Positions 1 through 64,000 of a DNA stretch of 64,000 bases are shown here, piece after piece. The notes beneath the pieces are model-generated. The model did not search any database. It worked only from the letters and a program-made list of their open reading frames with translations, and was not told the origin of the DNA. The translations under genes were made by a program, and so were the position numbers. This DNA is from Granulicella tundricola MP5ACTX9. GTDB lineage: Bacteria > Acidobacteriota > Terriglobia > Terriglobales > Acidobacteriaceae. Positions within the stretch are counted from its first letter, which is position 1, and each line of letters begins with the position of its first letter. Where the stretch lies: contig NC_015064.1 of assembly GCF_000178975.2 (NCBI RefSeq), positions 1,240,001-1,304,000 on the forward strand, written 5' to 3'.

Positions 1-481
1 AGCCGGAGGTTTCGTTGGTGGCGAAGCGGGGCTCGTTGGGGCCGAGGGCGGCGTTGGTGCCGGTGAGGTTGATGTGGTCTGAGATGGCGACGAGGGAGCC
101 GGGCTTGTAGGTGGGCTTGATGCCTCCGGCGGCGTTGGTGACGATGAGGGTCTTGCAGCCGAGGAGGCCGAGGACGCGGGTGGGGAAGGTGACCTCCGGC
201 ATGGTGTAGCCCTCATATGCGTGGACGCGGCCCTGCATGACGGCTACGGGGACTCCGGCGATGGTGCCGAGGATGAGGTTGCCGGAGTGGCCTTCTACCG
301 TGGACTGGGGGAAGTGGGGGATGGTGGCGTAGGGGATGGTGACGGGGTTCTCGACCGCGGAGGCGAAGGAGCCGAGGCCTGACCCTAGGATGATGCCGAC
401 GGCCGGGACGAGGGGGGTGAGGGTGCGGATGTAGGCGGCGGCGGATTGGGCTCGGGTGTAGAGGTCTGGTAAGGAGGTCAT
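1..481 (-). CDS. Purine nucleoside phosphorylase, 5' part (cut by window edge)
   Basis: Phosphorolysis of purine nucleosides to the free base and (deoxy)ribose-1-phosphate in the cytosol. Only the first 160 codons are present; the gene runs off the left edge. Visible family signatures are the phosphate-binding GSGLG (residues 33-37), GHSG (64-67), RVHAYEGY (85-92) and TNAAGG (115-120), typical of the trimeric PNP/MTAP family. The ATG at 481 follows AAGGCG, a weak ribosome site. NupC, pyrimidine-nucleoside phosphorylase and cytidine deaminase further along on the same strand fit a nucleoside salvage role. It could be a methylthioadenosine phosphorylase, but the sequence reads more like PNP. 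Confidence 0.9.
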   Translation of the reverse strand, partial: MTSLPDLYTRAQSAAAYIRTLTPLVPAVGIILGSGLGSFASAVENPVTIPYATIPHFPQSTVEGHSGNLILGTIAGVPVAVMQGRVHAYEGYTMPEVTFPTRVLGLLGCKTLIVTNAAGGIKPTYKPGSLVAISDHINLTGTNAALGPNEPRFATNETSG

Positions 482-518
482 GGGCGCCTTTTGTTGGTGA
501 AGGTGAATGATAGCTCGT

Positions 519-1157
519 TCAGATTATTTCCGTGACGAAGTTCTCTCGGCTGCGGCGGACCTTCTTGAGGTTCGCTAGCCAGTCGCCTTCTGCTGCGCGG
601 TAGCCAAGCGGGAGCATGACGACGCTACGGAGGTTCTTCGATTTCAGGTTCAGGATCTCGTCTACGGCTGCGGGGTCGAAGCCTTCCATGGGAGTGGCGT
701 CGACCTCTTCAAAGGCTGCGGCGATCAGGGCAGCTCCAAGGGCAATGTAGGCCTGGCGTGCGGCGGCCTGATAGTTGGCTTCCGTTCCCCGTGCGGCGAC
801 GATGCCCAGCAACTGCTGGCGATAGCTTTCCCAACCCTCATTTTTGAAGCCACGGATGTCGTTGGTGAGGTCGAACATCATATGCACGCGCTCTGGCGTG
901 ATGTTATCCCACGCGGCGAAGACGAGCAGATGCGAAGAGTCTGTGACCTGCGCCTGGTTCCACGAGACGGCGCGGATCTTTGCGCGGATGTCCGGGTTGG
1001 TGATGACGAAGAGCTGAAAGGGTTGCAGGCCGCTGGAGGTGGGGGCAAGACGTATGGCTTCGATGATGCGTTCCAGCTTTTCGGTGGGGACGCTTTTCGT
1101 TGCGTCAAACTTCTTGGTTGCATAGCGCCACGCGAGTCTTTCGGTTACGGTCGTCAA
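519..1157 (-). CDS. Nitroreductase-family NAD(P)H-dependent oxidoreductase
   Basis: A 212-residue FMN-dependent oxidoreductase of the NfsB/nitroreductase fold, expected to reduce nitro compounds, quinones or similar acceptors with NAD(P)H. Family features are an N-terminal helix with RYATKKFD (residues 11-18), the APTSSGLQPF FMN-binding segment (38-47) and the C-terminal LPLGYRA segment. The start is TTG at 1157, preceded by AAGGAAA at good spacing; no ATG lies near the N-terminus. It ends 37 bp before the PNP start, so the two genes may be co-transcribed. The physiological substrate cannot be told from the sequence. Confidence 0.88.
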   Translation of the reverse strand: MTTVTERLAWRYATKKFDATKSVPTEKLERIIEAIRLAPTSSGLQPFQLFVITNPDIRAKIRAVSWNQAQVTDSSHLLVFAAWDNITPERVHMMFDLTNDIRGFKNEGWESYRQQLLGIVAARGTEANYQAAARQAYIALGAALIAAAFEEVDATPMEGFDPAAVDEILNLKSKNLRSVVMLPLGYRAAEGDWLANLKKVRRSRENFVTEII

Positions 1158-1519
1158 TCTGGTTTCCTTATGGGTGGGGGCTCGTTGCAGGCAGCGTCGG
1201 TGACGCTAGTGGGATGAGATGCTGAGGTCCTGCGGAGGGTTCGAAAGAACGGGGGCGGGTGAAGGCGTTTTGACGCGTTATTCTAGAAGTCACACGAGGA
1301 GCCTGGGTCTCTAGTAATTGGCTCTGATAAAGGTTGGTAACGAGACTTTTTGGAACCATTGCGGATCATTGGTTTCGAGAAGCCTACTTTGCAGTAGTCA
1401 TCCGGGTGTCGGAGAGTGCGTTGGCGAGTTTGCACCAATCCAACGCATCCATCTTGTAAACCCGCTCCTGAAGACTTGAAATTGACGGGTCCACGCTGTT
1501 GCCGTGGTGAAATCACTCC
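1158..1519. other. Intergenic region without a recognised gene
   Basis: These 362 bases separate the leftward nitroreductase from the rightward membrane protein. The part beyond about 1270 is visibly more A/T-rich than the flanking genes. Short open frames here have no family features. Promoters of both divergent genes must lie here, but no convincing -35/-10 pair or operator stands out. Confidence 0.5.
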
Positions 1520-2287
1520 GTGAGCAATAATGGATTTACTATGCGTCCGAAGTCTGCGCTCATCTGGCTCCTGGCTATCTTTCAGCTATGGCTTGCTCAC
1601 GCTATTGGTTATATGGTCCACGAATACGCACACAGCTTTATTGCCTGGTTCTGTCATGCGAAAGCAAATCCCCTTGCGCTCGATTACGGCAGGACGAATC
1701 TCGAAAACTTCTTATTTCTCAGCGATATTGATGAGAATGTGGACTACGCGCCGTTGTTTGCCGAAGGCCGGAACCATGTGGCAGCACTCATTGCGGTCGC
1801 CGGGGTCTTGATCGGCAATGGGCTTTCGTATCTGGCCAGCCGCTTGCTATACGAGCGCGCCAGTTCGCAGTACCAGCGACGTTGGGCAATGTTCTATTTC
1901 TGGATCGGAGTGATGAGCGTCGGCAACTTCCTGTCCTATGTGCCAGTAAGGACGTTCGCATCGCACGCCGATATGTTCACAGTCGTGCGGGGCCTGCAAG
2001 TCTCGCCATGGGTGATTGCGCTGGGTCTGGGGATACCTTTCGCCCTTGCAATCTGGCACTTCTTGGCGCGAATACTACCTCAGGCGGCGTCTTTCCTATT
2101 CGGAACAGAGCCTGTTCTGCAGGGTGTCTTTATCCTCATGACAACATACTTCGTCTTCGTGTTCTTTGGGGGCGCGGGAATCAAGAACTACGGAAACGCA
2201 GGCTACTGGATTTCTGCTTGCTGCGTATACCTACTCTTCCCGATTGCAACGATCCTCTGTCTGCAAGCTCCCAAACGCTCCGCCTGA
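1520..2287 (+). CDS. Polytopic membrane protein with HExxH motif (possible M50-like protease)
   Basis: A 255-residue protein of unknown function with about six hydrophobic segments. Its first membrane segment carries HEYAH at residues 34-38, a match to the zinc-metalloprotease HExxH motif. It is followed by a hydrophobic AGVLIGNGLSYL segment reminiscent of the M50 peptidase core. No second M50 motif (NxxPxxxxDG) is evident, so catalysis is only a possibility. The GTG at 1520 is taken as start; an ATG at 1541 (residue 8) is an alternative, and neither has a strong ribosome site. The coding sequence is noticeably more A/T-rich than its neighbours, which suggests later acquisition. It is flanked by unrelated genes. 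Confidence 0.7.
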   Translation: MSNNGFTMRPKSALIWLLAIFQLWLAHAIGYMVHEYAHSFIAWFCHAKANPLALDYGRTNLENFLFLSDIDENVDYAPLFAEGRNHVAALIAVAGVLIGNGLSYLASRLLYERASSQYQRRWAMFYFWIGVMSVGNFLSYVPVRTFASHADMFTVVRGLQVSPWVIALGLGIPFALAIWHFLARILPQAASFLFGTEPVLQGVFILMTTYFVFVFFGGAGIKNYGNAGYWISACCVYLLFPIATILCLQAPKRSA

Positions 2288-2477
2288 TCTGGTTTGCCCA
2301 GCCAATCTCTCAGTCCCGAAAGCGATCCAGAGAGTGCGCTGCAGGTGAACGCAAACTGATTTAGGGGGAGAAATGCGCCCAGACGTCTCAACTGACGACA
2401 ACAGTCCAATGCGCTCGATGAGTATTGTATGTCCGTGAGCTGGAGTCGGCGGTGTGAGCTGGATGGTTGTGGTTAGG

Positions 2478-2510
2478 CGGCCCTGGGAGACTGGGGCCGT
2501 TTGATTTTTT
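2478..2510 (+). terminator. Rho-independent terminator
   Basis: CGGCCC (2478-2483) pairs perfectly with GGGCCG (2494-2499) and is followed by a T-rich run to 2510. It lies between the HExxH membrane protein and the BNR protein and would end transcription of the former. Confidence 0.6.
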
Positions 2511-2571
2511 GTGGAGGTGGGGTGTTTCGGGCCTATGATGCTCTCGGATTGGATTTGTGCGGGAGGATGGG

Positions 2572-3687
2572 ATGAGCGGAGTGAGGTTGCTGGTGGGGAC
2601 GAAGAAGGGTGCGTTTGTGCTGACGGCGGATGGCGGGCGTGTGGACTGGACGATCGAAGGGCCGTTCTTTGCGGGGTGGGAGTGCTATCACGTGGCGGGG
2701 TCGCCGGTGGATGCGGAGCGGATCTATTGCTCGCAGTCGAGTGCTTGGTTTGGGCAGGTGATGCAGCGTTCCGACGACGGCGGGAAGACGTGGGCGGCGG
2801 TGGGGAATCTGTTTGGGTATGAAGGGAAGACGGGGACGCACCAGTGGTATGACGGGAGTCCGCACCCGTGGGAGTTCAAGCGGGTGTGGCATGTGGAGCC
2901 CTCGCTGAGCGAGGTGGATGTGGTGTATGCAGGGGTGGAGGATGCGGGGCTGTTCCGGTCTGTGGATGGCGGGGTGAGGTGGGAGGAGCTGAATGGGCTG
3001 CGAGGGCATGGGACTGCGGTTGACTGGCAACCGGGGGCAGGTGGGATGTGTCTGCATACGATCGTGATCGACCCGAGCGATGAGCGAAGGATGTTTGTGG
3101 CGATCTCGGCTGCTGGGGCTTTTAGGACGGACGATGGCGGGGTGACGTGGAAGCCGGTGAACAAGGGGTTGAGGTCGCAGTACATTCCGAAGCCGGATGC
3201 GGAGGTGGGGCACTGTGTGCATAAGCTGGCGATGCATCCGGCAAGGCCGCAGACGCTGTTCATGCAGAAGCACTGGGACGTGATGAGGACCGACGACGCG
3301 GGGGAGAACTGGCGGGAGGTGAGTGGGAATCTGCCGACGGACTTTGGGTTTGCTATCGACGTGCATGCGCATGAGCCGGAGACGATTTACGTGGTGCCGA
3401 TCAAGAGCGACTCGGAGCATTTTCCGCTGGATGGGCGGCTGCGGGTTTATCGGAGCAAGAGCGGCGGGGATGAGTGGGAGGCGATGACGAAGGGGCTGCC
3501 GCAGAGCGACTGCTATGTGAATGTGCTGAGAGATGCGATGGCGGTGGATCGGATGGAGGAGTGCGGGGTTTATTTTGGGACGACGGGTGGGCAGGTTTAC
3601 TGCTCGGCTGACGGGGGCGAGACGTGGCGGACGGTGGTGAGGGATTTGCCGGCGGTGCTTTCTGTCGAGGTGCAGACGCTGCCATGA
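2572..3687 (+). CDS. BNR/WD40-like beta-propeller protein
   Basis: A 371-residue protein built of sialidase-type BNR repeats (pattern S-x-D-x-G-x-x-W). Clear copies are [32 protein letters not shown] and SADGGETW, spread along the chain. It has no signal peptide and no sialidase active-site set that I can recognise, so a scaffold or exo-acting propeller with unknown ligand is the safest call. The ATG at 2572 follows GGGAGGATGG; an upstream GTG at 2557 in the same frame is less likely. Its stop overlaps the start of the MoaD-like gene by 4 nt (ATGA), so the two are translationally coupled. Confidence 0.85.
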
Positions 3688-3980
3688 TCCGGGTGGAGTT
3701 GCCGGCGCCGCTGTGCCGGTTGGCGGGGTGCGAGCGGGAGGTGACGCTCGAAGTGAGGGTGGCTACGCTGGGTGGCGTTATGGATGCGCTGGAGGAACAG
3801 TATCCTGCGCTGCGTGGGGCGGTGAGGGACTATGCGACGGGGGAGCGGCGGGCTTATCTGCGGTTCTTTGCCGGGGAGGAGGATATCTCTGCGATGCGGT
3901 CTGATGAGGCTCTGCCGGATGCGGTGGCGCGAGGGGATGAGGCGCTGCTGGTGATTGGTGCGATTGCTGGTGGTCTCTGA
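3684..3980 (+). CDS. MoaD/ThiS-family ubiquitin-like sulfur carrier-like protein
   Basis: A 98-residue beta-grasp protein. The N-terminal VELPAPL strand, the central [12 protein letters not shown] helix and the C-terminal [10 protein letters not shown] segment match MoaD-type sulfur carriers, which are activated as a C-terminal Gly-Gly thiocarboxylate. Here the chain ends GGL, so Gly-Gly is at 96-97 with one extra Leu. It overlaps the BNR gene by 4 nt, and no molybdopterin or thiamine biosynthesis genes are nearby. It may serve a dedicated process with the BNR protein rather than general molybdopterin synthesis; that is inference from the gene pair. Confidence 0.82.
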
Positions 3981-4060
3981 GTGTTATGAGGATTTATTGC
4001 AACTTGTGTGGGGTTGGGGAATCTGTTGAGGTGGCCTGAGACGGGCGAGGAGATTCTGGG

Positions 4061-4825
4061 ATGAAGCTGACGGGAAACACGATTTTTATTACGGGTGGCG
4101 GTTCTGGCATTGGGCGTGGGTTGGCTGAGGCGCTGCATGGACTGGGGAACGAGGTGATCATCTCCGGGCGGCGTAAGGGACACCTGGATGAGGTGACGAA
4201 GGCGAATCCGGGGATGAAGTCTGTAGAGCTGGATATTGCCAGCCCGGAGAGTATCAAGAGCGTCGCGGCGAAGCTGATTGCTGAGTATCCGAAGCTGAAT
4301 GTGGTGATCAATAACGCGGGAATCTTCAGCGTGGATACGGCGGAGGGTGTGCTTGACGATGAGGTGCTGGTGTCGACGGTGACGACGAATGTGTTTGGGC
4401 CGTTGCGGATGACTTCTGCGCTGATCGAACATTTGAAGGGGCAGGATGCGGCTGCGGTGATCTATGTGACGTCCGGGTTGGCGTTTACGCCGTTGGCAAT
4501 GGCCGCGGTTTATAACTCGACGAAGGCTGCGATTCACTCTTATGCGCTGAGCCAGCGGTACAAGTTGAAGGGCACGAGCGTGAAGGTGCTGGAGATCGCT
4601 CCGCCTTATGTGCAGACGGAGCTGGGTGGGGATCAGCAGTTGAACGATCCTCGGGCGATGCCGTTGAAGGAGTTTATCGACGAGACGATCAAGGTGCTGG
4701 GCACGGACGCTGATGAGGTGCTGACGGAACGGGTGAAGCCGCTGCGGAATAACGTTGGGCCGAATGAGTATGAGTTTGTGGTGAAGATGAACGACATGAT
4801 GACGGCCGCGGGGCATAAGAGCTAG
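4061..4825 (+). CDS. SDR-family oxidoreductase (DltE-like)
   Basis: A 254-residue classical short-chain dehydrogenase/reductase. The NAD(P)-binding TGGGSGIG is at residues 11-18, NNAG at 84-87, and the catalytic Ser138, Tyr151 and Lys155 (YNSTK) are all present. The overall pattern resembles the DltE-like SDRs whose substrate is unknown. ATG at 4061 is preceded by GAGGAGATT. It is a single gene with its own terminator just downstream. Confidence 0.88.
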   Translation: MKLTGNTIFITGGGSGIGRGLAEALHGLGNEVIISGRRKGHLDEVTKANPGMKSVELDIASPESIKSVAAKLIAEYPKLNVVINNAGIFSVDTAEGVLDDEVLVSTVTTNVFGPLRMTSALIEHLKGQDAAAVIYVTSGLAFTPLAMAAVYNSTKAAIHSYALSQRYKLKGTSVKVLEIAPPYVQTELGGDQQLNDPRAMPLKEFIDETIKVLGTDADEVLTERVKPLRNNVGPNEYEFVVKMNDMMTAAGHKS

Positions 4826-4845
4826 CCGGTTGTGCGGATGCGTAT

Positions 4846-4876
4846 GGGGGGCGGGCTTCGGCTCGGCCCCTTTTTT
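4846..4876 (+). terminator. Rho-independent terminator after the SDR gene
   Basis: A G-rich/C-rich stem with one mismatch and a TTCG loop (4857-4860 region) is followed by six T at 4871-4876. It ends the rightward SDR gene and touches the stop codon of the convergent lipoprotein gene. Confidence 0.75.
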
Positions 4877-6797
4877 ATGGTTTCTGGGCTAGTTTGTTGT
4901 TTTTGATGGCAAGTGAGAATGGGGTGGCTACGGGTGTGGCGGTGCCGATGTACTCGATGATGTAGTAGCCGCCGGGGAGGGTCCAGACGTTGCCGGAGCT
5001 GTCGATGGCGAGGTCGTCGGCGGGGGTGGCTCCGATGAGGCTGACCGGGGACGAGGCGTAGCCGGTGGAGCCGGACAGCGGGAGGCCGGCGTTGCTGAAC
5101 TCTACGATGTGGGGGATGCTTTTGGAGTCTGCGCCGTTGGCGACCCAGGCGTTGCCGGCTCCGTCGATGGCGACTGAGGCGGGGCCGTTGAGGCCGCCGC
5201 CGGTGTAGCCTCCGGGCTGGGTGGGGACGCCGTTGGGGGTGAACTTGTGGAGGGTGTTGGACTGGGTTGCGGTGAGCCAGATGTTGCCTGCGCTATCGGA
5301 TGCGATGTGGTGGGTCTGGATGAGGTTGGTGTCGAGGTAAGGGGAGCCTGGGAGCTGGGTTCCGGCGTTGTTGAAGGCGGCGAGGCCAAAGGCGAGGGTG
5401 GCGGAGTAGTCTGCGATCCAGATGTTGCTGGAGGGGTCGATGGCCATGCCGGTGGGATAGGGGAGGGTGCTGCCGGTGAAGGGCGAGCCGGGGAGCTTGA
5501 CGGCTGAGTTGGAGAGGGCGGCGAGGGTGCCGTTGTTGTTGGCGATCCAGGCGTTGCCGGCTCCGTCGATTGCAAGGGCGTTGGGGACGGAGATGCCGGT
5601 CTGGGCGGTGGCGAGGACGGTGCCGGAGGTGCTGAGCTTGTAGACGCTGGAGACGGCGCTGTCGGTGAGCCAGACGTTTCCGGTGGGGTCGACGGCGAGG
5701 TCTGAGAGGGCGTTGAAGCCGTTGGCGAAGTAGCCGATGGCGGGGGATAGGAACGCGCCCTGGTTGCTCAGTTTGAAGACGGAGCTGTACGGTCCTGAGC
5801 GGCCGAGGACTGCGCCGCTGACGGTGTTGTTGATCCAGACGTTTCCGTCGGCGTCGAGGGCCACGCGGGTTTGCAGGCTGTTGCTGGTTTTATAGGGGAC
5901 GGAGAGGGTCCAGTCGTTGGGCGCGGCCGTGAGCGCTGGGGAGAAGGAGGTGCTTGTGGTGGCGATCTGGTAGAGAGCAGCTGCCTGGGATGCGGGATGG
6001 GTCGCTATGTTGAGGACGGCCTGGAGGGTGTTGGTGGGGGCTGTGGCTCCGGTGGAAGTGGCGGCGGCGAAGAGGGTGGAGCATGGGGTGCCGGTGCCGT
6101 TGGACTTGATGCAGAGATCAAGTGTGTTGCCGAGGGAGTTGATGGTCGATTGGGGGACTGTGCCGTTGGCGGCGAGGGTGGCGGTGCGGGCCTGGCCGGT
6201 GGAGATATCGACGAGGTTGGGGACGGTGAGGAAGGCGTTGGTGAGACCGGTGGCGTTGGTGGATGAGGTGCCGACCTGCAAGGTGGTGGGGTTGATGAAG
6301 GCTGCAAGAGCATAGACGGAGGCCACGGTTGTGACTTCGTTGATGTTGATGTAGGCGTTGGGGTCAAGGGTATAGGTTGAGCCGAAGAGGGTGCAGGGGC
6401 CGAGGGCGGCCATCATGACGCTGGCAGAGTTGCTGGTGCTGGAGGTGAGGCCGGGATTGCCTCCGGTGGCGAGGACGTAGAGTTGGCTGGAGGCGGAGGG
6501 GCAGGTGTAGTCGCCGATGAGGGAGAAGGTGCCGTCCTGGGCGGTTGTGACCGGGGTGGAGAGGAGCGAGACGGCACCGGTCCCATACCCTGAGGTTCCG
6601 GCGGCGAAGAGCTGGATGGTTGCGTCGGAGAGGGGTTGCTGGCCGGCGAGGACTTTGCCATCGATCTGCCCGGAGGTGGTTGGGGGGACGGGGACGGGCA
6701 CGGGAGTTGTCGGAGGCGTGGGAGTGGATTGAACGGAGCAGCCGGCGGCCAGGAGACAGAAGGGGAGGAGAAGGGAAATCTTCAGGGGGAAGGTCAT
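4875..6797 (-). CDS. Lipoprotein with NHL/Vgb-like beta-propeller
   Basis: A 640-residue secreted lipoprotein. A signal peptide ends in the lipobox LAAGC with Cys at residue 20. A Pro/Thr/Val-rich linker and a domain with an SGQIDGKV start (carboxypeptidase-regulatory-like fold) follow. The C-terminal half holds repeated units of the kind IDxxGNxWI/V (for example ADGNVWIN, PTGNVWLT, GAGNAWIA, SSNIWIAD, SAGNIWLT, SGNVWTLP), a virginiamycin-B-lyase/NHL-type propeller. The ATG at 6797 is preferred over an upstream in-frame ATG at 6821 because it starts directly with the signal peptide. Function is unknown; such propellers usually bind ligands at the cell surface. Confidence 0.8.
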   Translation of the reverse strand: MTFPLKISLLLPFCLLAAGCSVQSTPTPPTTPVPVPVPPTTSGQIDGKVLAGQQPLSDATIQLFAAGTSGYGTGAVSLLSTPVTTAQDGTFSLIGDYTCPSASSQLYVLATGGNPGLTSSTSNSASVMMAALGPCTLFGSTYTLDPNAYININEVTTVASVYALAAFINPTTLQVGTSSTNATGLTNAFLTVPNLVDISTGQARTATLAANGTVPQSTINSLGNTLDLCIKSNGTGTPCSTLFAAATSTGATAPTNTLQAVLNIATHPASQAAALYQIATTSTSFSPALTAAPNDWTLSVPYKTSNSLQTRVALDADGNVWINNTVSGAVLGRSGPYSSVFKLSNQGAFLSPAIGYFANGFNALSDLAVDPTGNVWLTDSAVSSVYKLSTSGTVLATAQTGISVPNALAIDGAGNAWIANNNGTLAALSNSAVKLPGSPFTGSTLPYPTGMAIDPSSNIWIADYSATLAFGLAAFNNAGTQLPGSPYLDTNLIQTHHIASDSAGNIWLTATQSNTLHKFTPNGVPTQPGGYTGGGLNGPASVAIDGAGNAWVANGADSKSIPHIVEFSNAGLPLSGSTGYASSPVSLIGATPADDLAIDSSGNVWTLPGGYYIIEYIGTATPVATPFSLAIKNNKLAQKP

Positions 6798-6898
6798 GGG
6801 TGCTCCAGACGTCAGCGGCACGCCTGCGTCCGCTGACGTGAGGAGGATAGCGCGGTTTTATGCGATTCGCAACGAGTGCGATGCGTGTTGGACGGGGC

Positions 6899-8137
6899 TT
6901 ATTTGAGGAGCATGGAGACGATGCTGGCGGACATGAGGTTGGCCATGGTTCCGGCGAGCATGGCTCTTAGGCCTAGCTGGGCCAGGTCGTTGCGGCGGGA
7001 GGGGATGAGGGCTCCGATGCCGCCGATCTGCATGCCGATGGAGCCTACGTTGGCGAAGCCGCAAAGGGCGAAGGTGGCGATGGAGAAGGTGCGGGGATCG
7101 AGGGTGGCTTTGAGTTTGCCGAGCTCGTTAAAGGCGAGGAACTCGTTGATGATGGTGCGGGTGCCAAGGAGGTTGCCGATGGCGTGGCAGTCTCGCCAGG
7201 GGATGCCGATGAGCCAGGCTACGGGGGCACCGACGACTCCGAGGACGTTGTTGAGGGAGTGAGGGAAGGGGATGTGGCCGTGGGCCCAGGTGAAGTTGGA
7301 GATGCCGAGCATTATGGCGTTGAAGAGGCCTACGAGGGCTACGAAGGAGAGGAGCATGATGGCGACGTTGAAGGCGAGTTGGCCTCCGTCGATGGTGCCT
7401 CGGGCGATGGCGGCGATGAAGTTCTCGTTGGCGTGCTCCTCGCTGGGGGGCATCTTGACGGTGCCGGCGGTGGCGGGGACGCCTGTTTCAGGGACTAGCA
7501 TCTTGGCGACGAGAATGGTGCCGGGGGCGGTCATGATGACGGCGGAGAGGAGGTCCTTGGCGTTGATGCCGAAGAGGATGTACGCGGCCATGATGCCGCC
7601 GGAGACGTGGGCCATGCCGGAGGTCATGATGGTCATGAGTTCGGAGCGGGTGGCTCCGGCCAGGAAGGGGCGGATGGTGAGGGGGGCTTCGGTCTGGCCC
7701 ATGAAGATGCTGGCGGCTACGTTGGTGGACTCCGCGCCCGAGGTGCCCATGGTGAACTGCATGATGAAGGCGACGACCTTGATGATCTGCTGCATGAGGC
7801 CAATGTGATACAGGATGGCGAAGAAGGCGGAGACGAAGATGATGGTGGGGAGGACGGAGAAGGCGAAGACGGCCATGGGGTTGGACGGGATGCCGAGGTA
7901 GCCAAAGACGAGGCCGGAGCCATCGGCTGAGTGGGCGAGGAGGCCGGTGATGAAGTCCGAGACGGACTTGAGGATGACCTGTCCGGTGTTCCATTTGATG
8001 ACGGCAAAGGCGAAGACGACCTGGAGGCTGAGGCCCCAGGCTACGGTGCGCCAGCGGATGGCGCGGCGATCGGTGGAGAAGGCGTAGGCGAGGGAGAGGA
8101 AGGTGATGAGTCCGAGCAGTCCGGTGAATCGGGCCAA
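6899..8137 (-). CDS. nupC: Concentrative nucleoside transporter (NupC/CNT family)
   Basis: A 412-residue inner-membrane symporter that imports nucleosides with H+ or Na+. Family motifs include GQTEAPL, the GAESTNVAAS segment and SGMAHVSGG in the transport core, spread over many hydrophobic segments. Length matches bacterial CNT proteins. It sits among genes for nucleoside phosphorylases and cytidine deaminase on the same strand, which supports uptake of nucleosides for salvage or as carbon source. Cation specificity cannot be told here. Confidence 0.93.
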   Translation of the reverse strand: MARFTGLLGLITFLSLAYAFSTDRRAIRWRTVAWGLSLQVVFAFAVIKWNTGQVILKSVSDFITGLLAHSADGSGLVFGYLGIPSNPMAVFAFSVLPTIIFVSAFFAILYHIGLMQQIIKVVAFIMQFTMGTSGAESTNVAASIFMGQTEAPLTIRPFLAGATRSELMTIMTSGMAHVSGGIMAAYILFGINAKDLLSAVIMTAPGTILVAKMLVPETGVPATAGTVKMPPSEEHANENFIAAIARGTIDGGQLAFNVAIMLLSFVALVGLFNAIMLGISNFTWAHGHIPFPHSLNNVLGVVGAPVAWLIGIPWRDCHAIGNLLGTRTIINEFLAFNELGKLKATLDPRTFSIATFALCGFANVGSIGMQIGGIGALIPSRRNDLAQLGLRAMLAGTMANLMSASIVSMLLK

Positions 8138-8222
8138 GGCGTACGCTCCTGCTTTGTCTATGTGAACGCTTATGTCTTTGTGAACAGAGTGTAACGTGTT
8201 TTGGGATTAGCCCTTTCGAGTG

Positions 8223-8249
8223 TTGACAGGAGGGGTAGGGAGGTTAGAG
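8223..8249 (+). promoter_or_regulatory. Candidate promoter of the catalase-like peroxidase gene
   Basis: A perfect TTGACA at 8223-8228 lies in the divergent nupC/peroxidase intergenic region. Only a poor -10 (TTAGAG, 8244-8249, 15-nt spacer) follows, so this is a weak candidate. Confidence 0.3.
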
Positions 8250-8291
8250 TGAGGGAACGGCGCTGACGCGACGCGCCTGAGGAGATTGACG

Positions 8292-9245
8292 ATGCCTTTG
8301 CCAAGTGACGAGAAGCTGGTTGAACTGGGAAACGAACTGATCAAGGCGTTTGACGGGATCTTTGGGCTGCATCCGGGGTTTCGCCCGGCGCATGCGAAGG
8401 GGGTGCTGCTGACAGGGACGTTTATGCCTACGGCTGAGGCCAAGGCGCTGGCACCTGCGCCGCATTTTGTGCAGCAGGCTACGCCGGTGACGGTGCGGTT
8501 TTCGGACTCGACGGGGCTGCCGCAGATTCCGGATACGGATGGGAATGCGAACCCGCGGGGGATGGCGATCCGGTTCAACCTGGGCGAGCATGTGCATACG
8601 GATATCGTGGCGCACTCGACCGATGGGTTTCCGACTCGGACGGGCGGGGAGTTTCTGGAGTTCCTGAAGGCTGTGGCGACGAGCGGGCCGGATACGCCTT
8701 CGCCGAAGCCGATCGAGGTGTTTCTGGGCGGGCATCCGGCGGCGTTGAAGTTCGTGCAGACGCCGAAGCCGTTTCCGGTGAGCTTTGGGACGGAAGACTA
8801 CTTTGGCGTGACGGCAATGCAGTTTACGAGCGAGGCGGGAGAGGTGAAGTTTGGCCGCTACCAGATTGTGCCGAAGGCTGGGGTGGCTCGGCTGTCCGAT
8901 GACGAGGTGAAGGCGAAGGGCCCGAACTACTCGTTTGACGAGATCAAGGAGCGGGTTGCGGCGGGGCCGGTGGCGTTCGAGGTGAAGCTGCAGGTGGCTG
9001 GGCCGGGCGATGTGGTGGACGATGCTACGATCCACTGGCCGGTGGAGAGGCCTGTGATCTCGCTGGGGACGGTGGTGCTGGATGCGGTGGTGGCGGATGA
9101 TGCGGCCGAGCAGCAGAAGATCATCTTCGATCCGATTCCGCGGTGTGCAGGGATCGAGCCGAGTGACGATCCGCTGCTGGAGCTTCGGGCGGCGATCTAT
9201 CTGCTGAGCGGCCGGCGGCGGCGGGCGGCTACGCAGGCGGAGTAG
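8292..9245 (+). CDS. Catalase-related heme peroxidase (SrpA-like)
   Basis: A 317-residue protein of the catalase superfamily, about half the length of true catalases. The distal His lies in RPAHAKG (His34), the VRFSDSTG segment matches the heme-pocket strand, and the C-terminal LRAAIYLLSGRRR contains the Tyr expected to ligate heme iron. Such minicatalases use peroxide to oxidise organic substrates. The ATG at 8292 has GGAG upstream and is preferred to the TTG at 8286. It has no signal peptide, so a cytosolic role in peroxide defence is likely. It is divergent from nupC. Confidence 0.88.
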   Translation: MPLPSDEKLVELGNELIKAFDGIFGLHPGFRPAHAKGVLLTGTFMPTAEAKALAPAPHFVQQATPVTVRFSDSTGLPQIPDTDGNANPRGMAIRFNLGEHVHTDIVAHSTDGFPTRTGGEFLEFLKAVATSGPDTPSPKPIEVFLGGHPAALKFVQTPKPFPVSFGTEDYFGVTAMQFTSEAGEVKFGRYQIVPKAGVARLSDDEVKAKGPNYSFDEIKERVAAGPVAFEVKLQVAGPGDVVDDATIHWPVERPVISLGTVVLDAVVADDAAEQQKIIFDPIPRCAGIEPSDDPLLELRAAIYLLSGRRRRAATQAE

Positions 9246-9293
9246 GCTCGGCTGCTTGATGGGCTGCATAGCCGCCGGGATATGCTGGTGGCT

Positions 9294-10034
9294 ATGCAAC
9301 GTACTGCACTGGTGACCGGGGCTTCGCGTGGGTTGGGCGCGGCGATGGCGATTGCACTGGCTGAGGCTGGGTTTGCTGTCGCGGTGAACTACATGACGAG
9401 CGAGGGGCGGGCGGTGGAGTTGTGCCGCTCGCTAACCGGCCGGGGGTTGAGGGCGGCGGCGTTTCAGGGTGATGTGCGGGCGGAGGGGGATGTCGCCCGG
9501 CTGGTGAGTGAGGTTACGGGTGCGCTGGGGCCGGTGGATGTGCTGGTGGTGAATGCTACGGGGCATCAGCCGATGCTTTCGATTGAAGAACAGACTTGGC
9601 AGGATTATCTGGATCAGATGGAGTTCTTTGTGAAGTCTCCGCTGCTGCTGGTGCAGGCGGTGCTGGGTGGGATGCGGGAGCGTGGGTTTGGGCGGGTGAT
9701 CCAGATTGGGAGTGAGGTGGTTGAACTGGGGAACCCGCGCTTTGCGAACTATGTGGCGGCTAAGGCGGCTCAGTTGGGGCAGACGAGGTCCTGGGCTCGG
9801 GAGCTGGGGGCCAGTGGGATTACGGTGAATCTGGTGGCTCCTGGGTGGATTCCTACGGAGCGGAGTGTGGATGCTACGGCGGGGGAGATGGCGGCTTATG
9901 TTGCGGGCGTGCCGCTGGGGCGGATGGGGGATGCTGCGGAGGTTGGGCGGGTGGTGGCTTTTCTGGCTGGGGATGGGGCGGGGTTTGTGACTGGGCAGAA
10001 GATTGCGGTGAATGGGGGGAGGACTTTGGGGTGA
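9294..10034 (+). CDS. SDR-family oxidoreductase (FabG-like)
   Basis: A 246-residue SDR with TGASRGLG at residues 7-14 and catalytic Ser140, Tyr153, Lys157 (YVAAK). A C-terminal INVNGG-like IAVNGG segment matches the FabG branch. The usual NNAG is VNATG (86-90). Start could be the ATG at 9294 or 9282; neither has a strong ribosome site, and 9294 gives the usual N-terminus. Substrate is unknown. The next gene starts 7 bp downstream. Confidence 0.85.
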   Translation: MQRTALVTGASRGLGAAMAIALAEAGFAVAVNYMTSEGRAVELCRSLTGRGLRAAAFQGDVRAEGDVARLVSEVTGALGPVDVLVVNATGHQPMLSIEEQTWQDYLDQMEFFVKSPLLLVQAVLGGMRERGFGRVIQIGSEVVELGNPRFANYVAAKAAQLGQTRSWARELGASGITVNLVAPGWIPTERSVDATAGEMAAYVAGVPLGRMGDAAEVGRVVAFLAGDGAGFVTGQKIAVNGGRTLG

Positions 10035-10041
10035 GGGGTAA

Positions 10042-10476
10042 ATGAGAAGTAATACGCGAATGAAGAAGCTATTGGAACAGCTTGAGATTGATCCCGGCGA
10101 GAAGCTGAAGGAAGTTATTGGACAAGCCCCGGAGATCATCTTGATTGACGGATGCGTATTTCTTGCGGATGTGTGCGCCAATTGCAAGGCAATCAGGTTA
10201 GAGCAATTCCCGGATCGTACGGGGTACGAATGCCTGATAAACCATACCCACCACAGAGTGGGCCGAGGAAAGAAAGCCCTGACAAGGGTGTTTGAGTATA
10301 TTGCGGGGATTCGCCGGTCCTTACGCTCACTTGGCGGAGAGAACTTTATGATCATCATCGCGGTCGCTAAGGGTGAAGCGACTGTTCGCTTTCATCAGAG
10401 CCGTCCGGGAGAGGTATGGCTCACCGACGACCTTGAACTCTACAAACACGAGGCTATTATGACGATCCCGGCATAA
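10042..10476 (+). CDS. Hypothetical protein
   Basis: A 144-residue soluble protein with no family I recognise. It has a mixed alpha/beta look, with a hydrophobic strand EIILIDG near residue 35 and FMIIIAVA near 100. Two Cys (CANC, around 49-52) and one more Cys (YECLINHTHH region) could form a small metal or redox site, which is speculation. Codon use is much more A/T-rich than the SDR 7 bp upstream, and it lies just before a cluster of palindromic repeats, so it may be horizontally acquired. Confidence 0.6.
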   Translation: MRSNTRMKKLLEQLEIDPGEKLKEVIGQAPEIILIDGCVFLADVCANCKAIRLEQFPDRTGYECLINHTHHRVGRGKKALTRVFEYIAGIRRSLRSLGGENFMIIIAVAKGEATVRFHQSRPGEVWLTDDLELYKHEAIMTIPA

Positions 10477-10552
10477 GTTCTGAAGTTAGGCAGGAGACGG
10501 TGTTTGTGTTTGTTGGATAGGTCGAGTTTATTGCGGTTGTTTGGGACAGCCC

Positions 10553-10604
10553 GGGGCTAAAGCCCCTCTTTATTTCTGCCGTTGACGGGGGCCTGAAGGC
10601 CCCC
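10553..10604. repeat. Paired palindromes (family C: GGGGCTAAAGCCCC plus GGGGGCCTGAAGGCCCCC)
   Basis: Two hairpins lie in tandem: GGGGCTAAAGCCCC at 10553-10566 and a GGGGGCC/GGCCCCC stem with TGAA loop at 10587-10604. The same arrangement recurs at 60438-60488 and, diverged, at 32577-32630. Confidence 0.8.
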
Positions 10605-10607
10605 TCT

Positions 10608-10665
10608 AATCCGAACGGCAACGCAGATCCCCTTCGGGGATGACAACAAAAGAGGCAACAGCGAC
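10608..10665. repeat. Hairpin repeat unit (family B variant)
   Basis: TAATCCGAACGGCAACG leads into GCAGATCCCC-TTC-GGGGATGACAA, a stem with TTC loop, followed by a CAA-rich tail. The leading part recurs at 60491-60507 and the hairpin with GATGACAA recurs near 38695-38780. Confidence 0.75.
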
Positions 10666-10676
10666 TACGGAGCGGA

Positions 10677-12032
10677 TCAGCGTTGAATGATCTCGCGGAT
10701 GAGGGGGTTTAGGGTGGGTTTTTCGGGGGTGATGCGGTAGGTGGCGCGGAGCATTTCGTGGGGTTCGGCTAGGAGGGATTCTTCTTCGGCGAAGAGGGTT
10801 AGGAGGGGTTGGCCGGCTTCTACTTTTTGGCCTAGTTTGGCGTGCACTTCCAGGCCGGCGTGGGCGCTTACGGGGTCTCCGGGTTTGGTGCGGCCGGCTC
10901 CGAGACGCTGGACGGCCCAGCCGGCTTCGGTGCAGTCGATGGTGGAGAGGTAGCCGGTGGTTTCTGCGGTGAGGATGCGCGTGGCCAGGGGTTTGTGGAA
11001 GGTTTCGGGGTGGGTGAAGATGGCGGTGTCGCCGCCGTGGGCTTCTACGATTCTGAGCCAGGCCTCGTAGGCTTTGCCGGTGGCGAGGATGTGGTCGGAG
11101 ATGCGGGCTCCGGCTTCTGGGGTTTCGGCTCCGCCGGCGAGATAGATCATCCAGCCGGAGAGGATGTTGGAGAGCTCGATGAGGTCGGCGGACATGGGGT
11201 GGCGGCGGCCCTGCATGATGTCGACGCACTCAAGGACTTCAATCCAGTTGCCGGAGTAGCGGCCGAGGGGCTCGTCCATGGTGGTGAGGAGGGCTACGGT
11301 GCGGGTGCCGGAGGCTTCGCCGGTTTCTACCATGAGCTTGGCGAGGAACTTGGCGTCTTCGTACTTCTTCATGAAGGCACCGCTGCCGGTTTTGACGTCG
11401 AGGACGAGGGCCTTGAGGTCTTCTGCGAGCTTCTTGCTCATGATGCTGGCGGTGATGAGGTATGGGCTTTCGACGGTGCCGGTGTGGTCGCGGAGGGCGT
11501 AGAGGATGCGGTCGGCGGGGACGATGGTGGGGGTCTGGCCGATGAGGGATGCGCCGCAGGTGCGGAGGACTTCGAGGAAGCGGGTGAGGGAGAGCTGGGT
11601 GTTGAAGCCGGGGATGGTTTCGAGCTTGTCGAGAGTTCCGCCGGTGTGACCGAGGGAGCGGCCGCTGATCATGGGGACGCAGATGCCTGGGGTGTCGTGG
11701 GGGGTGGGATGGGCGAGGCCGGCGGCGGCGAGGATGGGGGCGATGAGGAGGGAGGTCTTGTCGCCTACACCGCCGGTGGAGTGCTTGTCGATGGTGAAGG
11801 TTTGGAGGGGGGAGGCGTCGAAGGTCTCGCCGGAGTAACGCATGGCTTTGGTGAGGGCGGCGAGTTCGTCGGTGTTGAGGCCGCGCTGGAAGACGGCCAT
11901 GAGGAAGGCGGCGATCTGGGCTTCGGTGATGCCTTTGCCGGTGACGACGGCGGTGATGACGGCTTGGATCTCTTCGGGGGTGAGGGTGAGGCCGTCGCGT
12001 TTGTGGATGATGACGTCGAGAGGGTGGATCAT
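10677..12032 (-). CDS. Pyrimidine-nucleoside (thymidine) phosphorylase
   Basis: A 451-residue cytosolic enzyme that cleaves thymidine and/or uridine with phosphate to base and sugar-1-phosphate. The NP-family signatures KHSTGGVGDKTS (residues 83-94) and SGRSLGHTGGTLDKLE (123-138) are intact, and a C-terminal pyrimidine-phosphorylase domain with HAKLGQKVEAGQ is present. Full length for DeoA/Pdp. Cytidine deaminase starts upstream on the same strand with a 39-bp gap, a likely operon cdd-phosphorylase. Whether it is thymidine-specific or bifunctional cannot be decided by eye. Confidence 0.95.
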   Translation of the reverse strand: MIHPLDVIIHKRDGLTLTPEEIQAVITAVVTGKGITEAQIAAFLMAVFQRGLNTDELAALTKAMRYSGETFDASPLQTFTIDKHSTGGVGDKTSLLIAPILAAAGLAHPTPHDTPGICVPMISGRSLGHTGGTLDKLETIPGFNTQLSLTRFLEVLRTCGASLIGQTPTIVPADRILYALRDHTGTVESPYLITASIMSKKLAEDLKALVLDVKTGSGAFMKKYEDAKFLAKLMVETGEASGTRTVALLTTMDEPLGRYSGNWIEVLECVDIMQGRRHPMSADLIELSNILSGWMIYLAGGAETPEAGARISDHILATGKAYEAWLRIVEAHGGDTAIFTHPETFHKPLATRILTAETTGYLSTIDCTEAGWAVQRLGAGRTKPGDPVSAHAGLEVHAKLGQKVEAGQPLLTLFAEEESLLAEPHEMLRATYRITPEKPTLNPLIREIIQR

Positions 12033-12071
12033 GGGTTCCTTTGGAACAGCTGTCAGGGATCAGTTAGAGCT

Positions 12072-12494
12072 TTAGATCAGGGAGGATTGGGTGAAGGCGT
12101 TGGGGAGTAGGTCTGCCATGGTGCAGGTGGTGGTGCCGGTTTCTGTGGGGAAGACGATGGTGGTTCCAGGGGCGGCGAACTCAGCCAGGGTCTGGCGGCA
12201 GGCTCCGCAGGGAGAGCAGGCGGCTCCGTTGAGGTTGACGACGACGACGGCTCGGATGCGGATGGCGGGGCCGTGGGTGGCGACGGCGGCGGCGATGGCG
12301 GCCTGCTCGGCACAAGAGGTGAGGCGGTAGGAGGCGTTTTCTACGTTGCAGCCGGTGACGATCTCTCCCGATTCAAGCAGGAGGGCTGCGCCAACCTGGA
12401 AGTTGCTATAGGGCGCGTAGGCGTTCGAGGCTACGGCTTCGGCGTGGCGGGTGAGTTCGGCGAGCTGGGTTGGGGCTAGTTCTGTGGGCGTCAT
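12072..12494 (-). CDS. cdd: Cytidine deaminase
   Basis: A 140-residue tetrameric-type cytidine deaminase converting (deoxy)cytidine to (deoxy)uridine. The zinc site is complete: CAE with Cys61 and Glu63, and PCGAC with Cys96 and Cys99, plus the NVENASY substrate-binding segment (50-56). It lies directly upstream of the pyrimidine-nucleoside phosphorylase on the minus strand, so deaminated uridine could be passed on to phosphorolysis. It is divergent from the chemosensory operon. Confidence 0.95.
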   Translation of the reverse strand: MTPTELAPTQLAELTRHAEAVASNAYAPYSNFQVGAALLLESGEIVTGCNVENASYRLTSCAEQAAIAAAVATHGPAIRIRAVVVVNLNGAACSPCGACRQTLAEFAAPGTTIVFPTETGTTTCTMADLLPNAFTQSSLI

Positions 12495-12544
12495 GGGTGT
12501 CTGACGAGAGTAGAAGCTTGCGCGGGGGAAGACAAGCGGAGGTA

Positions 12545-14683
12545 ATGGGTGGGAATCAGGATGGAACTGATGGAGTGATGGGCGGGGTCGATACAGGAGA
12601 TATGGACGAGCTTCTGAGTGCCGGAGAGGAATTGATTGGGGAGTTTCTGGCGGAGAGCCGGGAGGGGCTCGACCGGATGGAGTTGTGCCTGACGGAGCTG
12701 GAGGTGAGGCCGGGGGATGGGGAGCTGGTGGGGGAGATCTTCAGGGCGGTGCATAACATCAAGGGGACGGTGGGGTTCCTGGGGTTTGGGCGGCTGGAGC
12801 GGCTGGCTCATGCGGGGGAGACGCTGCTGGGGTCCTTGCGCGATGGGCGGGTGAGGGCGGATGAGGAACTGATCAGCGGGCTGCTGCGGTTGCTGGATGG
12901 GCTGAGGGAGATTCTGGGGCTGATCGAGGCGACCGGGGCTGAGGGTGCGGATGGGGATTTGGTGCTGATTGCGGAGTTGACGGCGCTGAATGAGAGTGGG
13001 GCTGCGGCGGAAGGGGTGGGTGCGCGGCGAGGGGTGGAGGTGTTTGGGGCGGCGGAGAAGACGTTGCGGGTTGATGTTGAGGTGCTCGACCGGATGATGA
13101 ATCTGGTGGGGGAGTTGGTGCTGACTCGGAACCAGATTGTGCAGAGGCCATGCGAGGGTGAGGGGTTTGGGGTGCTGGCTCGGCGGCTGGATTCTGTGAC
13201 GGCGGAGCTGCGGGAGTCTGTGATGCGGGCTCGGATGCAGCCGGTGGGGCATGTGTTCGGGAAGTTCTCACGGCTGGTGCGGGAGCTGGGGAGGACGTGT
13301 GGGAAGAAGGTGCGGATCGAGTTTGCGGGGTTGGAGACGGGGCTGGACAAGAGCTTGCTGGAGGCGATCAAGGACCCGCTGACCCATGCGGTGAGGAATG
13401 CGGTGGATCACGGGATCGAAGGGCCGGCGGAGCGGGTGGCGGCGGGTAAGGCGGCGGAGGGGGTTATCCGGCTGGAGGCTTACCAAGAGGGTGGGGCGGT
13501 GGTGATCGAACTCTCTGACGATGGGGCGGGGATGTGCCGGCGGAGGTTGATTGGGAAGGCTTTGGAGCGGGGGCTGATCAGTGAAGAACAGGTTGCGGGG
13601 ATGGGGGACGAGGATGCGCTGCAGTTGATCTTTCTGCCGGGGTTTTCTACGGCGGCGGAGGTTACGACCGTTTCGGGGCGGGGGGTGGGGATGGATGTGG
13701 TGCGGGCGAATGTGGAGAAGGCGGGCGGGACGGTGGAGGTGGAGTCGCGTGAGGGGTGGGGGACGGTGCTGAGGATGCGCGTGCCGTTGACGCTGGCGAT
13801 TGTGCCGGCGCTGGTGGTGCGGAGTGGGGGGCAGAGCCTGTGCTTGCCGCAGAGTGCGGTGATGGAGCTGGTGTATGTGTCTAGCATGCAGGCGGCGAGG
13901 GGGATCGAGCGGATGGGCGGGGCGCAGCTCTATCGGCTGCGAGATGAGTTGCTGCCGCTGGTTTGGTTGGATGAGGTGATGCGGGTGCCGCAGCAGAGGC
14001 AGGCGCATGGGTTCTATGTCGCGGTGCTGGAGACGGATGGACGCCGGTACGGGTTGGCGGTGGATGAGTTGACGACGCCGGAGGAGATTGTGGTGAAACC
14101 GCTCTCTGCGGTGCTGCGGGATGTGGGGTTGTTCTCAGGAGCCACGGTGCTGGGGAACGGGATGCTGGCGATGATTCTGGATGTGGGAGCGGTGGCGGTG
14201 AGGGCCGGCGTGAAAGGGATGGGCAAGGTTACTTTGGCGGCGGTGGCCGAGGCGATGCCGATGGCCGAGTTCCTGGTGTTTGAGCAGGTGGTCCAAGGGC
14301 GGATGGAGCGTGGGGCGATGCCGCTGGGGCTGGTGGAGAGGATTGAGCGCATCCGGGTGGCGGAGGTGGAGTACATCGGCGGGCGGGCGGTGATGCAGTA
14401 TCGCGGGGATTTGATGGGCCTGGAGGATGAAGGTGGATTGAGGGACGGGGAGATGGCGACGGTGCTGGTATGCCGGAGGCCGGATGGGTCGGGCAGGCGA
14501 TATGGGCTGGTGGTGGCAAGGGTGCTGGATGTGACGCGGGGTGAGCCTGTGCCTGGGGGCGAGCCGGGGCTGGTATTGGTGAAGGGGCGCCTGGCCTCGG
14601 TGCATGAGGATAAGGCCGGGCTGGTGCCGGATGGACTGCTGGAGATGCGGGGGTTGAGGGAGTTTGGGAGGAACGTGGCGTGA
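12545..14683 (+). CDS. cheA: Chemotaxis-type histidine kinase CheA
   Basis: A roughly 712-residue kinase. Domains in order: an HPt domain with AVHNIKG (phosphorylatable His near residue 70), no obvious CheY-binding P2 domain, dimerisation helices (LDRMMNLVGELVLTRNQ), the HATPase core (HAVRNAVDHGIE, DDGAGM, GRGVGMD), a CheW-like domain, and a second, diverged CheW-like stretch at the C-terminus (about the last 150 residues). The ATG at 12545 is close behind CGGAGG; an ATG at 12602 after AGGAGAT is also possible and would drop only a non-conserved leader. It is the first gene of cheA-W-Y-B-R. No receptor gene is in the window, so the input signal is unknown. Confidence 0.93.
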   Translation: MGGNQDGTDGVMGGVDTGDMDELLSAGEELIGEFLAESREGLDRMELCLTELEVRPGDGELVGEIFRAVHNIKGTVGFLGFGRLERLAHAGETLLGSLRDGRVRADEELISGLLRLLDGLREILGLIEATGAEGADGDLVLIAELTALNESGAAAEGVGARRGVEVFGAAEKTLRVDVEVLDRMMNLVGELVLTRNQIVQRPCEGEGFGVLARRLDSVTAELRESVMRARMQPVGHVFGKFSRLVRELGRTCGKKVRIEFAGLETGLDKSLLEAIKDPLTHAVRNAVDHGIEGPAERVAAGKAAEGVIRLEAYQEGGAVVIELSDDGAGMCRRRLIGKALERGLISEEQVAGMGDEDALQLIFLPGFSTAAEVTTVSGRGVGMDVVRANVEKAGGTVEVESREGWGTVLRMRVPLTLAIVPALVVRSGGQSLCLPQSAVMELVYVSSMQAARGIERMGGAQLYRLRDELLPLVWLDEVMRVPQQRQAHGFYVAVLETDGRRYGLAVDELTTPEEIVVKPLSAVLRDVGLFSGATVLGNGMLAMILDVGAVAVRAGVKGMGKVTLAAVAEAMPMAEFLVFEQVVQGRMERGAMPLGLVERIERIRVAEVEYIGGRAVMQYRGDLMGLEDEGGLRDGEMATVLVCRRPDGSGRRYGLVVARVLDVTRGEPVPGGEPGLVLVKGRLASVHEDKAGLVPDGLLEMRGLREFGRNVA

Positions 14684-15177
14684 GTGAGGAGGAGGTTTCG
14701 CTTTGCTGCGTGTATGCCGGGGAGCGGGCGTTCGGGATCGATACGCGCCAGGTGTGCGAGGTGCTGGGGCGACGGCCGGTGCAGCGGGTTCCGTTAGCGC
14801 CGAAGTTCTTGGGCGGTGTGGTGCCGTATCGCGGAGAGGTGCTGACGACGGTGAGTTTGCGGGCGGTGCTGGGGCTGGAGGATGCGGAGGGCGACGGGTT
14901 TGTGATGGTGATCGATGGAGGTGTGGGGGCGAAGAACGAGGATGGACGGTTTGGGCTGATGGTGGATGAGGTGGGAGGGGTTGCGATGTTCAGGGTGGAG
15001 AGTGAAGTGGCGAATCCTGCGACGCTGGATGCGCGGAGCAGGGCGGTGTTCGATGGGGCGTTCCGGGTGGATGCGGGGTTGATGGTGCGGTTGGATGTGA
15101 GCCGGTTGTGGCCGGTGCGGCTGCGGGATTCGGGTTTGATTTGGGATGAAGAGAGGGAGGCGGGATGCGGACTTTGA
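14680..15177 (+). CDS. cheW: CheW-type coupling protein
   Basis: A 165-residue CheW-domain protein that would couple chemoreceptors to CheA. It has the CheW fold markers (CCVYAGERAFGIDTRQVCEV at the start, a VPYRGEVLTTVSLR core, and a LMVDEVGGV segment). The GTG start at 14680 overlaps the cheA stop (GTGA), and its end overlaps cheY by 13 nt, showing tight translational coupling. Confidence 0.9.
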   Translation: MSEEEVSLCCVYAGERAFGIDTRQVCEVLGRRPVQRVPLAPKFLGGVVPYRGEVLTTVSLRAVLGLEDAEGDGFVMVIDGGVGAKNEDGRFGLMVDEVGGVAMFRVESEVANPATLDARSRAVFDGAFRVDAGLMVRLDVSRLWPVRLRDSGLIWDEEREAGCGL

Positions 15178-15539
15178 TTGTGGATGACTCGAATTTTATC
15201 CGGGAGTATACGAAGCAACTGCTGCAGAAGATGGGAGCGGTGTGCACGGAGGCGGGGAACGGCGTGGATGCGCTGGCGGTGTTGATGACGGACGGGAAGT
15301 TTGAGCTGATGCTGATCGACCTGAACATGCCGAAGATGAACGGGCTGGAGTGCCTGAAGCGGCTGAAGGAGACGGGGCTGTGCGAACCGATGAAGATCAT
15401 GATGGTGACTACGGAGGCGGATCACCACTTCATCAACGAAGCGCTGGAGTATGGGGCGGACGAGTTCCTGATGAAGCCGTTTACGCCGCAGAGCCTGAAG
15501 GAGAAGCTGCTGCTGCTGGGGTTTGAGGCGGCTTCATGA
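15165..15539 (+). CDS. cheY: CheY-type single-domain response regulator
   Basis: A 124-residue receiver domain. Asp7/Asp8 (VDDSN), phosphoacceptor Asp52 (LIDLNMP), the Thr pair in VTTEA (82-83) and Lys104 (LMKPF) are all in place. It is the likely output regulator phosphorylated by the upstream CheA; its target (flagellar motor, type IV pili or other) is not shown. It overlaps both cheW (13 nt) and cheB (4 nt, ATGA). Confidence 0.93.
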   Translation: MRTLIVDDSNFIREYTKQLLQKMGAVCTEAGNGVDALAVLMTDGKFELMLIDLNMPKMNGLECLKRLKETGLCEPMKIMMVTTEADHHFINEALEYGADEFLMKPFTPQSLKEKLLLLGFEAAS

Positions 15540-16210
15540 AGATCTCGGCGGGAGATGGGAGGAAGACTCCGGGTGCTTTGGAGATCGTGGTGATTGGCGT
15601 ATCGACTGGCGGGCCTTCTGCGCTGGAGGTGATGCTTCCGGGTCTGCCGAAGGATTTTCCTGCGCCGGTGTTGGTGGTGCAGCATATGCCGAGGCTGTTT
15701 ACAGGCTCGCTGGCGGAGAGGCTGGACCGGCTTTGTCCTCTGCGGGTGCGGGAGGCGAGCGGTGGCGTTGAGGTGAAGGCGGGGACGATCTGGATTACGC
15801 CGGGGGATGCGCATATGGAGATTGCGCGTGGATTCAATGGGCTTACGGTGTCGCTGCACCAGCAGGCGATGTTGAACTCCTGCAGGTCCTCTGTGGACTA
15901 TCTGTTTCGGTCTGCGGCTGAGGTGGTGGGCGCAGGGACGGTTGCGGTGGTGATGACGGGCATGGGCGCGGATGGGCTGGAGGGTGCGCGTGCGGTGCGA
16001 CATGCGGGTGGGAGGGTGCTGGTGCAGGATGAGGCGAGCTCCGCAGTGTGGGGGATGCCGGGGCGGGTGATGCAGGCGGGACTGGCAGAGGCTGCGCTGG
16101 GGCTGGACGAGTTGGCTGCGGGTCTGATGAAGCGGGTTGTGGGTCAAGGACAGGAAGAGGCGTCGGTCGTATCGGTCGAGCGCCGGCAGGAGAGGTTTTA
16201 TGGCAGTTAG
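15536..16210 (+). CDS. cheB: CheB-type receptor methylesterase without receiver domain
   Basis: A 224-residue protein that is only the CheB catalytic domain; it removes methyl groups from chemoreceptor glutamates. The catalytic triad is visible as Ser23 (GVSTGGPS), His50 (VQHMP) and Asp146 (GMGADG). Classical CheB carries an N-terminal receiver domain that controls activity; here only about 15 residues precede the catalytic core. So any control by CheA phosphorylation would have to be indirect. It overlaps cheY by 4 nt and cheR by 11 nt. Confidence 0.92.
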   Translation: MKISAGDGRKTPGALEIVVIGVSTGGPSALEVMLPGLPKDFPAPVLVVQHMPRLFTGSLAERLDRLCPLRVREASGGVEVKAGTIWITPGDAHMEIARGFNGLTVSLHQQAMLNSCRSSVDYLFRSAAEVVGAGTVAVVMTGMGADGLEGARAVRHAGGRVLVQDEASSAVWGMPGRVMQAGLAEAALGLDELAAGLMKRVVGQGQEEASVVSVERRQERFYGS

Positions 16211-17027
16211 CGAATTGGACTACAAATTTTTGAGGGATGTGGTGCTGACGCAGTCGGCGAACCTGATTGAGCCATCACGGAATGCGCTGTTCGATACGAA
16301 GCTGACGCCGATTGCGCGGATGGCGGGAGCGGCGAACCTGGAGGCGCTGGTGGGGATGCTGCGGGTCGACCGGACGACGCAATTGCACCAGGCGGTGGCG
16401 GAGGCGATGACGATCAATGAGACGAGCTTCTTCCGGGATGCGAGGCCGTTTGAGGCGCTGCGGACGGAGATCTTGCCGAGGCTGATCGAACAGAAGGAAG
16501 GCGAACGGAGGCTGCGGATCTGGAGCGCGGCGAGCTCGACCGGGCAGGAGGCTTACAGCCTGGCGATGCTGCTGTGCGAGCACTTTCCGGAGCTGGGGCG
16601 ATGGGATGTGAGGATTGTGGGGACGGATATCTCGCGGCAGGTGGTGGACTATGCGGAGGCGGGGCGGTATCGGCGGCTGGAGGTGAATCGGGGGCTGCCG
16701 GCGCGGATGCTGGTGAAGTACTTTGAGCGGCAGGGGGACGAGTGGCAGATCAGCGAAAAGATCAGGGCGATGTGCGAGTTCAAGTGCGTGAACCTGTGTG
16801 CGCCACTGCTGAAGCTGCCGGTGTTCGACCTGGTGCTGCTGCGGAATGTGCTGCTTTACTTTCCCTCGGCTGGGCGCAGTGCGGTGTTTGAGGGGGTGTA
16901 CCGGCAGATGACGCCGGGGGGGTATCTGCTGCTGGGGAATGCGGAGCAGGCGGAGGACTCGACTGAGCTGTTTGGTGTGGAGTTTGCTTCGGAGTGCTAT
17001 TTTTATCGTCCTGTGGCAACGTCTTAG
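16200..17027 (+). CDS. cheR: CheR-type receptor methyltransferase
   Basis: A 275-residue S-adenosylmethionine-dependent methyltransferase that methylates glutamates of chemoreceptors. It has an N-terminal helical CheR domain, the INETSFFRD segment, the SAM-binding SAASSTGQEAYSLAM and the DLVLLRNVLLYF strand. The ATG at 16200 follows AGGAGAGG; a longer in-frame opening from 16137 lies inside cheB and is unlikely. It is the last gene of the chemosensory operon. Confidence 0.93.
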   Translation: MAVSELDYKFLRDVVLTQSANLIEPSRNALFDTKLTPIARMAGAANLEALVGMLRVDRTTQLHQAVAEAMTINETSFFRDARPFEALRTEILPRLIEQKEGERRLRIWSAASSTGQEAYSLAMLLCEHFPELGRWDVRIVGTDISRQVVDYAEAGRYRRLEVNRGLPARMLVKYFERQGDEWQISEKIRAMCEFKCVNLCAPLLKLPVFDLVLLRNVLLYFPSAGRSAVFEGVYRQMTPGGYLLLGNAEQAEDSTELFGVEFASECYFYRPVATS

Positions 17028-17081
17028 CCGTGAGGGCTGCTGTGTGCGCTGTGTGCATCGTATGCTGCATAGGGCGGGCGG

Positions 17082-20000
17082 ATGATGGCGGCAGTTGGGA
17101 CGAAGAAGGCGGCGAAGGCGGCAGTGAAGAAGGTGGGGAAGAAGCTCGCCACGGCTGCGGAGGCTGTGGCTGAGGTGAGTGGGGCGGATGCTGCGCTGGC
17201 GCTGTTTCATCCGGTGACTGCGCGGTGGTTTCGTGAGGTGTTTGACGGGCCTACGGCTCCGCAGATTGAAGGGTGGCCTGCGATTGCTCGGGGGGAATCG
17301 ACGCTGATCCTGGCTCCGACTGGGACGGGTAAGACTCTGACCGCGTTTCTCTGGTGCCTGGATAAGTTGATGCTGCGGGATGTCAGCGCCGGGGTGGAGC
17401 GTGGGTGCAGGGTGGTTTATCTTTCGCCGCTGAAGGCTCTGGCTGCGGACGTTGAACGGAATCTGAGATCGCCGCTGGCGGGGATTGCGAACTTTGCCAG
17501 GCGCGAGGGTGTGCCGGTGCATCTGCCGGAGATCAGCGTGCGGACGGGGGATACGCCGGCGAAGGATCGGGCGAGGTTCAATCGGCATCCGGGGGAGATT
17601 CTAATTACCACGCCGGAGTCTTTGTACCTGATGCTGACGAGTGCGGCTGCGGAACAGCTCAGGACCGTTGAGACGGTGATTGTGGATGAGATTCATGCGC
17701 TGGTGCCTAGTAAGCGGGGGGCGCATATGGCGCTGTCGCTGGAGCGGCTGGAGGCTCTGGTGGCGCAGGGTGGGACGGGGCGGAAGATCCAGCGGATTGG
17801 GTTGAGTGCTACGCAGAGGCCGCTGGAGGAGGTGGCGAGGTTTCTGGGGGGAGCGGAGATGGTTGTAACCCACGTCCCAGAATCGGGACATGGGGCACCC
17901 AGTTTGGTTGCCAATATTGAAGGCGAAGTGCCCCAGGCTTTGATGGAGGTGGCTCGGGATGAGGTGGAGGCGAGTACGGGTGGGCCTCGTTTCAGGCCGG
18001 TGACGATTGTGAATGCGGGTGCGCGGAAGGTGCTGGACCTGCGGGTGGAGGTGCCGGTTGAGGATATGGCGAAGCTGGGAGAGATCCAGGAGCAGCCGAG
18101 TGGGCCGGCTTCGCAAGGGCCTAAGCGGACTTCGATCTGGCAGTCGATTCATCCGCGGTTGCTGGAGATTATTCGCGGGCGGACCTCTACGCTGATCTTC
18201 GTGAATGCCCGGCGGGTGGCGGAGAGGCTGGCAGGGGCGATCAATGATCTGGCAGGCGAGCCGCTTGCCCGGGCGCATCATGGATCGCTGGCGGCGGCGC
18301 AGAGGACGGAGATTGAAGAGCTGCTGAAGGCGGGCAAGATCAAGGCGCTGGTGTGTACCTCGTCGCTGGAACTGGGGATCGATATGGGGGCGATCGACCT
18401 GGTGATCCAGATTGAGGCACCGCCGAGTGTGGCGAGTGGGATGCAGAGGATTGGGCGGGCGGGGCATCAGGTTGGGCAGCCCTCGAACGGGATTATTTTT
18501 CCGAAGTATCGGGCGGATTTGGTGGCTTGTGCGGCGGTGACTCGGGCGATGCATGAGGGGCATGTAGAGTCGACGCGGTTTCTGCGGAACCCGCTGGATG
18601 TGCTGGCGCAGCAGATGGTGGCGATCATCGCTCGTCCTCCCGCAGAGCTGCCTCCGTTGAAGAAAGGCAAGAAAGCTCCGCTGGTGGAGGTGACGGAGGA
18701 GGAAGAGGCTACGGGCATCTCGTATGACGAGCTGCTGGGGCTGGTGAGGTCTTGCGCGAACTTTGCGGGGCTGACGCAGGCCGTTTTTGATGGCGTGCTG
18801 GATATGTTGGCGGGCAGGTATCCGAGCGATGAGTTTGCGGAGCTGCGGCCTAGGATTACGTGGGATCGGCAGAGGAACTGGCTGACGCCGCGGCAGGGCG
18901 TGAAGAAGATTGCGATTCTGAATGGCGGGACGATTCCTGACCGGGGGCTGTATGGGGTGTTCCTGGCTGGGACTGCGTCGGGGAAGCCTATACGGGTGGG
19001 TGAGCTGGATGAGGAGATGGTGTTCGAGCAGAGGACGGGCGATACGTTCATTCTGGGGGCTTCGACGTGGAGGGTAGAGGAGATTACGCATGACCGTGTG
19101 CTGGTGAGTCCGGCACCGGGTGATCCGGGGAAGATGCCGTTCTGGCATGGGGATCAGGCGGGCAGGCCGCTGGAGTTCGGGCGGAGGATCGGTGCGCTGG
19201 TGAGGGGGCTGCGGGAGACGCCGCGGAGTGTGGCGATTACGACGTTGACTGCGGACCACGATCTGGACCCGCAGGCGGCCGAGAACGTGATGCGGTATCT
19301 GGCGGATCAGGAGCTTGCGACGGAGGTGGTGCCGGATGACCGGAACATCGTGATCGAGCGAGTGAGGGATGAGCTGGGCGATTGGCGGATGTGCTGCCTG
19401 ACGCCGTTTGGGAGCAAGATCCATGCGCCGTGGGCGATGGCGGTGACGGCTCGGATACGCGCGAATGGCGGGCCTGAGGTGGAGACGATGTGGTCCGAGG
19501 ATGGGTTCGTGCTGCGGTTTCCGGAGTCGGATACGCCGCCGACGATCGACCACCTGATGATGGAGCCGGAGGAGGCTGCGGAGCTGGTGCTGCGGCAGCT
19601 TGGGTCTACGGCGCTGTTTGCGGCTAAGTTTCGGGAGTCGGCTTCACGTGCGCTGCTGTTGCCGAGGCGTCGGGCGGATGGACGGACTCCGCTGTGGCAG
19701 CAGAGGAAGCGAGCTTATGACCTGCTGAGTGTGGCTTCTCGGTATGCTTCGTTTCCCATACTGTTGGAGGCTTATCGCGAGTGCTTGCGGGATGTGTTCG
19801 ATATGCCTGCGCTGATGGAGATCCTGCGGGCGATTGGGAATCGGTCGCTGCGGGTGCATACGGCTGATTCGCGGACGCCTTCGCCGTTTGCTGCGGCGCT
19901 GCTGTTTAGTTATGTGGCGAATTACATCTATGACGGGGATGCTCCGCTGGCGGAGAGACGGGCGCAGGCGCTTTCGATCGACCAGGATCAGCTCAGGGAG

Positions 20001-21911
20001 TTGATGGGGGATGCGGACCTTCGGGAGTTGCTGGATCTGGGGGCTATCGAGGAGACGGAAGAGCAGCTTCAGTGCCTGGCGGAGACGTATAGGGCTCGGT
20101 CGATGGATGGGGTGCATGATCTGCTGCTGAAGCTGGGGGATCTATCGCGGGCGGAGTTGCTGGTGCGGTGCGTTTCGCCTGAGATTGCGCTGACGGTGGA
20201 GCGGTTGCGGAAGGCGATTCGGGTTTTAGAGGTGGGGATTGGGGGCGAGAAGAGGCTGATTGCGGTGGAGGATGCGGGGCGGTACCGGGATGCGCTGGGG
20301 GTGCCGCTGCCTCCGGGGTTGCCGTCGGCTTTTCAGGTGGCGGTGCCGGATGCGACGCTCGACCTGCTGCGGCGGTATGGGCGGACGCATGGGCCGTTTA
20401 CGACTGCTGAGGTGGCGAAGCGGTTTGGGCTTGCGCTCGAGACAGCGGAGGGGGTGCTCAACAGGCTTGTGGGCTTGGGGCGGATTGTTGAGGGTGGGTT
20501 CAGGCCGGGGGGGACGCACCGGGAGTGGTGTGACCATGAGGTGCTGCGGGCGATTCGGCGGAAGTCGCTCGCCAAGCTGCGGAAGGAGGTTGAGCCGGTT
20601 GAGCAGGCTACGCTGGCTCGGTTGTTTACGCGGTGGCAGGGGGTGGTGCAACCGCGGCGGGGGCTCGATGCGCTGCTGGATGTGATTGAGAATTTGCAGG
20701 GGGCACCTATCCCCGCTTCGGTGCTGGAGACGGAGGTTCTGCCGGCTCGGATACTGGGGTATAAGCCTGCGGATTTGGATACGCTGGTGGCTGCTGGGGA
20801 GGTGGTGTGGTGTGGGCTGGATGCGATTGGGGAGAGGGATGGGCGGGTGGCGCTTTATCTGGCGGAGAAGCTGCCGTTGCTCTGGCCTGTTCGGCCGGAG
20901 CAGGGATCAGGGGACAGGGGTCAGGGATCAGACAGTTCGCCAACTGCTGAGCGGGAGGGGAAGGTTGTGGAGTACCTGAAGGCGAATGGGGCTTCGTTCT
21001 TTCAGCAGTTGCATGATGGTACGGGTGGGGGGTATCCGGGGGAGACGATTGAGGCTATCTGGAACCTGGTGTGGCGAGGGCTGCTGACCAATGATGCTGT
21101 TCATGCGTTGCGGGCTTACTGTGAGCGGCCTGCGGCTTCGTCCAAGCCTGCCCGGCGGGTGCATAACCAGGTTGGATTTCGGTCTCGGCGGACGACTCCT
21201 CCTACGGCGCAGGGGCGTTGGTCGCTCAATGCTGTGGCGTTCGAGGAGGGCAGGAACGGGACGGAGTGGAGTCATGCTGTGGCGCAGCAGTTGCTGGGGC
21301 GGTATGGGGTGGTGTTTCGGGAGACGGCTCATGCGGAGGGGCTGCCTGGGGGGTTCTCGGCGGTGTACGACGTGCTGAAGGTGATGGAGGAGAGTGGGAA
21401 GCTCCGGCGGGGGTACTTTGCGGCCGACCTGGGGGCTACGCAGTTCGCCATGCCGGCGGCGGTGGATCTGCTGAGGTCGCTGCGAGTAGTGCGCGATGGG
21501 GAGAAGGCGGAGATGGTGCAGTTGGCGGCGACCGACCCAGCCAACCCTTACGGGGCGCTGCTGCGGTGGCCGGCTGCGGGTGAGGGGGTTAGCCTGCAGC
21601 GGAGTGCAGGGGCGAGGGTGATCCTGTGCGATGGGGCTCTGCTGGCGTATATGCGGCGGGGGAATCCTAACCTGCAGGTGTTCCTGCCGGAGGAGGAGCC
21701 GCAGCGGACGCAGAGTGCGAAGGCGCTGGGGGAGTTTCTGGTGGCGCGGGCGCACTCGCATGATGCGGGGATGCTGATTACCAGCCTCAACGGGACTTCG
21801 GTGCATGAGCATTGGGCTGCGAGGGCGCTCCTGGAGGCGGGGTTTATGGCTGCGCCGATGGGGTTCAATGTGCGGCGGATTTTGCCTGCGCTGCCGAAAT
21901 CGACCCCTTGA
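17082..21911 (+). CDS. lhr: Lhr-type ATP-dependent DNA helicase
   Basis: A 1609-residue superfamily-2 helicase of the Lhr (large helicase-related) type, thought to act in DNA repair. An Ala/Lys-rich N-terminal tail of about 30 residues resembles a histone-H1-like tail. Then come Walker A APTGTGKT (near residue 78), DEIH (near 200), SAT (near 240), the RecA2 motifs TSSLELGID and QRIGRAGH (near 455), and the long C-terminal Lhr region. A 36-bp palindromic repeat is in frame after SAT (residues about 263-274, reading THVPESGHGAPS), and a 35-nt heptamer array is in frame near residues 1274-1285 (GSGDRGQGS). Both fall in poorly conserved segments, so the protein is probably functional. It follows cheR by 54 bp. 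Confidence 0.92.
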   Translation: MMAAVGTKKAAKAAVKKVGKKLATAAEAVAEVSGADAALALFHPVTARWFREVFDGPTAPQIEGWPAIARGESTLILAPTGTGKTLTAFLWCLDKLMLRDVSAGVERGCRVVYLSPLKALAADVERNLRSPLAGIANFARREGVPVHLPEISVRTGDTPAKDRARFNRHPGEILITTPESLYLMLTSAAAEQLRTVETVIVDEIHALVPSKRGAHMALSLERLEALVAQGGTGRKIQRIGLSATQRPLEEVARFLGGAEMVVTHVPESGHGAPSLVANIEGEVPQALMEVARDEVEASTGGPRFRPVTIVNAGARKVLDLRVEVPVEDMAKLGEIQEQPSGPASQGPKRTSIWQSIHPRLLEIIRGRTSTLIFVNARRVAERLAGAINDLAGEPLARAHHGSLAAAQRTEIEELLKAGKIKALVCTSSLELGIDMGAIDLVIQIEAPPSVASGMQRIGRAGHQVGQPSNGIIFPKYRADLVACAAVTRAMHEGHVESTRFLRNPLDVLAQQMVAIIARPPAELPPLKKGKKAPLVEVTEEEEATGISYDELLGLVRSCANFAGLTQAVFDGVLDMLAGRYPSDEFAELRPRITWDRQRNWLTPRQGVKKIAILNGGTIPDRGLYGVFLAGTASGKPIRVGELDEEMVFEQRTGDTFILGASTWRVEEITHDRVLVSPAPGDPGKMPFWHGDQAGRPLEFGRRIGALVRGLRETPRSVAITTLTADHDLDPQAAENVMRYLADQELATEVVPDDRNIVIERVRDELGDWRMCCLTPFGSKIHAPWAMAVTARIRANGGPEVETMWSEDGFVLRFPESDTPPTIDHLMMEPEEAAELVLRQLGSTALFAAKFRESASRALLLPRRRADGRTPLWQQRKRAYDLLSVASRYASFPILLEAYRECLRDVFDMPALMEILRAIGNRSLRVHTADSRTPSPFAAALLFSYVANYIYDGDAPLAERRAQALSIDQDQLRELMGDADLRELLDLGAIEETEEQLQCLAETYRARSMDGVHDLLLKLGDLSRAELLVRCVSPEIALTVERLRKAIRVLEVGIGGEKRLIAVEDAGRYRDALGVPLPPGLPSAFQVAVPDATLDLLRRYGRTHGPFTTAEVAKRFGLALETAEGVLNRLVGLGRIVEGGFRPGGTHREWCDHEVLRAIRRKSLAKLRKEVEPVEQATLARLFTRWQGVVQPRRGLDALLDVIENLQGAPIPASVLETEVLPARILGYKPADLDTLVAAGEVVWCGLDAIGERDGRVALYLAEKLPLLWPVRPEQGSGDRGQGSDSSPTAEREGKVVEYLKANGASFFQQLHDGTGGGYPGETIEAIWNLVWRGLLTNDAVHALRAYCERPAASSKPARRVHNQVGFRSRRTTPPTAQGRWSLNAVAFEEGRNGTEWSHAVAQQLLGRYGVVFRETAHAEGLPGGFSAVYDVLKVMEESGKLRRGYFAADLGATQFAMPAAVDLLRSLRVVRDGEKAEMVQLAATDPANPYGALLRWPAAGEGVSLQRSAGARVILCDGALLAYMRRGNPNLQVFLPEEEPQRTQSAKALGEFLVARAHSHDAGMLITSLNGTSVHEHWAARALLEAGFMAAPMGFNVRRILPALPKSTP
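17867..17902. repeat. 36-bp palindromic repeat (family E), inside lhr
   Basis: CCCACGTCCCAGAATCGGGACATGGGG core with flanks AACC...CACCCAG. CGTCCC/GGGACA-type arms make an imperfect palindrome. Copies: 25615, 27463, 50450. Here it is read in frame as part of the helicase. Confidence 0.85.
20901..20935. repeat. Heptamer tandem array (CAGGGRN)5, inside lhr
   Basis: Five consecutive 7-nt units: CAGGGAT, CAGGGGA, CAGGGGT, CAGGGAT, CAGACAG. It is read in frame in the helicase linker. Similar arrays are at 34478, 45428 and 30577. Confidence 0.85.
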
Positions 21912-22009
21912 TCCCTACCGGAGTAAAAGTATCCAAAGTCTTCAAAAGAGGTGGGTTAAGTCTGGACTTCCGGCTCTGGGCGGATCATGGGCCGCACTTT
22001 ATTTGAGGG

Positions 22010-22927
22010 CTATGTGAGGACGAAATTCACGGGTGCGATGGGGTCCGGGAGGGTGGTTTCGCCGAGAGCTTCGAGGAGGCTGATCTCGATGATGCGGGCG
22101 AGTGCGTCGAGTGGGAGAGCGTTGATGTGAGTGCCGAAGGGCTCTTCCATTTCATCCCCGAGCGCGTCCAGGCCGAAGAAGGCGTAGGCGACGGCGGCGC
22201 AGAAGAAGGGGGTGGCGTAGCCGAGGGTGGTGACGAGGCTGAAGGGGAGCAGGAAGCAGAAGACGTAGGCGGTGCGGTGGAGGATGAGGGTGTAAGCGAA
22301 AGGGGTGGGGGTGGAGCGGATGCGCTCGCAGGAGGCCTGGATGGCGGTGACGGCGAGAAGGCGGTCGTCGAGGTCGCGGTAGATCTGGGTGTCGATCTCA
22401 GAGGCGGCGAGCATAGCGCCGTACTCGGCGGCGATGGTGCGAAGGATTGCGTCGGGGATGCTGCGGAGACCTGGAGCGGGTTCGGCTCCGTATCGGGCGA
22501 CCTGTGCTGGGATGGGGATTCCGCGGAGGAAGGCCATGAGGGCGTAGGTGTAGGCGATGAGGCCGCGGATGGCTCGCTGGCGGCGGGCTTGATCTACCGG
22601 GATGCTGCTGAGGGAAGGGAGGGTGAGGAGGGTTCGGGCGAAGGAGCGGGTCTCACCCATGAGTGCGCCGAGCTGGCGTCGGGCCTCCCACCAGCGGTCG
22701 TAACAGGAGTTGTTGCGGAAGCCGAGGAAGATGGAGAGGGCGGTTCCGAGGAGGGTGAAGGGGGCTACGGTCCAGGTGTGGAAGGGGGCGGGGAAGCGGC
22801 GCTCAATCCAGATGACGACGCAGGAGAAGAGGGCTACGGCGATGATCTGCGGGGCGACGCGGGGCAGGATCGACTGGCGGATGATGAAGGGGAGCTCCCA
22901 GGCTTTGGGGCGCGGGCGGACGATCAT
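22010..22927 (-). CDS. Bestrophin-family (UPF0187) ion channel protein
   Basis: A 305-residue membrane protein of the bacterial bestrophin family, whose characterised members form pentameric ion channels. It has the signature FRNNSCYDRWWEARRQLG (around residue 70) after a membrane segment, further hydrophobic segments near 215-240, and the EMEEPFG motif (Glu-rich) near residue 260 typical of the family. No linked gene suggests a specific physiological role. It is convergent with lhr, with about 100 bp and no clear terminator between. Confidence 0.88.
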   Translation of the reverse strand: MIVRPRPKAWELPFIIRQSILPRVAPQIIAVALFSCVVIWIERRFPAPFHTWTVAPFTLLGTALSIFLGFRNNSCYDRWWEARRQLGALMGETRSFARTLLTLPSLSSIPVDQARRQRAIRGLIAYTYALMAFLRGIPIPAQVARYGAEPAPGLRSIPDAILRTIAAEYGAMLAASEIDTQIYRDLDDRLLAVTAIQASCERIRSTPTPFAYTLILHRTAYVFCFLLPFSLVTTLGYATPFFCAAVAYAFFGLDALGDEMEEPFGTHINALPLDALARIIEISLLEALGETTLPDPIAPVNFVLT

Positions 22928-22997
22928 GGATGAGCCTCTGGTGCCAGTTTACGCAAGGAGGAGTCGGCGAGCCTCTTTGCGGATGCCTAGAAACGAA

Positions 22998-23033
22998 GAG
23001 GGTCCAGCCAGTTGGCTGAACCCTCGTTGTTTT
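22998..23033 (-). terminator. Probable terminator of formaldehyde dehydrogenase gene
   Basis: GAGGGT (22998-23003) pairs with ACCCTC (23020-23025), and an inner CAGCCA/TGGCTG arm extends the stem. Short T-rich runs occur on either side, so the direction is not strictly fixed; it sits just after the fdhA stop on the minus strand. Confidence 0.5.
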
Positions 23034-23043
23034 CCGTGAAGAG

Positions 23044-24234
23044 TTATGCTCCGAGCAGGCCGTGGGGGTCCAGTACGAACTTCTTGGCTGCGCCCTTGTC
23101 AAAGTCCGCGTATCCCTTGGCTGCTTCGCTGAGGGGGATGACGGTGGCGTTGACGATCTTTCCGATGGGCAGGCGGTCGTAGAGGATGGCTTGCATCAGT
23201 TGGCGGTTGTACTTGAGGACCGGGGTCTGGCCGGTGTAGAAGCGGTGCGACTTTGCCCAGCCGAGGCCGAAGCGCATCTTCAGGTTGCCGGTCTTGCTGG
23301 CATCATCATGTGCGCCGGGGTCTTCCGTGACGTAGAGGCCGGGGATGCCGATGGAACCGGCGGCCCGGGTTACGGTCATGAGGGAGTTGAGGACGGTTGC
23401 GGGAGCCTCTGCGCCGTCCTTGCCCTGGGCGCGGGCTTCAAAGCCTACGGCGTCGATGGAGGCATCGACTTCACGCTGGCCGATGGCTTTTTCGATGAGA
23501 TCGGTGAGGTTGTCGCTGGTGGTGAGGTCGAGGGGCACATAGCCCATGCTCTCCGCGTGGGCGAGGCGCTCCTTGTTCATATCGCCGATCATGACGACTG
23601 CGGCACCGAGTACGTGTGCGGAGGCTGCTGCTGCGAGACCGACTGGACCTGCGCCGGCTACGTAGACGATGGAGCCTACGCCTACGCCTGCATTGACGGC
23701 TCCGTGGAAGCCGGTGGGCAGGATGTCCGAGAGCATGGTGAGGTCCTTGATCTTGGACATGGCCTGGTCTTTGTCAGGGAAGGGGATGAGGTTGAAGTCG
23801 GCGTAGGGGACCATGACGTACTCGGCCTGACCGCCGACCCAGCCGCCCATGTCGACGTAGCCGAAGGCACCGCCGGCGCGGCCGGGATTGACGTTGAGGC
23901 AGACGCCTGTCTCCTGCATGCGGCAGGTGCGGCAACGTCCGCAGGCTACGTTGAAGGGCACGGTGACTAGGTCACCCTTCTTGATGTATTCGACGTCTGA
24001 GCCGAGCTCGATGACCTCGCCGGTGATCTCATGGCCGAGGACCATTCCGGTGGGTGCTGTGGTGCGTCCGCGCACCATGTGCTGGTCCGATCCACAGATG
24101 TTGGTGGAGACCACCTTGAGGATGACGGCGTGTCCGATCTTCTTTCCGGCGGGGTTCTGCATCTTGGGGAAGTCGATTGACTGCACTTCCACCTTGTTCT
24201 GTCCTAAGTAAACGACACCACGATTTTCAGCCAT
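23044..24234 (-). CDS. fdhA: Glutathione-independent formaldehyde dehydrogenase (zinc alcohol dehydrogenase family)
   Basis: A 396-residue zinc-dependent medium-chain dehydrogenase of the FdhA type, which oxidises formaldehyde with NAD+ without added glutathione. Catalytic zinc ligands Cys47 (NICGSDQH) and His68-Glu69 (GHE), structural-zinc cysteines 98, 101, 104 and 112 (CGRCRTC...GVC), and the Rossmann GAGPVGLAAA are all seen. The ATG at 24234 gives the family N-terminus (MAENRGVVY); an upstream in-frame ATG at 24324 would add 30 atypical residues. It stands alone. Related activities (aldehyde dismutase) share this family. Confidence 0.9.
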   Translation of the reverse strand: MAENRGVVYLGQNKVEVQSIDFPKMQNPAGKKIGHAVILKVVSTNICGSDQHMVRGRTTAPTGMVLGHEITGEVIELGSDVEYIKKGDLVTVPFNVACGRCRTCRMQETGVCLNVNPGRAGGAFGYVDMGGWVGGQAEYVMVPYADFNLIPFPDKDQAMSKIKDLTMLSDILPTGFHGAVNAGVGVGSIVYVAGAGPVGLAAAASAHVLGAAVVMIGDMNKERLAHAESMGYVPLDLTTSDNLTDLIEKAIGQREVDASIDAVGFEARAQGKDGAEAPATVLNSLMTVTRAAGSIGIPGLYVTEDPGAHDDASKTGNLKMRFGLGWAKSHRFYTGQTPVLKYNRQLMQAILYDRLPIGKIVNATVIPLSEAAKGYADFDKGAAKKFVLDPHGLLGA

Positions 24235-24407
24235 TGCACAGTCCTTATCCGATTCAAGTGCGTTGTGGGGTCCAACGATGTAACGGGAGCGGGCACGATC
24301 TGCCTGGGCGCTGCCGAGACCCATTGGTTAAGATGCCATTGAAAGGTGGTATGGACCTATGCCGTCTTTACGTTTGCCTCGGCTGCTCGTCGAAGCTGCG
24401 GCGCAAC

Positions 24408-24447
24408 CACTTATGTGAGAGGGGGTTAAGGTCCTCTCTCGTAAGTG
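24408..24447. other. Strong hairpin between fdhA and isochorismatase-like gene
   Basis: CACTTA (24408-24413) pairs with TAAGTG (24442-24447), and inner GAGAGG pairs with CCTCTC. No T-run follows on either strand, so it is a structured element rather than a clear terminator. Confidence 0.45.
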
Positions 24448-24487
24448 AAGCGCAGTGTCGTTCTCGCGATTGGTGTGGCGATTTTCG

Positions 24488-25042
24488 TTACGCTTCGAGG
24501 CGCTTGAGGACTTCTTCGGTGGTGGTGGTTTCACCTAGTTTGGGGAAGAGCTTTTCTGCGCTGTAAGTGTGGGTTTCGAGGGTGCGGTCGGTCATGGCGT
24601 CTGTGATGAGGACGACGTGGTAACCGTGGTCGTGGGCGCTGCGGGCGGTGGCTTCTACGCCTGAACCGGTGGCGATGCCGGTGAGGAAGAGTTGGGTGAT
24701 GCCGCGCTGCTGGAGTTCAGCGTGGAGGTTGGTGCCGATGAAGGCTCCTATGCGCTGCTTGGTGATGAGGATGTCGGTGGGCTGCTGGTTGAGTTCCGGG
24801 ATCAGCTGGTCCCAGCCTTCAGGGAAGGCCAGGTTGCGTGGGCCCATGTCGGTGCGGCCGCGGGCTGCGGCGGTCACGTTGACGAGGACTACGGGGAGAT
24901 TTCGGGTGCGGAAGGCTTGGGCTAAGGCGGCTGACCTGGAGATGATGTCTTCCGCGGGGTGCGCGAGGGGGTAAGCGACGATGCCTTTTTGGAGGTCGAT
25001 GACGATGAGGGCGGCGTGTGGGTCTAGTTGGGTGAGGGGCAT
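24488..25042 (-). CDS. Isochorismatase-fold hydrolase lacking the catalytic Cys
   Basis: A 184-residue protein of the isochorismatase/nicotinamidase-like superfamily. Asp16 (VIDLQKG) and Lys95 (TKQRIGAF) of the usual Asp-Lys-Cys triad are present. The position of the nucleophile Cys in CVExTAR is Gly128 here (GSGVEATAR). A subfamily with this substitution is known, so it may have a different chemistry or a non-enzymatic role. The ATG at 25042 is preferred. Upstream in-frame codons run through a GCAACT hexamer array (reading Leu-Gln repeats) and are not likely to be translated. Confidence 0.85.
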   Translation of the reverse strand: MPLTQLDPHAALIVIDLQKGIVAYPLAHPAEDIISRSAALAQAFRTRNLPVVLVNVTAAARGRTDMGPRNLAFPEGWDQLIPELNQQPTDILITKQRIGAFIGTNLHAELQQRGITQLFLTGIATGSGVEATARSAHDHGYHVVLITDAMTDRTLETHTYSAEKLFPKLGETTTTEEVLKRLEA

Positions 25043-25080
25043 GGCGGTCCTTTGTGTCCAGGGTGTGTACAGCTCTACAA

Positions 25081-25170
25081 GCAACTGCAACTGCAACTGC
25101 AACTGCAACTGCAACTGCAACTGCAACTGCAAATACCAATACTGAGGTTCTGGCTTCGCCAGAATGACGG
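25081..25170. repeat. GCAACT x8 array plus TTCTGGC hairpin (family B)
   Basis: Eight perfect GCAACT units (25081-25128) are followed by AAATACCAATACTGAGG and the hairpin TTCTGGC-TTC-GCCAGAA (25148-25164), then TGACGG. It lies in the upstream region of the isochorismatase-like gene. Confidence 0.9.
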
Positions 25171-25241
25171 CTCTTCTTACACGCGTACCCACCTATGACG
25201 TGCACCTGCCTGTAACGCGTGCCTACCTATGAAGGACGGGC

Positions 25242-25550
25242 TCAGGCGGCGTGCTTGTGGGTGAAGTGCATGCTGAGCTGGATGCTGATGGCTGCGATTC
25301 CGGTGAAGAAGACGAGGAGTGTTGTGGTGTCGCCCATGGTGATTGCTGCTACGCGGAAGAGCAGGAAGCCGGCGACTAGGTTGGCGAGGGCCCATACGGT
25401 GTTGATGGGGGCCGAGGAGAGTCCTTTGCCGGGTGGCTTGGCGAAGGGGGTGGGGAAGCGGTTGCCGGAGATTCCTGCGACGTAGTGAGGGACGGCGTTG
25501 GCGAGGAAGAGGCCGGCGAAAAAGGCGGCTAGGTAGTGATGTGAGTTCAT
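25242..25550 (-). CDS. Small hydrophobic membrane protein, unknown function
   Basis: A 102-residue protein with about three hydrophobic segments (residues 6-20, 44-62 and 68-90) and a His-rich C-terminus (MHFTHKHAA). I do not recognise a family. The ATG at 25550 is preferred because the upstream in-frame extension reads through a palindromic repeat and is low complexity; CCTCTTTTGGTT on the opposite side gives a modest ribosome site. It follows the MFS gene on the minus strand at 121 bp and may be co-transcribed with it. Confidence 0.65.
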   Translation of the reverse strand: MNSHHYLAAFFAGLFLANAVPHYVAGISGNRFPTPFAKPPGKGLSSAPINTVWALANLVAGFLLFRVAAITMGDTTTLLVFFTGIAAISIQLSMHFTHKHAA

Positions 25551-25614
25551 GAGTGCCTCTTTTGGTTGGGGGTGCGGATGGTGTGGTGATTGGTCGAGGG
25601 TCCAGGTGGATTGA

Positions 25615-25650
25615 GACCCACATCTCAGAATCGAGATGTGGGGCACCCAG
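25615..25650. repeat. 36-bp palindromic repeat (family E), intergenic
   Basis: GACCCACATCTCAGAATCGAGATGTGGGGCACCCAG: here the arms CACATCTC/GAGATGTG pair fully. The arm sequence differs from the other copies but compensating changes keep the pairing. Confidence 0.85.
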
Positions 25651-25671
25651 TCTTGAGGATGGGGATCAGGG

Positions 25672-26931
25672 TTATGTGGCGGGGATGAGGCCCATCTGCT
25701 GGTAGATGGGGCGGATGATGGCTCGGATCTTGGGGAGTTCAAAGGTGAACCAGAGGGAGGCTGCGAGGCAGAGGGCTCCGGTGATCATGACGGTGTGGGG
25801 TGCGCCGATGCGGTCGGCGAGGGCTCCGGCGAAGAGGCTGCCGAAGGGCGACGCGCCGAAGAAGGCCATGGTGTAGTAGCTCATCGCACGGACACGCTTG
25901 TCTTCCGGGACGAGGGACTGGATGACGGTGTTGCTGACGGAGGCGGCCTGGAGCATGCCGAAGCCGACTAGTGCGATGAGGACCATCGAGAGCCAGAAGG
26001 TGTGGGAGAGGCCGAAGAGGATGAGGGCCACTCCAAGCATGGCGGAGGCGACCTGCAACATGCGGGTGAGGCCAACGACTGTCTTGCGGAAGGCGAGCGA
26101 GAGGGCTGAGGTGAGTGCGCCTACTCCTGATGCTCCCATGAGCCAGCCGAGGGTGGCTGCTCCGCCGTGCAGGACCTGGGCGGCGAAGAGCGGGAGCAGG
26201 ACGGACCAGGAGTAGCCGAGGAGGCTGATGAGCGCGAAGAGCAGAAGGATGGTGCGGATGGGGCGGAAGGTGCTGACGTAGTCCCAGCCTTCTCGCATCT
26301 GCTCCCACATGGTGGCCTTGCTGCGAGAGAGGTTGAGGGGCTTGATGTGCATGAGGAGGAGTGAGGCAATGACGGCGAAGTAGCTGAGGCCGTCGATGAG
26401 GAAGCAGGTGCCTTCCCCGTAGACGGCGACGATGACGCCGGCGATGGCGGGGCCTATGAGCCGTGCGCCGTTGGCCATGGAGGAGTTGATGGCGATGGCG
26501 TTGCTGAGGTCGTTGCGGTCTTCCACCATCTGGACGAGGAAGGACTGGCGGCCGGGCATGTCGAAGGCGTTGATGACGCCCTGGAGGGCGGTGAGGGCGA
26601 TGATCTCCGGGAGGGTGATGATGTGGGCGAGGGTGAGGGCGGCGAGGGCGAAGGATTGGATGCCGGCGGCGGCCTGGGTCCAGATGAGAAGCTGGCGGCG
26701 CTCAAAGCGCTCTACCCAGACGCCGGCGAAGGGGCCGAGGAGGAAGGAGACAATCTGGCCGGAGAAGGTGACGACGCCGAGCAGCAGGGCCGAGTGGGTG
26801 AGGTGATAGACGAGCCAGGTGGTGGCGAGCCGGGTCATCCAGGTGCCGATGACGGAGATGCTCTGGCCGAAGAAGAAGAGCTGGAAGTTTCGGTGGCGAA
26901 GGGCTCGCCAGGCGTGGGAGAAGGAGCTCAT
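25672..26931 (-). CDS. MFS transporter (EntS/multidrug-exporter type)
   Basis: A 419-residue major facilitator superfamily protein with about twelve hydrophobic segments. The start LRHRNFQLFFFGQSISVIGTWM is characteristic of the EntS-like exporter branch, and GPFAGVWVERFERRQLL matches the loop 2-3 motif (G-x-x-x-D/E-R-x-x-R-R). Its start codon overlaps the stop of the upstream MarR gene by 4 nt (ATGA), so the regulator and the pump form one unit. That layout is typical of substrate-induced efflux. The exported compound is unknown. Confidence 0.9.
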   Translation of the reverse strand: MSSFSHAWRALRHRNFQLFFFGQSISVIGTWMTRLATTWLVYHLTHSALLLGVVTFSGQIVSFLLGPFAGVWVERFERRQLLIWTQAAAGIQSFALAALTLAHIITLPEIIALTALQGVINAFDMPGRQSFLVQMVEDRNDLSNAIAINSSMANGARLIGPAIAGVIVAVYGEGTCFLIDGLSYFAVIASLLLMHIKPLNLSRSKATMWEQMREGWDYVSTFRPIRTILLLFALISLLGYSWSVLLPLFAAQVLHGGAATLGWLMGASGVGALTSALSLAFRKTVVGLTRMLQVASAMLGVALILFGLSHTFWLSMVLIALVGFGMLQAASVSNTVIQSLVPEDKRVRAMSYYTMAFFGASPFGSLFAGALADRIGAPHTVMITGALCLAASLWFTFELPKIRAIIRPIYQQMGLIPAT

Positions 26932-27377
26932 GGCTGGTTGCTTTCAAGCAGGCGCTCTATGATCCTGCCGGCCGCGAAGAGCGTCTGCTGGTCCTGTTTG
27001 TCGAGCTGCGCGATGGCGTGGGTGATCCAGGTGCGTTTCGCCTCGCGCACACTCTTTTGGGTGGCTTCACCCTTCCTGGTGAGGACGAGGTTGACCTGGC
27101 GGCCGTCGGTGGGGTGGGGCTGGCGGGCGATCATGCCGCCCTGTTCGAGGGTTGCGATGATGGGGCGCATGGACTGCGGGCGCATGCCTTCGACACGGGC
27201 GAGATCCGCTGTCGTGGCGGGACCGTCTTTGGCGAGGCGATTGAGGACTCGGGCTTCGGTCCAGGAGAGCTCGTGGGAGGCGGCCGCGGCTCGCGAACGG
27301 CGGACGAGGAGACCGATGGATTGGGTGAACTCGGCGATGTCTCGGTCAAAGGCTTTGCCGGGTGCTTTGCTGCTCAT
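26928..27377 (-). CDS. MarR-family transcriptional regulator
   Basis: A 149-residue winged-helix repressor. The winged-helix DNA-binding core runs from LSWTEARVLNRLAKDGPATTADLARVEG to the beta-wing with RQVNLVLTRKGE. It is translationally coupled (4-nt overlap) to the MFS exporter downstream, so it most likely regulates that exporter and itself in response to a small ligand. A self-complementary CTTGCAAG lies upstream at 27407-27414 and could be part of the operator. Confidence 0.9.
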   Translation of the reverse strand: MSSKAPGKAFDRDIAEFTQSIGLLVRRSRAAAASHELSWTEARVLNRLAKDGPATTADLARVEGMRPQSMRPIIATLEQGGMIARQPHPTDGRQVNLVLTRKGEATQKSVREAKRTWITHAIAQLDKQDQQTLFAAGRIIERLLESNQP

Positions 27378-27462
27378 GAAGCGATTCTACAAAATAGACA
27401 GGTAGGCTTGCAAGTTTTGCTGTTTATCGCTTGTTGTGTGCAAGCAGTCGGACCAGCGTGGA

Positions 27463-27498
27463 AACCCATGTCCCAGAGGCGGGACATGGGGCACCCAG
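27463..27498. repeat. 36-bp palindromic repeat (family E), intergenic
   Basis: AACCCATGTCCC-AGAGGC-GGGACATGGGGCACCCAG: arms CCCATGTCCC/GGGACATGGG pair perfectly over 10 bp. It lies between the stop of the TetR gene and the start of the MarR gene. Confidence 0.88.
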
Positions 27499-27508
27499 TC
27501 GTGGCTTG

Positions 27509-28141
27509 TCAGGTTGTGGAGCAGGCTTTGAGGTAGGAGGTGGCGAAGAAGATGAGTTCGGCGCGGAGGGCGTCGATGCGCTTCTCCGGGGACGGGGTTT
27601 CGAGGAGGCGGCGACTCACGCCGTTCATGGCGCCCTGGAGCATCAGCGCGACGAGTTGGGGGTCGGAGGTGAGGCGGTCCGAGGAGGACTCCAGCATGGC
27701 GACGATGGCCTTGTTGGAGCGGTCGCCGATCTGGCGGACGATCTTTGCGGCGTCAAGGTCTGAGCTGACGGCGTAGAGGGCTACGCTGGTTTTGGGGTGA
27801 CGCATCTTGGCGGCGAGAAAGGCAGTGATGAGCGCGGAGATCTGCTGGGCGAGGGGCTGGCCTCTTTGTTGAAGGCTCGCCTGCTCGACGGAGCTGGTGA
27901 CGTCTTCCAGGTGGTTGCGGAGGGCGGCCTGGAGGAGGGAACTTTTGTTCGGGAAGTACTGGTAAAGTGTTCCGACGGAGACGCCGGCGCGTTGGGCTAC
28001 GCGGGTGGTGGTGAGACGGTCCTTGCCGAGAGAGAGTAAAACCTGAATGGTGGCTTGAAGGATGGCGTCGACGCTGGCTGCAGAACGGGCCTGCACGGGC
28101 GATTTACGGGGTTCAAAGATGGTATCCGGGGTGCGTGGCAA
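27509..28141 (-). CDS. TetR-family transcriptional regulator
   Basis: A 210-residue TetR repressor. The N-terminal helix-turn-helix is clear (LTTTRVAQRAGVSVGTLYQYFPNKSSLL, residues about 43-70), followed by an unrecognised ligand-binding domain. It is divergent from the aldo/keto reductase gene with 81 bp between starts, so it likely controls that gene and itself. No convincing long palindrome was found in the 81-bp gap. Confidence 0.9.
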   Translation of the reverse strand: MPRTPDTIFEPRKSPVQARSAASVDAILQATIQVLLSLGKDRLTTTRVAQRAGVSVGTLYQYFPNKSSLLQAALRNHLEDVTSSVEQASLQQRGQPLAQQISALITAFLAAKMRHPKTSVALYAVSSDLDAAKIVRQIGDRSNKAIVAMLESSSDRLTSDPQLVALMLQGAMNGVSRRLLETPSPEKRIDALRAELIFFATSYLKACSTT

Positions 28142-28222
28142 ATGCGAACTCCTAACCTGAAGCTTTCTTCATCTAACCACAGGTACGGCCGAGAGGCCTG
28201 CAGAGACGAGAGGGATGACGAG

Positions 28223-29101
28223 ATGACGAATCGATTGAGTTTGGGCGGGAGCTTTACGTTTCCGGGAACGACGATGACGGTGAAGCGCATGGGCTATGGC
28301 GCGATGCAACTTGCGGGTCCACATGTTTGGGGACCGCCGAAGGATCGGGCTGCGGCTGTGGGGGTGCTGCGCGAGGCGATCGAGGATGGGGTGGATCACA
28401 TCGACACGAGCGATTTCTATGGGCCGCATGTGACGAACCAGATCATCAAGGAGGCGCTGCATCCTTACAAGGATGGATTGGTGATCGTGTCGAAGCTGGG
28501 GGCGAAGCGCGGGGACGACGCGAGCTGGAATGCGGCGAACTCGCGGCAGGAATTGATTGATGGATTGCATGACAACCTGCGGAACCTGGGGTTGGATGCG
28601 ATGGATGTGGTGAACTTTCGGGCGTGGGGCCGGACGGGGCCTGAGCCGGGGTCGATTGCGGAGCCCTTCAGCGTGCTTGCGGAGCTGCAGCAGCAGGGGT
28701 TGATCAAGCACCTGGGGCTGAGCAATGTGACCGCGGAGCAGGTGGCGGAGGCGCAGACGATCGCCCCGGTGGTGTGCGTGCAGAATCAGTACAACCTGGC
28801 TGATCGTAAGGACGATGCTTTGATCGACCTGCTGGCGAAGCAGGGGATACCGTATGTGCCGTTCTTCCCGCTGGGCGGATTCACTCCGCTGCAGGCCTCC
28901 GAGCTGGATGGCGCGGCGGCGAAGCTGAAGGCTACTCCGATGCAGGTGGCGCTGGCGTGGCTGCTGCAACGGTCGGCGAATGTGTTGTTGATTCCGGGGA
29001 CTTCGTCGATTGGGCATCTGCGGGAGAATCTCGAGGCTGCGGAGATTGCGCTGCCGGAGGAGATGATCGCGGAGTTGGATGGGATTGGGGCGGCGAAATA
29101 A
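28223..29101 (+). CDS. Aldo/keto reductase family oxidoreductase
   Basis: A 292-residue (alpha/beta)8 NADPH-dependent reductase. Features are GYGAMQLAG near the start, catalytic DTSDFYG (Asp and Tyr, about residues 60-66), the SKLG lysine (about residue 95) and the C-terminal PGTSSIGHLRENLEAA cofactor segment. The usual catalytic His position in this type (NFRAW) is Asn-Phe-Arg; such variants occur in the family. The ATG at 28223 follows GAGAGGG; upstream in-frame codons overlap the divergent TetR gene and are not likely used. Confidence 0.88.
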   Translation: MTNRLSLGGSFTFPGTTMTVKRMGYGAMQLAGPHVWGPPKDRAAAVGVLREAIEDGVDHIDTSDFYGPHVTNQIIKEALHPYKDGLVIVSKLGAKRGDDASWNAANSRQELIDGLHDNLRNLGLDAMDVVNFRAWGRTGPEPGSIAEPFSVLAELQQQGLIKHLGLSNVTAEQVAEAQTIAPVVCVQNQYNLADRKDDALIDLLAKQGIPYVPFFPLGGFTPLQASELDGAAAKLKATPMQVALAWLLQRSANVLLIPGTSSIGHLRENLEAAEIALPEEMIAELDGIGAAK

Positions 29102-29104
29102 AGG

Positions 29105-29195
29105 TGTGCCCGGCACTATGTGCCGGGCCTTCAGCCCTTGAGATTTTGGGTGGTCTTACCTAGGCCTTCGGCCTAGGCTGTTATGTGCCGGGCCT
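29105..29195. repeat. Tandem GC-rich hairpins between convergent genes
   Basis: CCCGGCACTATGTGCCGGG (about 29109-29127) and CCTAGGCC-TTC-GGCCTAGG (29159-29177), with GTGCCGGGCC repeated near 29184. They may act as a transcription barrier between the convergent aldo/keto reductase and ispF genes but lack a T-run. Confidence 0.7.
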
Positions 29196-29206
29196 TTGGC
29201 CCTCTC

Positions 29207-29821
29207 TTACGTGAGGTCGTCGGTGTCGAAGGCGGGGACCTTGCGGCCTAGGGCGGAGGTGTCGCGGACTCCGACTACGAGGCTTTCTACTACTTCGTTG
29301 ACGTCTTCTATGTCGGCGGTGGCGGCCATCTTGCTGGAGCCCTCGCCGCTGGCGAGGCTTTCGAGCAGGACGGTGGCGTAGGCTACTGCGACTCCGTCCT
29401 GATTGAGGCCTTCAGGGGTTTTGGCCTTGATGCCGACCTCGCCTGGTTTGATCTCCAGGAGTTCGGCTACGCGCTCGCGGAGCTCGTTGGCGATGGGGAC
29501 GATCTTGGGGCGCATCATGACGAGGACGGTGTCCACGTTGACGATCTTGTAGCCGGCGGAGTGGATCTCTTCAAGCGCAGTGCGGAGGAAGAGGCTGGAG
29601 GCTGCGCCCTTCCAGCGGGGGTCGCTGGGGGGGAAGAAGGTGCCGATGTCGCCGGCGGAGACTGCGCCGAGGAGGGCGTCGGTGATGGCGTGGAGGAGGA
29701 CGTCGCCGTCCGAGTGGCCGGCGAGGCCTTCGGTGTGGTCGATCTCAAGGCCGCCGATGACGAGGGGGACGCCTGCCTTGAAGGAGTGCGAGTCGAAGCC
29801 GAAGCCTATGCGCATGCTCAT
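29207..29821 (-). CDS. ispF: 2-C-methyl-D-erythritol 2,4-cyclodiphosphate synthase
   Basis: Fifth step of the MEP pathway: forms the cyclodiphosphate from CDP-ME-2-phosphate. Metal ligands Asp10 and His12 (GFDSH) and His44 (SDGDVLLHA), plus the KTPEGLNQDGVA segment near 145, are present. At 204 residues it carries a C-terminal extension of about 45 residues beyond the usual end at the ATVLL strand; the tail has no recognised motif. Its start overlaps the ispD stop by 4 nt, so ispD-ispF are coupled. Confidence 0.95.
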   Translation of the reverse strand: MSMRIGFGFDSHSFKAGVPLVIGGLEIDHTEGLAGHSDGDVLLHAITDALLGAVSAGDIGTFFPPSDPRWKGAASSLFLRTALEEIHSAGYKIVNVDTVLVMMRPKIVPIANELRERVAELLEIKPGEVGIKAKTPEGLNQDGVAVAYATVLLESLASGEGSSKMAATADIEDVNEVVESLVVGVRDTSALGRKVPAFDTDDLT

Positions 29822-30552
29822 CGGGTGCCTCCGGTCTTGATGTCGGTGTGGGCGAGGTAGAACTCAGCTAGTTCGAGGTCGCCGGGTTGGGTGATCTTGA
29901 AGTTGCGTGCGGAGCCTGGGACGACGTGGACCTGGACGTTGGAGCGCTCGAGGAGGCTGGACTCGTCGGTGCCGGAGAACTCGTCGCCTTCGGCTTCGTC
30001 GAAGGCTTTTTTGAGGAGGTGGAAGCGTGCGCCCTGGGGGGTCTGGGCGTGGACGACGCGCTCGCGTGGGATGGTGGAGGAGACGATTGCGCCGTCGGCG
30101 GTGCGCTCGACCTGCTTGATGGTGTCCACGGCGGGCATGCCGACGATGGCTGCGCCGTATTTGGCGATGGCCTCGATGGTGCGCTCGATGGTGGCGGGCT
30201 CGATGAGGGGGCGGACGGCGTCGTGGACGAGGACGATATCGTCGGGGGCGCAGTCGAGGGTGGCGAGGGCGTTGGCTACGGAGCCCTGGCGGTGCTCGCC
30301 GCCTTCGACCACCTTTACCTTGGCGTCCAGGGAGAAGCGGTGGATGAGCTCGGTGACGCGCTCAACCTCTGGAGCTCGGACGGCGACGAGGATCTGGGCG
30401 ACGGAATCGACGGCGAGAAAGGCTCGGAGCGAGTGGACGAGGACCGGGACGCCGGCGATGGTGACGAACTGCTTGGCGGCTGCGGGCTTATCGCCACCGG
30501 AGGACATGCGTGTGCCGATACCGGCTGCGGGGAGGATTACGAAGACTTGCAT
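29818..30552 (-). CDS. ispD: 2-C-methyl-D-erythritol 4-phosphate cytidylyltransferase
   Basis: Third step of the MEP pathway: couples MEP with CTP to give CDP-ME. Signature LPAAGIGTRM (about residues 7-16), KQFVTIAGVPVL, and VLVHDAVRP (about 103-111) are intact. Length 244 residues is normal. It heads ispD-ispF; dxr of the same pathway is at 40.4-41.6 kb and uppS, which uses the products, at 44.5 kb. Confidence 0.95.
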   Translation of the reverse strand: MQVFVILPAAGIGTRMSSGGDKPAAAKQFVTIAGVPVLVHSLRAFLAVDSVAQILVAVRAPEVERVTELIHRFSLDAKVKVVEGGEHRQGSVANALATLDCAPDDIVLVHDAVRPLIEPATIERTIEAIAKYGAAIVGMPAVDTIKQVERTADGAIVSSTIPRERVVHAQTPQGARFHLLKKAFDEAEGDEFSGTDESSLLERSNVQVHVVPGSARNFKITQPGDLELAEFYLAHTDIKTGGTR

Positions 30553-30576
30553 AGCTGATGGAGTATACCAAGGGGA

Positions 30577-30611
30577 GATCGGGGACCAGGGCTTAGGGCC
30601 CAGGTATCAGG
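30577..30611. repeat. Heptamer array (NNNCAGG-type), intergenic
   Basis: Degenerate 7-nt units GATCGGG, GACCAGG, GCTTAGG, GCCCAGG, TATCAGG lie just upstream of ispD. Same period as the arrays in lhr and penicillin acylase. Confidence 0.7.
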
Positions 30612-30687
30612 CCATGGGGCCGGCTTTAATGGGCTTTGGTGTAGGGGTTTGGGTGTTGATGAGGCTGCGGCTGGTCCAGATTCGGGC

Positions 30688-32490
30688 TCATATGCTTGAG
30701 GGGCTCCTTCTTATGAAGAGGCAGAGGAGGATGAGGGCGGCCAGGAGGGAGATGATGCGTCCGAGAGGCTGGTAGTAGGGGTGGGTGGGGATGAGGTCGA
30801 TGGTGTCGGTGCCGGCGGGGATGGCGAGGGCGATGAGGCCGTCGGTGCGGTCGAGGATGGGGGCTGGGTGGTGGTTGAGCTCGACCGTCCAAAGCGGGAA
30901 GCTGCGGCGGTTGAGGATGAGGGTCTGCGGGGTGGTAGGGGTGAGGGTTAAGTGGTTTGGGGCTGGGCCGGGGGGAAGGCTGGTTGGGGCGGGGGTGTCG
31001 GCGGAGGCGGTTTGGTCTTTTGTTTGGGGGGTGAGCCAGTAGGGTGGATCTTCGGGATGGAGGGCTTCGGGGTCGGCTTCGGTTGGGGTGTATTCGTCGG
31101 TGGGCTCGGTGCCCAGGGGGGAGTGGTAGAGGGCGGCGCGGGACTCGGGGGTGTCGGGGGTGTCGCAGGACTGCTGGAAGGTGTGCCAGGCGGGGAGGAT
31201 GAGGATGGCGAGGAGCGGTGTGCAGAGGATGGCGCGGGGGTAGGGTTTGAGGGCTATGGCGATCGCTACGGCGCAGATGGGGGCTAGCAGGGCTAAGAGA
31301 CGCCAGGGGAACTGGAGGAAAGCTAGTTGGGGGGTGTGGGTCCAGATGGGGAGGGAGATGGGGGTTAGGAGAGCGGCTATGAGGATGGCAAGTAGGGTTA
31401 GGGGTAGGGTGGGGAGGGTTTTTCTTCCAGCTATCAGCCTCCAGCTATGAGCTTCCAGCCTGGTCGTGGCTGGGGTGGGGGTTGTGGTGGGGGAATTTCT
31501 ACGAGCTGTAAGTCGTAAGCCGTAAGTTGAGAGTAAGGCCGCGGTGGTGGCGGCTATGAGGATGCAGGCGATGAGGGAGGCGGTGTGGAGGACTACGTCG
31601 TGGTCGGCGTCCGGGGTGTGGTGGAAGAGGAAGTTGTCGGCGGGGGACATGCCGGGGATGACGGCCATGCTGATTTGGACGTAACGGCGGTTGAGGGCGG
31701 CGGGGAGGATGTAGAAGGCTGCCAGGGCCAGGCCTAGGGTTGTGGCGGTTAAGACTGTTAGGGCTAAGTGGAGATTTGTGGCGGGGTCGCGCATTCGCGC
31801 GATGCCCATCCTAATCGCGAAGAGACTGCGATGAGGATGGGGCACACGAGGTTTGGTCCGGGCTTCCTTCCTGGCTTCGACGAAAGGGGGGGTGGCTAGG
31901 CGTATCAGGGTTAGGACGGCCAGGGTGTAGCTGGCCATGACGGCGGCGGGGGCGTTGGTGAGCCAGAGGAGGGCCAGGGGGATTGCTATCGCGACTATTT
32001 TGGGGCGGGGGGTGAGGATGGCTGCGAAGAGGAGGGGGATGAAGGCGGCGGCGAGGAGCTCGGCGTAGGCGGTGCGCTCGTACGCGGTGAAGAGCATGTA
32101 CGGGTTGGCCAGGTAGAGGATGGAGGCTACTGTTGCGGCGGCGGGTGTGGTGTAAGGCGATGCGAAGCGGTGGAGGGTGAGGCCGGAGAGGGTGAGGGCG
32201 AGCCAGGTGAAGGCGATGGGAACGTAGTGGAAAGGCAGGATTGCCGTCAGGGCTGCGCCGAGGAGCCAGGAGAGGGGTGGGTAGAAGAGGAAGCGGGGCT
32301 CGCCGGCGTTGTAGGCGGGGGTGAAGGCCCAGGTGGGCCAGACGAGATGGTGGAGCTGGGTGTTGACCTCGAGCCAGTTGAGGAGGTGGAAGTCGAAGTC
32401 GTGGCCGCAGGATGGGCCGTGGATGAGCATGGGGAGGATTGCCAGGAAGGCTGCCAGCGGGATGAGGTATCGGTGTGCGCGGCTGGGCAT
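30688..32490 (-). CDS. Large polytopic membrane protein (PTPS-related/GT-C-like)
   Basis: A 600-residue membrane protein with a dozen or so hydrophobic segments and a periplasmic-looking C-terminal part before a final membrane segment. The N-terminal GHDFDFHLLNWLE and GEPRFLFYPPLSWLLG motifs match the 6-pyruvoyl-tetrahydropterin-synthase-related membrane family, thought to be GT-C-type glycosyltransferases; the assignment is tentative. Three repeat elements are read in frame: a family D palindrome (residues about 214-230, loop), and two heptamer arrays (near 321-328 and 343-355). They fall in loops between membrane segments, so the frame and likely the topology are kept. Confidence 0.75.
   Translation of the reverse strand: MPSRAHRYLIPLAAFLAILPMLIHGPSCGHDFDFHLLNWLEVNTQLHHLVWPTWAFTPAYNAGEPRFLFYPPLSWLLGAALTAILPFHYVPIAFTWLALTLSGLTLHRFASPYTTPAAATVASILYLANPYMLFTAYERTAYAELLAAAFIPLLFAAILTPRPKIVAIAIPLALLWLTNAPAAVMASYTLAVLTLIRLATPPFVEARKEARTKPRVPHPHRSLFAIRMGIARMRDPATNLHLALTVLTATTLGLALAAFYILPAALNRRYVQISMAVIPGMSPADNFLFHHTPDADHDVVLHTASLIACILIAATTAALLSTYGLRLTARRNSPTTTPTPATTRLEAHSWRLIAGRKTLPTLPLTLLAILIAALLTPISLPIWTHTPQLAFLQFPWRLLALLAPICAVAIAIALKPYPRAILCTPLLAILILPAWHTFQQSCDTPDTPESRAALYHSPLGTEPTDEYTPTEADPEALHPEDPPYWLTPQTKDQTASADTPAPTSLPPGPAPNHLTLTPTTPQTLILNRRSFPLWTVELNHHPAPILDRTDGLIALAIPAGTDTIDLIPTHPYYQPLGRIISLLAALILLCLFIRRSPSSI
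31428..31462. repeat. Heptamer array (CAGCTAT/CAGCCTC/GAGCTTC), inside membrane protein gene
   Basis: Units CAGCTAT, CAGCCTC, CAGCTAT, GAGCTTC, CAGCCTG at 7-nt spacing; the same unit type appears at 57206-57247. Confidence 0.82.
31508..31528. repeat. Heptamer array (GTAAGTC/GTAAGCC/GTAAGTT), inside membrane protein gene
   Basis: Three 7-nt units in a row (21 nt, seven codons), read in frame in a loop of the membrane protein. Confidence 0.75.
31801..31850. repeat. Family D palindrome, inside membrane protein gene
   Basis: CCCATCCTAATCGC pairs with GCGATGAGGATGGG (one mismatch) and is followed by GCACACGAG. Intergenic copies are at 35529, 38010 and 44385. Confidence 0.82.
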
Positions 32491-32576
32491 GGAGAGAGTT
32501 TACTTGTGACCTACCGCAGCCCGTGAGCGACGTGCCGTTGAACAGCATCGATGGAGTTCTTTTGGCATTCCCTCAG

Positions 32577-32630
32577 CGGCTAAAGCCGGATTCTTGCTTG
32601 TGCGGTCAGCGGCGGGACTGAAGTCCCGCC
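32577..32630. repeat. Paired palindromes (family C, diverged copy)
   Basis: CGGCTAAAGCCG (32577-32588) and GGCGGGACT-GA-AGTCCCGCC (32611-32630), both perfect hairpins, lie after the penicillin acylase stop. Confidence 0.75.
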
Positions 32631-32646
32631 CTTTCAAAACGTGGCC

Positions 32647-35457
32647 TCAGCGTGATGCAGGGGTTAGGGTCAGGGTGTGGGTGGCTTCGGTTTGGGTGAA
32701 GGGGAAGAGGTAGGTGGTGACGTGGTACCAGGTGGGGAACTGGTCCATGTACCAGGGGCTGGCGGGGTTGCCGGATTGGCCCAGGACGATGTTGAGGGTG
32801 GATTTGTTGGGGTCGGCCAGGTCTGCGGTGAAGCGCTCACTGGGGCCGAAGGTTTTGGCGACTTGCTTGACGGTGGTGGTGTCGCCGGACTGGGGCTTGG
32901 AGCCGGTGCCGGTGGGGATGCCGATGAGACGGGTGAGTAAGGGGGAGTTCGAGAAGATGGGGCTTTCGAGGTCTACGGTGTGGATGGCTCCGTAGTGCCA
33001 TTTGGTGAGGTCTGCGGGGGCCTTGGCTTTCTGGAGGCCCTGGTCGAGGGCGGCGGCGAGGAGGTCGTCCCAGGAGGCGTAGTTGGGGGGGAGCCAGCGG
33101 GGCGGGGTGTGCATGATGATCTGCTCGAGGGCGTAGTCGCGCTCTCCCCAGAGGTAGGTCTGGTTGAGGTCTTCCGCGGGCTGCTTGCCGAGGTGGGGCG
33201 CGAGGAGGACGTTCCAGAGGATGGCGTGGGCGGAGGCGACGATGGCTGCGGCGGAGGAGTCGGCGGTCATCTGGCCGTCGAAGTTGCGGAGGAGGTCGGC
33301 GGCCTGGAGGAGCTGGGCGCGCTCGCCGGGTTTGGAGTTGTGGACGAGCTGGGAGTGGTCTACGGCGTAGGCGAGGCGTTGGGCCAGGACGTGGTCGAAG
33401 TCGGAGTAGATGTCTGACTGGATGGCGAGGAGGTCGGCGGGTTTGAGGGTGGTTTTGTGGGCGAGGAGACGCCAGATGCGCTCGTTGCGGTATGGGGCGG
33501 CCCAGTTCTGGGTGATGGGGTAGGGGTAGTCGTCTGCGACGACGCGGGAGTTGGCGGTGGCGATGACGCCGTCGGCGGGGTCGAAGACCTGGGGGAGCTT
33601 GTCGAAGGGGATGTAGCCGGACCACTCGGATGCGGCGGTTGGAGTGATGGGGATGGAGCTTAATGGGCCGCTGAGGAGTGGGGCTGCGGCGGGTTTGGGA
33701 GTGGCGAGGGGGGATTGGGTGAGGGGGTCCGGGGTGGCGGCGATGACGGGGGTCTGGGTGTTGGACCGGGTGGGCTCGGGGGAGGCGATGGTGTCTGGGA
33801 GGGGCTCTGCGATGTCCGGGTTGCGGGCAGGGCCGCGGAGAGGGATCTTGCCGACGGCGTGGTAGCCGATGTGGCCTTCGTCGTCTGCGTAAACGACGTT
33901 CTGGGCGGGGCCTCCATAGGTGGAGAAGGCGGCGAGGAAGGTGGACCAGTCATGCGCCTGGGCTATGGCGAGGACGGGGAGATTGATGACGGTGGGGTCG
34001 TAGAGGGTCCAGCGGAGGGAGATCTGGCGTTTTTCGTTGCGGATGGCGGGGGTGAGGATGGGGGTGAGGGTGTCGCCGTGGCGGGTGGCGGTGACGTCCA
34101 GGGTTTCGTCTTTGCCGCCTCGGACGACGATGTGTTCTGAGATGTGGGTGATGGGCTGCCAGGTGCCGTCGGTGGATTGGAACTCTGCGTCGTTGTTGCG
34201 GGTGGTCTCTATGTAGAGGTCCTGGACGTCTGCGCCGAGGTTGGTGAAGCCCCAGGCGAGGTGGGCGTTCTGGCCTACGACGATGAGAGGGATGCCGGGG
34301 AGGGAGAGGCCGGAGACGTGGATGGGGTCTGTCGAGGCGGAGGTTTCGAGGTTGGCTTCGTACCAGGTTCCGGGGACGGTGAGATTGAGGTGCATGTCGT
34401 TGGAGAGGAGCGGCTTGCCGGAGATGGTGTGGGCGCCGGAGACGACCCAGTTGTTGCTGCCGGGGGTGCAGGAAGGGCAGGGATCGGGGATCAGGGACCA
34501 GGGAACAGAGGGTAGGTGCAACGATGCCTGGGATTCGTCCAGGGGGACTTGTTCTATGGGTGGGCCGGGGATAGTTAGGTCTGGCTCGGGGGTGGTGGGG
34601 GGGTGGTCGCGCCAGGAACCTACGGGGTAGAGGTCTGGGACCAGGTCTGCGGGGAGGCGGGCGGTGAGGGACTCTCGGGCTAGCTTGGTGGGGAAGGCGT
34701 TGGTGAGGTCCTGGAACATGGCGAGGGAGACGAGGATGGAGTCGCGTGGGGTCCAGGGGGCGGGGGTGTAGTGGAGGACGCGGAACTCGATTGGGAGGTG
34801 AGGGGTTTGGGCGGTGATGGCGGCGTTGACGCCCTTTGCGTATTGGTCGAGGAGGTGGAGTTGATCGGTGGGGAGCTGGGTGGCTGCTCGGTCTGCGGCG
34901 GCGCGGATCTGGAGGGTGCGCTGGAGACGGTCGTGGTCAAGGGCGGCGGTGCCGAAGATGGCGGCGAGCTCGCCGGCGGCGTGGCGGCGGAGAAGATCCA
35001 TCTGGAAGAGGCGGTCTTGCGCGGTGATGAAACCCTGGGCCAGGATCAAGTCGTCTGTGGTGGCGGCTGTGATGTGGGGGACGCCGTGGGGGTCGCGGGT
35101 GACGGTGACGGGGGCGGAGAGGCCGGGGATGGCGAGGGAGCCGTCGAGTTGGGGGAGGTTGGCGCGGGTGGCGGAGCGGACGAAGTGCTGGGCTGCGAAG
35201 AAGGCGATAACGATGAGGATGAGGACTATGGGGAAGGTGATGAAAAAGAGCTTGAGGATGTTGGTGGGGTGCAGGAAAGGGCGCTTTTGGGGGCGCGGGA
35301 GTACGGGGTCGGAGAGGCCTGCGGCTATGGCTGCGGGATGGTGCGGGTCTTTTTCGTCTTCTATTGAGCGGCGGGTGGCCAGGCGGGGTTCGTCTGATTC
35401 GTGGAACGGGATGAGGTTTGGATCTGGGGTGCTGTTTTTGGGGTCGAAGAGACTCAT
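32647..35457 (-). CDS. Penicillin acylase-family Ntn hydrolase
   Basis: A 936-residue N-terminal-nucleophile amidase precursor. A membrane anchor or uncleaved signal lies around residues 68-90, then the alpha chain, and the nucleophile is Ser334 in GSNNW, where autoproteolysis would expose it; SGKPLLSNDMHL follows as usual. Substrates in the family include acyl-homoserine lactones and beta-lactams; none can be assigned here. A 35-nt heptamer array encodes residues about 316-327, directly before the cleavage site, in the region that in this family is spacer or linker. The CPBP protease gene is upstream on the same strand. Confidence 0.92.
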   Translation of the reverse strand: MSLFDPKNSTPDPNLIPFHESDEPRLATRRSIEDEKDPHHPAAIAAGLSDPVLPRPQKRPFLHPTNILKLFFITFPIVLILIVIAFFAAQHFVRSATRANLPQLDGSLAIPGLSAPVTVTRDPHGVPHITAATTDDLILAQGFITAQDRLFQMDLLRRHAAGELAAIFGTAALDHDRLQRTLQIRAAADRAATQLPTDQLHLLDQYAKGVNAAITAQTPHLPIEFRVLHYTPAPWTPRDSILVSLAMFQDLTNAFPTKLARESLTARLPADLVPDLYPVGSWRDHPPTTPEPDLTIPGPPIEQVPLDESQASLHLPSVPWSLIPDPCPSCTPGSNNWVVSGAHTISGKPLLSNDMHLNLTVPGTWYEANLETSASTDPIHVSGLSLPGIPLIVVGQNAHLAWGFTNLGADVQDLYIETTRNNDAEFQSTDGTWQPITHISEHIVVRGGKDETLDVTATRHGDTLTPILTPAIRNEKRQISLRWTLYDPTVINLPVLAIAQAHDWSTFLAAFSTYGGPAQNVVYADDEGHIGYHAVGKIPLRGPARNPDIAEPLPDTIASPEPTRSNTQTPVIAATPDPLTQSPLATPKPAAAPLLSGPLSSIPITPTAASEWSGYIPFDKLPQVFDPADGVIATANSRVVADDYPYPITQNWAAPYRNERIWRLLAHKTTLKPADLLAIQSDIYSDFDHVLAQRLAYAVDHSQLVHNSKPGERAQLLQAADLLRNFDGQMTADSSAAAIVASAHAILWNVLLAPHLGKQPAEDLNQTYLWGERDYALEQIIMHTPPRWLPPNYASWDDLLAAALDQGLQKAKAPADLTKWHYGAIHTVDLESPIFSNSPLLTRLIGIPTGTGSKPQSGDTTTVKQVAKTFGPSERFTADLADPNKSTLNIVLGQSGNPASPWYMDQFPTWYHVTTYLFPFTQTEATHTLTLTPASR
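34478..34512. repeat. Heptamer array (CAGGGAN)5, inside penicillin acylase gene
   Basis: Five units CAGGGAT, CGGGGAT, CAGGGAC, CAGGGAA, CAGAGGG, read in frame just before the catalytic GSNNW. Confidence 0.85.
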
Positions 35458-35528
35458 GCTTGTGGTTGAGTCTAAATGGTTGGGTGAGGTGGCCTGAGGC
35501 GGCTTGCTTCGGAAGGTTCTCTGGGAAG

Positions 35529-35590
35529 GTCGGCTTCGCCGAGGCCCACCCTAATCGACGATGAAACTGTCGATGAGGATGGGGCACACG
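35529..35590. repeat. Family D palindrome, intergenic
   Basis: Hairpin TCGGCTTCGCCGA then CCCACCCTAATCGAC...GTCGATGAGGATGGGG and CACACG. It lies between the penicillin acylase and CPBP genes. Confidence 0.85.
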
Positions 35591-35599
35591 AAATGGTTG

Positions 35600-36616
35600 C
35601 TATCTGGTTGGTGATTGGTCGGGGGTTAGGGGGTAGGTGCGGCGGGGGAGGGTGAGGTGGATGACGAGGGCGGTGAGGGCGAGGGTGGGTAGGACGAAGA
35701 GGCTGCCCTCCGGGCCGGCGGAGCCGCCGGAGAGGAAGGTGCTGCCGGTGGGGTGGGTTCCGAGGAGGTGGCCGACGCCGTGGAGGCCTGAGTCCGGGGT
35801 GCCGTAGAAGAAGGTCTGTGCCCAGTCCCAGGCAGCGTGCCAGCCGATGGCCCACCAAAGCGTGCCAGTGCGGTAAAGGGAGAAGACGAGGACGGCACCG
35901 GCTCCGGCGACGGCGAGGATGCCTTCGAGGGTTTCGCCTGAGTTGCCGACGTGTGTGAGGGTGAAGAGGACCATGGAGAAGATGAAGGCGGAGACCCAGA
36001 AGCCGACGGCGTGGGCGTGGCGGAAGTTGGGGGACATGGTGCGGGCGATGCCGGAGACGCCCCGGGCGATGGTGTACTGGAAGTAGCCGCGGAAGCCGAA
36101 CTCTTCAAACAAGCCGACTAGAAGGAAGCCAAGCGCCCATTTGGCAGCGTAGATGGCGGCGGCGTGGCCGTGGAGGAGGATGCCGTCGAAGGCGAGATGG
36201 TGGGTAAGGAGGAGGGTGCCTGCGAGGGCGGAGAGCATGGCGAAGCCCCAGAGGATGCCGATGAGGAAGTCCGGGAGGGCTCGACGAAGACTGAAGCCGT
36301 AACGGCTGAAGGGACGGCGCTCAATGAAGGACATGAGCCAGGCTGCGAGGGCCATGACGGCGAAGTTGATGCCGTCGCCGATGATGGCGGAACGAGGAGT
36401 CATGTCGTGAGGGGCGGCGTTTTTGGTGGGGGTGGGCAGGAGATGGAAGTGCAGAATGGCCGCCTTGAGGGAGAAGGCGATGAGGGCGACTAGTAGGAGG
36501 TAGAGGGCGAAGCTCCAGCCAGCGCGGAGGCCGTCGTCACCGAGGAAGAGGCGGCGGAGGGTGGGGGGCTCGGGGGTGGTGATGGCGGGGGCTTGGTTGG
36601 GTTCGATGGGTTCCAT
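35600..36616 (-). CDS. CPBP-family intramembrane metalloprotease (CAAX protease-like)
   Basis: A 338-residue membrane protein of the CPBP/Abi family. The motifs LFEEFGFRGYF (EExxxR, about residues 187-197), an FTLTHVGN motif and GWHAAWDW in later membrane segments are the expected catalytic set. The ATG at 36616 is taken; longer in-frame openings up to 36778 overlap the divergent DHH gene and are poorly conserved-looking. Substrate is unknown. Starts of this and the DHH gene are 36 bp apart, so they share a very short promoter region. Confidence 0.85.
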   Translation of the reverse strand: MEPIEPNQAPAITTPEPPTLRRLFLGDDGLRAGWSFALYLLLVALIAFSLKAAILHFHLLPTPTKNAAPHDMTPRSAIIGDGINFAVMALAAWLMSFIERRPFSRYGFSLRRALPDFLIGILWGFAMLSALAGTLLLTHHLAFDGILLHGHAAAIYAAKWALGFLLVGLFEEFGFRGYFQYTIARGVSGIARTMSPNFRHAHAVGFWVSAFIFSMVLFTLTHVGNSGETLEGILAVAGAGAVLVFSLYRTGTLWWAIGWHAAWDWAQTFFYGTPDSGLHGVGHLLGTHPTGSTFLSGGSAGPEGSLFVLPTLALTALVIHLTLPRRTYPLTPDQSPTR

Positions 36617-36652
36617 GTGGGTTTGGCTTATCGTATATGGGTGAGGGATCAA

Positions 36653-37633
36653 ATGGCGTTTCGTGTTTTGCATCATGACCGGTGTTTCGATGGGGCTTGT
36701 TCGGCTGCGGTGTTTACGAAGTTTCACCGGGAGTGCGTGGGTGGGGCGAGTGGGTATGAGTATGTCGGGCTGGCGCATCGGCCAGGTGGGACGTTCGATG
36801 ATGGCGTGTTTGGGCCGGGGGAGAATGCGATTGTTGATTTCAAATACTCAAGGTCGCCGAAGGTCACTTGGTGGTTCGATCATCATCAGAGTGCTTTTAT
36901 GACTGCGGAGGATCGTGCTGATTTTGAGGCGGGGCAGGCTGGGCTCTCGGGGCCTAAAGCTTTGCAGGAGTTTTTCGATCCGGCTTATGTTTCTTGTACT
37001 GGTCTGATTGCGGATATTGGGAAGGCTAAGTTCGGGTTTGATACTTCAGGGCTGGGGGAGTTACTGAAGTGGGCGGATATTGTGGATGGGGCTCGGTATG
37101 AATCGGCGAAGTCTGCGGTGGAGATGGATGCTCCGGCGATGAAGCTGACTCTTTGCATTGAGAATGCGGCGGATGGGTTTATTCCGCGGATTATTCCGCT
37201 GCTGACAGAGATGTCGCTTCAGGAGGTGCTGGATCAGGCGTTTGTGCAGGAGGCGGTGGGGCCGCTTTGGGAGAAGCATGTGGCGGCGATGGAGTTGCTG
37301 AAGGAGCGGATGGAGTTTCGTGATGGAGTGATCTACTACGACATTACGGATCGGGTGACCGAGGGGATTAGTAAGTTCATTCCTTACTACTACTATCCGG
37401 AGGCGACTTATACGATTGGGCTGATGAAATCTAGTTTCAGGACGAAGATCTCTGTGGGGACTAATCCCTGGACTACTAAGCCTTCTGCCGAGTTAGTTAA
37501 TCTGGCGGAGATTTGTGAGCGGTTTGGGGGTGGGGGTCATGCTCGGGTGGGGGCTATTAGTTTTGGGGCGGATGAGGAGGCGAGGGGCAGGGAAGTGGCG
37601 CTGGGGATTGTGGCGGAGTTGCGGGCTGGGTGA
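36653..37633 (+). CDS. DHH-family phosphoesterase
   Basis: A 326-residue phosphoesterase of the DHH/DHHA1 type, relatives of nanoRNases and cyclic-dinucleotide phosphodiesterases. Motif I is HHDRCFDGACSAA (residues 7-19), the DHH motif is FDHHQS (near 84), and the DHHA1 substrate-binding RFGGGGHARVGA is near 300. The ATG at 36653 follows GAGGG at good spacing. Its stop overlaps the GTG start of the DUF3592-like gene by 4 nt. Substrate is not determinable here. Confidence 0.88.
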   Translation: MAFRVLHHDRCFDGACSAAVFTKFHRECVGGASGYEYVGLAHRPGGTFDDGVFGPGENAIVDFKYSRSPKVTWWFDHHQSAFMTAEDRADFEAGQAGLSGPKALQEFFDPAYVSCTGLIADIGKAKFGFDTSGLGELLKWADIVDGARYESAKSAVEMDAPAMKLTLCIENAADGFIPRIIPLLTEMSLQEVLDQAFVQEAVGPLWEKHVAAMELLKERMEFRDGVIYYDITDRVTEGISKFIPYYYYPEATYTIGLMKSSFRTKISVGTNPWTTKPSAELVNLAEICERFGGGGHARVGAISFGADEEARGREVALGIVAELRAG

Positions 37634-37965
37634 AGACTTCATCAAACGACGATTGGCTCCCTGTAAGAGCGGTTGTTCGAAGCTGCCGACGAAGCTGGTC
37701 TCGGACTGGGGATGCTGAGGTCGGTACTGCTGGCGAGTACGTCGTTACGTTTTCGTACGAGGTTGATGGAAGAACCTATCGAAGCTGGTATTACGCTGGA
37801 ACTTTCCATAAGGAGGGAAAAACTTTAGAGATCCTCTATGACCCTCACCATCCAAGTAAGAACACGGGATCGGAATACTATGGGTTATTTTGGGCGAGGG
37901 CTATTGGCTGGGTCATGGGCGGCGTGATTCTTCTATTTTTTTTCTGGCTGGAACATCGGCAGTGA
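37630..37965 (+). CDS. DUF3592-like small membrane protein
   Basis: A 111-residue protein with a soluble beta-rich N-terminal part (YVVTFSYEVDGRTY, KTLEILYDPHHPSKN) and one C-terminal membrane segment (about residues 88-107). The pattern of strand, YDP-x-x-P and final membrane helix matches DUF3592 proteins, function unknown. It starts with GTG inside the stop of the DHH gene. A second protein of the same build lies at 46963-47322, again coupled to an upstream hydrolase. Confidence 0.72.
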   Translation: MKTSSNDDWLPVRAVVRSCRRSWSRTGDAEVGTAGEYVVTFSYEVDGRTYRSWYYAGTFHKEGKTLEILYDPHHPSKNTGSEYYGLFWARAIGWVMGGVILLFFFWLEHRQ

Positions 37966-38009
37966 TGAGGTAGGCCTAGATTATTGGGTGAGGTGGAGTT
38001 CTCTGGAAA

Positions 38010-38071
38010 GGTCGGCTCTCGCCGAGGCCCACCCTAACGACGATAAAGCCGTCGTGAGAGTGGGGCACACG
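38010..38071. repeat. Family D palindrome, intergenic
   Basis: TCGGCTCTCGCCGA then CCCACCCTAACGACGA...GTCGTGAGAGTGGGG and CACACG; arm changes relative to 35529 largely keep pairing. Confidence 0.83.
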
Positions 38072-38103
38072 CAATGCTTGGTTGCTGATGCGGCGGATGG
38101 GTA

Positions 38104-38637
38104 CTAGGCGGGAACGTAGGTGAGGCGGATTATGTTTTCGCCGAGTGGATCGCTGGCTATGAGGCGGAGGGGTGGTGGGGGAGCGGTGAAGAAGGGCTTG
38201 CCGCTGCCTAGTACTACGGGGCGGAGATAGATTTGATATTCGTCGATGAGGCCGGCCTGGGTGAGGCTTTGGGCCAGGTCTGGGCCGCCGATTTCAAGCT
38301 CGCCTGTCTGCTCAGTTTTTAGCTTGCGGATTGCTGTCTCGATGTCATCCGCGATGAGGGTGGCGTTGGGGCCTACCGACGTGAGGGAGCGTGAGATGAC
38401 CCATTTTGGCTTGCTGCGCCATGCTGCCGCGTAGTCGCGTTCGGTTGTGTTCCAGTCGGGGAGGTCTTCGTCCCAGTAACGCATGATGTCGTACATGCGG
38501 CGACCGTAGATCATGCCAGTGAGGCTGCTTACGTGCTCTACGAAGTGACGGAAGACGATGGGGCCGGGTGGGCCTAGTTTGAGGTGGTCGACGTAGCCGT
38601 CCAGGGATTGGTTTAGGGCGTAGATGAGTTTCGCCAT
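38104..38637 (-). CDS. Dihydrofolate reductase-fold protein (RibD C-terminal-like)
   Basis: A 177-residue protein of the DHFR/RibD-C superfamily, NADPH-dependent reductases of unknown substrate. It has the ALNQSLDGYV start, GRRMYDIMRYWDE segment, and the EIGGPDLAQSL cofactor-binding turn (about residues 123-133). The ATG at 38637 gives the usual family start; upstream in-frame codons run into a repeat-rich area. It is probably not the essential folate DHFR, which has a different N-terminus. Confidence 0.83.
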   Translation of the reverse strand: MAKLIYALNQSLDGYVDHLKLGPPGPIVFRHFVEHVSSLTGMIYGRRMYDIMRYWDEDLPDWNTTERDYAAAWRSKPKWVISRSLTSVGPNATLIADDIETAIRKLKTEQTGELEIGGPDLAQSLTQAGLIDEYQIYLRPVVLGSGKPFFTAPPPPLRLIASDPLGENIIRLTYVPA

Positions 38638-38994
38638 GGCGCTCTCTTTCTCAGGTTTCTGAGGATAGCGCATGCGGACGGCTTTGAGGAGATGCAGATC
38701 CCTTCGCTGCGCTGGAGATGACAAACAAAAGCAAGAACAACGGCAACCGCAGATTCCCTACGGGAATGACAAACAAAGGGGCAACAGCACGGACGGCGGA
38801 TACGGCAAAGACAACGACAACGACAATGACAGTGACAACGGCAACGGCAACGGCGAAATACCGAGGTTCTGAGCTCGCTCAGAATGACGATGGTTTGGGC
38901 GGGGTGGGGAAGGTAGAGACGAACCCCACGATGACTTCGCCTCGGCTTTGCTTAGGGGCGGTGATCATGGGGCACCGTGTTGGGGCTTTTGTCG
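38638..38994. other. Repeat-filled intergenic region
   Basis: No gene is seen in these 357 bases. The middle is a chain of family B units (38693-38890); the rest is a short unrecognised stretch before the rseP stop codon. Confidence 0.6.
38693..38890. repeat. Chain of hairpin/hexamer repeats (family B)
   Basis: In order: a GCAGATCCC...GATGACAAAC unit, CAACGGCAAC, a GCAGATTCCC-TAC-GGGAATGAC hairpin, an array of CAACGA/CAACGG-like hexamers (about 38809-38854), and the hairpin TTCTGAGC-TC-GCTCAGAA (38868-38885) followed by TGACG. Confidence 0.85.
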
Positions 38995-40377
38995 CTAGGA
39001 CTTGATGTGGGTGGGGATGAATTTGGTGATGTCGTTGAAGATGACGACCGCGGCGAAGAGGACGATGCAGACGAAGGCGACCTGGTAGACGCGCTCTTTG
39101 AGCTGCTGGTTGATGTCGCGGCGGATAAGGCTCTCGATGGCGAGGAAGGCGATCATGCCTCCGTCGAGGATGGGGATGGGGAGGAGGTTGAAGATGCCGA
39201 GGTTGAGGCTGATGAGAGCCATGGTGCCGATGATGGGGACCCAGCCGGGGAGGTCGAAGGCTTCATGGACCTGGACGCCGATGCCGATGGGGCTCGAGAG
39301 GGATTTGACCGAGACCTGGCGGGTGAAGAGGCGGTGGAGGACGTCCTTGATGAGGAGGGAGTTCTTCTTGTTGAACTCCCAGGAGGCCGCGGCGGCTTTG
39401 GCGACGGAGAAGTGCTCGATGATGGTGGGGGAGGGCTGGGCGCGGAAGCCGATCTGCCAGGCCTTGGTACCGTCGGGGTTGTCGCCCTGCTCGGGTGTGA
39501 CGTCTACGGGGAAGGTCTGGGTGCCGCGGCCGATGATGAGGTGGGCGGGCTTGCCGTTGGCGTCCTGGAGGTAGGCGATGAGGGCGGCGAGGGAGTGGGG
39601 GCGGAAGGCGTCGATGGACTCGATGCGGTCGTTGGGCTGGAGGCCGGCGCGGGCGGCGGGCATGTTGGGCTTGTCGGAGACGGAGAGGACGGCAGGGGGC
39701 GTCTGCTGCTTGACGGGGACGAGGCCTAGTTTTTCAAAGTCGAACTCGTCCGGGCGGCCCTTGTTTTCTACGAGGATCTTGGTGTCTACGCGGTGGCCGT
39801 CGTGGAGGTAGGAGAAGGGGGTGGGCTGGTTGAGGTTGAGCTGGGCGCGGACCTCGACGTCCTCCCAGGTGGGGTTCTCGAGGGTGTCGAAGTGGACGAT
39901 CTTGTCTCCGGCCTGGATGCCGGTGCGGGCAGCGGCGGAGTTGGGGGAGACGTAGTCGATGGTGGCGGTGTGGGAGAAGTACTCCATGACCTCGTTGTGG
40001 GCCATGTAGACGCCCATCATGAGGAAGAAGGCGAGGATGAAGTTGGCGACGGGGCCGGCGAGGGCGATGATGGTGCGCTGCCAGCGGGGATGGTTCTGAA
40101 GCTCGCCGGGATCGTTGGTGAGGACCTGGTCTTCGCCGGTGGGGCCCATTTCGCCGGCCATCTTGACGTAGCCGCCGAGGGGGAGCAGGTTGATGCGGTA
40201 GTCGGTGCCGTCGTGGATGAAGCCGAAGAGCCGCTTGCCGAAGCCAATGGCGAAGGCTTCCACGCGCACGCCGCAGAGCTTGGCGGCGGCGAAGTGGCCG
40301 AACTCGTGCACGAGGACCATGATGCCGAGGACGATGGCGAGTTCAGGAAGAGCGGCGAGCGACGATCCGGAGAGCAA
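38995..40377 (-). CDS. rseP: RIP metalloprotease RseP (site-2 protease)
   Basis: A 460-residue zinc intramembrane protease that cleaves anti-sigma factors and signal-peptide remnants. HEFGH at residues 24-28 in the first membrane segment, two PDZ-like parts in the middle (PNSAAARTGIQAGDKI; AARAGLQPNDRI), and the LLPIPILDGG motif near the C-terminal membrane segments are present. It is 33 bp downstream of dxr on the same strand, the usual dxr-rseP order. Confidence 0.95.
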   Translation of the reverse strand: MLSGSSLAALPELAIVLGIMVLVHEFGHFAAAKLCGVRVEAFAIGFGKRLFGFIHDGTDYRINLLPLGGYVKMAGEMGPTGEDQVLTNDPGELQNHPRWQRTIIALAGPVANFILAFFLMMGVYMAHNEVMEYFSHTATIDYVSPNSAAARTGIQAGDKIVHFDTLENPTWEDVEVRAQLNLNQPTPFSYLHDGHRVDTKILVENKGRPDEFDFEKLGLVPVKQQTPPAVLSVSDKPNMPAARAGLQPNDRIESIDAFRPHSLAALIAYLQDANGKPAHLIIGRGTQTFPVDVTPEQGDNPDGTKAWQIGFRAQPSPTIIEHFSVAKAAAASWEFNKKNSLLIKDVLHRLFTRQVSVKSLSSPIGIGVQVHEAFDLPGWVPIIGTMALISLNLGIFNLLPIPILDGGMIAFLAIESLIRRDINQQLKERVYQVAFVCIVLFAAVVIFNDITKFIPTHIKS

Positions 40378-40410
40378 CGATTGAACCTCTTTGGGGCTGA
40401 GACTGGTTTT

Positions 40411-41571
40411 CTATGCGCGGGCTATGACTTCGCGTGCGCAGGTGCGGGCGGCCTGGTCGGCGGCGAGAACCCCTTGAATAGACGTGGGGTTAGCCGCTGG
40501 GGTGAGCTCCAGGACACGCTCGATTGTACGTGGGATGCCGAGGAAAGGGATATGGCCGGCGAGGAAGGCGGCTACAGCGATCTCGTCAGCGGCGTTGAGG
40601 GCGATGCAGGCGGAGGGGCCGGCGTCGGCGGCTTCGTAGGCGAGGCGGAGGCAGGGGAATTTGGCGAGATCGGGCTGGGAGAAGTCGAGTTGGGAGAGCT
40701 GGGCGAGGTCGAAGGTGAGGTTTGAGGCTGGACGCTCGGGGTAGGCGAGGGCGTAGAGGATGGGGAGGCGCATGTCGGTGACGGAGATCTGGGCCAGGAT
40801 GCTGCCGTCTATGAATTCCACGAGGGAGTGGACGGTGGACTGGGGGTGGACGGTGACGCGGACCTTGGCGGCGGGGAGGTCGAAGAGGCGGCAGGCTTCG
40901 ATGACCTCGAAACCCTTGTTCATCATGGTGGCGCTGTCGATGGTGATGCGCTGGCCCATGACCCAGGTTGGGTGCTTTAGGGCTTGATGCGGGGTGATGT
41001 GCTGGAACTGCTCTAGCGGGGTGTTGCGGAAGGGGCCACCGGAGGCTGTGAGCCAGATTTGCTTGACTTCGGCGGGGGTTCCTCCGCGCATGGCCTGGTG
41101 GACGGCGTTGTGCTCGGAGTCTATGGGGAGGAGGGCTACGTTTTTTGCGCGGGCTGCTGAGATGATGAGGTCGCCGGCGGCTACCAGGCACTCTTTGTTT
41201 GCCAGGCCTATGGTTTTTCCGGCCTGGACTGCTGCGTAGGTGGCTTCCAGACCGGCTACGCCTACGATGGCGGAAACTACGAACTCGACCTCTGGATGGG
41301 TGGCCACGGCGATGGTGCCGGGGATGCCGGAGAGGACTTCTATGCCGGTGATGCCCTCTGTGCGGAGGCGGAGCTTTAAGGCGTCTGCGAGTGGCTCCGT
41401 GGCTATGGAGATGAGCTTTGGACGCCACTGCTTCGCTTGGGCGAAGGCTACTTCTATGTTTGAGCCTGCGGCGAGGGCTATGGGGGTGTAGCGGAGGGGG
41501 AACTGCTCGCAGATGGAGAGGGTGGAGGTTCCGATGGAACCGGTGCTGCCTAGGATTGCTATCTTCTTCAC
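40411..41571 (-). CDS. dxr: 1-deoxy-D-xylulose 5-phosphate reductoisomerase
   Basis: Second step and commitment of the MEP pathway, converting DXP to MEP with NADPH. NADPH-binding ILGSTGSIGTSTL near the N-terminus, NKECLVAAGD (about 126-135), and the SEHNA (about 155) and ASGGPFR active-site segments are present. The start is read as GTG at 41571, giving MKKIAILGSTGS; the upstream in-frame extension would overlap the DUF3800 gene. It starts 13 bp after that gene's stop. Confidence 0.95.
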   Translation of the reverse strand: MKKIAILGSTGSIGTSTLSICEQFPLRYTPIALAAGSNIEVAFAQAKQWRPKLISIATEPLADALKLRLRTEGITGIEVLSGIPGTIAVATHPEVEFVVSAIVGVAGLEATYAAVQAGKTIGLANKECLVAAGDLIISAARAKNVALLPIDSEHNAVHQAMRGGTPAEVKQIWLTASGGPFRNTPLEQFQHITPHQALKHPTWVMGQRITIDSATMMNKGFEVIEACRLFDLPAAKVRVTVHPQSTVHSLVEFIDGSILAQISVTDMRLPILYALAYPERPASNLTFDLAQLSQLDFSQPDLAKFPCLRLAYEAADAGPSACIALNAADEIAVAAFLAGHIPFLGIPRTIERVLELTPAANPTSIQGVLAADQAARTCAREVIARA

Positions 41572-41584
41572 GTGAGGGGTAGCC

Positions 41585-42283
41585 TTATCGCACGTACAGC
41601 CCGTGTACGACGCCACCTTCAGCGTCGAAGCAGTGGGAGCACGCGTTGTAGTAAGTGGAATCGCCATGCTCGTGATGGCGGAAGATTGCATAAGCGACTA
41701 AATCTGCGAGCTGTATCAGCCTTGATGCGCGTGAATCGAGGAAGACCGGAACTTCGGCATAGTTTCTGGTAATGCCGAAAGAATGACCGGTGTGCTTGAA
41801 GTCACGAGCCAATGTCTGGATTCGCCGCTCCGTGGAGGATTTATCAAAGAGGATGAGGCCGCGTTGCTTATCGCCCTTTTCTCTGTAGAGCCGGCCGAGA
41901 TATTGGTCGAAGCGGCTACTGAGCTGCTCGAAAGCAATCTGGGCGATGTCTTGTCCGGCAAAGTTGTTCTTCTCCAATACGGCTGCGAAGAGTCTCAGAT
42001 CGCGGGGATGGTGTTTTGCGACACCAAGACTCAATGCATCGACGATGGCCTGCTTTCGAAGGGCCTGCCCGTGATCGCTCCAACCATGGCTCCCGGTGCG
42101 CATGGGCGAACCATGTAGTTCAACTTCGTGGGGTTCGGCAGGATTGAAGCGAGCAGCGATCTGGTTCAGTTCTACTTCTACCCAGTGAGTACTCCGTTCA
42201 AAGACAGCGACTCCGGCTAGGACGAAGAAGCGTTGACTGGGGTCACTGATCGAACCGGACTCGTCTGCGTAGAGAAGGTGCAT
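41585..42283 (-). CDS. DUF3800 domain-containing protein
   Basis: A 232-residue protein with the DUF3800 signature YADESGS at residues 5-11 and the C-terminal RLIQLADLVAYAI segment; acidic residues in both are thought to form an RNase-H-like active site, but the function is unknown. DUF3800 genes are often found on mobile or defence loci. This copy interrupts the conserved cdsA-dxr pair and is more A/T-rich than both. A terminator-like hairpin sits 14 bp before its ATG. The start at 42283 is chosen because upstream codons run through that hairpin. Confidence 0.85.
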   Translation of the reverse strand: MHLLYADESGSISDPSQRFFVLAGVAVFERSTHWVEVELNQIAARFNPAEPHEVELHGSPMRTGSHGWSDHGQALRKQAIVDALSLGVAKHHPRDLRLFAAVLEKNNFAGQDIAQIAFEQLSSRFDQYLGRLYREKGDKQRGLILFDKSSTERRIQTLARDFKHTGHSFGITRNYAEVPVFLDSRASRLIQLADLVAYAIFRHHEHGDSTYYNACSHCFDAEGGVVHGLYVR

Positions 42284-42296
42284 ACTCACCAAGGGA

Positions 42297-42322
42297 AAAG
42301 GCCGCAGATTGCTGCGGCCTTT
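42297..42322 (-). terminator. Rho-independent terminator after cdsA
   Basis: On the minus strand, AAGGCCGCAG-CAAT-CTGCGGCC (perfect stem) is followed by TTTT. It lies 105 bp after the cdsA stop and just before the DUF3800 start. Confidence 0.75.
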
Positions 42323-42426
42323 CGAAGAGGTCGGCCAGGAGGATAAAAATCCTATGCACCGCAAAGAGGATCAGCGCACCTGACCTTCTCAAGCATATCA
42401 CTATGCGATCCGGTACCAGGATGAGA

Positions 42427-43272
42427 TCAGCGGAAGAGGCCTTGCCAGTCCTTGAGTAACAGGACATACCAGAGGACGGGGGCGGCCAGGAGTAGGGCGT
42501 CAATGCGGTCCAGGATGCCTCCGTGGCCGGGGAGGAGGGTGCCGGAGTCTTTTACGCCTGCTCCGCGTTTGATTGCTGATTCCAGCAGGTCGCCTAGTTG
42601 CGCGGCTACGTTGAGGAGGATCGCTAACAGGACCATCTGCCAGGCGGGGGTGGTGATGTGGAGGGCGGTGAAGTCTCGGGTGAGGGCCAGGCGCTCGCCG
42701 AGGTAGTAGAGGGCCATGCCGCAGCCGACGGAGCCGATGACGGAGGCGATGGAGCCCTCCCAGGTCTTGTTGGGGCTGAGGCTGGGGGCTAGTTTTCGCT
42801 TGCCGAAGTTCTTGCCGATGTAGAGGGCGAAGATGTCGCCGGCCCAGACGCAGACGAAGAGGAAGAGCAGGAGGCCGGTGCCGTCTTCGTGGGCCTTGAT
42901 CAGGGGCAGGAGGGTCAGGGGGTAGGCGACGTAGACGAGGGCGAAGAGGCCGAGGGCGGTGTCTAGGAGGACGCGGTTGAGGGGGGCGCGGAAGCCGGAC
43001 CAGGTGAAGAGGATGAAGGTGAGGAGGGCGTAGGCGGGGAGGTCGAGCTCGCGGGGGACGCCGGGGAGGGTAAGGGCGAAGAGGATGGCGATGGAGAGGA
43101 TGATCCACCAGAGAGGGATGTAGACGGATTTCTCATGCGCGAGGGCGCGGTACTCGTACGCGGCGAGGCCGGCGCAGACCGCGGCGAAGAGGCTGATGGA
43201 CCAGAGGGGGCCGAAGAAGACCAGGGCGACGACGGCGGCGATGAGGACGATGGCTGTGAGGATTCGCTTCAT
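42427..43272 (-). CDS. cdsA: Phosphatidate cytidylyltransferase
   Basis: Makes CDP-diacylglycerol from phosphatidic acid and CTP, the entry to membrane phospholipids. A 281-residue protein with many hydrophobic segments and the family signature: SLSPNKTWEGSIAS (about 170-183) and LGDLLESAIKRGAGVKDSG ... LPGHGGILDRIDALL (about 225-260). In the usual order it would sit between uppS and dxr. Here an opposing reductase gene separates it from uppS and a DUF3800 gene from dxr. Confidence 0.95.
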   Translation of the reverse strand: MKRILTAIVLIAAVVALVFFGPLWSISLFAAVCAGLAAYEYRALAHEKSVYIPLWWIILSIAILFALTLPGVPRELDLPAYALLTFILFTWSGFRAPLNRVLLDTALGLFALVYVAYPLTLLPLIKAHEDGTGLLLFLFVCVWAGDIFALYIGKNFGKRKLAPSLSPNKTWEGSIASVIGSVGCGMALYYLGERLALTRDFTALHITTPAWQMVLLAILLNVAAQLGDLLESAIKRGAGVKDSGTLLPGHGGILDRIDALLLAAPVLWYVLLLKDWQGLFR

Positions 43273-43366
43273 GGGCTTTCTGTACCAATGTTGAGGATAT
43301 ATGGGTTGGACGGGCGGGGTGCGGATTGGGGCTTACCAGGCGGGTTCTCGTGGCATCCTAGTCACT

Positions 43367-44341
43367 ATGATGACTACGAAGGTTCTTGGAAATTCTGATA
43401 TGGCGCTGACGGCGGTTGGGTTTGGCGCGTGGGCGATTGGCGGGGCGGACTATGCGTTTGGTTGGGGTTCGCAGGAGGATACGGACTCGATTGGCGCGAT
43501 CAGGAAGGCTGTGGACCTGGGGGTGAACTGGGTGGATACGGCGGCGATCTATGGGCTGGGGCACTCTGAGGAGGTTGTGGGGCAGGCGCTGAAGGAGATC
43601 GGTGGGAAGAAGCCTTATGTGTTTACGAAGTGCTCGATGCGCTGGAATGAGAAGCGGGAGATCTACCGGAGTCTAACGGCGGAGGGGGTTCGGTGGGAGT
43701 GCGAGCAGAGCTTGAAGAGGCTGGGGGTGGAGACGATCGACCTGTACCAGATTCACTGGCCTGATCCGGATGCGGAGATCGAAGAGGGTTGGGGGGAGAT
43801 GCAGAAGCTCAAGGAAGAAGGGAAGATCCGGTGGGCGGGGGTTTCGAACTTTTCCGTGGCGCAGATGAAGCGGGCGCAGGGGATTGGGGTGATTACTTCG
43901 TTGCAGCCGCCTTACTCGCTGATCAACCGCAGGGTTGGGGCGGAGGTGCTGCCGTTCTGCCTTGAGAACGGGATTGGAGTGATCAACTACTCGCCGATGG
44001 TGTCCGGGTTGTTGACGGGGAAGATGACGGCGGAACGGCTCTCCAAGATGGCGGATGACGACTGGCGGAAGAAGAGCCCGAACTTCAATGAGCCGAAGCT
44101 TTCTAAGAATCTATCGCTGGCTGATCTGCTGGGGGAGATTGGGAAGAAGCATGGGGTGGAGACGGGGGTCGTGGCTGTCGCGTGGACGTTGAACAATCCT
44201 GCGATTACTGCGGCGATTGTGGGCGGGCGGAATGCTGAGCAGGTCGAGGGGACATCGAAGGCATTGACGTTCCGGCTTACGGGCGAGGAGATTGCTGAGA
44301 TCGATTCGTTTGTTAAAACGAATGAGATTGGGAATGCGTAA
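43367..44341 (+). CDS. Aldo/keto reductase family oxidoreductase
   Basis: A 324-residue aldo/keto reductase. Catalytic Asp and Tyr lie in DTAAIYGLGHSEEVVG (about residues 56-71), Lys in FTKCS (about 86), and His in LYQIHWPDP (about 127). The C-terminal AIVGGRNAEQVEG is the NADPH-binding segment. The ATG at 43367 is used, with a second ATG directly after; it lacks a strong ribosome site. It is the only plus-strand gene inside the uppS-cdsA-dxr-rseP cluster. Confidence 0.9.
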   Translation: MMTTKVLGNSDMALTAVGFGAWAIGGADYAFGWGSQEDTDSIGAIRKAVDLGVNWVDTAAIYGLGHSEEVVGQALKEIGGKKPYVFTKCSMRWNEKREIYRSLTAEGVRWECEQSLKRLGVETIDLYQIHWPDPDAEIEEGWGEMQKLKEEGKIRWAGVSNFSVAQMKRAQGIGVITSLQPPYSLINRRVGAEVLPFCLENGIGVINYSPMVSGLLTGKMTAERLSKMADDDWRKKSPNFNEPKLSKNLSLADLLGEIGKKHGVETGVVAVAWTLNNPAITAAIVGGRNAEQVEGTSKALTFRLTGEEIAEIDSFVKTNEIGNA

Positions 44342-44384
44342 ACGGTAGGCACTGGAGTTATGAGGCTTGACGGGTGCTGTGGAA

Positions 44385-44445
44385 GGCCGGCTTCGCCGAT
44401 GCCCACGCTAAGGACGGTGAAACTGTCCTGAGCATGGGGCACACG
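44385..44445. repeat. Family D palindrome, intergenic
   Basis: CCGGCTTCGCCGATGCCCACGCTAAGGAC...GTCCTGAGCATGGGGCACACG. GGAC/GTCC and CCCA.GCT/AGC.TGGG arms pair. It lies between the convergent aldo/keto reductase and uppS genes. Confidence 0.82.
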
Positions 44446-44478
44446 ACTTTGGTTCTGATGCATTCTCGTATGAGGTTG

Positions 44479-45384
44479 CTACTTCCTGGCTAGTAGTTCG
44501 GCGGCGATGCTCTCGGGGGTCTCGAGGGCATCGTCCTTACCTTCTAGGTGCTCGTCTGTGCCCTCGCCGAGGCCGCCGTAGCGGCGTTCGCGGTGCTGGA
44601 AGTTTTCTATTGCTTCTAGCAAGTGGACGCCGCGGAAGTCGGGCCAGAGGCGGTCTGTGACGAAGATCTCCGAGTAGGCGATCTGCCAGAGGAGGAAGTT
44701 GGAGATGCGCTGCTCGCCTGAGGTGCGGATGACGAGGTCAGGGTCCGGCATATGGGCGGTGTAGAGGTTGGCGGAGAGTTGGGCTTCGTCGATGCGGGAG
44801 TCCAGGGAGTCGACCTGCAGGAGGTCTTCGAGGGAGATGCCGCGGTGGTGGGCTTCGTCGATCAACTTCTCCACGAGCGAGCGGGTGGCGTCTACGATCT
44901 CCGAGCGGGAGCCGTAGTTGAGGGCGAGGGTGAGGGTGGTGCCGGTGTTCTTAGAGGTCTCCTCACTGGCCCACTGCATGGTGTCCTGGATCTCCTGCGG
45001 GAGGCCGAGGGTGCGGCCGATATAGGCCATGCGCACATTGTTATCGTTCATGCGCTTGACGTTGCCGACGAGGTAGCTCTTGAGGAGGGTCATCAGGAAG
45101 CTGACTTCGGATTTTGGGCGGCGGAGATTGTTTTCAAGCGAGAAGGCGTAGAGGGTGAGCCAGGGGAGATCGATGCGGGAGGCGGTCTCTACGACGAACT
45201 GGACGGACTCGGCGCCCTGCTGGTGACCTTTGAAACGCTTGAGGGTGCGCTTGCCTGCCCAGCGGCCGTTGCCGTCCATGATGATGGCGACGTGGCGGGG
45301 GATACGGGATGGATCAAGCTGGCTGTAGACGAGTGCTTCTTCCGAAGAAAGCTCGTGCAGGCGGCTGGGGGTGTTTGGGTGCAA
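44479..45384 (-). CDS. uppS: Isoprenyl transferase (undecaprenyl diphosphate synthase)
   Basis: A 301-residue cis-prenyltransferase that builds the lipid carrier for peptidoglycan and other wall polymers. Signature MDGNGRWA (catalytic Asp, about residue 37), GHQQG, LYAFSLEN-x-x-R, and the C-terminal DLVIRTSGEQRISNFLLWQ and FTDRLWPDF-like segments are present. It is somewhat longer than usual, with an acidic C-terminal tail of about 35 residues (after RRYGGLG). It belongs to the uppS-cdsA-dxr-rseP set, uses the products of ispD/ispF/dxr, and is separated from cdsA by an opposing gene. Confidence 0.95.
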   Translation of the reverse strand: MHPNTPSRLHELSSEEALVYSQLDPSRIPRHVAIIMDGNGRWAGKRTLKRFKGHQQGAESVQFVVETASRIDLPWLTLYAFSLENNLRRPKSEVSFLMTLLKSYLVGNVKRMNDNNVRMAYIGRTLGLPQEIQDTMQWASEETSKNTGTTLTLALNYGSRSEIVDATRSLVEKLIDEAHHRGISLEDLLQVDSLDSRIDEAQLSANLYTAHMPDPDLVIRTSGEQRISNFLLWQIAYSEIFVTDRLWPDFRGVHLLEAIENFQHRERRYGGLGEGTDEHLEGKDDALETPESIAAELLARK

Positions 45385-45427
45385 AAGGACTGCCTCGCAG
45401 GTACTGAAACTAGCATACCGGGAAGAG

Positions 45428-45455
45428 CAGGGAATAGGGAGTAGGGAACAGGGAG
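45428..45455. repeat. Heptamer array (CAGGGAA/TAGGGAG)
   Basis: CAGGGAA, TAGGGAG, TAGGGAA, CAGGGAG in tandem at 7-nt period, upstream of the uppS start. Confidence 0.85.
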
Positions 45456-45475
45456 TAGAAGACGGGCGAGGAGAG

Positions 45476-45501
45476 GAGCCGCACTCTGGCGAGTGCGGCT
45501 C
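45476..45501. terminator. Strong hairpin, probable terminator
   Basis: GAGCCGCACTC (45476-45486) pairs perfectly with GAGTGCGGCTC (45491-45501) around a TGGC loop. It lies just beyond the stop of the XRE gene on the minus strand, but the T-run is weak on both sides. Confidence 0.5.
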
Positions 45502-45533
45502 TTGGAGGGTTTTACACGTTTGCTATGGCCTGC

Positions 45534-46067
45534 CTATGCGGTGCGGCGGCGGCCTGCTGCGAGTTCACGAACGTGATTGAGGAAGATGGAGCGCTGCAGG
45601 GAATCAAGCTGCGAGGTGTAGGCTGCGATCTCAGCCAGGAACGGGTCTGTGACGAGCATGGCGGTCTCATTGGAGTGGCGGGTGGGGGCGTCGCGCAGGA
45701 GGGCCGAGATATCGACTTCAAGAGCCCTGGCGAGACGATCCAGCGAGCTGAGCGTGGGCATGGCCTTCCCGTTCTCGATCTTCGAGATGTAGGTGCGGGG
45801 AACGTTCATGCGGGCGGCGAGCTGGCGCTGGCTGAGATTGCGTACGTGGCGCAGATCGCGGACAGCGGTTGCGACCTGAATGCCCTGGTCGGCGGCTTTG
45901 AGTGCGGGGACGAGAGCGAGTGGCGCCGGGGCGGGCACAGGCTTTTCGACCTCGAGTGACTTCTTGCAGCGCCGGCAGGCGGCGGTTGCTGTGCGGAATT
46001 GCACGAGGCTGCAGTGGTCACAGCGCAGGACCTCACGTTGTTCGACCGGTGCCATCATGGTTGCCAT
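45534..46067 (-). CDS. XRE-family helix-turn-helix regulator with zinc ribbon
   Basis: A 177-residue DNA-binding protein. A zinc-ribbon-like CxxC-x11-CxxC (Cys16, 19, 31, 34) is followed by a Pro/Ala linker and an XRE helix-turn-helix (LSQRQLAARMNVPRTYISKIENG, about 78-100). The C-terminal part has no known domain. The ATG at 46067 is chosen; longer in-frame openings have no conserved look. It is divergent from the HD-domain gene (220 bp apart). Target genes are unknown. Confidence 0.85.
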   Translation of the reverse strand: MATMMAPVEQREVLRCDHCSLVQFRTATAACRRCKKSLEVEKPVPAPAPLALVPALKAADQGIQVATAVRDLRHVRNLSQRQLAARMNVPRTYISKIENGKAMPTLSSLDRLARALEVDISALLRDAPTRHSNETAMLVTDPFLAEIAAYTSQLDSLQRSIFLNHVRELAAGRRRTA

Positions 46068-46287
46068 ATTGTGTGTAGCGGGCGGGGGCCAGAGCAAGGT
46101 CCGCAGCCCATGCGTCCGATAACGGAGGCTTGGGATGTGCCTAGAGTGACACTGGACAAGCCGGTGCGTCAAGGGGAATCACCGGCGATACCCTAAGATA
46201 CCCGAAGAAAACCAAAGTGGAACCACGGTAGTAAACAGTGGGGCCGGGTGAGTTCAAGTTTAGGATGAGGTTTTGGAGGGTTTCAGC

Positions 46288-46887
46288 GTGAGGCGAGAGG
46301 AAGCACTGGAGTTGATGGAGCAGTGGACGCAGGGGGAGAGCCTGCGGAAGCATGGGTTGTCGGTTTCGTTTTGTTGCGAGGCTTATGGGCGGCTTGAGGC
46401 TTCTCGTTTGGGATTGAGTAGGGAGGCTGCTGAGGAGTTGGTGGATTCGTATGCCTGTGCGGGGTTGCTGCATGACTTCGACTACGAACGGCACCCGACG
46501 CCGGAGGAGCATCCGTTTGTGGGGGTGGCTTATCTCAGGGCGGCGGGATGGCCGGCGGAGATTTTGCACGCGATTTTGGCGCATGCGGATTACTCGGGTG
46601 TTCGGCCGGAGAGTTACTTGGACAAGGTGCTGTTTGCTTGCGATGAACTGGCTGGTTTTTTGACGGCTTGTTCACTGGTGAAGCCTACGAAGTCGATCCA
46701 CGATGTAGAAGTCAAAGGCGTGGTGAAGAAGATGAAGGACAAGGGTTTTGCGCGGGCGGTGAAGCGGGAGGATATGACTCAGGGGGCGGAGTTGCTGGGG
46801 GTCAGCCTGGAGGAGCATGTTGGGGTTTGTCTGGGGGCTATGCAGGGGAAGGCGGGGGAGTTGGGGTTGGGTGGGATTGTGGCTTGA
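46288..46887 (+). CDS. HD-domain (HDIG-type) phosphohydrolase-like protein
   Basis: A 199-residue HD-superfamily protein. RKHGLSVSFCCEAYG supplies the first His, LLHDFDYERHPTPEEHP the HD pair and further His, and ILAHADYSG another. The pattern fits an HDIG hydrolase of unknown substrate. The GTG at 46288 follows TTGGAGGG at ideal spacing. The 220 bases upstream, shared with the divergent XRE gene, show no further feature I can name. Confidence 0.83.
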   Translation: MRREEALELMEQWTQGESLRKHGLSVSFCCEAYGRLEASRLGLSREAAEELVDSYACAGLLHDFDYERHPTPEEHPFVGVAYLRAAGWPAEILHAILAHADYSGVRPESYLDKVLFACDELAGFLTACSLVKPTKSIHDVEVKGVVKKMKDKGFARAVKREDMTQGAELLGVSLEEHVGVCLGAMQGKAGELGLGGIVA

Positions 46888-46962
46888 GGTTGAGTACATC
46901 GGCTTGATGAGCAAACAGACTACGGAGATAAAAAGGGATAAGAGCGATCAAGGCGGATTCTT

Positions 46963-47322
46963 TTATGGGTGGCAGCCTCGGAGGATGAGGAGCCAAGCTA
47001 ACGAGAGGATGATGGAGCCGGCTATACCGACGGCCATGATGGGGGTGCGGGTGGGGGTGGCTGTGGGGCCGGAGGTGCGGTTGTTCTGCTCGGGGGCGTG
47101 GGGGTTGTAGAGGATGGGAATTTCAGTGTTCTGGGGGATGGCCTTGGGGGATTGGAACTCGTCCGAGTAGAGGCGGCCGTGGGCGTAGTAGTCGAAGGTG
47201 ATGCGGAACTTGTCCTGGGTCTGGATGCCGAGGGTGAAGGTGTTCATACGGGCGAACTGGAAGCGGCAGGTGGTGACCGTGGCGGAGGTGGCGATCCAGT
47301 CGTCATACTGTGGGGGCGTCAT
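46963..47322 (-). CDS. DUF3592-like small membrane protein
   Basis: A 119-residue protein with a beta-rich soluble part (FRITFDYYAHGRLY, TEIPILYNPHAPEQN) and one C-terminal membrane segment (about 95-113). It shares the Y-[DN]-P-[H]-x-P pattern and layout of the protein at 37630-37965 and fits DUF3592, function unknown. Its ATG lies within the stop of the nicotinamidase gene (4-nt overlap), so it is the last gene of the overlapping parD-parE-pncA unit. Confidence 0.7.
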   Translation of the reverse strand: MTPPQYDDWIATSATVTTCRFQFARMNTFTLGIQTQDKFRITFDYYAHGRLYSDEFQSPKAIPQNTEIPILYNPHAPEQNNRTSGPTATPTRTPIMAVGIAGSIILSLAWLLILRGCHP

Positions 47323-47945
47323 AGGGCGCTTGACGAGATGCGCGGGATGGCTGCGGCGGCGAAAGCTGTGTTGGTTTCGGCTACGGAGTTGGGGAGGTTG
47401 ACGGGGCGGCTGGCGTCTTCCAGGACGATGGTTTCGAAGCCGAGGGCTTTGCCGTCGATGGCGGAGAAGCGGACGCAGAAGTCGTAGGCGAGGCCGGCTA
47501 TGAAGAGGCGCTTCAGGTTTCGTTCGCGGAGGTAGCCTGCCAGACCGGTTGGGGTGATGTGGTCGTTCTCGAGGAAGGCGGAGTAGCTGTCGATCTCGCG
47601 GCGAAAGCCCTTGCGAAGGATGAGTTCGGCGTGGGGGATTTCGAGTGCGGGGTGGAGGGCTGCGCCGGGGGTATGTTGGAGGCAGTGGTCGGGCCACAGG
47701 GTCTGGGGGCCGTAGGGGGCTTGGATTACTTCGTAGGGTTTTCGTTGCGGATGGCTGCTCGAAAAGGAGATGTGCTGGGGGGGATGCCAGTCCTGGGTGA
47801 GGAGGACATGGTCGAAGCGGCGGGCGAGGGCGTTGATGGTGGGGAGGATCTCGTCGCCGCCTGCTACTGCCAGTGGGCCGCCGGGCATGAAGTCTGGCTG
47901 TAGGTCTATGAGGAGGAGGGCGTCGGTTTGTTGGTTGATGGTCAC
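47319..47945 (-). CDS. pncA: Nicotinamidase
   Basis: Hydrolyses nicotinamide to nicotinate for NAD salvage. All key residues are seen: nucleophilic triad Asp14 (LIDLQPDF), Lys112 (LRKGF) and Cys157 (YDFCVRF), and metal ligands Asp52, His54, His58 (DWHPPQH). Length 208 is normal. Its ATG overlaps the stop of the parE gene, and its stop overlaps the DUF3592-like gene, each by 4 nt. So a metabolic gene is coupled to a toxin-antitoxin pair. Confidence 0.93.
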   Translation of the reverse strand: MTINQQTDALLLIDLQPDFMPGGPLAVAGGDEILPTINALARRFDHVLLTQDWHPPQHISFSSSHPQRKPYEVIQAPYGPQTLWPDHCLQHTPGAALHPALEIPHAELILRKGFRREIDSYSAFLENDHITPTGLAGYLRERNLKRLFIAGLAYDFCVRFSAIDGKALGFETIVLEDASRPVNLPNSVAETNTAFAAAAIPRISSSAL

Positions 47946-48298
47946 TGCTGTTCCCCCGGAGGAGGGATGCGGACCAGGGCGGCTTCGAGATCCCGGGAGG
48001 CATGTATCACTCCGAGGACCGATACGACGTCCGAATCAGGATCGAAGCGATACAGCAGAATATGGTTTTGGAAGCCGTCGATGCGGAGACGACGAAGATC
48101 ACGAAGAGAACGACGGCTAAAGTTGCAGAGAGCACCGCGTTGGGGCATTGTGCGCAGGGAGCGCATTGCGGCTTGAACAGCTTCGTTCCAGCGACTGACC
48201 ATACTTTCAGCCGCATGTTCTCGATAGTAGATTGACTGGTCTTCGATCTGCTCGAAGACTACTGGAGCTATGTCAAGAGAACGCTTGGAACTGGTCAC
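47942..48298 (-). CDS. ParE/RelE-superfamily toxin
   Basis: A 118-residue toxin-type protein, with the ParE/RelE pattern: N-terminal two-helix part (FEQIEDQSIYYREHA), then the strand-turn RDLRRLRIDGFQNHILLYRFD and a late VLGVIHASRD segment. ParE toxins poison DNA gyrase and RelE toxins cut mRNA; which applies is not determinable, though the layout with a ParD-type antitoxin favours ParE. It overlaps the antitoxin gene upstream and pncA downstream by 4 nt each. Confidence 0.87.
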   Translation of the reverse strand: MTSSKRSLDIAPVVFEQIEDQSIYYREHAAESMVSRWNEAVQAAMRSLRTMPQRGALCNFSRRSLRDLRRLRIDGFQNHILLYRFDPDSDVVSVLGVIHASRDLEAALVRIPPPGEQQ

Positions 48299-48552
48299 TT
48301 GAGCCGGGCCAAGCGCTCTCTACCTAGAGCGATGAGATCACCGTTCTCCCACTCTTCGTCTGTGAAGGTGATGGGTTCACTTTTAATCGCTTCCACGAGA
48401 CGGTCTTCCAGTCGAGCGAGATGGCGGTCACGATCGTCAAGTGCAAGCTCACGAAAGTAGTCACTGAGATTACCGAAGAAGCCAGCTTCAATCTGCGCGT
48501 CGACGTAGGCCTTTATCGAATCGGGAAGGGTAATGCTGATCGTGTTCGCCAT
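48295..48552 (-). CDS. ParD-family antitoxin
   Basis: An 85-residue protein with an N-terminal ribbon-helix-helix (ISITLPDSIKAYVDAQIEAG, GNLSDYFRELALDD) of the ParD type and an acidic C-terminal part that would bind the toxin. It is first in the unit and would repress it. The ATG at 48552 is followed four genes long by 4-nt overlaps. The promoter lies in the 43 bp to the GH32 stop side; no clear operator was found. Confidence 0.88.
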   Translation of the reverse strand: MANTISITLPDSIKAYVDAQIEAGFFGNLSDYFRELALDDRDRHLARLEDRLVEAIKSEPITFTDEEWENGDLIALGRERLARLK

Positions 48553-48595
48553 ATCTTAGGATGACACTCTCACTGGGAAGGTTCAAGGGTGATTG

Positions 48596-50158
48596 CTACC
48601 AGATGGGTTGGAGTTGCCAGGATTTGCCGGTGATCTGGGTGGGTTGGGTGTTGCCTCGGGTGAAGAGCTCTACGCGGAGTTTGGTGGTGCTGGGGAGGAC
48701 GAGGGTTGTCATGGCTATGGTGCCGTCCTGGGCGAAGACCTCTATGGAGGAGCGGTCGAGGATGATGTGGAGGTCGTAAGGGCGGGTGGGGGCGGTGGGG
48801 GCTTCGGTGCGGGCGAGGAAGTCGGGTGGGGCGGTGGCGGCTTCGAGGGAGTGGGTGCGGTCGGTGTAGAGCTGGTGGGTGGTGAGGTTGTAGGCGATCT
48901 CGGTGTAGTGGTCGAAGTCGGAGTAGAGGCGGAGGCCGGTGGTCTGAGCGTTGTTGGGTTGGATGTTGAGGGTGAGCTCGGCGGGGACGGTGAGGCTGGG
49001 GAGGGTGAGGGCCTGGTCGGGTTTGAGGGTGCGGGAGATATCAGTGGGTTTGCCGATGCGGAGGGGCGCTACTACGGGGTCTTGCTTGAGGGACTGGCCG
49101 GCGGAGTCGGTGAGCCAGGTGACGCGGCGGGGGAGGGTCATCTGGCCTCGCCAGGGGATGGTGGGGAGCTTGTCGGCATACTGCCAGTTGTCCATCCATC
49201 CGATGAGGGTGGGTTGTTCGGTCTGGGGGAGGTTGTTGTAGCTGATGGCGCAGTAGCTGTCCTTGCCGTAGTCTGTCCAGCCGTGGGCGCCGGGTAGGGT
49301 GCTGGGGGTGAAGGTGCGGCCGTCGAAGTTGCCGAGGAAGTACTGCTCGCCTGAGCCGCCCTGGGGCGAGCCGGGGTTCATGCCGACCTTGAGGGCCCAG
49401 GTGCCGGGGCCTTTGCCGCTGTCGGCGGGGATGTGGAGGAGATCAGGGCACTCCCACTGGGCTTTGGGGTTGTGCTGGTTGGTGATACCGGCAGGGCCGA
49501 AGGTTGAGAGGCGCGACCACTGCTTGAGGTTGGGTGAGGTGAAGAAGGCGACCTGGTGCTCGTTGGGGAGGGAGACGGCCATGAGCCATGCGTGATTTTC
49601 TTCGGACCAGGAGACGCTGGGGTCGCGGAACTCGGGCAGGCCGACGTCAAGGACGGGGTTGCCGGCGAAGCGCTGCCAGGTGCGGCCGCGGTCCTGGCTG
49701 ACGGCGAGTGCCTGGGCTTCACGGTTCTCGGTCTCGGTGCCGGACTTGTCGTGGTGGGCGGTGTAGATGGCGACGAGGCAGGGCTTGTTGTTGGCGCAGA
49801 GGCGGGATGAGTTCTCATCGTCCACGACGACTGAGCCGGTGAAGACGAGCTCGTTCTGATCTCCGGCGATGGCGGGGATGGCTACGGGGAGCTCCTGCCA
49901 ATGGAGGAGGTCTTTGGAGACGGCGTGGCCCCAGGAGATGTGGCCGGGGGTGTCGCCCTGCGGGTTGAACTGGAAGAAGAGGTGGTACTCGCCCTCAAAG
50001 TAGACGAGGCCGTTGGGGTCGTTCATCCAGTGCTCGCGGGGGGAGAAGTGGATCTGGGGGCGGAGGGGTTCGGTGTAGGCGGGACCGAGGGGCGTGGCTG
50101 GGCTTTGGGCTGCGGCGGGGAGGGCTGCTAAGACGAGCATGAGGGCCAAGCGGGACAT
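48596..50158 (-). CDS. Secreted glycoside hydrolase family 32 (fructanase/levanase type)
   Basis: A 520-residue exported enzyme hydrolysing beta-fructosides (levan, inulin or sucrose). A signal peptide covers about residues 1-18 (MSRLALMLVLAALPAAAQS start). The five-bladed propeller carries the nucleophile Asp47 in WMNDPNG, FRDPSV (stabilising Asp) and WECPD (acid/base Glu); a beta-sandwich C-terminal domain follows. Exact fructan specificity is unknown and no sugar transporter lies beside it. A short perfect inverted repeat (50187-50199) lies upstream of its start. Confidence 0.92.
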   Translation of the reverse strand: MSRLALMLVLAALPAAAQSPATPLGPAYTEPLRPQIHFSPREHWMNDPNGLVYFEGEYHLFFQFNPQGDTPGHISWGHAVSKDLLHWQELPVAIPAIAGDQNELVFTGSVVVDDENSSRLCANNKPCLVAIYTAHHDKSGTETENREAQALAVSQDRGRTWQRFAGNPVLDVGLPEFRDPSVSWSEENHAWLMAVSLPNEHQVAFFTSPNLKQWSRLSTFGPAGITNQHNPKAQWECPDLLHIPADSGKGPGTWALKVGMNPGSPQGGSGEQYFLGNFDGRTFTPSTLPGAHGWTDYGKDSYCAISYNNLPQTEQPTLIGWMDNWQYADKLPTIPWRGQMTLPRRVTWLTDSAGQSLKQDPVVAPLRIGKPTDISRTLKPDQALTLPSLTVPAELTLNIQPNNAQTTGLRLYSDFDHYTEIAYNLTTHQLYTDRTHSLEAATAPPDFLARTEAPTAPTRPYDLHIILDRSSIEVFAQDGTIAMTTLVLPSTTKLRVELFTRGNTQPTQITGKSWQLQPIW

Positions 50159-50186
50159 TGCGATCGCTCCGTACTGCTGATGTGAT

Positions 50187-50199
50187 GCTAATCGTTAGC
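50187..50199. promoter_or_regulatory. Candidate operator, GCTAATCGTTAGC
   Basis: A perfect inverted repeat (GCTAA-TCG-TTAGC) lies 28 bp upstream of the GH32 ATG in the divergent region shared with the carboxyltransferase gene. It resembles LacI-type operators, but no regulator gene is adjacent. Confidence 0.35.
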
Positions 50200-50240
50200 G
50201 AGAAAGGGTATCGTGAACGGGTGCTTTGGGAAGGGTGACG

Positions 50241-51986
50241 ATGGCGTTTTCTCGTGTGATTGGGACGGAGTTGAAGGTGACTGGCAAGAGTGCGAAGAAT
50301 GCTGCGGCTGTGAAGGAACTGATCGCGGAGATTCGGAAGCAGGAGCAAGGGATTCGTGCGGGTGGTGGGGAGAAGGCTGTTGCGGCGCAACGGGCTAAGG
50401 GGCGGCTTACTGCTCGGGAGCGGATTGGTCTTTTGGTGGATTCGGTGGAAACCCATGTCCCAGAAGCGGGACATGGGGCACTCGGTATCGCAGGGTTCCT
50501 GGAGCTGGGGCTTTGGGCGGCGCATGGGATGTACGCGGAGTGGGGTGGGGCTCCGGGGGCGGGGGTGGTTTGCGGGCTGGGAAGGGTGCAAGGGAAGCTG
50601 TGCATGATCGTGGCGAACGATGCGACGGTGAAGGCGGGTGCGTTCTTTCCGATGACGGCGAAGAAGGTGCTGCGGGCGCAGGCGATTGCGCTGGAGAACC
50701 GGATTCCTACGCTGTATCTGGTGGACTCGGCTGGGGTGTTTCTGCCGCTGCAGGAGGAGGTGTTTCCAGATCAGGATGACTTTGGGCGGGTGTTCAGGAA
50801 TAACGCGGTGATGAGCAGCTTGGGCGTGCCGCAGATGACGGCGATCATGGGGATGTGCGTCGCGGGCGGGGCGTATCTGCCGGTGATGACCGATACGGTG
50901 CTGATGACGGAGGGGTCGGGGTTGTTTCTGGCGGGGCCTGCGCTGGTGCAGGCGGCGATCGGGCAGAAGACTCCGGCGGAGGAGTTGGGTGGGGCGGCGA
51001 TGCATGCGGAGATTTCTGGGACTGTGGATTACAAGGAGGCGGATGATCCGGCTTGCCTGGAGCGGATGCGGTCGCTAGTGGGGATGATTGGGGCTCGGGC
51101 GGAGGCTCCGTTTTCTCGGGCGGAGTTCGATGCGGTTGCGGATGCGCCGAAGTTTGCGGCAGAGGATCTGTATGGGCTGCTCGATCCGGCTTCGGGGGCT
51201 AGTAATGTTTATGACATGCATGAGGTGATTGCGCGGGTCCTGGATCGGAGTGAGTTTGATGAGTACAAGGTGGAGTTTGGGCGGACGGTGATCTGTGGGT
51301 ATGGGCGGATTGACGGGAGGGCGGTGGGGATTGTGGCGAATCAGAAGCTGAATCAGACACAGACTGTCGCGATGGGGCCGATGGCGGGGACGAAGCGCAT
51401 TGAGGTGGGTGGGGTGATCTATACGGAGGCCGCGCAGAAGGCGGCTCGATTCATCATGGACTGCAATCAGAACCTGGTGCCGCTGATCTTTCTGCATGAT
51501 GTGAATGGGTTCATGGTGGGGAAGGATGCGGAGTGGAGTGGGATTATCAGGGCGGGGGCGAAGATGGTGTCGGCTGTGAGTACGAGCGTGGTGCCCAAGA
51601 TTACGGTGATCGTTGGGGGGAGCTTTGGGGCGGGGCACTATGCGATGTGTGGGAAGGCTTATGATCCTCGGTTTATCTTTGCTTGGCCGACTGCGAGGTA
51701 TGCGGTGATGGGTGGCGCGGCTGCGGCGAATACGTTGGCGGAGATCAAGGCGAAGCAGATGGAGCGGGCGGGGGAGACTGTATCGGACGAGCGGAGGCAG
51801 GAGCTCTGGGCAGAGATCAAGGCGGGGTATGATGCGGCGGCTGATCCTCGGTATGGGGCTGCAAGGTTGTGGGTGGATGCGATTATTGATCCGGTTGAGA
51901 CTCGGGAGGTGCTGATGGTGGCGCTGGAGGCTTGTGCTTTGAATCCGGAGGTGGCGAAGTGGAATGTGGGGGTGATGCAGACTTAG
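50241..51986 (+). CDS. Acyl-CoA carboxylase carboxyltransferase subunit (methylcrotonyl-CoA carboxylase beta type)
   Basis: A 581-residue biotin-dependent carboxyltransferase subunit. N- and C-terminal carboxyltransferase halves are clear: VDSAGVFLPLQEEVFPDQDDFGRVF in the first, and GGSFGAGHYAMCGKAYDPRF and the AVMGGAAAA segment in the second. The pattern and the neighbours HMG-CoA lyase and methylglutaconyl-CoA hydratase point to methylcrotonyl-CoA carboxylation in leucine breakdown. The biotin carboxylase/BCCP subunit is not in the window. A 36-bp palindrome is in frame near residues 71-81 (THVPEAGHGA). The ATG at 50241 follows GGGAAGGGTG. Confidence 0.9.
   Translation: MAFSRVIGTELKVTGKSAKNAAAVKELIAEIRKQEQGIRAGGGEKAVAAQRAKGRLTARERIGLLVDSVETHVPEAGHGALGIAGFLELGLWAAHGMYAEWGGAPGAGVVCGLGRVQGKLCMIVANDATVKAGAFFPMTAKKVLRAQAIALENRIPTLYLVDSAGVFLPLQEEVFPDQDDFGRVFRNNAVMSSLGVPQMTAIMGMCVAGGAYLPVMTDTVLMTEGSGLFLAGPALVQAAIGQKTPAEELGGAAMHAEISGTVDYKEADDPACLERMRSLVGMIGARAEAPFSRAEFDAVADAPKFAAEDLYGLLDPASGASNVYDMHEVIARVLDRSEFDEYKVEFGRTVICGYGRIDGRAVGIVANQKLNQTQTVAMGPMAGTKRIEVGGVIYTEAAQKAARFIMDCNQNLVPLIFLHDVNGFMVGKDAEWSGIIRAGAKMVSAVSTSVVPKITVIVGGSFGAGHYAMCGKAYDPRFIFAWPTARYAVMGGAAAANTLAEIKAKQMERAGETVSDERRQELWAEIKAGYDAAADPRYGAARLWVDAIIDPVETREVLMVALEACALNPEVAKWNVGVMQT
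50450..50484. repeat. 36-bp palindromic repeat (family E), inside carboxyltransferase gene
   Basis: AACCCATGTCCC-AGAAGC-GGGACATGGGGCACTCG; arms pair perfectly. It is read in the same frame as the copy in lhr. Confidence 0.86.
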
Positions 51987-52003
51987 TGCGTCCTTCGCGA
52001 ACG

Positions 52004-52119
52004 GCGGTCACTTCGTGACTTCTATTGGGCTTCGCGTGGTTCTCGCGTTGCTCGGCACAGTCTAATTTTCGACTAGCAGGAGAACCATGAGGAGCAGTTA
52101 CGAGTCACGAAGTGACCGC
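52004..52119. repeat. Inverted repeat pair, 17 bp, with each arm itself palindromic
   Basis: GCGGTCACTTCGTGACT (52004-52020) and its exact reverse complement (52103-52119) flank 82 bp. Each arm has a GTCAC-TTC-GTGAC core. It lies in the gap between the carboxyltransferase and HMG-CoA lyase genes. Confidence 0.8.
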
Positions 52120-52169
52120 TCCGTGCATAGCGGTTTCATACATTAGGAGAGGCAGTTTAGGATTCCTAG

Positions 52170-53033
52170 ATGGTAAAGATCATTGAATGTCCGCGGGATG
52201 CTTGGCAGGGGTTGCCGAAGGTGATGGCGCCGGAGGTGAAGGCGGATTATCTGCGGGTTTTGATTGCGGCGGGGTTCAAGCATATCGATGCGGTGAGCTT
52301 TGTTTCGAAGACGGCGCTGCCGCAGATGGCGGACTCGGAGCTGGTGCTGGAGTATCTGGACCCGCCGGATGATGTCGAGATCATTGGGATTGTGGTGAAT
52401 GAAAAAGGGGCGGAGCGTGCCGTGAAGTCGGGTGCGGTGCAGACACTGGGGTTTCCATATTCGATCTCGCCGGGGTTCCTGCAGAGGAACCAGAATCAGA
52501 CGCCGGAGGAGTCGCTGGAGGCTCTGGAGGCGGTGGGGACGATTGGGTACAAGGGGGGGCTGGAGGTGGTGGCTTATCTCTCGATGGCGTTCGGGAATCC
52601 TTATGGAGATGCGTGGTCGATCGATGAGGTCGTCGATGCGTGCGACTTGCTGGTGGACTGTGGAGTGAAGCAGATCTCGCTGGCGGATACGGTGGGGTTG
52701 GCGACGCCGAGGATGGTGGCGGATGTGTTGAGCGATGTGATGGCGGTGCATGACCGGATCGAGATTGGGGTGCATCTGCATGCGAGGCCAGAGATGGCTG
52801 CGGAGGTGATTGCGGCGGCTTACGGGGCGGGTTGCAGGCGGTTCGATGCGGCGATTGGCGGGATGGGCGGGTGTCCATTTGCACAGGATGCGCTGGTGGG
52901 GAATGTGCCTACGGAGGTGCTGATTGCGGAGCTGAAGAGGCTGGGGGCGGAGTTGCCGGATATGCGTCCGCTGGATGGGCTGTTGGCGGCTGCGAGGGAG
53001 ATTGAGAAGCGGTATGGAACGGTGGTTCAGTAA
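52170..53033 (+). CDS. Hydroxymethylglutaryl-CoA lyase
   Basis: Cleaves HMG-CoA to acetyl-CoA and acetoacetate, the last step of leucine catabolism. A 287-residue TIM-barrel of the HMGL-like family: RDAWQG near residue 9 (usual R-D-G/x-x-Q), the ADTVG segment, HLHARPEMA metal His residues, and the signature GMGGCPFAQD (about 229-238) with the active-site Cys. Its stop overlaps the next ATG by 1 nt (TAATG), so it is coupled to the enoyl-CoA hydratase. Confidence 0.93.
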   Translation: MVKIIECPRDAWQGLPKVMAPEVKADYLRVLIAAGFKHIDAVSFVSKTALPQMADSELVLEYLDPPDDVEIIGIVVNEKGAERAVKSGAVQTLGFPYSISPGFLQRNQNQTPEESLEALEAVGTIGYKGGLEVVAYLSMAFGNPYGDAWSIDEVVDACDLLVDCGVKQISLADTVGLATPRMVADVLSDVMAVHDRIEIGVHLHARPEMAAEVIAAAYGAGCRRFDAAIGGMGGCPFAQDALVGNVPTEVLIAELKRLGAELPDMRPLDGLLAAAREIEKRYGTVVQ

Positions 53034-53884
53034 TGGCTACCGTGCTGATTGAAGATGCGGGTGGGGTGAGGACGCTGACGTTGAATCGGCCGGAGCGGCG
53101 GAATGCGCTTACGCCGGAGATGCAGTTGGAGTTGATTGCGGCGATGGAGGCGGTGGCTAAGGATAATAGCGTTCGGGTGGTGGTGCTGACGGGGGCGGGT
53201 GAGGGGTTCTGTGGGGGCTTGGACCTTTCCGTGTTGCAGGGGATGGCGGGGCTGAGCGCGGCGGAGTATGAGGCGGATGCGCGGCGGATAGCGCGGATGT
53301 TCCGGGTGCTTTATGAGCTGTCGGTACCTACGATTGCGGCGGTGAATGGTCATGCTGTCGCCGGGGGAACGGGGTTGGCTACGCTATGTGACTTCACGCT
53401 GGCGGTGCCGGGGGCGAAGTTCGGGTATACGGAGGTGCGGATTGGGTTTGTGCCGGCTCTGGTTTCGGCTTACCTGACGCTGCAGGTGGGGGAGAAGCGG
53501 GCTCGGGAGTTGCTGCTGACGGGGCGGCTGTTTGGGGCGGAGGAGGGGTATCGGCTGGGGTTGGTGACGGAGGTTGTGGCGGCTTCCGATATGGCAGCGA
53601 GGGTGGTGGAGTTGTGTGGGGCGCTGGTGGGGAACTCGCCTGGCTCCATGGCGCGGACTAAGGAGCTCTTGGTGGGGTCGAACAGGGCGTGGCTGGATGA
53701 GGCGATTGAGGCGGCTGTGCTGATGAATGGGCGGGTGAGAGAGACGGCTGACTTCAAGGAAGGCATCGCCAGTTTTCTGGAGAAGCGGAAGCCGGTTTGG
53801 AGTGTCTCTGATATCGCGCAAGTGCAAGAACAAGCAACAGCAACTGCAAGTACAAATACGGAGGTTCTGGCTTCGCCAGAATGA
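53033..53884 (+). CDS. Enoyl-CoA hydratase/isomerase family (methylglutaconyl-CoA hydratase-like)
   Basis: A 283-residue crotonase-fold enzyme; by position it would hydrate 3-methylglutaconyl-CoA to HMG-CoA. The oxyanion-hole segments GAGEGFCGGLDLS and GHAVAGGTGLATLCDF and the acidic residue in FGYTEVRIGFVPA are present. The normal crotonase fold ends near KRKPVWS; the last 20 or so residues (VQEQATATASTNTEVLASPE) are encoded by a family B repeat, and the stop codon is the TGA just after its hairpin. So the natural stop was probably replaced by repeat DNA. Confidence 0.9.
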   Translation: MATVLIEDAGGVRTLTLNRPERRNALTPEMQLELIAAMEAVAKDNSVRVVVLTGAGEGFCGGLDLSVLQGMAGLSAAEYEADARRIARMFRVLYELSVPTIAAVNGHAVAGGTGLATLCDFTLAVPGAKFGYTEVRIGFVPALVSAYLTLQVGEKRARELLLTGRLFGAEEGYRLGLVTEVVAASDMAARVVELCGALVGNSPGSMARTKELLVGSNRAWLDEAIEAAVLMNGRVRETADFKEGIASFLEKRKPVWSVSDIAQVQEQATATASTNTEVLASPE

Positions 53885-53887
53885 CGA
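53818..53887. repeat. Family B repeat forming the end of the hydratase gene
   Basis: CAA-rich hexamers (CAAGAACAAGCAACAGCAAC) then AAATACGGAGG and the hairpin TTCTGGC-TTC-GCCAGAA (53865-53881), followed by TGACG. The hairpin end supplies the stop codon. Confidence 0.88.
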
Positions 53888-53933
53888 CCCCATTACTACC
53901 GGCTGTTTGGGCTGGTAAACTGGGGCTTGGCTT

Positions 53934-55418
53934 ATGACAGATACCTTGATCGCTTCCGCTCCTACTCGTGTACGTATTGCGCCTTCGCCGACCGGCGATC
54001 CTCACGTTGGCACCGCCTATATCGGGCTGCTGAACTACATCTATGCGCGGCAGCGGGGTGGGCAGTTTGTGCTGCGGATCGAGGATACGGACCGGGCGCG
54101 GTTTGTGGCTACGAGTGAGCAGGAGATCTTCGACTCGCTGCATTGGCTCGGGTTGGAGTGGAATGAGGGGCCCGATGTTGGTGGGCCGTATGGGCCTTAC
54201 CGGCAGTCGGAGCGGACGGAGATCTATCGGGAGCATGTGGAGCTGCTGCTGGCGAACGGCACGGCTTACAAGGCTTATGAGAATGCCGAGGAGCTGGAGG
54301 CGATGCGGAAGTCGCAGCTTGCTGCCAAGCTGCCTCCTCGCTATAACGGCGCGCATCGAGAGCTGACGGCGGAGCAGATTGCGGCGTTTGAGGCTGAGGG
54401 CCGGGCCTATGTTGTGCGGCTGAAGGTGCCGGTTGAAGGTGAGACTGCGTTCCGCGATGAGCTGCGGGGGGAGATCAAGTTCAGCCACAACAACGTGGAC
54501 GATCAGGTGCTGATGAAGTCGGATGGGTTCCCGACGTATCACCTGGCGAACGTCGTCGATGACCATCTGATGAAGATTACGGATGTGATTCGTGCGGAGG
54601 AGTGGATCTCATCAACGCCGAAGCATGTGCTGCTGTACCAGGCGTTTGGCTGGGAGCTGCCGAAGTTCTGGCATATGCCTCTGCTGAGGAACCTGGATAA
54701 GAGCAAGATCTCCAAGCGGAAGAATCCGGTTTCACTGATCTATTACCGACAGGCTGGGTTTCTGCCTGCTGCTGTTCTCAACTTTCTAGGGTTGATGGGC
54801 GGTGGTATGCCGGCGGGGACCGACAAGGCTGTGCAGGCGGAGATCTTTACGCTGCCGAAGATGCTGGACGAGTTCAAGTTCGACCGGATTGCGCTGGGTG
54901 GACCGGTGTTCGACCTGGTGAAGCTGAAGTGGCTGAATGGCGAGTATCTGCGGGCGCTTCCCGGCGAGGAGTTCTTCCTGCAGCTCAAGAACGTGGTGTT
55001 CTCTGACGAGGTGCTGCGGGCGATCGCTCCGCTGGTGCAGACGCGGATCGAGACGCTGGGTCAGTTTGGCGATCTGGCCGACTTTTTCTTCAGAGACGAC
55101 GTGACTCCGGCGCAGGAGGTGTTTGTGCCGAAGAAGCGGACGCTGGAGGAGACGATGGCGTTCACCGGTGAGATGCTGGCGGTGCTCGAAGGCTGTGAGT
55201 GGAGCCACGATGCACTGGATGCGGCGCTGCGTGGGGTGGGGACGGCTAAGGAGTGGTCGGTCAAGGAGAGCTTTATGCTGCTGCGGGCTATCCTGACTGG
55301 CTCTACTTCTTCTCCGCCGCTGCTGGAGAGTCTGGTGGTGTTTGGTAAGGCTCGGTCTTTGGATCGGGTGAGGCGGTTTGTGGATGGGCAGAAGAAGATT
55401 GCTGGTGGAAGACGGTAA
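53934..55418 (+). CDS. gltX: Glutamyl-tRNA synthetase
   Basis: Charges tRNA-Glu (and possibly tRNA-Gln) with glutamate. A 494-residue class I synthetase with APSPTGDPHVGT (the HIGH-like HVGT at 24-27), LRIEDTDRAR, and the KMSKS-like KISKRK (about 257-262). C-terminal anticodon-binding helical region is present. The ATG at 53934 gives the standard start. A family B repeat begins immediately after its stop. Confidence 0.97.
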   Translation: MTDTLIASAPTRVRIAPSPTGDPHVGTAYIGLLNYIYARQRGGQFVLRIEDTDRARFVATSEQEIFDSLHWLGLEWNEGPDVGGPYGPYRQSERTEIYREHVELLLANGTAYKAYENAEELEAMRKSQLAAKLPPRYNGAHRELTAEQIAAFEAEGRAYVVRLKVPVEGETAFRDELRGEIKFSHNNVDDQVLMKSDGFPTYHLANVVDDHLMKITDVIRAEEWISSTPKHVLLYQAFGWELPKFWHMPLLRNLDKSKISKRKNPVSLIYYRQAGFLPAAVLNFLGLMGGGMPAGTDKAVQAEIFTLPKMLDEFKFDRIALGGPVFDLVKLKWLNGEYLRALPGEEFFLQLKNVVFSDEVLRAIAPLVQTRIETLGQFGDLADFFFRDDVTPAQEVFVPKKRTLEETMAFTGEMLAVLEGCEWSHDALDAALRGVGTAKEWSVKESFMLLRAILTGSTSSPPLLESLVVFGKARSLDRVRRFVDGQKKIAGGRR

Positions 55419-55473
55419 GACAGGCAACTGCCAAGACCAATACGGAGGTTCTGAGCTTCGCTCAGAATGACGA
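55419..55473. repeat. Family B repeat after gltX
   Basis: CAGGCAACTGCCAAG, ACCAATACGGAGG and hairpin TTCTGAGC-TTC-GCTCAGAA, then TGACGACC. It fills most of the space between convergent gltX and the DsbD-alpha gene. Confidence 0.87.
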
Positions 55474-55512
55474 CCTTTTCATTGATAGCGGCATCTTTCA
55501 AGGTGCCGTTTT

Positions 55513-56016
55513 CTATTTTGCGGTGAAGGGGACTTCCAGCTTCAGGGTTTTGGGTGGATAGCAGGCTGCGCGGTCGCAGGCCTGGTAGCGCAGGGTGGCT
55601 GCGGCGGTGTGGGGGCCGGGGGTGGATTGGACCGGGAGGCGGATGGTGAAGTCTCCGGTGTAGACGTCGAGGGTTTCGGCGAGGTCTCCGGAGCCGATCT
55701 TGTAGGGCTTGCCGGCGGGGTACTCGGGTGCGGCGGGCTTGAGGCCGGGTGCGGCATCGAGGGTGAGCTCGGTTGGAATCTGGAGCTCGGAGAGGGGCTT
55801 GTGGGAGTTGACGTGGTAGCCCTCGCGGACCTGGAAGCGGAGTTCGAGGACGGCGGGCTTATTGGCCTGCACGATCTGCTGCTCGGCGATGTAGGTGACC
55901 TGCTGGCGCTTGGCGGGGGACTCCTGGGGCTTGTCGAAGTTGCTGAAGTCCTGGCCGCTTAGGGTTTGGGCGTGCAGTGGGGCAGCGAGGGCCATCGCGA
56001 GCAGCAGAAGGCGCAT
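55513..56016 (-). CDS. Stand-alone DsbD alpha-domain-like periplasmic protein
   Basis: A 167-residue exported protein with a signal peptide (about residues 1-16, ending LHAQ). The fold matches the N-terminal domain of the thiol reductase DsbD. The redox pair is Cys147 and Cys152 in YQACDRAACYPP. The membrane and C-terminal domains of DsbD are absent, so electrons would come from another protein, plausibly the TlpA-like protein whose gene ends 2 bp upstream on the same strand. Role in periplasmic thiol chemistry or cytochrome c maturation is inference. Confidence 0.83.
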   Translation of the reverse strand: MRLLLLAMALAAPLHAQTLSGQDFSNFDKPQESPAKRQQVTYIAEQQIVQANKPAVLELRFQVREGYHVNSHKPLSELQIPTELTLDAAPGLKPAAPEYPAGKPYKIGSGDLAETLDVYTGDFTIRLPVQSTPGPHTAAATLRYQACDRAACYPPKTLKLEVPFTAK

Positions 56017-56018
56017 GG

Positions 56019-56702
56019 TTACTGGCCGCCTGCGGCGATGAGCTTCTTGATGTTGGCTTCGATCTCGTCCTTGCCGCCTGCGTCGTCGTTCATGCCGGCG
56101 GTCTCGAGGAAGACCTTGCCGGTTTTATCGACGTAGAAGGATTCAGGGAGGTAGTCGACGCCACCGTAGGCGGTTTCTACTTCGTCGGTCTTGAGGAGGA
56201 CGGGGTAGGTGACGCCGAGCTTCCTGGCGGTGGAGGCGATGACGTCCTTGCCGGCTTCGTCTGCGGCGATGCCGAGGATGACGAGTCCCTGGGAGGCGTA
56301 CTTCTGGTGGAACTCCTCAAACCAGGGCATTTCAAGCTTGCAGGGGGCGCACCAGGTGGCCCAGAAGTTGATGAGGACGGGCTTGCCCTTGAAGGAGGCG
56401 AGGGAGACCTTTTTGCCGTCTAGATCGACGAGGGAGAAGCCGGGGGCTACTTTGCCCTGCATCTTGGGGGCGTCGGGGTTTTCAGCGGCACCGCCCTTGC
56501 CTGCGGCCTCCGGGATGAGGGCGACACGGGAGGCTTGCTGGGCCTGGAGGCTCTGCATGGCGAGGCGGCGCTCTCGGGCGTTGTGGACTCCTGCCCAGAT
56601 GAGGACGGTGACGACGACGACGAGGCCGACGAGGATGGCGGCGCTACGGGAGCGGCTGGCTGCGGGTGCGGGAGCGGTCTGGATTTCCACTTGGTTCCTC
56701 AT
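56019..56702 (-). CDS. TlpA-like membrane-anchored thioredoxin
   Basis: A 227-residue thiol-disulfide oxidoreductase. One N-terminal membrane segment (about residues 21-40) anchors it, then a periplasmic thioredoxin fold with the redox motif WCAPC (Cys118, Cys121), a typical reductive TlpA/ResA motif. The ATG at 56702 is chosen; an earlier ATG at 56732 lacks a membrane-protein-like start. It heads a two-gene unit with the DsbD-alpha-like gene (2-bp gap). Upstream lies a 617-bp A/T-rich intergenic region. Confidence 0.87.
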   Translation of the reverse strand: MRNQVEIQTAPAPAASRSRSAAILVGLVVVVTVLIWAGVHNARERRLAMQSLQAQQASRVALIPEAAGKGGAAENPDAPKMQGKVAPGFSLVDLDGKKVSLASFKGKPVLINFWATWCAPCKLEMPWFEEFHQKYASQGLVILGIAADEAGKDVIASTARKLGVTYPVLLKTDEVETAYGGVDYLPESFYVDKTGKVFLETAGMNDDAGGKDEIEANIKKLIAAGGQ

Positions 56703-56960
56703 TCTCGGCAGCGCTTGGCGGCCTGTGTTCAAGTTTACCTGCGATTGCAGCGGAGCTGAAATCTACGAAACTGGTTGGACTCCCACCCCACCCATTTCGT
56801 TACAAAGTCTTTATTCCAAAGGACTTAGGTTTGGACTTCGTACGCAGATAGGGCGCAAGGTCTTGATTCTATTGGTGTGAAATCCGTAAAGTATTCAAAA
56901 TAAATGGTTTATGGGTTTCGACTCGATCCGCCTGTGCGGAGACTCGTAACTTTTTACTCT

Positions 56961-56984
56961 ATTTCAATTATATCGGATTGAAAT
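56961..56984. promoter_or_regulatory. Candidate operator, 8-bp inverted repeat
   Basis: ATTTCAAT (56961-56968) and its reverse complement ATTGAAAT (56977-56984) flank TATATCGG. It lies in the A/T-rich part of the region between the TlpA and kdsD genes. Confidence 0.45.
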
Positions 56985-57205
56985 TAGTGGTCCGGCAGTG
57001 CATGTCTTTTAGAATCTATGAGTTAGGCGCGCAGGGGCTTGACAAGTGAATTTGCTGGTGTTTTTGAGGGTGTTTTGGGTGGAATTTCTGAAAATAGTTG
57101 GATATTTTTTATTCCGATTTGGGAAGCGGGCTGATTGCCCAGAGGTAAGTGCAGCGGCGGGACGGTAATCGGGGTGGAGGCTGTGCGGCTACTTTACTTT
57201 TCTTC

Positions 57206-57247
57206 CAGCTGTCAGCTGTCAGCTGTCAGCTATGAGCTATCAGCTTG
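57206..57247. repeat. Heptamer array (CAGCTGT/CAGCTAT)
   Basis: Six tandem 7-nt units: three CAGCTGT, then CAGCTAT, GAGCTAT, CAGCTTG. Matches the array inside the membrane protein gene at 31428. Confidence 0.88.
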
Positions 57248-57273
57248 AGCGAGTGCAAGGGCTTGGGATTGAA

Positions 57274-57307
57274 GAGTTTCAAGTCGCGAGTTTCGAGTTT
57301 CGAGTTT
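57274..57307. repeat. Heptamer array (CGAGTTT)
   Basis: GAGTTTC, a degenerate unit, then three CGAGTTT units ending 12 bp before the kdsD start. Confidence 0.85.
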
Positions 57308-57319
57308 TATGGTGCGAAG

Positions 57320-58318
57320 ATGATGCGTGAGGATCTGGTGTTCATGAACGAGGCTGGGGTTGCGGAGTTTGTAAGGGTGGAGGCGGCGGCGCTGGCTGGG
57401 CTGGCGGAGCGGCTGGATGGAGAGATGGGGGTGGCGGTGGAGCGGGCGCTCGGGCTGCTGGAGGGTTGCGCTGCGGGCGGGCGAAGGGTGATCTGTACGG
57501 GGATTGGGAAGTCGGGGATTATTGCAAGGAAGATTGCGGCGACGTTGTGCTCGACCGGGACGGCGGCGGCGTATCTGCACCCGGCGGAGGCGCTGCATGG
57601 GGACCTTGGGATGGCGGCGAAGGGGGATGTGGTGGTGGCACTTTCGTACTCGGGTGAGACGGAGGAGGTGCTGCGGCTGCTGCCGGCTTTTGAGCGGCTG
57701 GGGGTTGGTGTAGTGAGTTTTTGTGGGTGTTCGAGCTCGACTTTGGCGAGGGGGTCGGCAGTGGTTTTAGATGTGAGTGTTTCTGAGGAGGCCTGCAGCT
57801 TGAACCTGGCTCCTACGGCTTCAACGACCGTGATGCTGGCGCTGGGGGATGCGCTGGCGCTGGAGTTGAGCAGGCGGCGAGGGTTCGCGGCGGTGGACTT
57901 TGCGGGGCTGCATCCGGGAGGGCGTTTGGGGCGGCGGCTGGCTCGGGTACGGGAGTTGATGCATTCCGGGGAGGCGCTTCCTACCGTGTCCGTGGAGACG
58001 TCGATGCCGGAGATGATTCATGAGATGTCGCGTAAGCGGCTGGGGATGACGGTGGTGCTGGGTGCGGGCGGTGGGCTGGCGGGGATTGTGAGTGATGGGG
58101 ATCTGCGGCGGTTGCTGGAGAAGGCGGGGGCGGAGTCGTTTGGGAAGACTGCGGGTGAGGTGATGAACGGGTCGCCGGTGACGATTCCGAGCGGGATGAT
58201 GGCGGCGGATGCTCTGGTGCTGATGGAGGAACGCAAGATCACTGCGCTGGTGGTGGTGGATGGTGAGGATGTGGTGGGGGTGGTGCATCTGCATGATCTG
58301 TTTGAGATGAAGGGGTAG
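57320..58318 (+). CDS. kdsD: KpsF/GutQ-family D-arabinose 5-phosphate isomerase
   Basis: Interconverts ribulose-5-phosphate and arabinose-5-phosphate for Kdo/lipopolysaccharide synthesis. A 332-residue protein with an SIS domain (GIGKSGIIARKIAATL, LSYSGETEEVL, LGDALALEL) followed by two CBS domains (LPTVSVETSM and MNGSPVTIP start them). The start is uncertain: ATG at 57320 or 57323, or 57344; upstream codons are a heptamer array. No other Kdo genes are nearby. Confidence 0.9.
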   Translation: MMREDLVFMNEAGVAEFVRVEAAALAGLAERLDGEMGVAVERALGLLEGCAAGGRRVICTGIGKSGIIARKIAATLCSTGTAAAYLHPAEALHGDLGMAAKGDVVVALSYSGETEEVLRLLPAFERLGVGVVSFCGCSSSTLARGSAVVLDVSVSEEACSLNLAPTASTTVMLALGDALALELSRRRGFAAVDFAGLHPGGRLGRRLARVRELMHSGEALPTVSVETSMPEMIHEMSRKRLGMTVVLGAGGGLAGIVSDGDLRRLLEKAGAESFGKTAGEVMNGSPVTIPSGMMAADALVLMEERKITALVVVDGEDVVGVVHLHDLFEMKG

Positions 58319-58337
58319 GTGGGGAGGCCTGTCTCGT

Positions 58338-58781
58338 CTAGTGGGTTCCGATGTAGGCGGCAGCCAAGGCTGCGAGGACGACGGAGAGCGATGATGAGAT
58401 GAGTTCTTCGCGGGTGGCATAGGGATAGGCTTTGCCGTCTGTGATGTATTTGCTTCTGCCTTCTTTGCTCCAGAGGCGGTAGTGCGCTGCCATGGTGAAT
58501 GGGTGGAAGGCAATCAGGATGTATCCGGCTCCGAGGACCATGCGCGAAAGCCAGAGATACGAGTCTGTCGCGATGGGCAAGACGATGAGGCAGAGGACCG
58601 TTGCGAAGAGGCTCATGATGTTGAGGACGTCCGGTATGGGGATCCAGGTGGCTCTGGCGGCGTCACCGAGATTGATCTCCCGATTGACGCGCCAGCCGAA
58701 GGCGGCGAACTGAAGGGCGATGAGTGGGGGTGCAAGTCTGTAGAGCGTGTCCGGAGTCATTGCGGTGGCGATATTTGTCAT
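58338..58781 (-). CDS. Hypothetical membrane protein
   Basis: A 147-residue protein with four hydrophobic segments (about 16-30, 50-68, 78-98 and 128-144) and a basic loop with WSKEGRSKYITDG. I recognise no family. It is convergent with kdsD (19-bp gap) and downstream of the SDR gene on the same strand, with 45 bp between. It may be part of the same TetR-controlled unit. Confidence 0.6.
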   Translation of the reverse strand: MTNIATAMTPDTLYRLAPPLIALQFAAFGWRVNREINLGDAARATWIPIPDVLNIMSLFATVLCLIVLPIATDSYLWLSRMVLGAGYILIAFHPFTMAAHYRLWSKEGRSKYITDGKAYPYATREELISSSLSVVLAALAAAYIGTH

Positions 58782-58826
58782 GGGGTTATTCCAGTTGGGG
58801 GATCTTTTTCGGTTTATCCGTTCTGA

Positions 58827-59627
58827 CTAGTTGACCATTGCTTTCATCAGCAGGCGGCGCCACAGTACATCAGGCAGTATTCGATTCAGCCAAAAGAACG
58901 GGCCGGGTTTGGTGAGGTAACGCAGGCGGTTGCTTGAATCGTTCGCGGCACGGTAGATGACCTTCGCAACCTGCTCCGGGCTGGCTCCTGCGGCGTTACT
59001 TTTGTTGAAGACGCCCAGGAATTTATCCATGCTTTTTCGATAGGGGGCGCTGACCGCCATCTGCATGCTGCCCTTGCCGAACTCTGTGCTGATGCTGCCG
59101 GGTTCGATGAGTTTGACGCGGATGTGAAACGGCTCCAGCTCATATCGCATGGATTCGCTCAATCCTTCTACTGCGAATTTTGTCGCGATGTAGGACGAGG
59201 CGTAGGGCAGAGCGAGACGGCCGATGATGGACGAGATATTGATGATGAGGCCGCTTCCTGCTTGCCGCATGATGGGAAGAACCTGCTGGGTCACGCCGAT
59301 GAGGCCGAAGAGATTCGTGGCAAACTGCTGTTGAATCTGTTGACTCGCAAGTGCCTCAATGGGGCCGAACAGGGCGTAGCCTGCGTTGTTCAGCAGCACG
59401 TCAATTTTCTTGTAGCGATCCAAGGTATCGGCGATCGCTTGTGCGATGGAGTCAGCATTCGTCACATCCATTGCGAAGAGGGTGATTTGCGGATGCTTCA
59501 GGACAGGGTCTGCCTTGAGCGGATCGCGCATGGTTGCGGCTACGTTCCAGCCTTGTTCGGCGAAGTAAAGTGCGGTAGCTCGACCGATGCCGCTGGAAGT
59601 ACCCGTGATCAAAATTGTCTTCGTCAT
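58827..59627 (-). CDS. SDR-family oxidoreductase
   Basis: A 266-residue short-chain dehydrogenase with TGTSSGIG (8-15), NNAG (80-83) and catalytic Ser133, Tyr146, Lys150 (YIATK). The ATG at 59627 follows AGGAG at ideal spacing; an upstream in-frame ATG is unlikely. It is divergent from a TetR gene, with a clear palindromic operator between. Substrate is unknown. Confidence 0.9.
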   Translation of the reverse strand: MTKTILITGTSSGIGRATALYFAEQGWNVAATMRDPLKADPVLKHPQITLFAMDVTNADSIAQAIADTLDRYKKIDVLLNNAGYALFGPIEALASQQIQQQFATNLFGLIGVTQQVLPIMRQAGSGLIINISSIIGRLALPYASSYIATKFAVEGLSESMRYELEPFHIRVKLIEPGSISTEFGKGSMQMAVSAPYRKSMDKFLGVFNKSNAAGASPEQVAKVIYRAANDSSNRLRYLTKPGPFFWLNRILPDVLWRRLLMKAMVN

Positions 59628-59710
59628 CAAACTCCTCGCGTTCGTTGTTTGTCTCATTCAGTCACGCCGAGCTTGCGGCATGTGCGACTGGGTCTTTCGT
59701 CATTCTAGAT

Positions 59711-59733
59711 GGTATAGATATACCAATCGGTAT
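59711..59733. promoter_or_regulatory. TetR-type operator
   Basis: Two overlapping perfect inverted repeats: GGTATA-GA-TATACC (59711-59724) and ATACC-AATC-GGTAT (59720-59733). The second resembles the common ATACCnnnnGGTAT operator of TetR regulators, and a TetR gene begins about 40 bp to the right. Confidence 0.75.
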
Positions 59734-59771
59734 TTGAGTTGCAAATAGTTTGCGTGCGCTATGCTGAAGAC

Positions 59772-60401
59772 GTGGCTAAAGCGATCAAGCAGAGATTGAC
59801 CCGGCAGGAGAGCCGGCTCGAGACGCGGACGAAGCTTCTGGAGTCGGCGGCTCAGTTATTTGCGCGGGGCGGGTATGAGGGGGCGTCGGTCGATCTGATT
59901 GCAGAGAGTGCGGGTTACTCCAAGGGCGCGTTCTACTCGAATTTTGAGAGCAAGGAAGCGATCTTTCTGGAGCTTCTCGACATCCATAAGCGGCGGGAGA
60001 TCGATGCTTTGGCCGCGCTCCTGGCGCAGGATATTCCGGCTTCAGAGCTGCTGTCTTTGATCCGCAGCGGTGAGAGCGGGCGTGGATCCGATTTTCGGAT
60101 TGGCTTGCTCTCCGCGGAGTTTCAACTGCAGGCCTGCCGCGATAAGACGTTTGCGAAGACGTATGCCAAGCTGCACCGGACTCACCGGGATACGATGGCC
60201 GGTCTGGTCGTCAAATTGTTTGCCAAGCTGGCCCGCACTCCACCGAGCGCTCCGAAGGACCTGGCCGACATCATTATGGGGTTGACGACTGGTCTTTCGC
60301 TGCAGGAAACGAGCGTGCAGGGGCCTCTGCGTAAGGGATTTATCAATGAGGCGATTCTTCTGGTTTTGGGGCTGGATCGGGTTGGGGAGAAGCGGGCTTG
60401 A
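59772..60401 (+). CDS. TetR-family transcriptional regulator
   Basis: A 209-residue repressor. Helix-turn-helix around residues 35-65 (GASVDLIAESAGYSKGAFYSNFESKEAIF). The ligand-binding part is not recognised. The start is taken as GTG at 59772; GTG at 59754 or TTG at 59739 are alternatives. It is divergent from the SDR gene and most likely binds the operator at 59711-59733, so it represses the SDR and itself. Confidence 0.9.
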   Translation: MAKAIKQRLTRQESRLETRTKLLESAAQLFARGGYEGASVDLIAESAGYSKGAFYSNFESKEAIFLELLDIHKRREIDALAALLAQDIPASELLSLIRSGESGRGSDFRIGLLSAEFQLQACRDKTFAKTYAKLHRTHRDTMAGLVVKLFAKLARTPPSAPKDLADIIMGLTTGLSLQETSVQGPLRKGFINEAILLVLGLDRVGEKRA

Positions 60402-60437
60402 GTGCGGTTTTCCAAGCAAAGGCAAGAGCCGCGGCCC

Positions 60438-60488
60438 GGGGCTAAAGCCCTTTTACTTTGGGCTGGTGACGGGGGGCTGAAGCCCCCC
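60438..60488. repeat. Paired palindromes (family C)
   Basis: GGGGCTAAAGCCC (60438-60450) and GGGGGGCT-GA-AGCCCCCC (60471-60488). Same order and spacing as at 10553. Confidence 0.82.
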
Positions 60489-60490
60489 TC

Positions 60491-60575
60491 TAATCCGAAC
60501 GGCAACGGCAACGGCGAGAGCAACCGCAAAAGCAAATACGGGGGTTCTTCCCCTTACAGGGTCAGAATGACGGCT
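60491..60575. repeat. Family B repeat between TetR and yhaM genes
   Basis: TAATCCGAACGGCAACGGCAACGG, CAA-type hexamers, AAATACGGGGG, a TTC-containing hairpin-like TTCTTCCCCTTACAGGG, then TCAGAATGACGG. It fills the gap to the yhaM stop codon. Confidence 0.82.
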
Positions 60576-60579
60576 GCTT

Positions 60580-61617
60580 CTAAGAAGGGAAGAGGGTCGT
60601 TGGCTCGGGTTGCTGGGTGGGTTCTGGTTCTTCTTGAGCGACGCCATCGGCTAGCCAGCGGGCGGAGTTGAGGAGGGGGCGTTCCATGCTGCGGACCCAG
60701 TCTGTGAGTTCGTCTGGGCGCTTACCGGCGTCTTCTGCGGCGGCGAACTCGCGGTGGGTGGCGGCGAATTTGGCTTCGAGGTCGTCCAGGGCGCTGAGGA
60801 GCATGGCCTCTGGCGTCATGGGGAGCTTGGGGGAGCCGTACTCGTACTTGCCGTGGTGGGAGAGGATCATGTGCTCGACGAGGATGCGGAGCTTTTCCGG
60901 GAAGGGGGCTAGCTGCTGGACCTTCTCGCGGAGCATGCCCTGGGCGATGGAGATGTGGCCGATCATCTGGCCTTCGAGGGTGTAGTTGAAGCTGGTCTTC
61001 CAGGAGAGCTCGCGGATCTTGCCGATGTCGTGGAGGATGGCGCCGGTGACGAGGAGGTCCGGGTTGACGGGATAGAAGGGGGCGTTGGCGAGGCAGACGC
61101 GGACGAGGCAGAGGACGTGCTCGAGGAGGCCGCTGATCCAGGCGTGGTGGAGGAGCTTGGCGGCGGGGGCAATGCGGAAGGCTGGGCCGATCTCTGGGTC
61201 GTCGAGGAAGGCGAGGATCAGGCGCTGGAGGTCGCGGTCTTTGAAGGCGGCGATGTAGCCGCGGAGTTCGGCGTCCATGTCTGCTGCGGGGAAGGCGGAG
61301 ACGGGCTGGAAGTCGGCGGCTTCGATCTCGTTTTCTGCGGCGTTGCGGAGCTTGGTGAGGGTGATCTGGAACTTGCCCTGGTACTTGGAGATCTGGCCCT
61401 GGACCTTGACGTAGCAGCCTTCGCCGCAGGTCTGGAAGGCCTCGGCGAAGTCCTCCCACATGCGGGCTTCGAGGGTGCCGGTCTTGTCGGAGAGGGTGAG
61501 GGCGAGGTACTGGCCACCGCCTTTGCGGTCGCGGACCTGGATCTGGTTGAGGCAGAAGTAGGTGGTGACGGCGGTGTTATCGAAGCGGGCGGCGTCCTTG
61601 ACGTAGAAGTCTTTCAC
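60580..61617 (-). CDS. yhaM: YhaM-type 3'-5' exoribonuclease (OB fold plus HD domain)
   Basis: A 345-residue protein with an N-terminal OB nucleic-acid-binding fold (DRKGGGQYLALTLSDKTGTLEARMW, residues about 30-54) and an HD hydrolase domain (LLHHAWISGLLEHVL, GAILHDIGKIREL). This is the YhaM layout, 3'-5' exonuclease on RNA (and DNA). A Pro/Glu/Gln tail ends the protein. It is downstream of the SurA-like gene (99 bp) on the same strand. Confidence 0.88.
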   Translation of the reverse strand: MKDFYVKDAARFDNTAVTTYFCLNQIQVRDRKGGGQYLALTLSDKTGTLEARMWEDFAEAFQTCGEGCYVKVQGQISKYQGKFQITLTKLRNAAENEIEAADFQPVSAFPAADMDAELRGYIAAFKDRDLQRLILAFLDDPEIGPAFRIAPAAKLLHHAWISGLLEHVLCLVRVCLANAPFYPVNPDLLVTGAILHDIGKIRELSWKTSFNYTLEGQMIGHISIAQGMLREKVQQLAPFPEKLRILVEHMILSHHGKYEYGSPKLPMTPEAMLLSALDDLEAKFAATHREFAAAEDAGKRPDELTDWVRSMERPLLNSARWLADGVAQEEPEPTQQPEPTTLFPS

Positions 61618-61716
61618 CGCTTCAGGATAGCAATGGGGCTTGGGTGGAAAAGGCGGGTTAAATGCAGATGCGAGAGCTTTGCGGCTCTCGCATCCTTGTT
61701 TGCGCTGAAGTAGCTC

Positions 61717-63741
61717 TTAGGGCTGCGGGTTCGGGGGAGTGGTTGGGGGTGGCGTTGGCTGGGTTGGCTTGGCCTTGCCTTCGCCGGCTGCGGCGGTGGG
61801 GGCGAGGGCCGGGTTGGCCGTGGGAGCGATATCGGGCGGCGGTGGAGGTGCCTCGGGCTTCTTTTCTTCGAGACGCTTCTTCGGCTGCCTGGGCTCCTTG
61901 GGTGCTCCCTTGACCTTCTTGACCTTGACCTTTTTGACCTTCTTTTTGGGGCCGGTGTCGCCGGAGAGCCCGAGGGGGGTGGCCTGGGTCTGGGCTGCGG
62001 CCTTTTCCTCGTCGGTCATGGGAGCTGCCTGGGCGGCTACCTTTTCCTTCTCCCTGGCGCTGACCTTGGCTACCTTCTTCTCCTTGTGCTCGACGGCACG
62101 GGCGGCGAAGCGGGTCTTGGTCTTGGGGCCTGCCTTGGCTTCGAGCGGATTGGCGTCCGTGTCGGCGGGTTGGCCGCTGGTGCTGAGAGAGTTGCTGTCC
62201 GAGGCCATGACGGCGCCGGGAGCTACCGATCCGCCTGCGCCGGAGCCCGGGGTTGCAGGGGTGGTGGCTGCGGGAGTGGTCTCCGCCTGCTCGTTGCCGG
62301 CAAGGGCGGTGCGAGGAGCTTGTCCGAAGCGTACCTTCTCGCGCTTGGCACCCTTCTGCTTCTTGCCTGGCTTGGAGCTAGCGGGGATGACGGCGAGACC
62401 GGTCTTCTGGTCGACTGGCGCGGCTTCCGCTCCGGTGAGGGTGCGGCCGCCGGTGGTGTCAGGGGACGAGACGACAGGCTTGGAGGCAGCAGCTGCGGGA
62501 GCGGCGGCAGACGCGGTGCTGAAGGCTCCGTGACGATCAAAGCGGGCCTTGTTCTTGACCTTCTTCTTTTTGACGACGGGGGGAGCGTAGGCGGTGAAGA
62601 CGGGCTTGCTCTCCTTGGCACTGGCGCCGGAGTCGATGAAGCCGGGCTGGATGTCGACGTAGGCGTTCTCACGAAGCTTGGTGAGGTAGGCGCGCAGGGC
62701 GGGCTGCATGGCGTTCATGTAGAGCGCTTCCTGGATCTGCGGCTCTACGTCCTTCATGGGGGCGGCACCGGGCTCCTGGTGCTCATTGACCTTGAGGATG
62801 ACGAAGCCCTGGCGGGTGCGGATGGGCTGGGTGGATTCTCCCGGCGCGAGGGCAAAGGTCTGGTCTTCAATGACCTTGGCGAGGGCTCCACGCTTGAAGA
62901 GGCCGAGCTCTCCGCCCTGGGCGGCGGTGGGGCCTCCGGAGTTCTTCTTGGCGACTTCAGCGAAGTCTCCGCCCTTCATGAGTTCGGACTTGAGGCCGTT
63001 GGCCTTGGTCTCGGCCTGCTCGATCTCTGCAGGGGATGCGGTGTCTGGAAGGGGAACGAGGATCTCGCTGAGGCGGACCTGCTCGGGCTGCTCGAAGTCC
63101 TTCTTGTGGGCCTCGTAGTACTTGGCCTGCTCTGCCTGGGTGGTCTGGAGGCGGCGGCCGACTTCATCACGCACGACCTGCTGGGTGAGGATCTGGTTAC
63201 GGATCTGAGCCTTGAAGTCCTCAAAGCTGACGCCCTGCTGGCGCGCGGCCTTTTCAAGGTCATCCATGGAATCGAGCTTGTTTTGCTTGCGGATGTCGTC
63301 GAGGCGGCGGATGACTTCTGCGTCGGCGTTGAGGCCTAGCTCCTTGGCCTTGGAGAGGAGGAGCTGCTGGTCGATCATGTCGCGCAGCATGTCTTTCTGG
63401 CGGGAGGCGAGATCGGCCGGGCTGAGATTCTGCTGGGCGGACTCCTGCTCAAGCTGCTCTTCGGAGCGATCGACGTCACTGCGGCTGATGATCTGGTCGT
63501 TAACGCGGGCGACCACGTTTTCCACGACGACGCCGTGGGGGGATATGGCTGGGGGAAGCGGCGGAAGGTTGATCTGCTTGACCGGCGCTTCCACGGCTCC
63601 GCTGCCCTGGTAGCGGGGAGCCTTGACGATCTGGGCGGAGGCTGCCGTGAGGCTGGATACTGCGAATGCAGCGGCAAAGACAGCGATGCGCAAGGTGCCG
63701 CAGCGCCTGCCGAAATCAAATCTTTTCTCGTTCAAGGTCAA
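61717..63741 (-). CDS. SurA-like periplasmic peptidyl-prolyl isomerase/chaperone
   Basis: A 674-residue exported protein: signal peptide about residues 1-36 (ending ASAQ), SurA N-terminal chaperone region (VVENVVARVNDQIISRSDV), and a parvulin-type PPIase domain (QVRLSEILVPLP ... GGELGLFKRG ... LAPGESTQPIRTRQGFVILKV). It would assist outer-membrane protein folding. The last 280 or so residues are a low-complexity Lys/Ala/Pro/Thr-rich tail with KKKVKNK and KKKVKKVKVKKVKG blocks and a Pro-rich end, much longer than usual and very basic, perhaps for wall or nucleic-acid contact. Confidence 0.9.
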   Translation of the reverse strand: MTLNEKRFDFGRRCGTLRIAVFAAAFAVSSLTAASAQIVKAPRYQGSGAVEAPVKQINLPPLPPAISPHGVVVENVVARVNDQIISRSDVDRSEEQLEQESAQQNLSPADLASRQKDMLRDMIDQQLLLSKAKELGLNADAEVIRRLDDIRKQNKLDSMDDLEKAARQQGVSFEDFKAQIRNQILTQQVVRDEVGRRLQTTQAEQAKYYEAHKKDFEQPEQVRLSEILVPLPDTASPAEIEQAETKANGLKSELMKGGDFAEVAKKNSGGPTAAQGGELGLFKRGALAKVIEDQTFALAPGESTQPIRTRQGFVILKVNEHQEPGAAPMKDVEPQIQEALYMNAMQPALRAYLTKLRENAYVDIQPGFIDSGASAKESKPVFTAYAPPVVKKKKVKNKARFDRHGAFSTASAAAPAAAASKPVVSSPDTTGGRTLTGAEAAPVDQKTGLAVIPASSKPGKKQKGAKREKVRFGQAPRTALAGNEQAETTPAATTPATPGSGAGGSVAPGAVMASDSNSLSTSGQPADTDANPLEAKAGPKTKTRFAARAVEHKEKKVAKVSAREKEKVAAQAAPMTDEEKAAAQTQATPLGLSGDTGPKKKVKKVKVKKVKGAPKEPRQPKKRLEEKKPEAPPPPPDIAPTANPALAPTAAAGEGKAKPTQPTPPPTTPPNPQP

Positions 63742-64000
63742 AGCTCTCTCGCTTCCTTCAATGGGGAAAACCCGTGTTGCGGTGGTGCTGATGTGCTGTC
63801 CGGCCGCTGAGTCGCCGCTGCTTAGACGCAGGGGAGCCTACGGATGGTATCCGGTGACGTTATTCTACCTGTGTTGTGAGGTGGAAGTCGCGTGGGTGGA
63901 ATACGGGTGCCGAGTTCCGGGTGGGCGTGTACCGGCTAACCCCTGCCTGCTATACTCCGTCCAACACCGGACGTGGTTAAACGCCGGGATTTGTACGCTC
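63742..64000. other. Upstream region of the SurA-like gene; no gene seen
   Basis: The leftward SurA-like gene starts at 63741. A TGCTATACT motif (63948-63956, extended -10 type) could belong to a rightward promoter whose gene lies outside the window; no convincing -35 is in place. Confidence 0.35.

Follow-up and report, generated by a model that had tools for sequence, protein, structure and literature searches.

The window, the whole stretch of 64,000 nucleotides of Granulicella tundricola MP5ACTX9 DNA that was analysed, carries a crotonase (enoyl-CoA hydratase) gene followed by gltX, with a copy of one hairpin repeat, family B, at the 3' end of each. The crotonase cluster has an acyl-CoA carboxylase beta gene just upstream of it. 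The features at the locus are as follows.

53033 to 53884, + strand: crotonase / enoyl-CoA hydratase gene, 283 aa, with a tail of 27 residues past KRKPVW
53809 to 53811, + strand: TGA outside the reading frame, at the point of termination in homologues; a candidate remnant of the native stop
53818 to 53855, + strand: array of degenerate GCAANN-type hexamers, which encodes QVQEQATATAST and extends into the following codon
53856 to 53886, + strand: family B unit, by type a CGTC REP, with foot ATACGGAG, hairpin GTTCTGGC-TTC-GCCAGAAT and GACG end, holding the in-frame TGA 53882-53884
53934 to 55418, + strand: gltX, native stop retained, C-terminus of the same length as in relatives
55419 to 55472, + strand: family B unit that adjoins the gltX stop on its 3' side, stem GAGCTTCGCTC

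The Pfam ECH_1 match on the crotonase open reading frame has its C-terminal limit at residue 257, and alignments of the listed PDB crotonases reach residue 260 at most. The frame runs on to TGA 53882-53884, which in the window sequence lies within "GAATGACG" of the repeat, and the last 22 residues are encoded, together with this stop, by the hairpin repeat: from 53818 onward the codons pass through GCAANN-type hexamers and ATACGGAG into the hairpin GTTCTGGC-TTC-GCCAGAAT, and ATATASTNTEVLASPE is part of the predicted tail. An initial annotation had claimed that the repeat supplies both the C-terminus and the stop codon of this enzyme, and comparison with the crotonases of relatives bears this out. 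Counted from K251, our protein has 33 residues, compared with 6-18 (median 9) in all 58 homologues; it exceeds their median by 24 residues, and an equally long tail occurs in 0/58. The homologues were best-first matches with loci, 29 from a genus search and 29 from a family search. The 31-nt hairpin of the crotonase copy folds better than shuffled sequences (z -2.7), as does that of the gltX copy (z -3.7), whereas the folding of the whole 69-nt unit including the array was not outstanding against shuffles (z -1.2).

How the native end was lost is a separate question. Overwriting of the crotonase stop by the repeat, as the initial annotation had it, is unproved. Between KPVW and the repeat there are five codons (AGT GTC TCT GAT ATC), and a TGA in another frame stands where homologues end. 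A slight shift of frame in front of a unit that already lay downstream would therefore be at least as likely as overwriting, and would require fewer steps. The predicted tail is preceded by a complete crotonase fold and is therefore probably tolerated and neutral.

Directly behind gltX the repeat leaves the gene intact. The unit begins immediately after the stop, at 55419, and runs to 55472, and the stop itself has survived, both as the initial annotation described: measured from an anchor, the gltX tail has 24 residues, with a median of 24 and a range of 22-33 in 29 relatives. The GC skew at gltX is +0.28, opposite to that of most relatives (of 29, 24 are negative, 1 is positive and 4 lie within 0.05 of zero), and this positive skew is consistent with relocation. 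It thus lends some weight to a rearrangement, in which a recombination breakpoint at the repeat cut the 3' end of the crotonase gene and joined the gene to new DNA ahead of gltX. By eye, several relatives (for example L093, L096, L107 and L146) also read a VRYAETDQMGVVYH-like frame behind the crotonase stop, probably the start of a thioesterase, where gltX stands here. The crotonase is, however, complete to its conserved end, so that the last few codons alone are affected, and a rearrangement may be older than the loss of the stop; we regard this explanation as possible but unlikely.

The family B repeat is abundant in this genome. The pattern GTTCTN{2,14}AGAATGACG has 114 matches in 5.50 Mb (63 forward, 51 reverse) versus 0 for the reversed control pattern, and the repeat is therefore not a chance motif. 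We studied 101 of the 114 copies, the 100 that were listed and one further copy in L186. The other matches in the window, 25147-25169 and 38866-38889, belong to two further units.

25069 to 25169, + strand: family B unit, hairpin intergenic, carrying a (GCAACT)n array; the array (start approximate) has a 64-nt overlap with the called start of the adjacent gene
38805 to 38889, + strand: family B unit with a hexamer array, intergenic; array start approximate

The 5' end of the unit is ARAACARRCAAC, and its foot reads TACGGAG in 70/112 copies (with the tail CTCCGTA) and TACTGAG in 18/112. When the pattern was anchored at the 5' foot and the end left free, the unit ended in GACG (= CGTC) in 108 of 122 copies, in GACC in 6, GACT in 3, GACA in 3 and otherwise in 2. 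In the stem, TTCTGAGC/GCTCAGAA, the first two pairs are T-A and the predicted loop has 3 nt (5 with the last C-G pair open); across copies the stem changes in pairs (GAG..CTC, GCG..CGC, GG..CC), with mismatches in the TCG..CTC class. Because the opposite strand of the unit begins with CGTC, family B is assigned, by type, to the CGTC-tagged REP superfamily, which includes Neisseria dRS3 and Rickettsia RPE-4/RPE-6 (PMC3733652). These REPs are described there as having a stem of 8-9 bp with A-T as first and second pairs and a loop of 4-5, a CCA tail in most families and predominantly head-to-head dimers, the last two being typical and not defining; the same account places no transposase beside them and gives no generally known mobilising enzyme (PMC3733652). 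Family B resembles them in its terminal CGTC (on the other strand), T-A first pairs and high copy number, and also in lying mostly in co-directional and convergent gaps, in having copies within genes in frame and others at ORF ends, and in the absence of an adjoining transposase. It differs in having no inverted GTTCT pairs, a CTCC instead of a CCA tail and a GCAANN hexamer array, in showing no closeness to 3' ends (19/79 units within 20 nt versus 16.1 by chance), and in an orientation locked to GC skew. Like the Rickettsia RPE, as described in PMC3733652, family B is a palindromic repeat read in frame within functional proteins. The two come from different phyla, and 89/100 family B copies are intergenic. 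Their sequences are presumably different as well.

Family B is a private expansion within its genus. A longer pattern that contains the foot finds 86 copies here, and a single copy in each of 3 of 61 other genus genomes. The short pattern TTCTN{2,14}AGAATGACG is present in 215/250 family genomes, mostly in few copies and in many at the frequency of the reversed control; the genomes rich in it are G069 (156), our own (131), G031 (89), G130 (64) and G034 (52). Related hairpins were seen in G034, G069, G031 and G071 (L321-L350), many of those in G069 forming inverted pairs about 65-70 nt apart. Our own units are single or head-to-tail, unlike the inverted pairs in the relatives G034 and G069: there is no inverted neighbour pair among the 100 GTTCT copies, and one copy (L077) has an opposite ATTCT-type hairpin about 100 nt away.

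The crotonase is not the only gene into which a unit has been drawn. On called genes, some units have become coding, at C-termini, internally and perhaps at an N-terminus. LpxK (L051:12507-13463) ends in a family B unit read in the same frame as in the crotonase, giving TNTEVLASPE and the stop, and two unrelated enzymes thus share a repeat-coded C-terminus. Its tail of 33 residues lies within the range of relatives (17-34, n=28; one locus without a stop, L258, was dropped from 29), so that here the native end was replaced and not extended. A family 18 glycosidase and a TonB receptor each end in SF and a stop supplied by an antisense unit, two units in all. A further six antisense copies lie in frame inside called genes (L049, L050, L057, L071, L072, L081), including IlvB-, CobQ- and Lhr-type genes; five of the six genes have Pfam domains and the one in L057 is without a match. 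Their units encode [AV]VILSEAQNL in five cases and RHSERSSEPPYL in one (IlvB-type). A comparison of the CobQ-like protein with the PDB gave no match. The IlvB insert falls within a linker whose length varies among 29 relatives with loci. In three loci of other species (L274, L277, L281) this linker holds different inserts, as if the site were tolerated, and at least one of them, SRPERSEAEG (L274), resembles a REP translation. The called N-terminus of a DsbA-like gene (L080:5971-7815), which includes a signal-peptide-like run of leucines, consists of an antisense REP and a hexamer array, and the true start of this gene is uncertain.

A second repeat, family A, becomes coding more often than family B: among 35 units in gene-called stretches there are 13 overlaps with called genes, three of them merely at the stop codon. 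Two such units lie in the window.

50445 to 50486, + strand: family A ('D6') REP within the acyl-CoA carboxylase beta gene (50235-51986), which reads it in frame as VETHVPEAGHGALG
17862 to 17903, + strand: family A REP read in frame as VVTHVPESGHGAPS by an Lhr-type helicase gene (called at 17082-21911)

At the first of these, both of the PDB alignments shown are 14 residues shorter than the carboxylase. A second Lhr-type helicase gene (L050:2580-7196) holds in-frame inserts of two family A units and one family B unit.

Coding use elsewhere bears on whether the crotonase tail could be an artefact of sequencing or annotation, with a small error hiding the real stop and the tail not being made. 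In favour of this is the out-of-frame TGA at the place where homologues end, but the same unit-coded peptide has independently replaced the native end of LpxK, and 11/100 units overlap called genes, so that coding use does not depend on one base at this locus. We therefore consider an artefact improbable. Since protein-coding REPs are already published (Di Nocera 2013, PMC3733652), the crotonase tail is one more case of a known use, though a clean one. Where TNTEVLASPE or VILSEAQNLS is met in these proteins, it is repeat-derived and need not be a functional motif.

The initial annotation had further suggested that the family targets gene ends, a suggestion that clustering of units within a few bases of stop codons across the genome would bear out and a random distribution relative to gene ends would refute. 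We compared unit positions with 694 genes (80% coding) predicted by our own Markov-model caller in 58 stretches, 57 and the window. Of 100 copies, 89 are intergenic, 7 lie within called genes and 4 cross a gene edge. In co-directional gaps (n=50) the position of the unit is uniform (mean 0.475, p=0.54), with 27/50 closer to the stop. Near stops the units are no more frequent than under random placement within 79 gaps: 33 units versus 31.2 +/- 3.0 expected within 50 nt, 19 versus 16.1 within 20 nt and 4 versus 3.2 within 3 nt. Starts, on the other hand, are avoided, with 13 units within 50 nt versus 20.0 expected (p=0.016, 79 gaps); the deficit within 20 nt is not significant (5 versus 8.6, p=0.11). 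Only 10 of 83 occupied gaps are divergent, though divergent gaps hold 30% of intergenic bases (p=8e-5), and the densities are 0.81 units per kb in co-directional, 0.83 in convergent and 0.30 in divergent gaps, a biased sample because the gene-called stretches were selected around copies. From the deficit at starts and in divergent gaps, together with the lack of a stop excess, it follows that family B units avoid promoters without seeking stops.

These counts weigh against an element that targets gene 3' ends, whether as a terminator or as a seeker of stop codons, and that overwrote the crotonase stop on insertion. In its favour are the units at both gltX and the crotonase, the 4/35 units with an upstream co-oriented stop that abut this stop within 3 nt, and two precedents: in S. 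wittichii, most CGTC-1 units sit in convergent gaps no more than 20 bp from an ORF 3' end, and a stop codon is often supplied by GTAG REPs (PMC3733652). As a general rule it is refuted here by the uniform positions in co-directional gaps and the random-placement test, and the expected clustering at stops did not appear at 3, 20 or 50 nt. Nor does the 5' end of the unit, ARAACARRCAAC, hold a conserved stop codon, a T at -3 being found in only 20/49. For the crotonase, too, we think such targeting quite improbable.

More surprising is the orientation of the family. In 100/100 copies (101/101 with the L186 copy) the orientation of the unit equals the sign of the GC skew over about 12 kb. It agrees with local gene direction in 40/100, and in all 60 places of disagreement the skew was followed. 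The 95 listed copies on contig C5 form, by an eye count, 21 alternating runs, and the 100 copies are thus not 100 independent events. Hexamer arrays follow the skew in 53/53 scored cases, with 2 more at |skew| < 0.05. In our own stretches the same agreement is found for family A (42/44), family C (20/20), ATTCT variants (10/11) and GGGGCTAAAGCCCC (9/9). Of 94 units in whole 5-kb bins of unit-centred stretches, 88 lie at |skew| >= 0.2 and 3 below 0.1. Single unpaired CGTC-type hairpins of relatives, scored where |skew| was at least 0.05 and no neighbour lay within 250 nt, agree with the skew in 26/27 rows, or 23/24 distinct cases after duplicates were removed by hand; of the four single hairpins unscored for low skew (|skew| < 0.05), three oppose the small skew. 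Inverted pairs, common in relatives, cannot obey the rule. That the perfect orientation is an effect of composition, a G-richer motif being commoner on G-rich DNA, draws on the slightly higher content of G than C in the unit with its foot, but the hairpin TTCTGAGCTTCGCTCAGAATGACG contains 5 G against 6 C, its copies are dispersed and not formed de novo, and the hexamer arrays agree 53/53, which leaves this explanation with next to no credence.

The skew itself comes in patches of 0.2-0.4 that change sign many times along C5, independently of gene direction. An effect of gene direction is ruled out by codon position 3, where the 277 genes of the G-rich strand show a skew of +0.50 and the 320 of the C-rich strand one of -0.61 (genes with a flank skew of at least 0.15); intergenic skew is +0.20. 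The AT skew is mostly opposite in sign to the GC skew, with near-zero patches in between (window and C5 stretches L031-L087, L151-L190). A two-replichore skew was not seen in the sampled C5 stretches, nor clearly in G113 and G091 (20 stretches each), and the many flips on C5 are not what a single origin predicts, unless there were many inversions or another cause. Patchy skew is weaker in the single-contig relative G113. The skew sign of orthologues is largely kept in the genus (29 each): for the crotonase 29 are positive, for lpxK 24 are positive and 2 negative, and for ilvB 20 are negative and 4 positive, the remainder of the lpxK and ilvB orthologues lying within 0.05 of zero.

Taken together, we consider it probable that the feature is a lineage-specific REP copy read through by the crotonase frame, and that the family has spread strand-specifically, probably by a single-stranded DNA route. 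The element, a hairpin of the CGTC-tagged type flanked on its other side by a GCAANN hexamer array, lies 3' of the crotonase gene. The crotonase frame no longer ends natively and passes through the unit to the unit's own TGA, as the sequence and the 58 homologues show. The strand-specific process that spread the family would most likely be insertion into single-stranded DNA at replication forks, of the type carried out by HUH (Y1) transposases. Orientation, copy number and, on called genes, coding use were observed directly; we infer insertion into single-stranded DNA, and its coupling to replication, from the orientation of every examined copy with the local G-rich strand regardless of gene direction, since single-strand insertion at forks predicts a strand specificity that does not depend on transcription. 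Reportedly, Gomez et al. 2014 also deals, by its title, with replication and transposon orientation. The insertion sequences IS608 and ISDra2 of the IS200/IS605 group insert into the lagging-strand template (PMC6006769), and such replication-tied, strand-specific insertion would give the orientation of family B; the likeness is an analogy only, since IS ends or a transposase are not shown for family B. The orientation rule has a partial precedent in the tandem REP arrays of P. fluorescens SBW25, which switch from forward to reversed across the origin (PMC3116915). In the open-licence literature, no title or abstract opening was found to report a tie between REP orientation and GC skew, and among the matches listed for the letters AGAATGACG none was a REP paper by title.

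A broader reading, which we hold tentatively and as rather less than an even prospect, is that REP families form a strand-locked record of single-stranded DNA exposure: insertion would occur on one strand, at forks or in other persistent single-stranded DNA, the exposure would make that strand G/T-rich through cytosine deamination, and the flipping patches would be the resulting mosaic. If this were true, CGTC REPs, for which no transposase is known, would be shown to move by a single-stranded route. The orientation rule is in our view the useful part of these results: if REPs for which no transposase is known all lie on the G-rich strand, their mode of spread can be put to the test, with natural replicates in the patches of skew along the chromosome.

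Unlike family B, two of the other repeat families are physically tied to candidate mobilising genes. The genome has four Y1/RAYT-like genes, on which NCBIfam REP_Tyr_transpos matches partial domains, all under the curated cut-off of 80 bits, and families A and C are each tied to one of them, as in REP/RAYT systems. No complete family B unit was found in the 3.2-3.3-kb loci round the four genes, which rejects a neighbouring RAYT as its mobiliser, and family B also differs from REP/RAYT systems in its GGAG foot and GACG end in place of GTAG. At one RAYT-like gene (L119:1230-2048), family C hairpins and then GCAACG hexamer arrays lie on both sides. In a second (L120:1459-2007 = L063:3043-3582), the last 15 residues and the stop fall in or just after a family A REP, and the protein ends in VETHVSEARRGAPKG before the stop. 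In a third (L121:1294-2001), a hexamer array codes the C-terminus.
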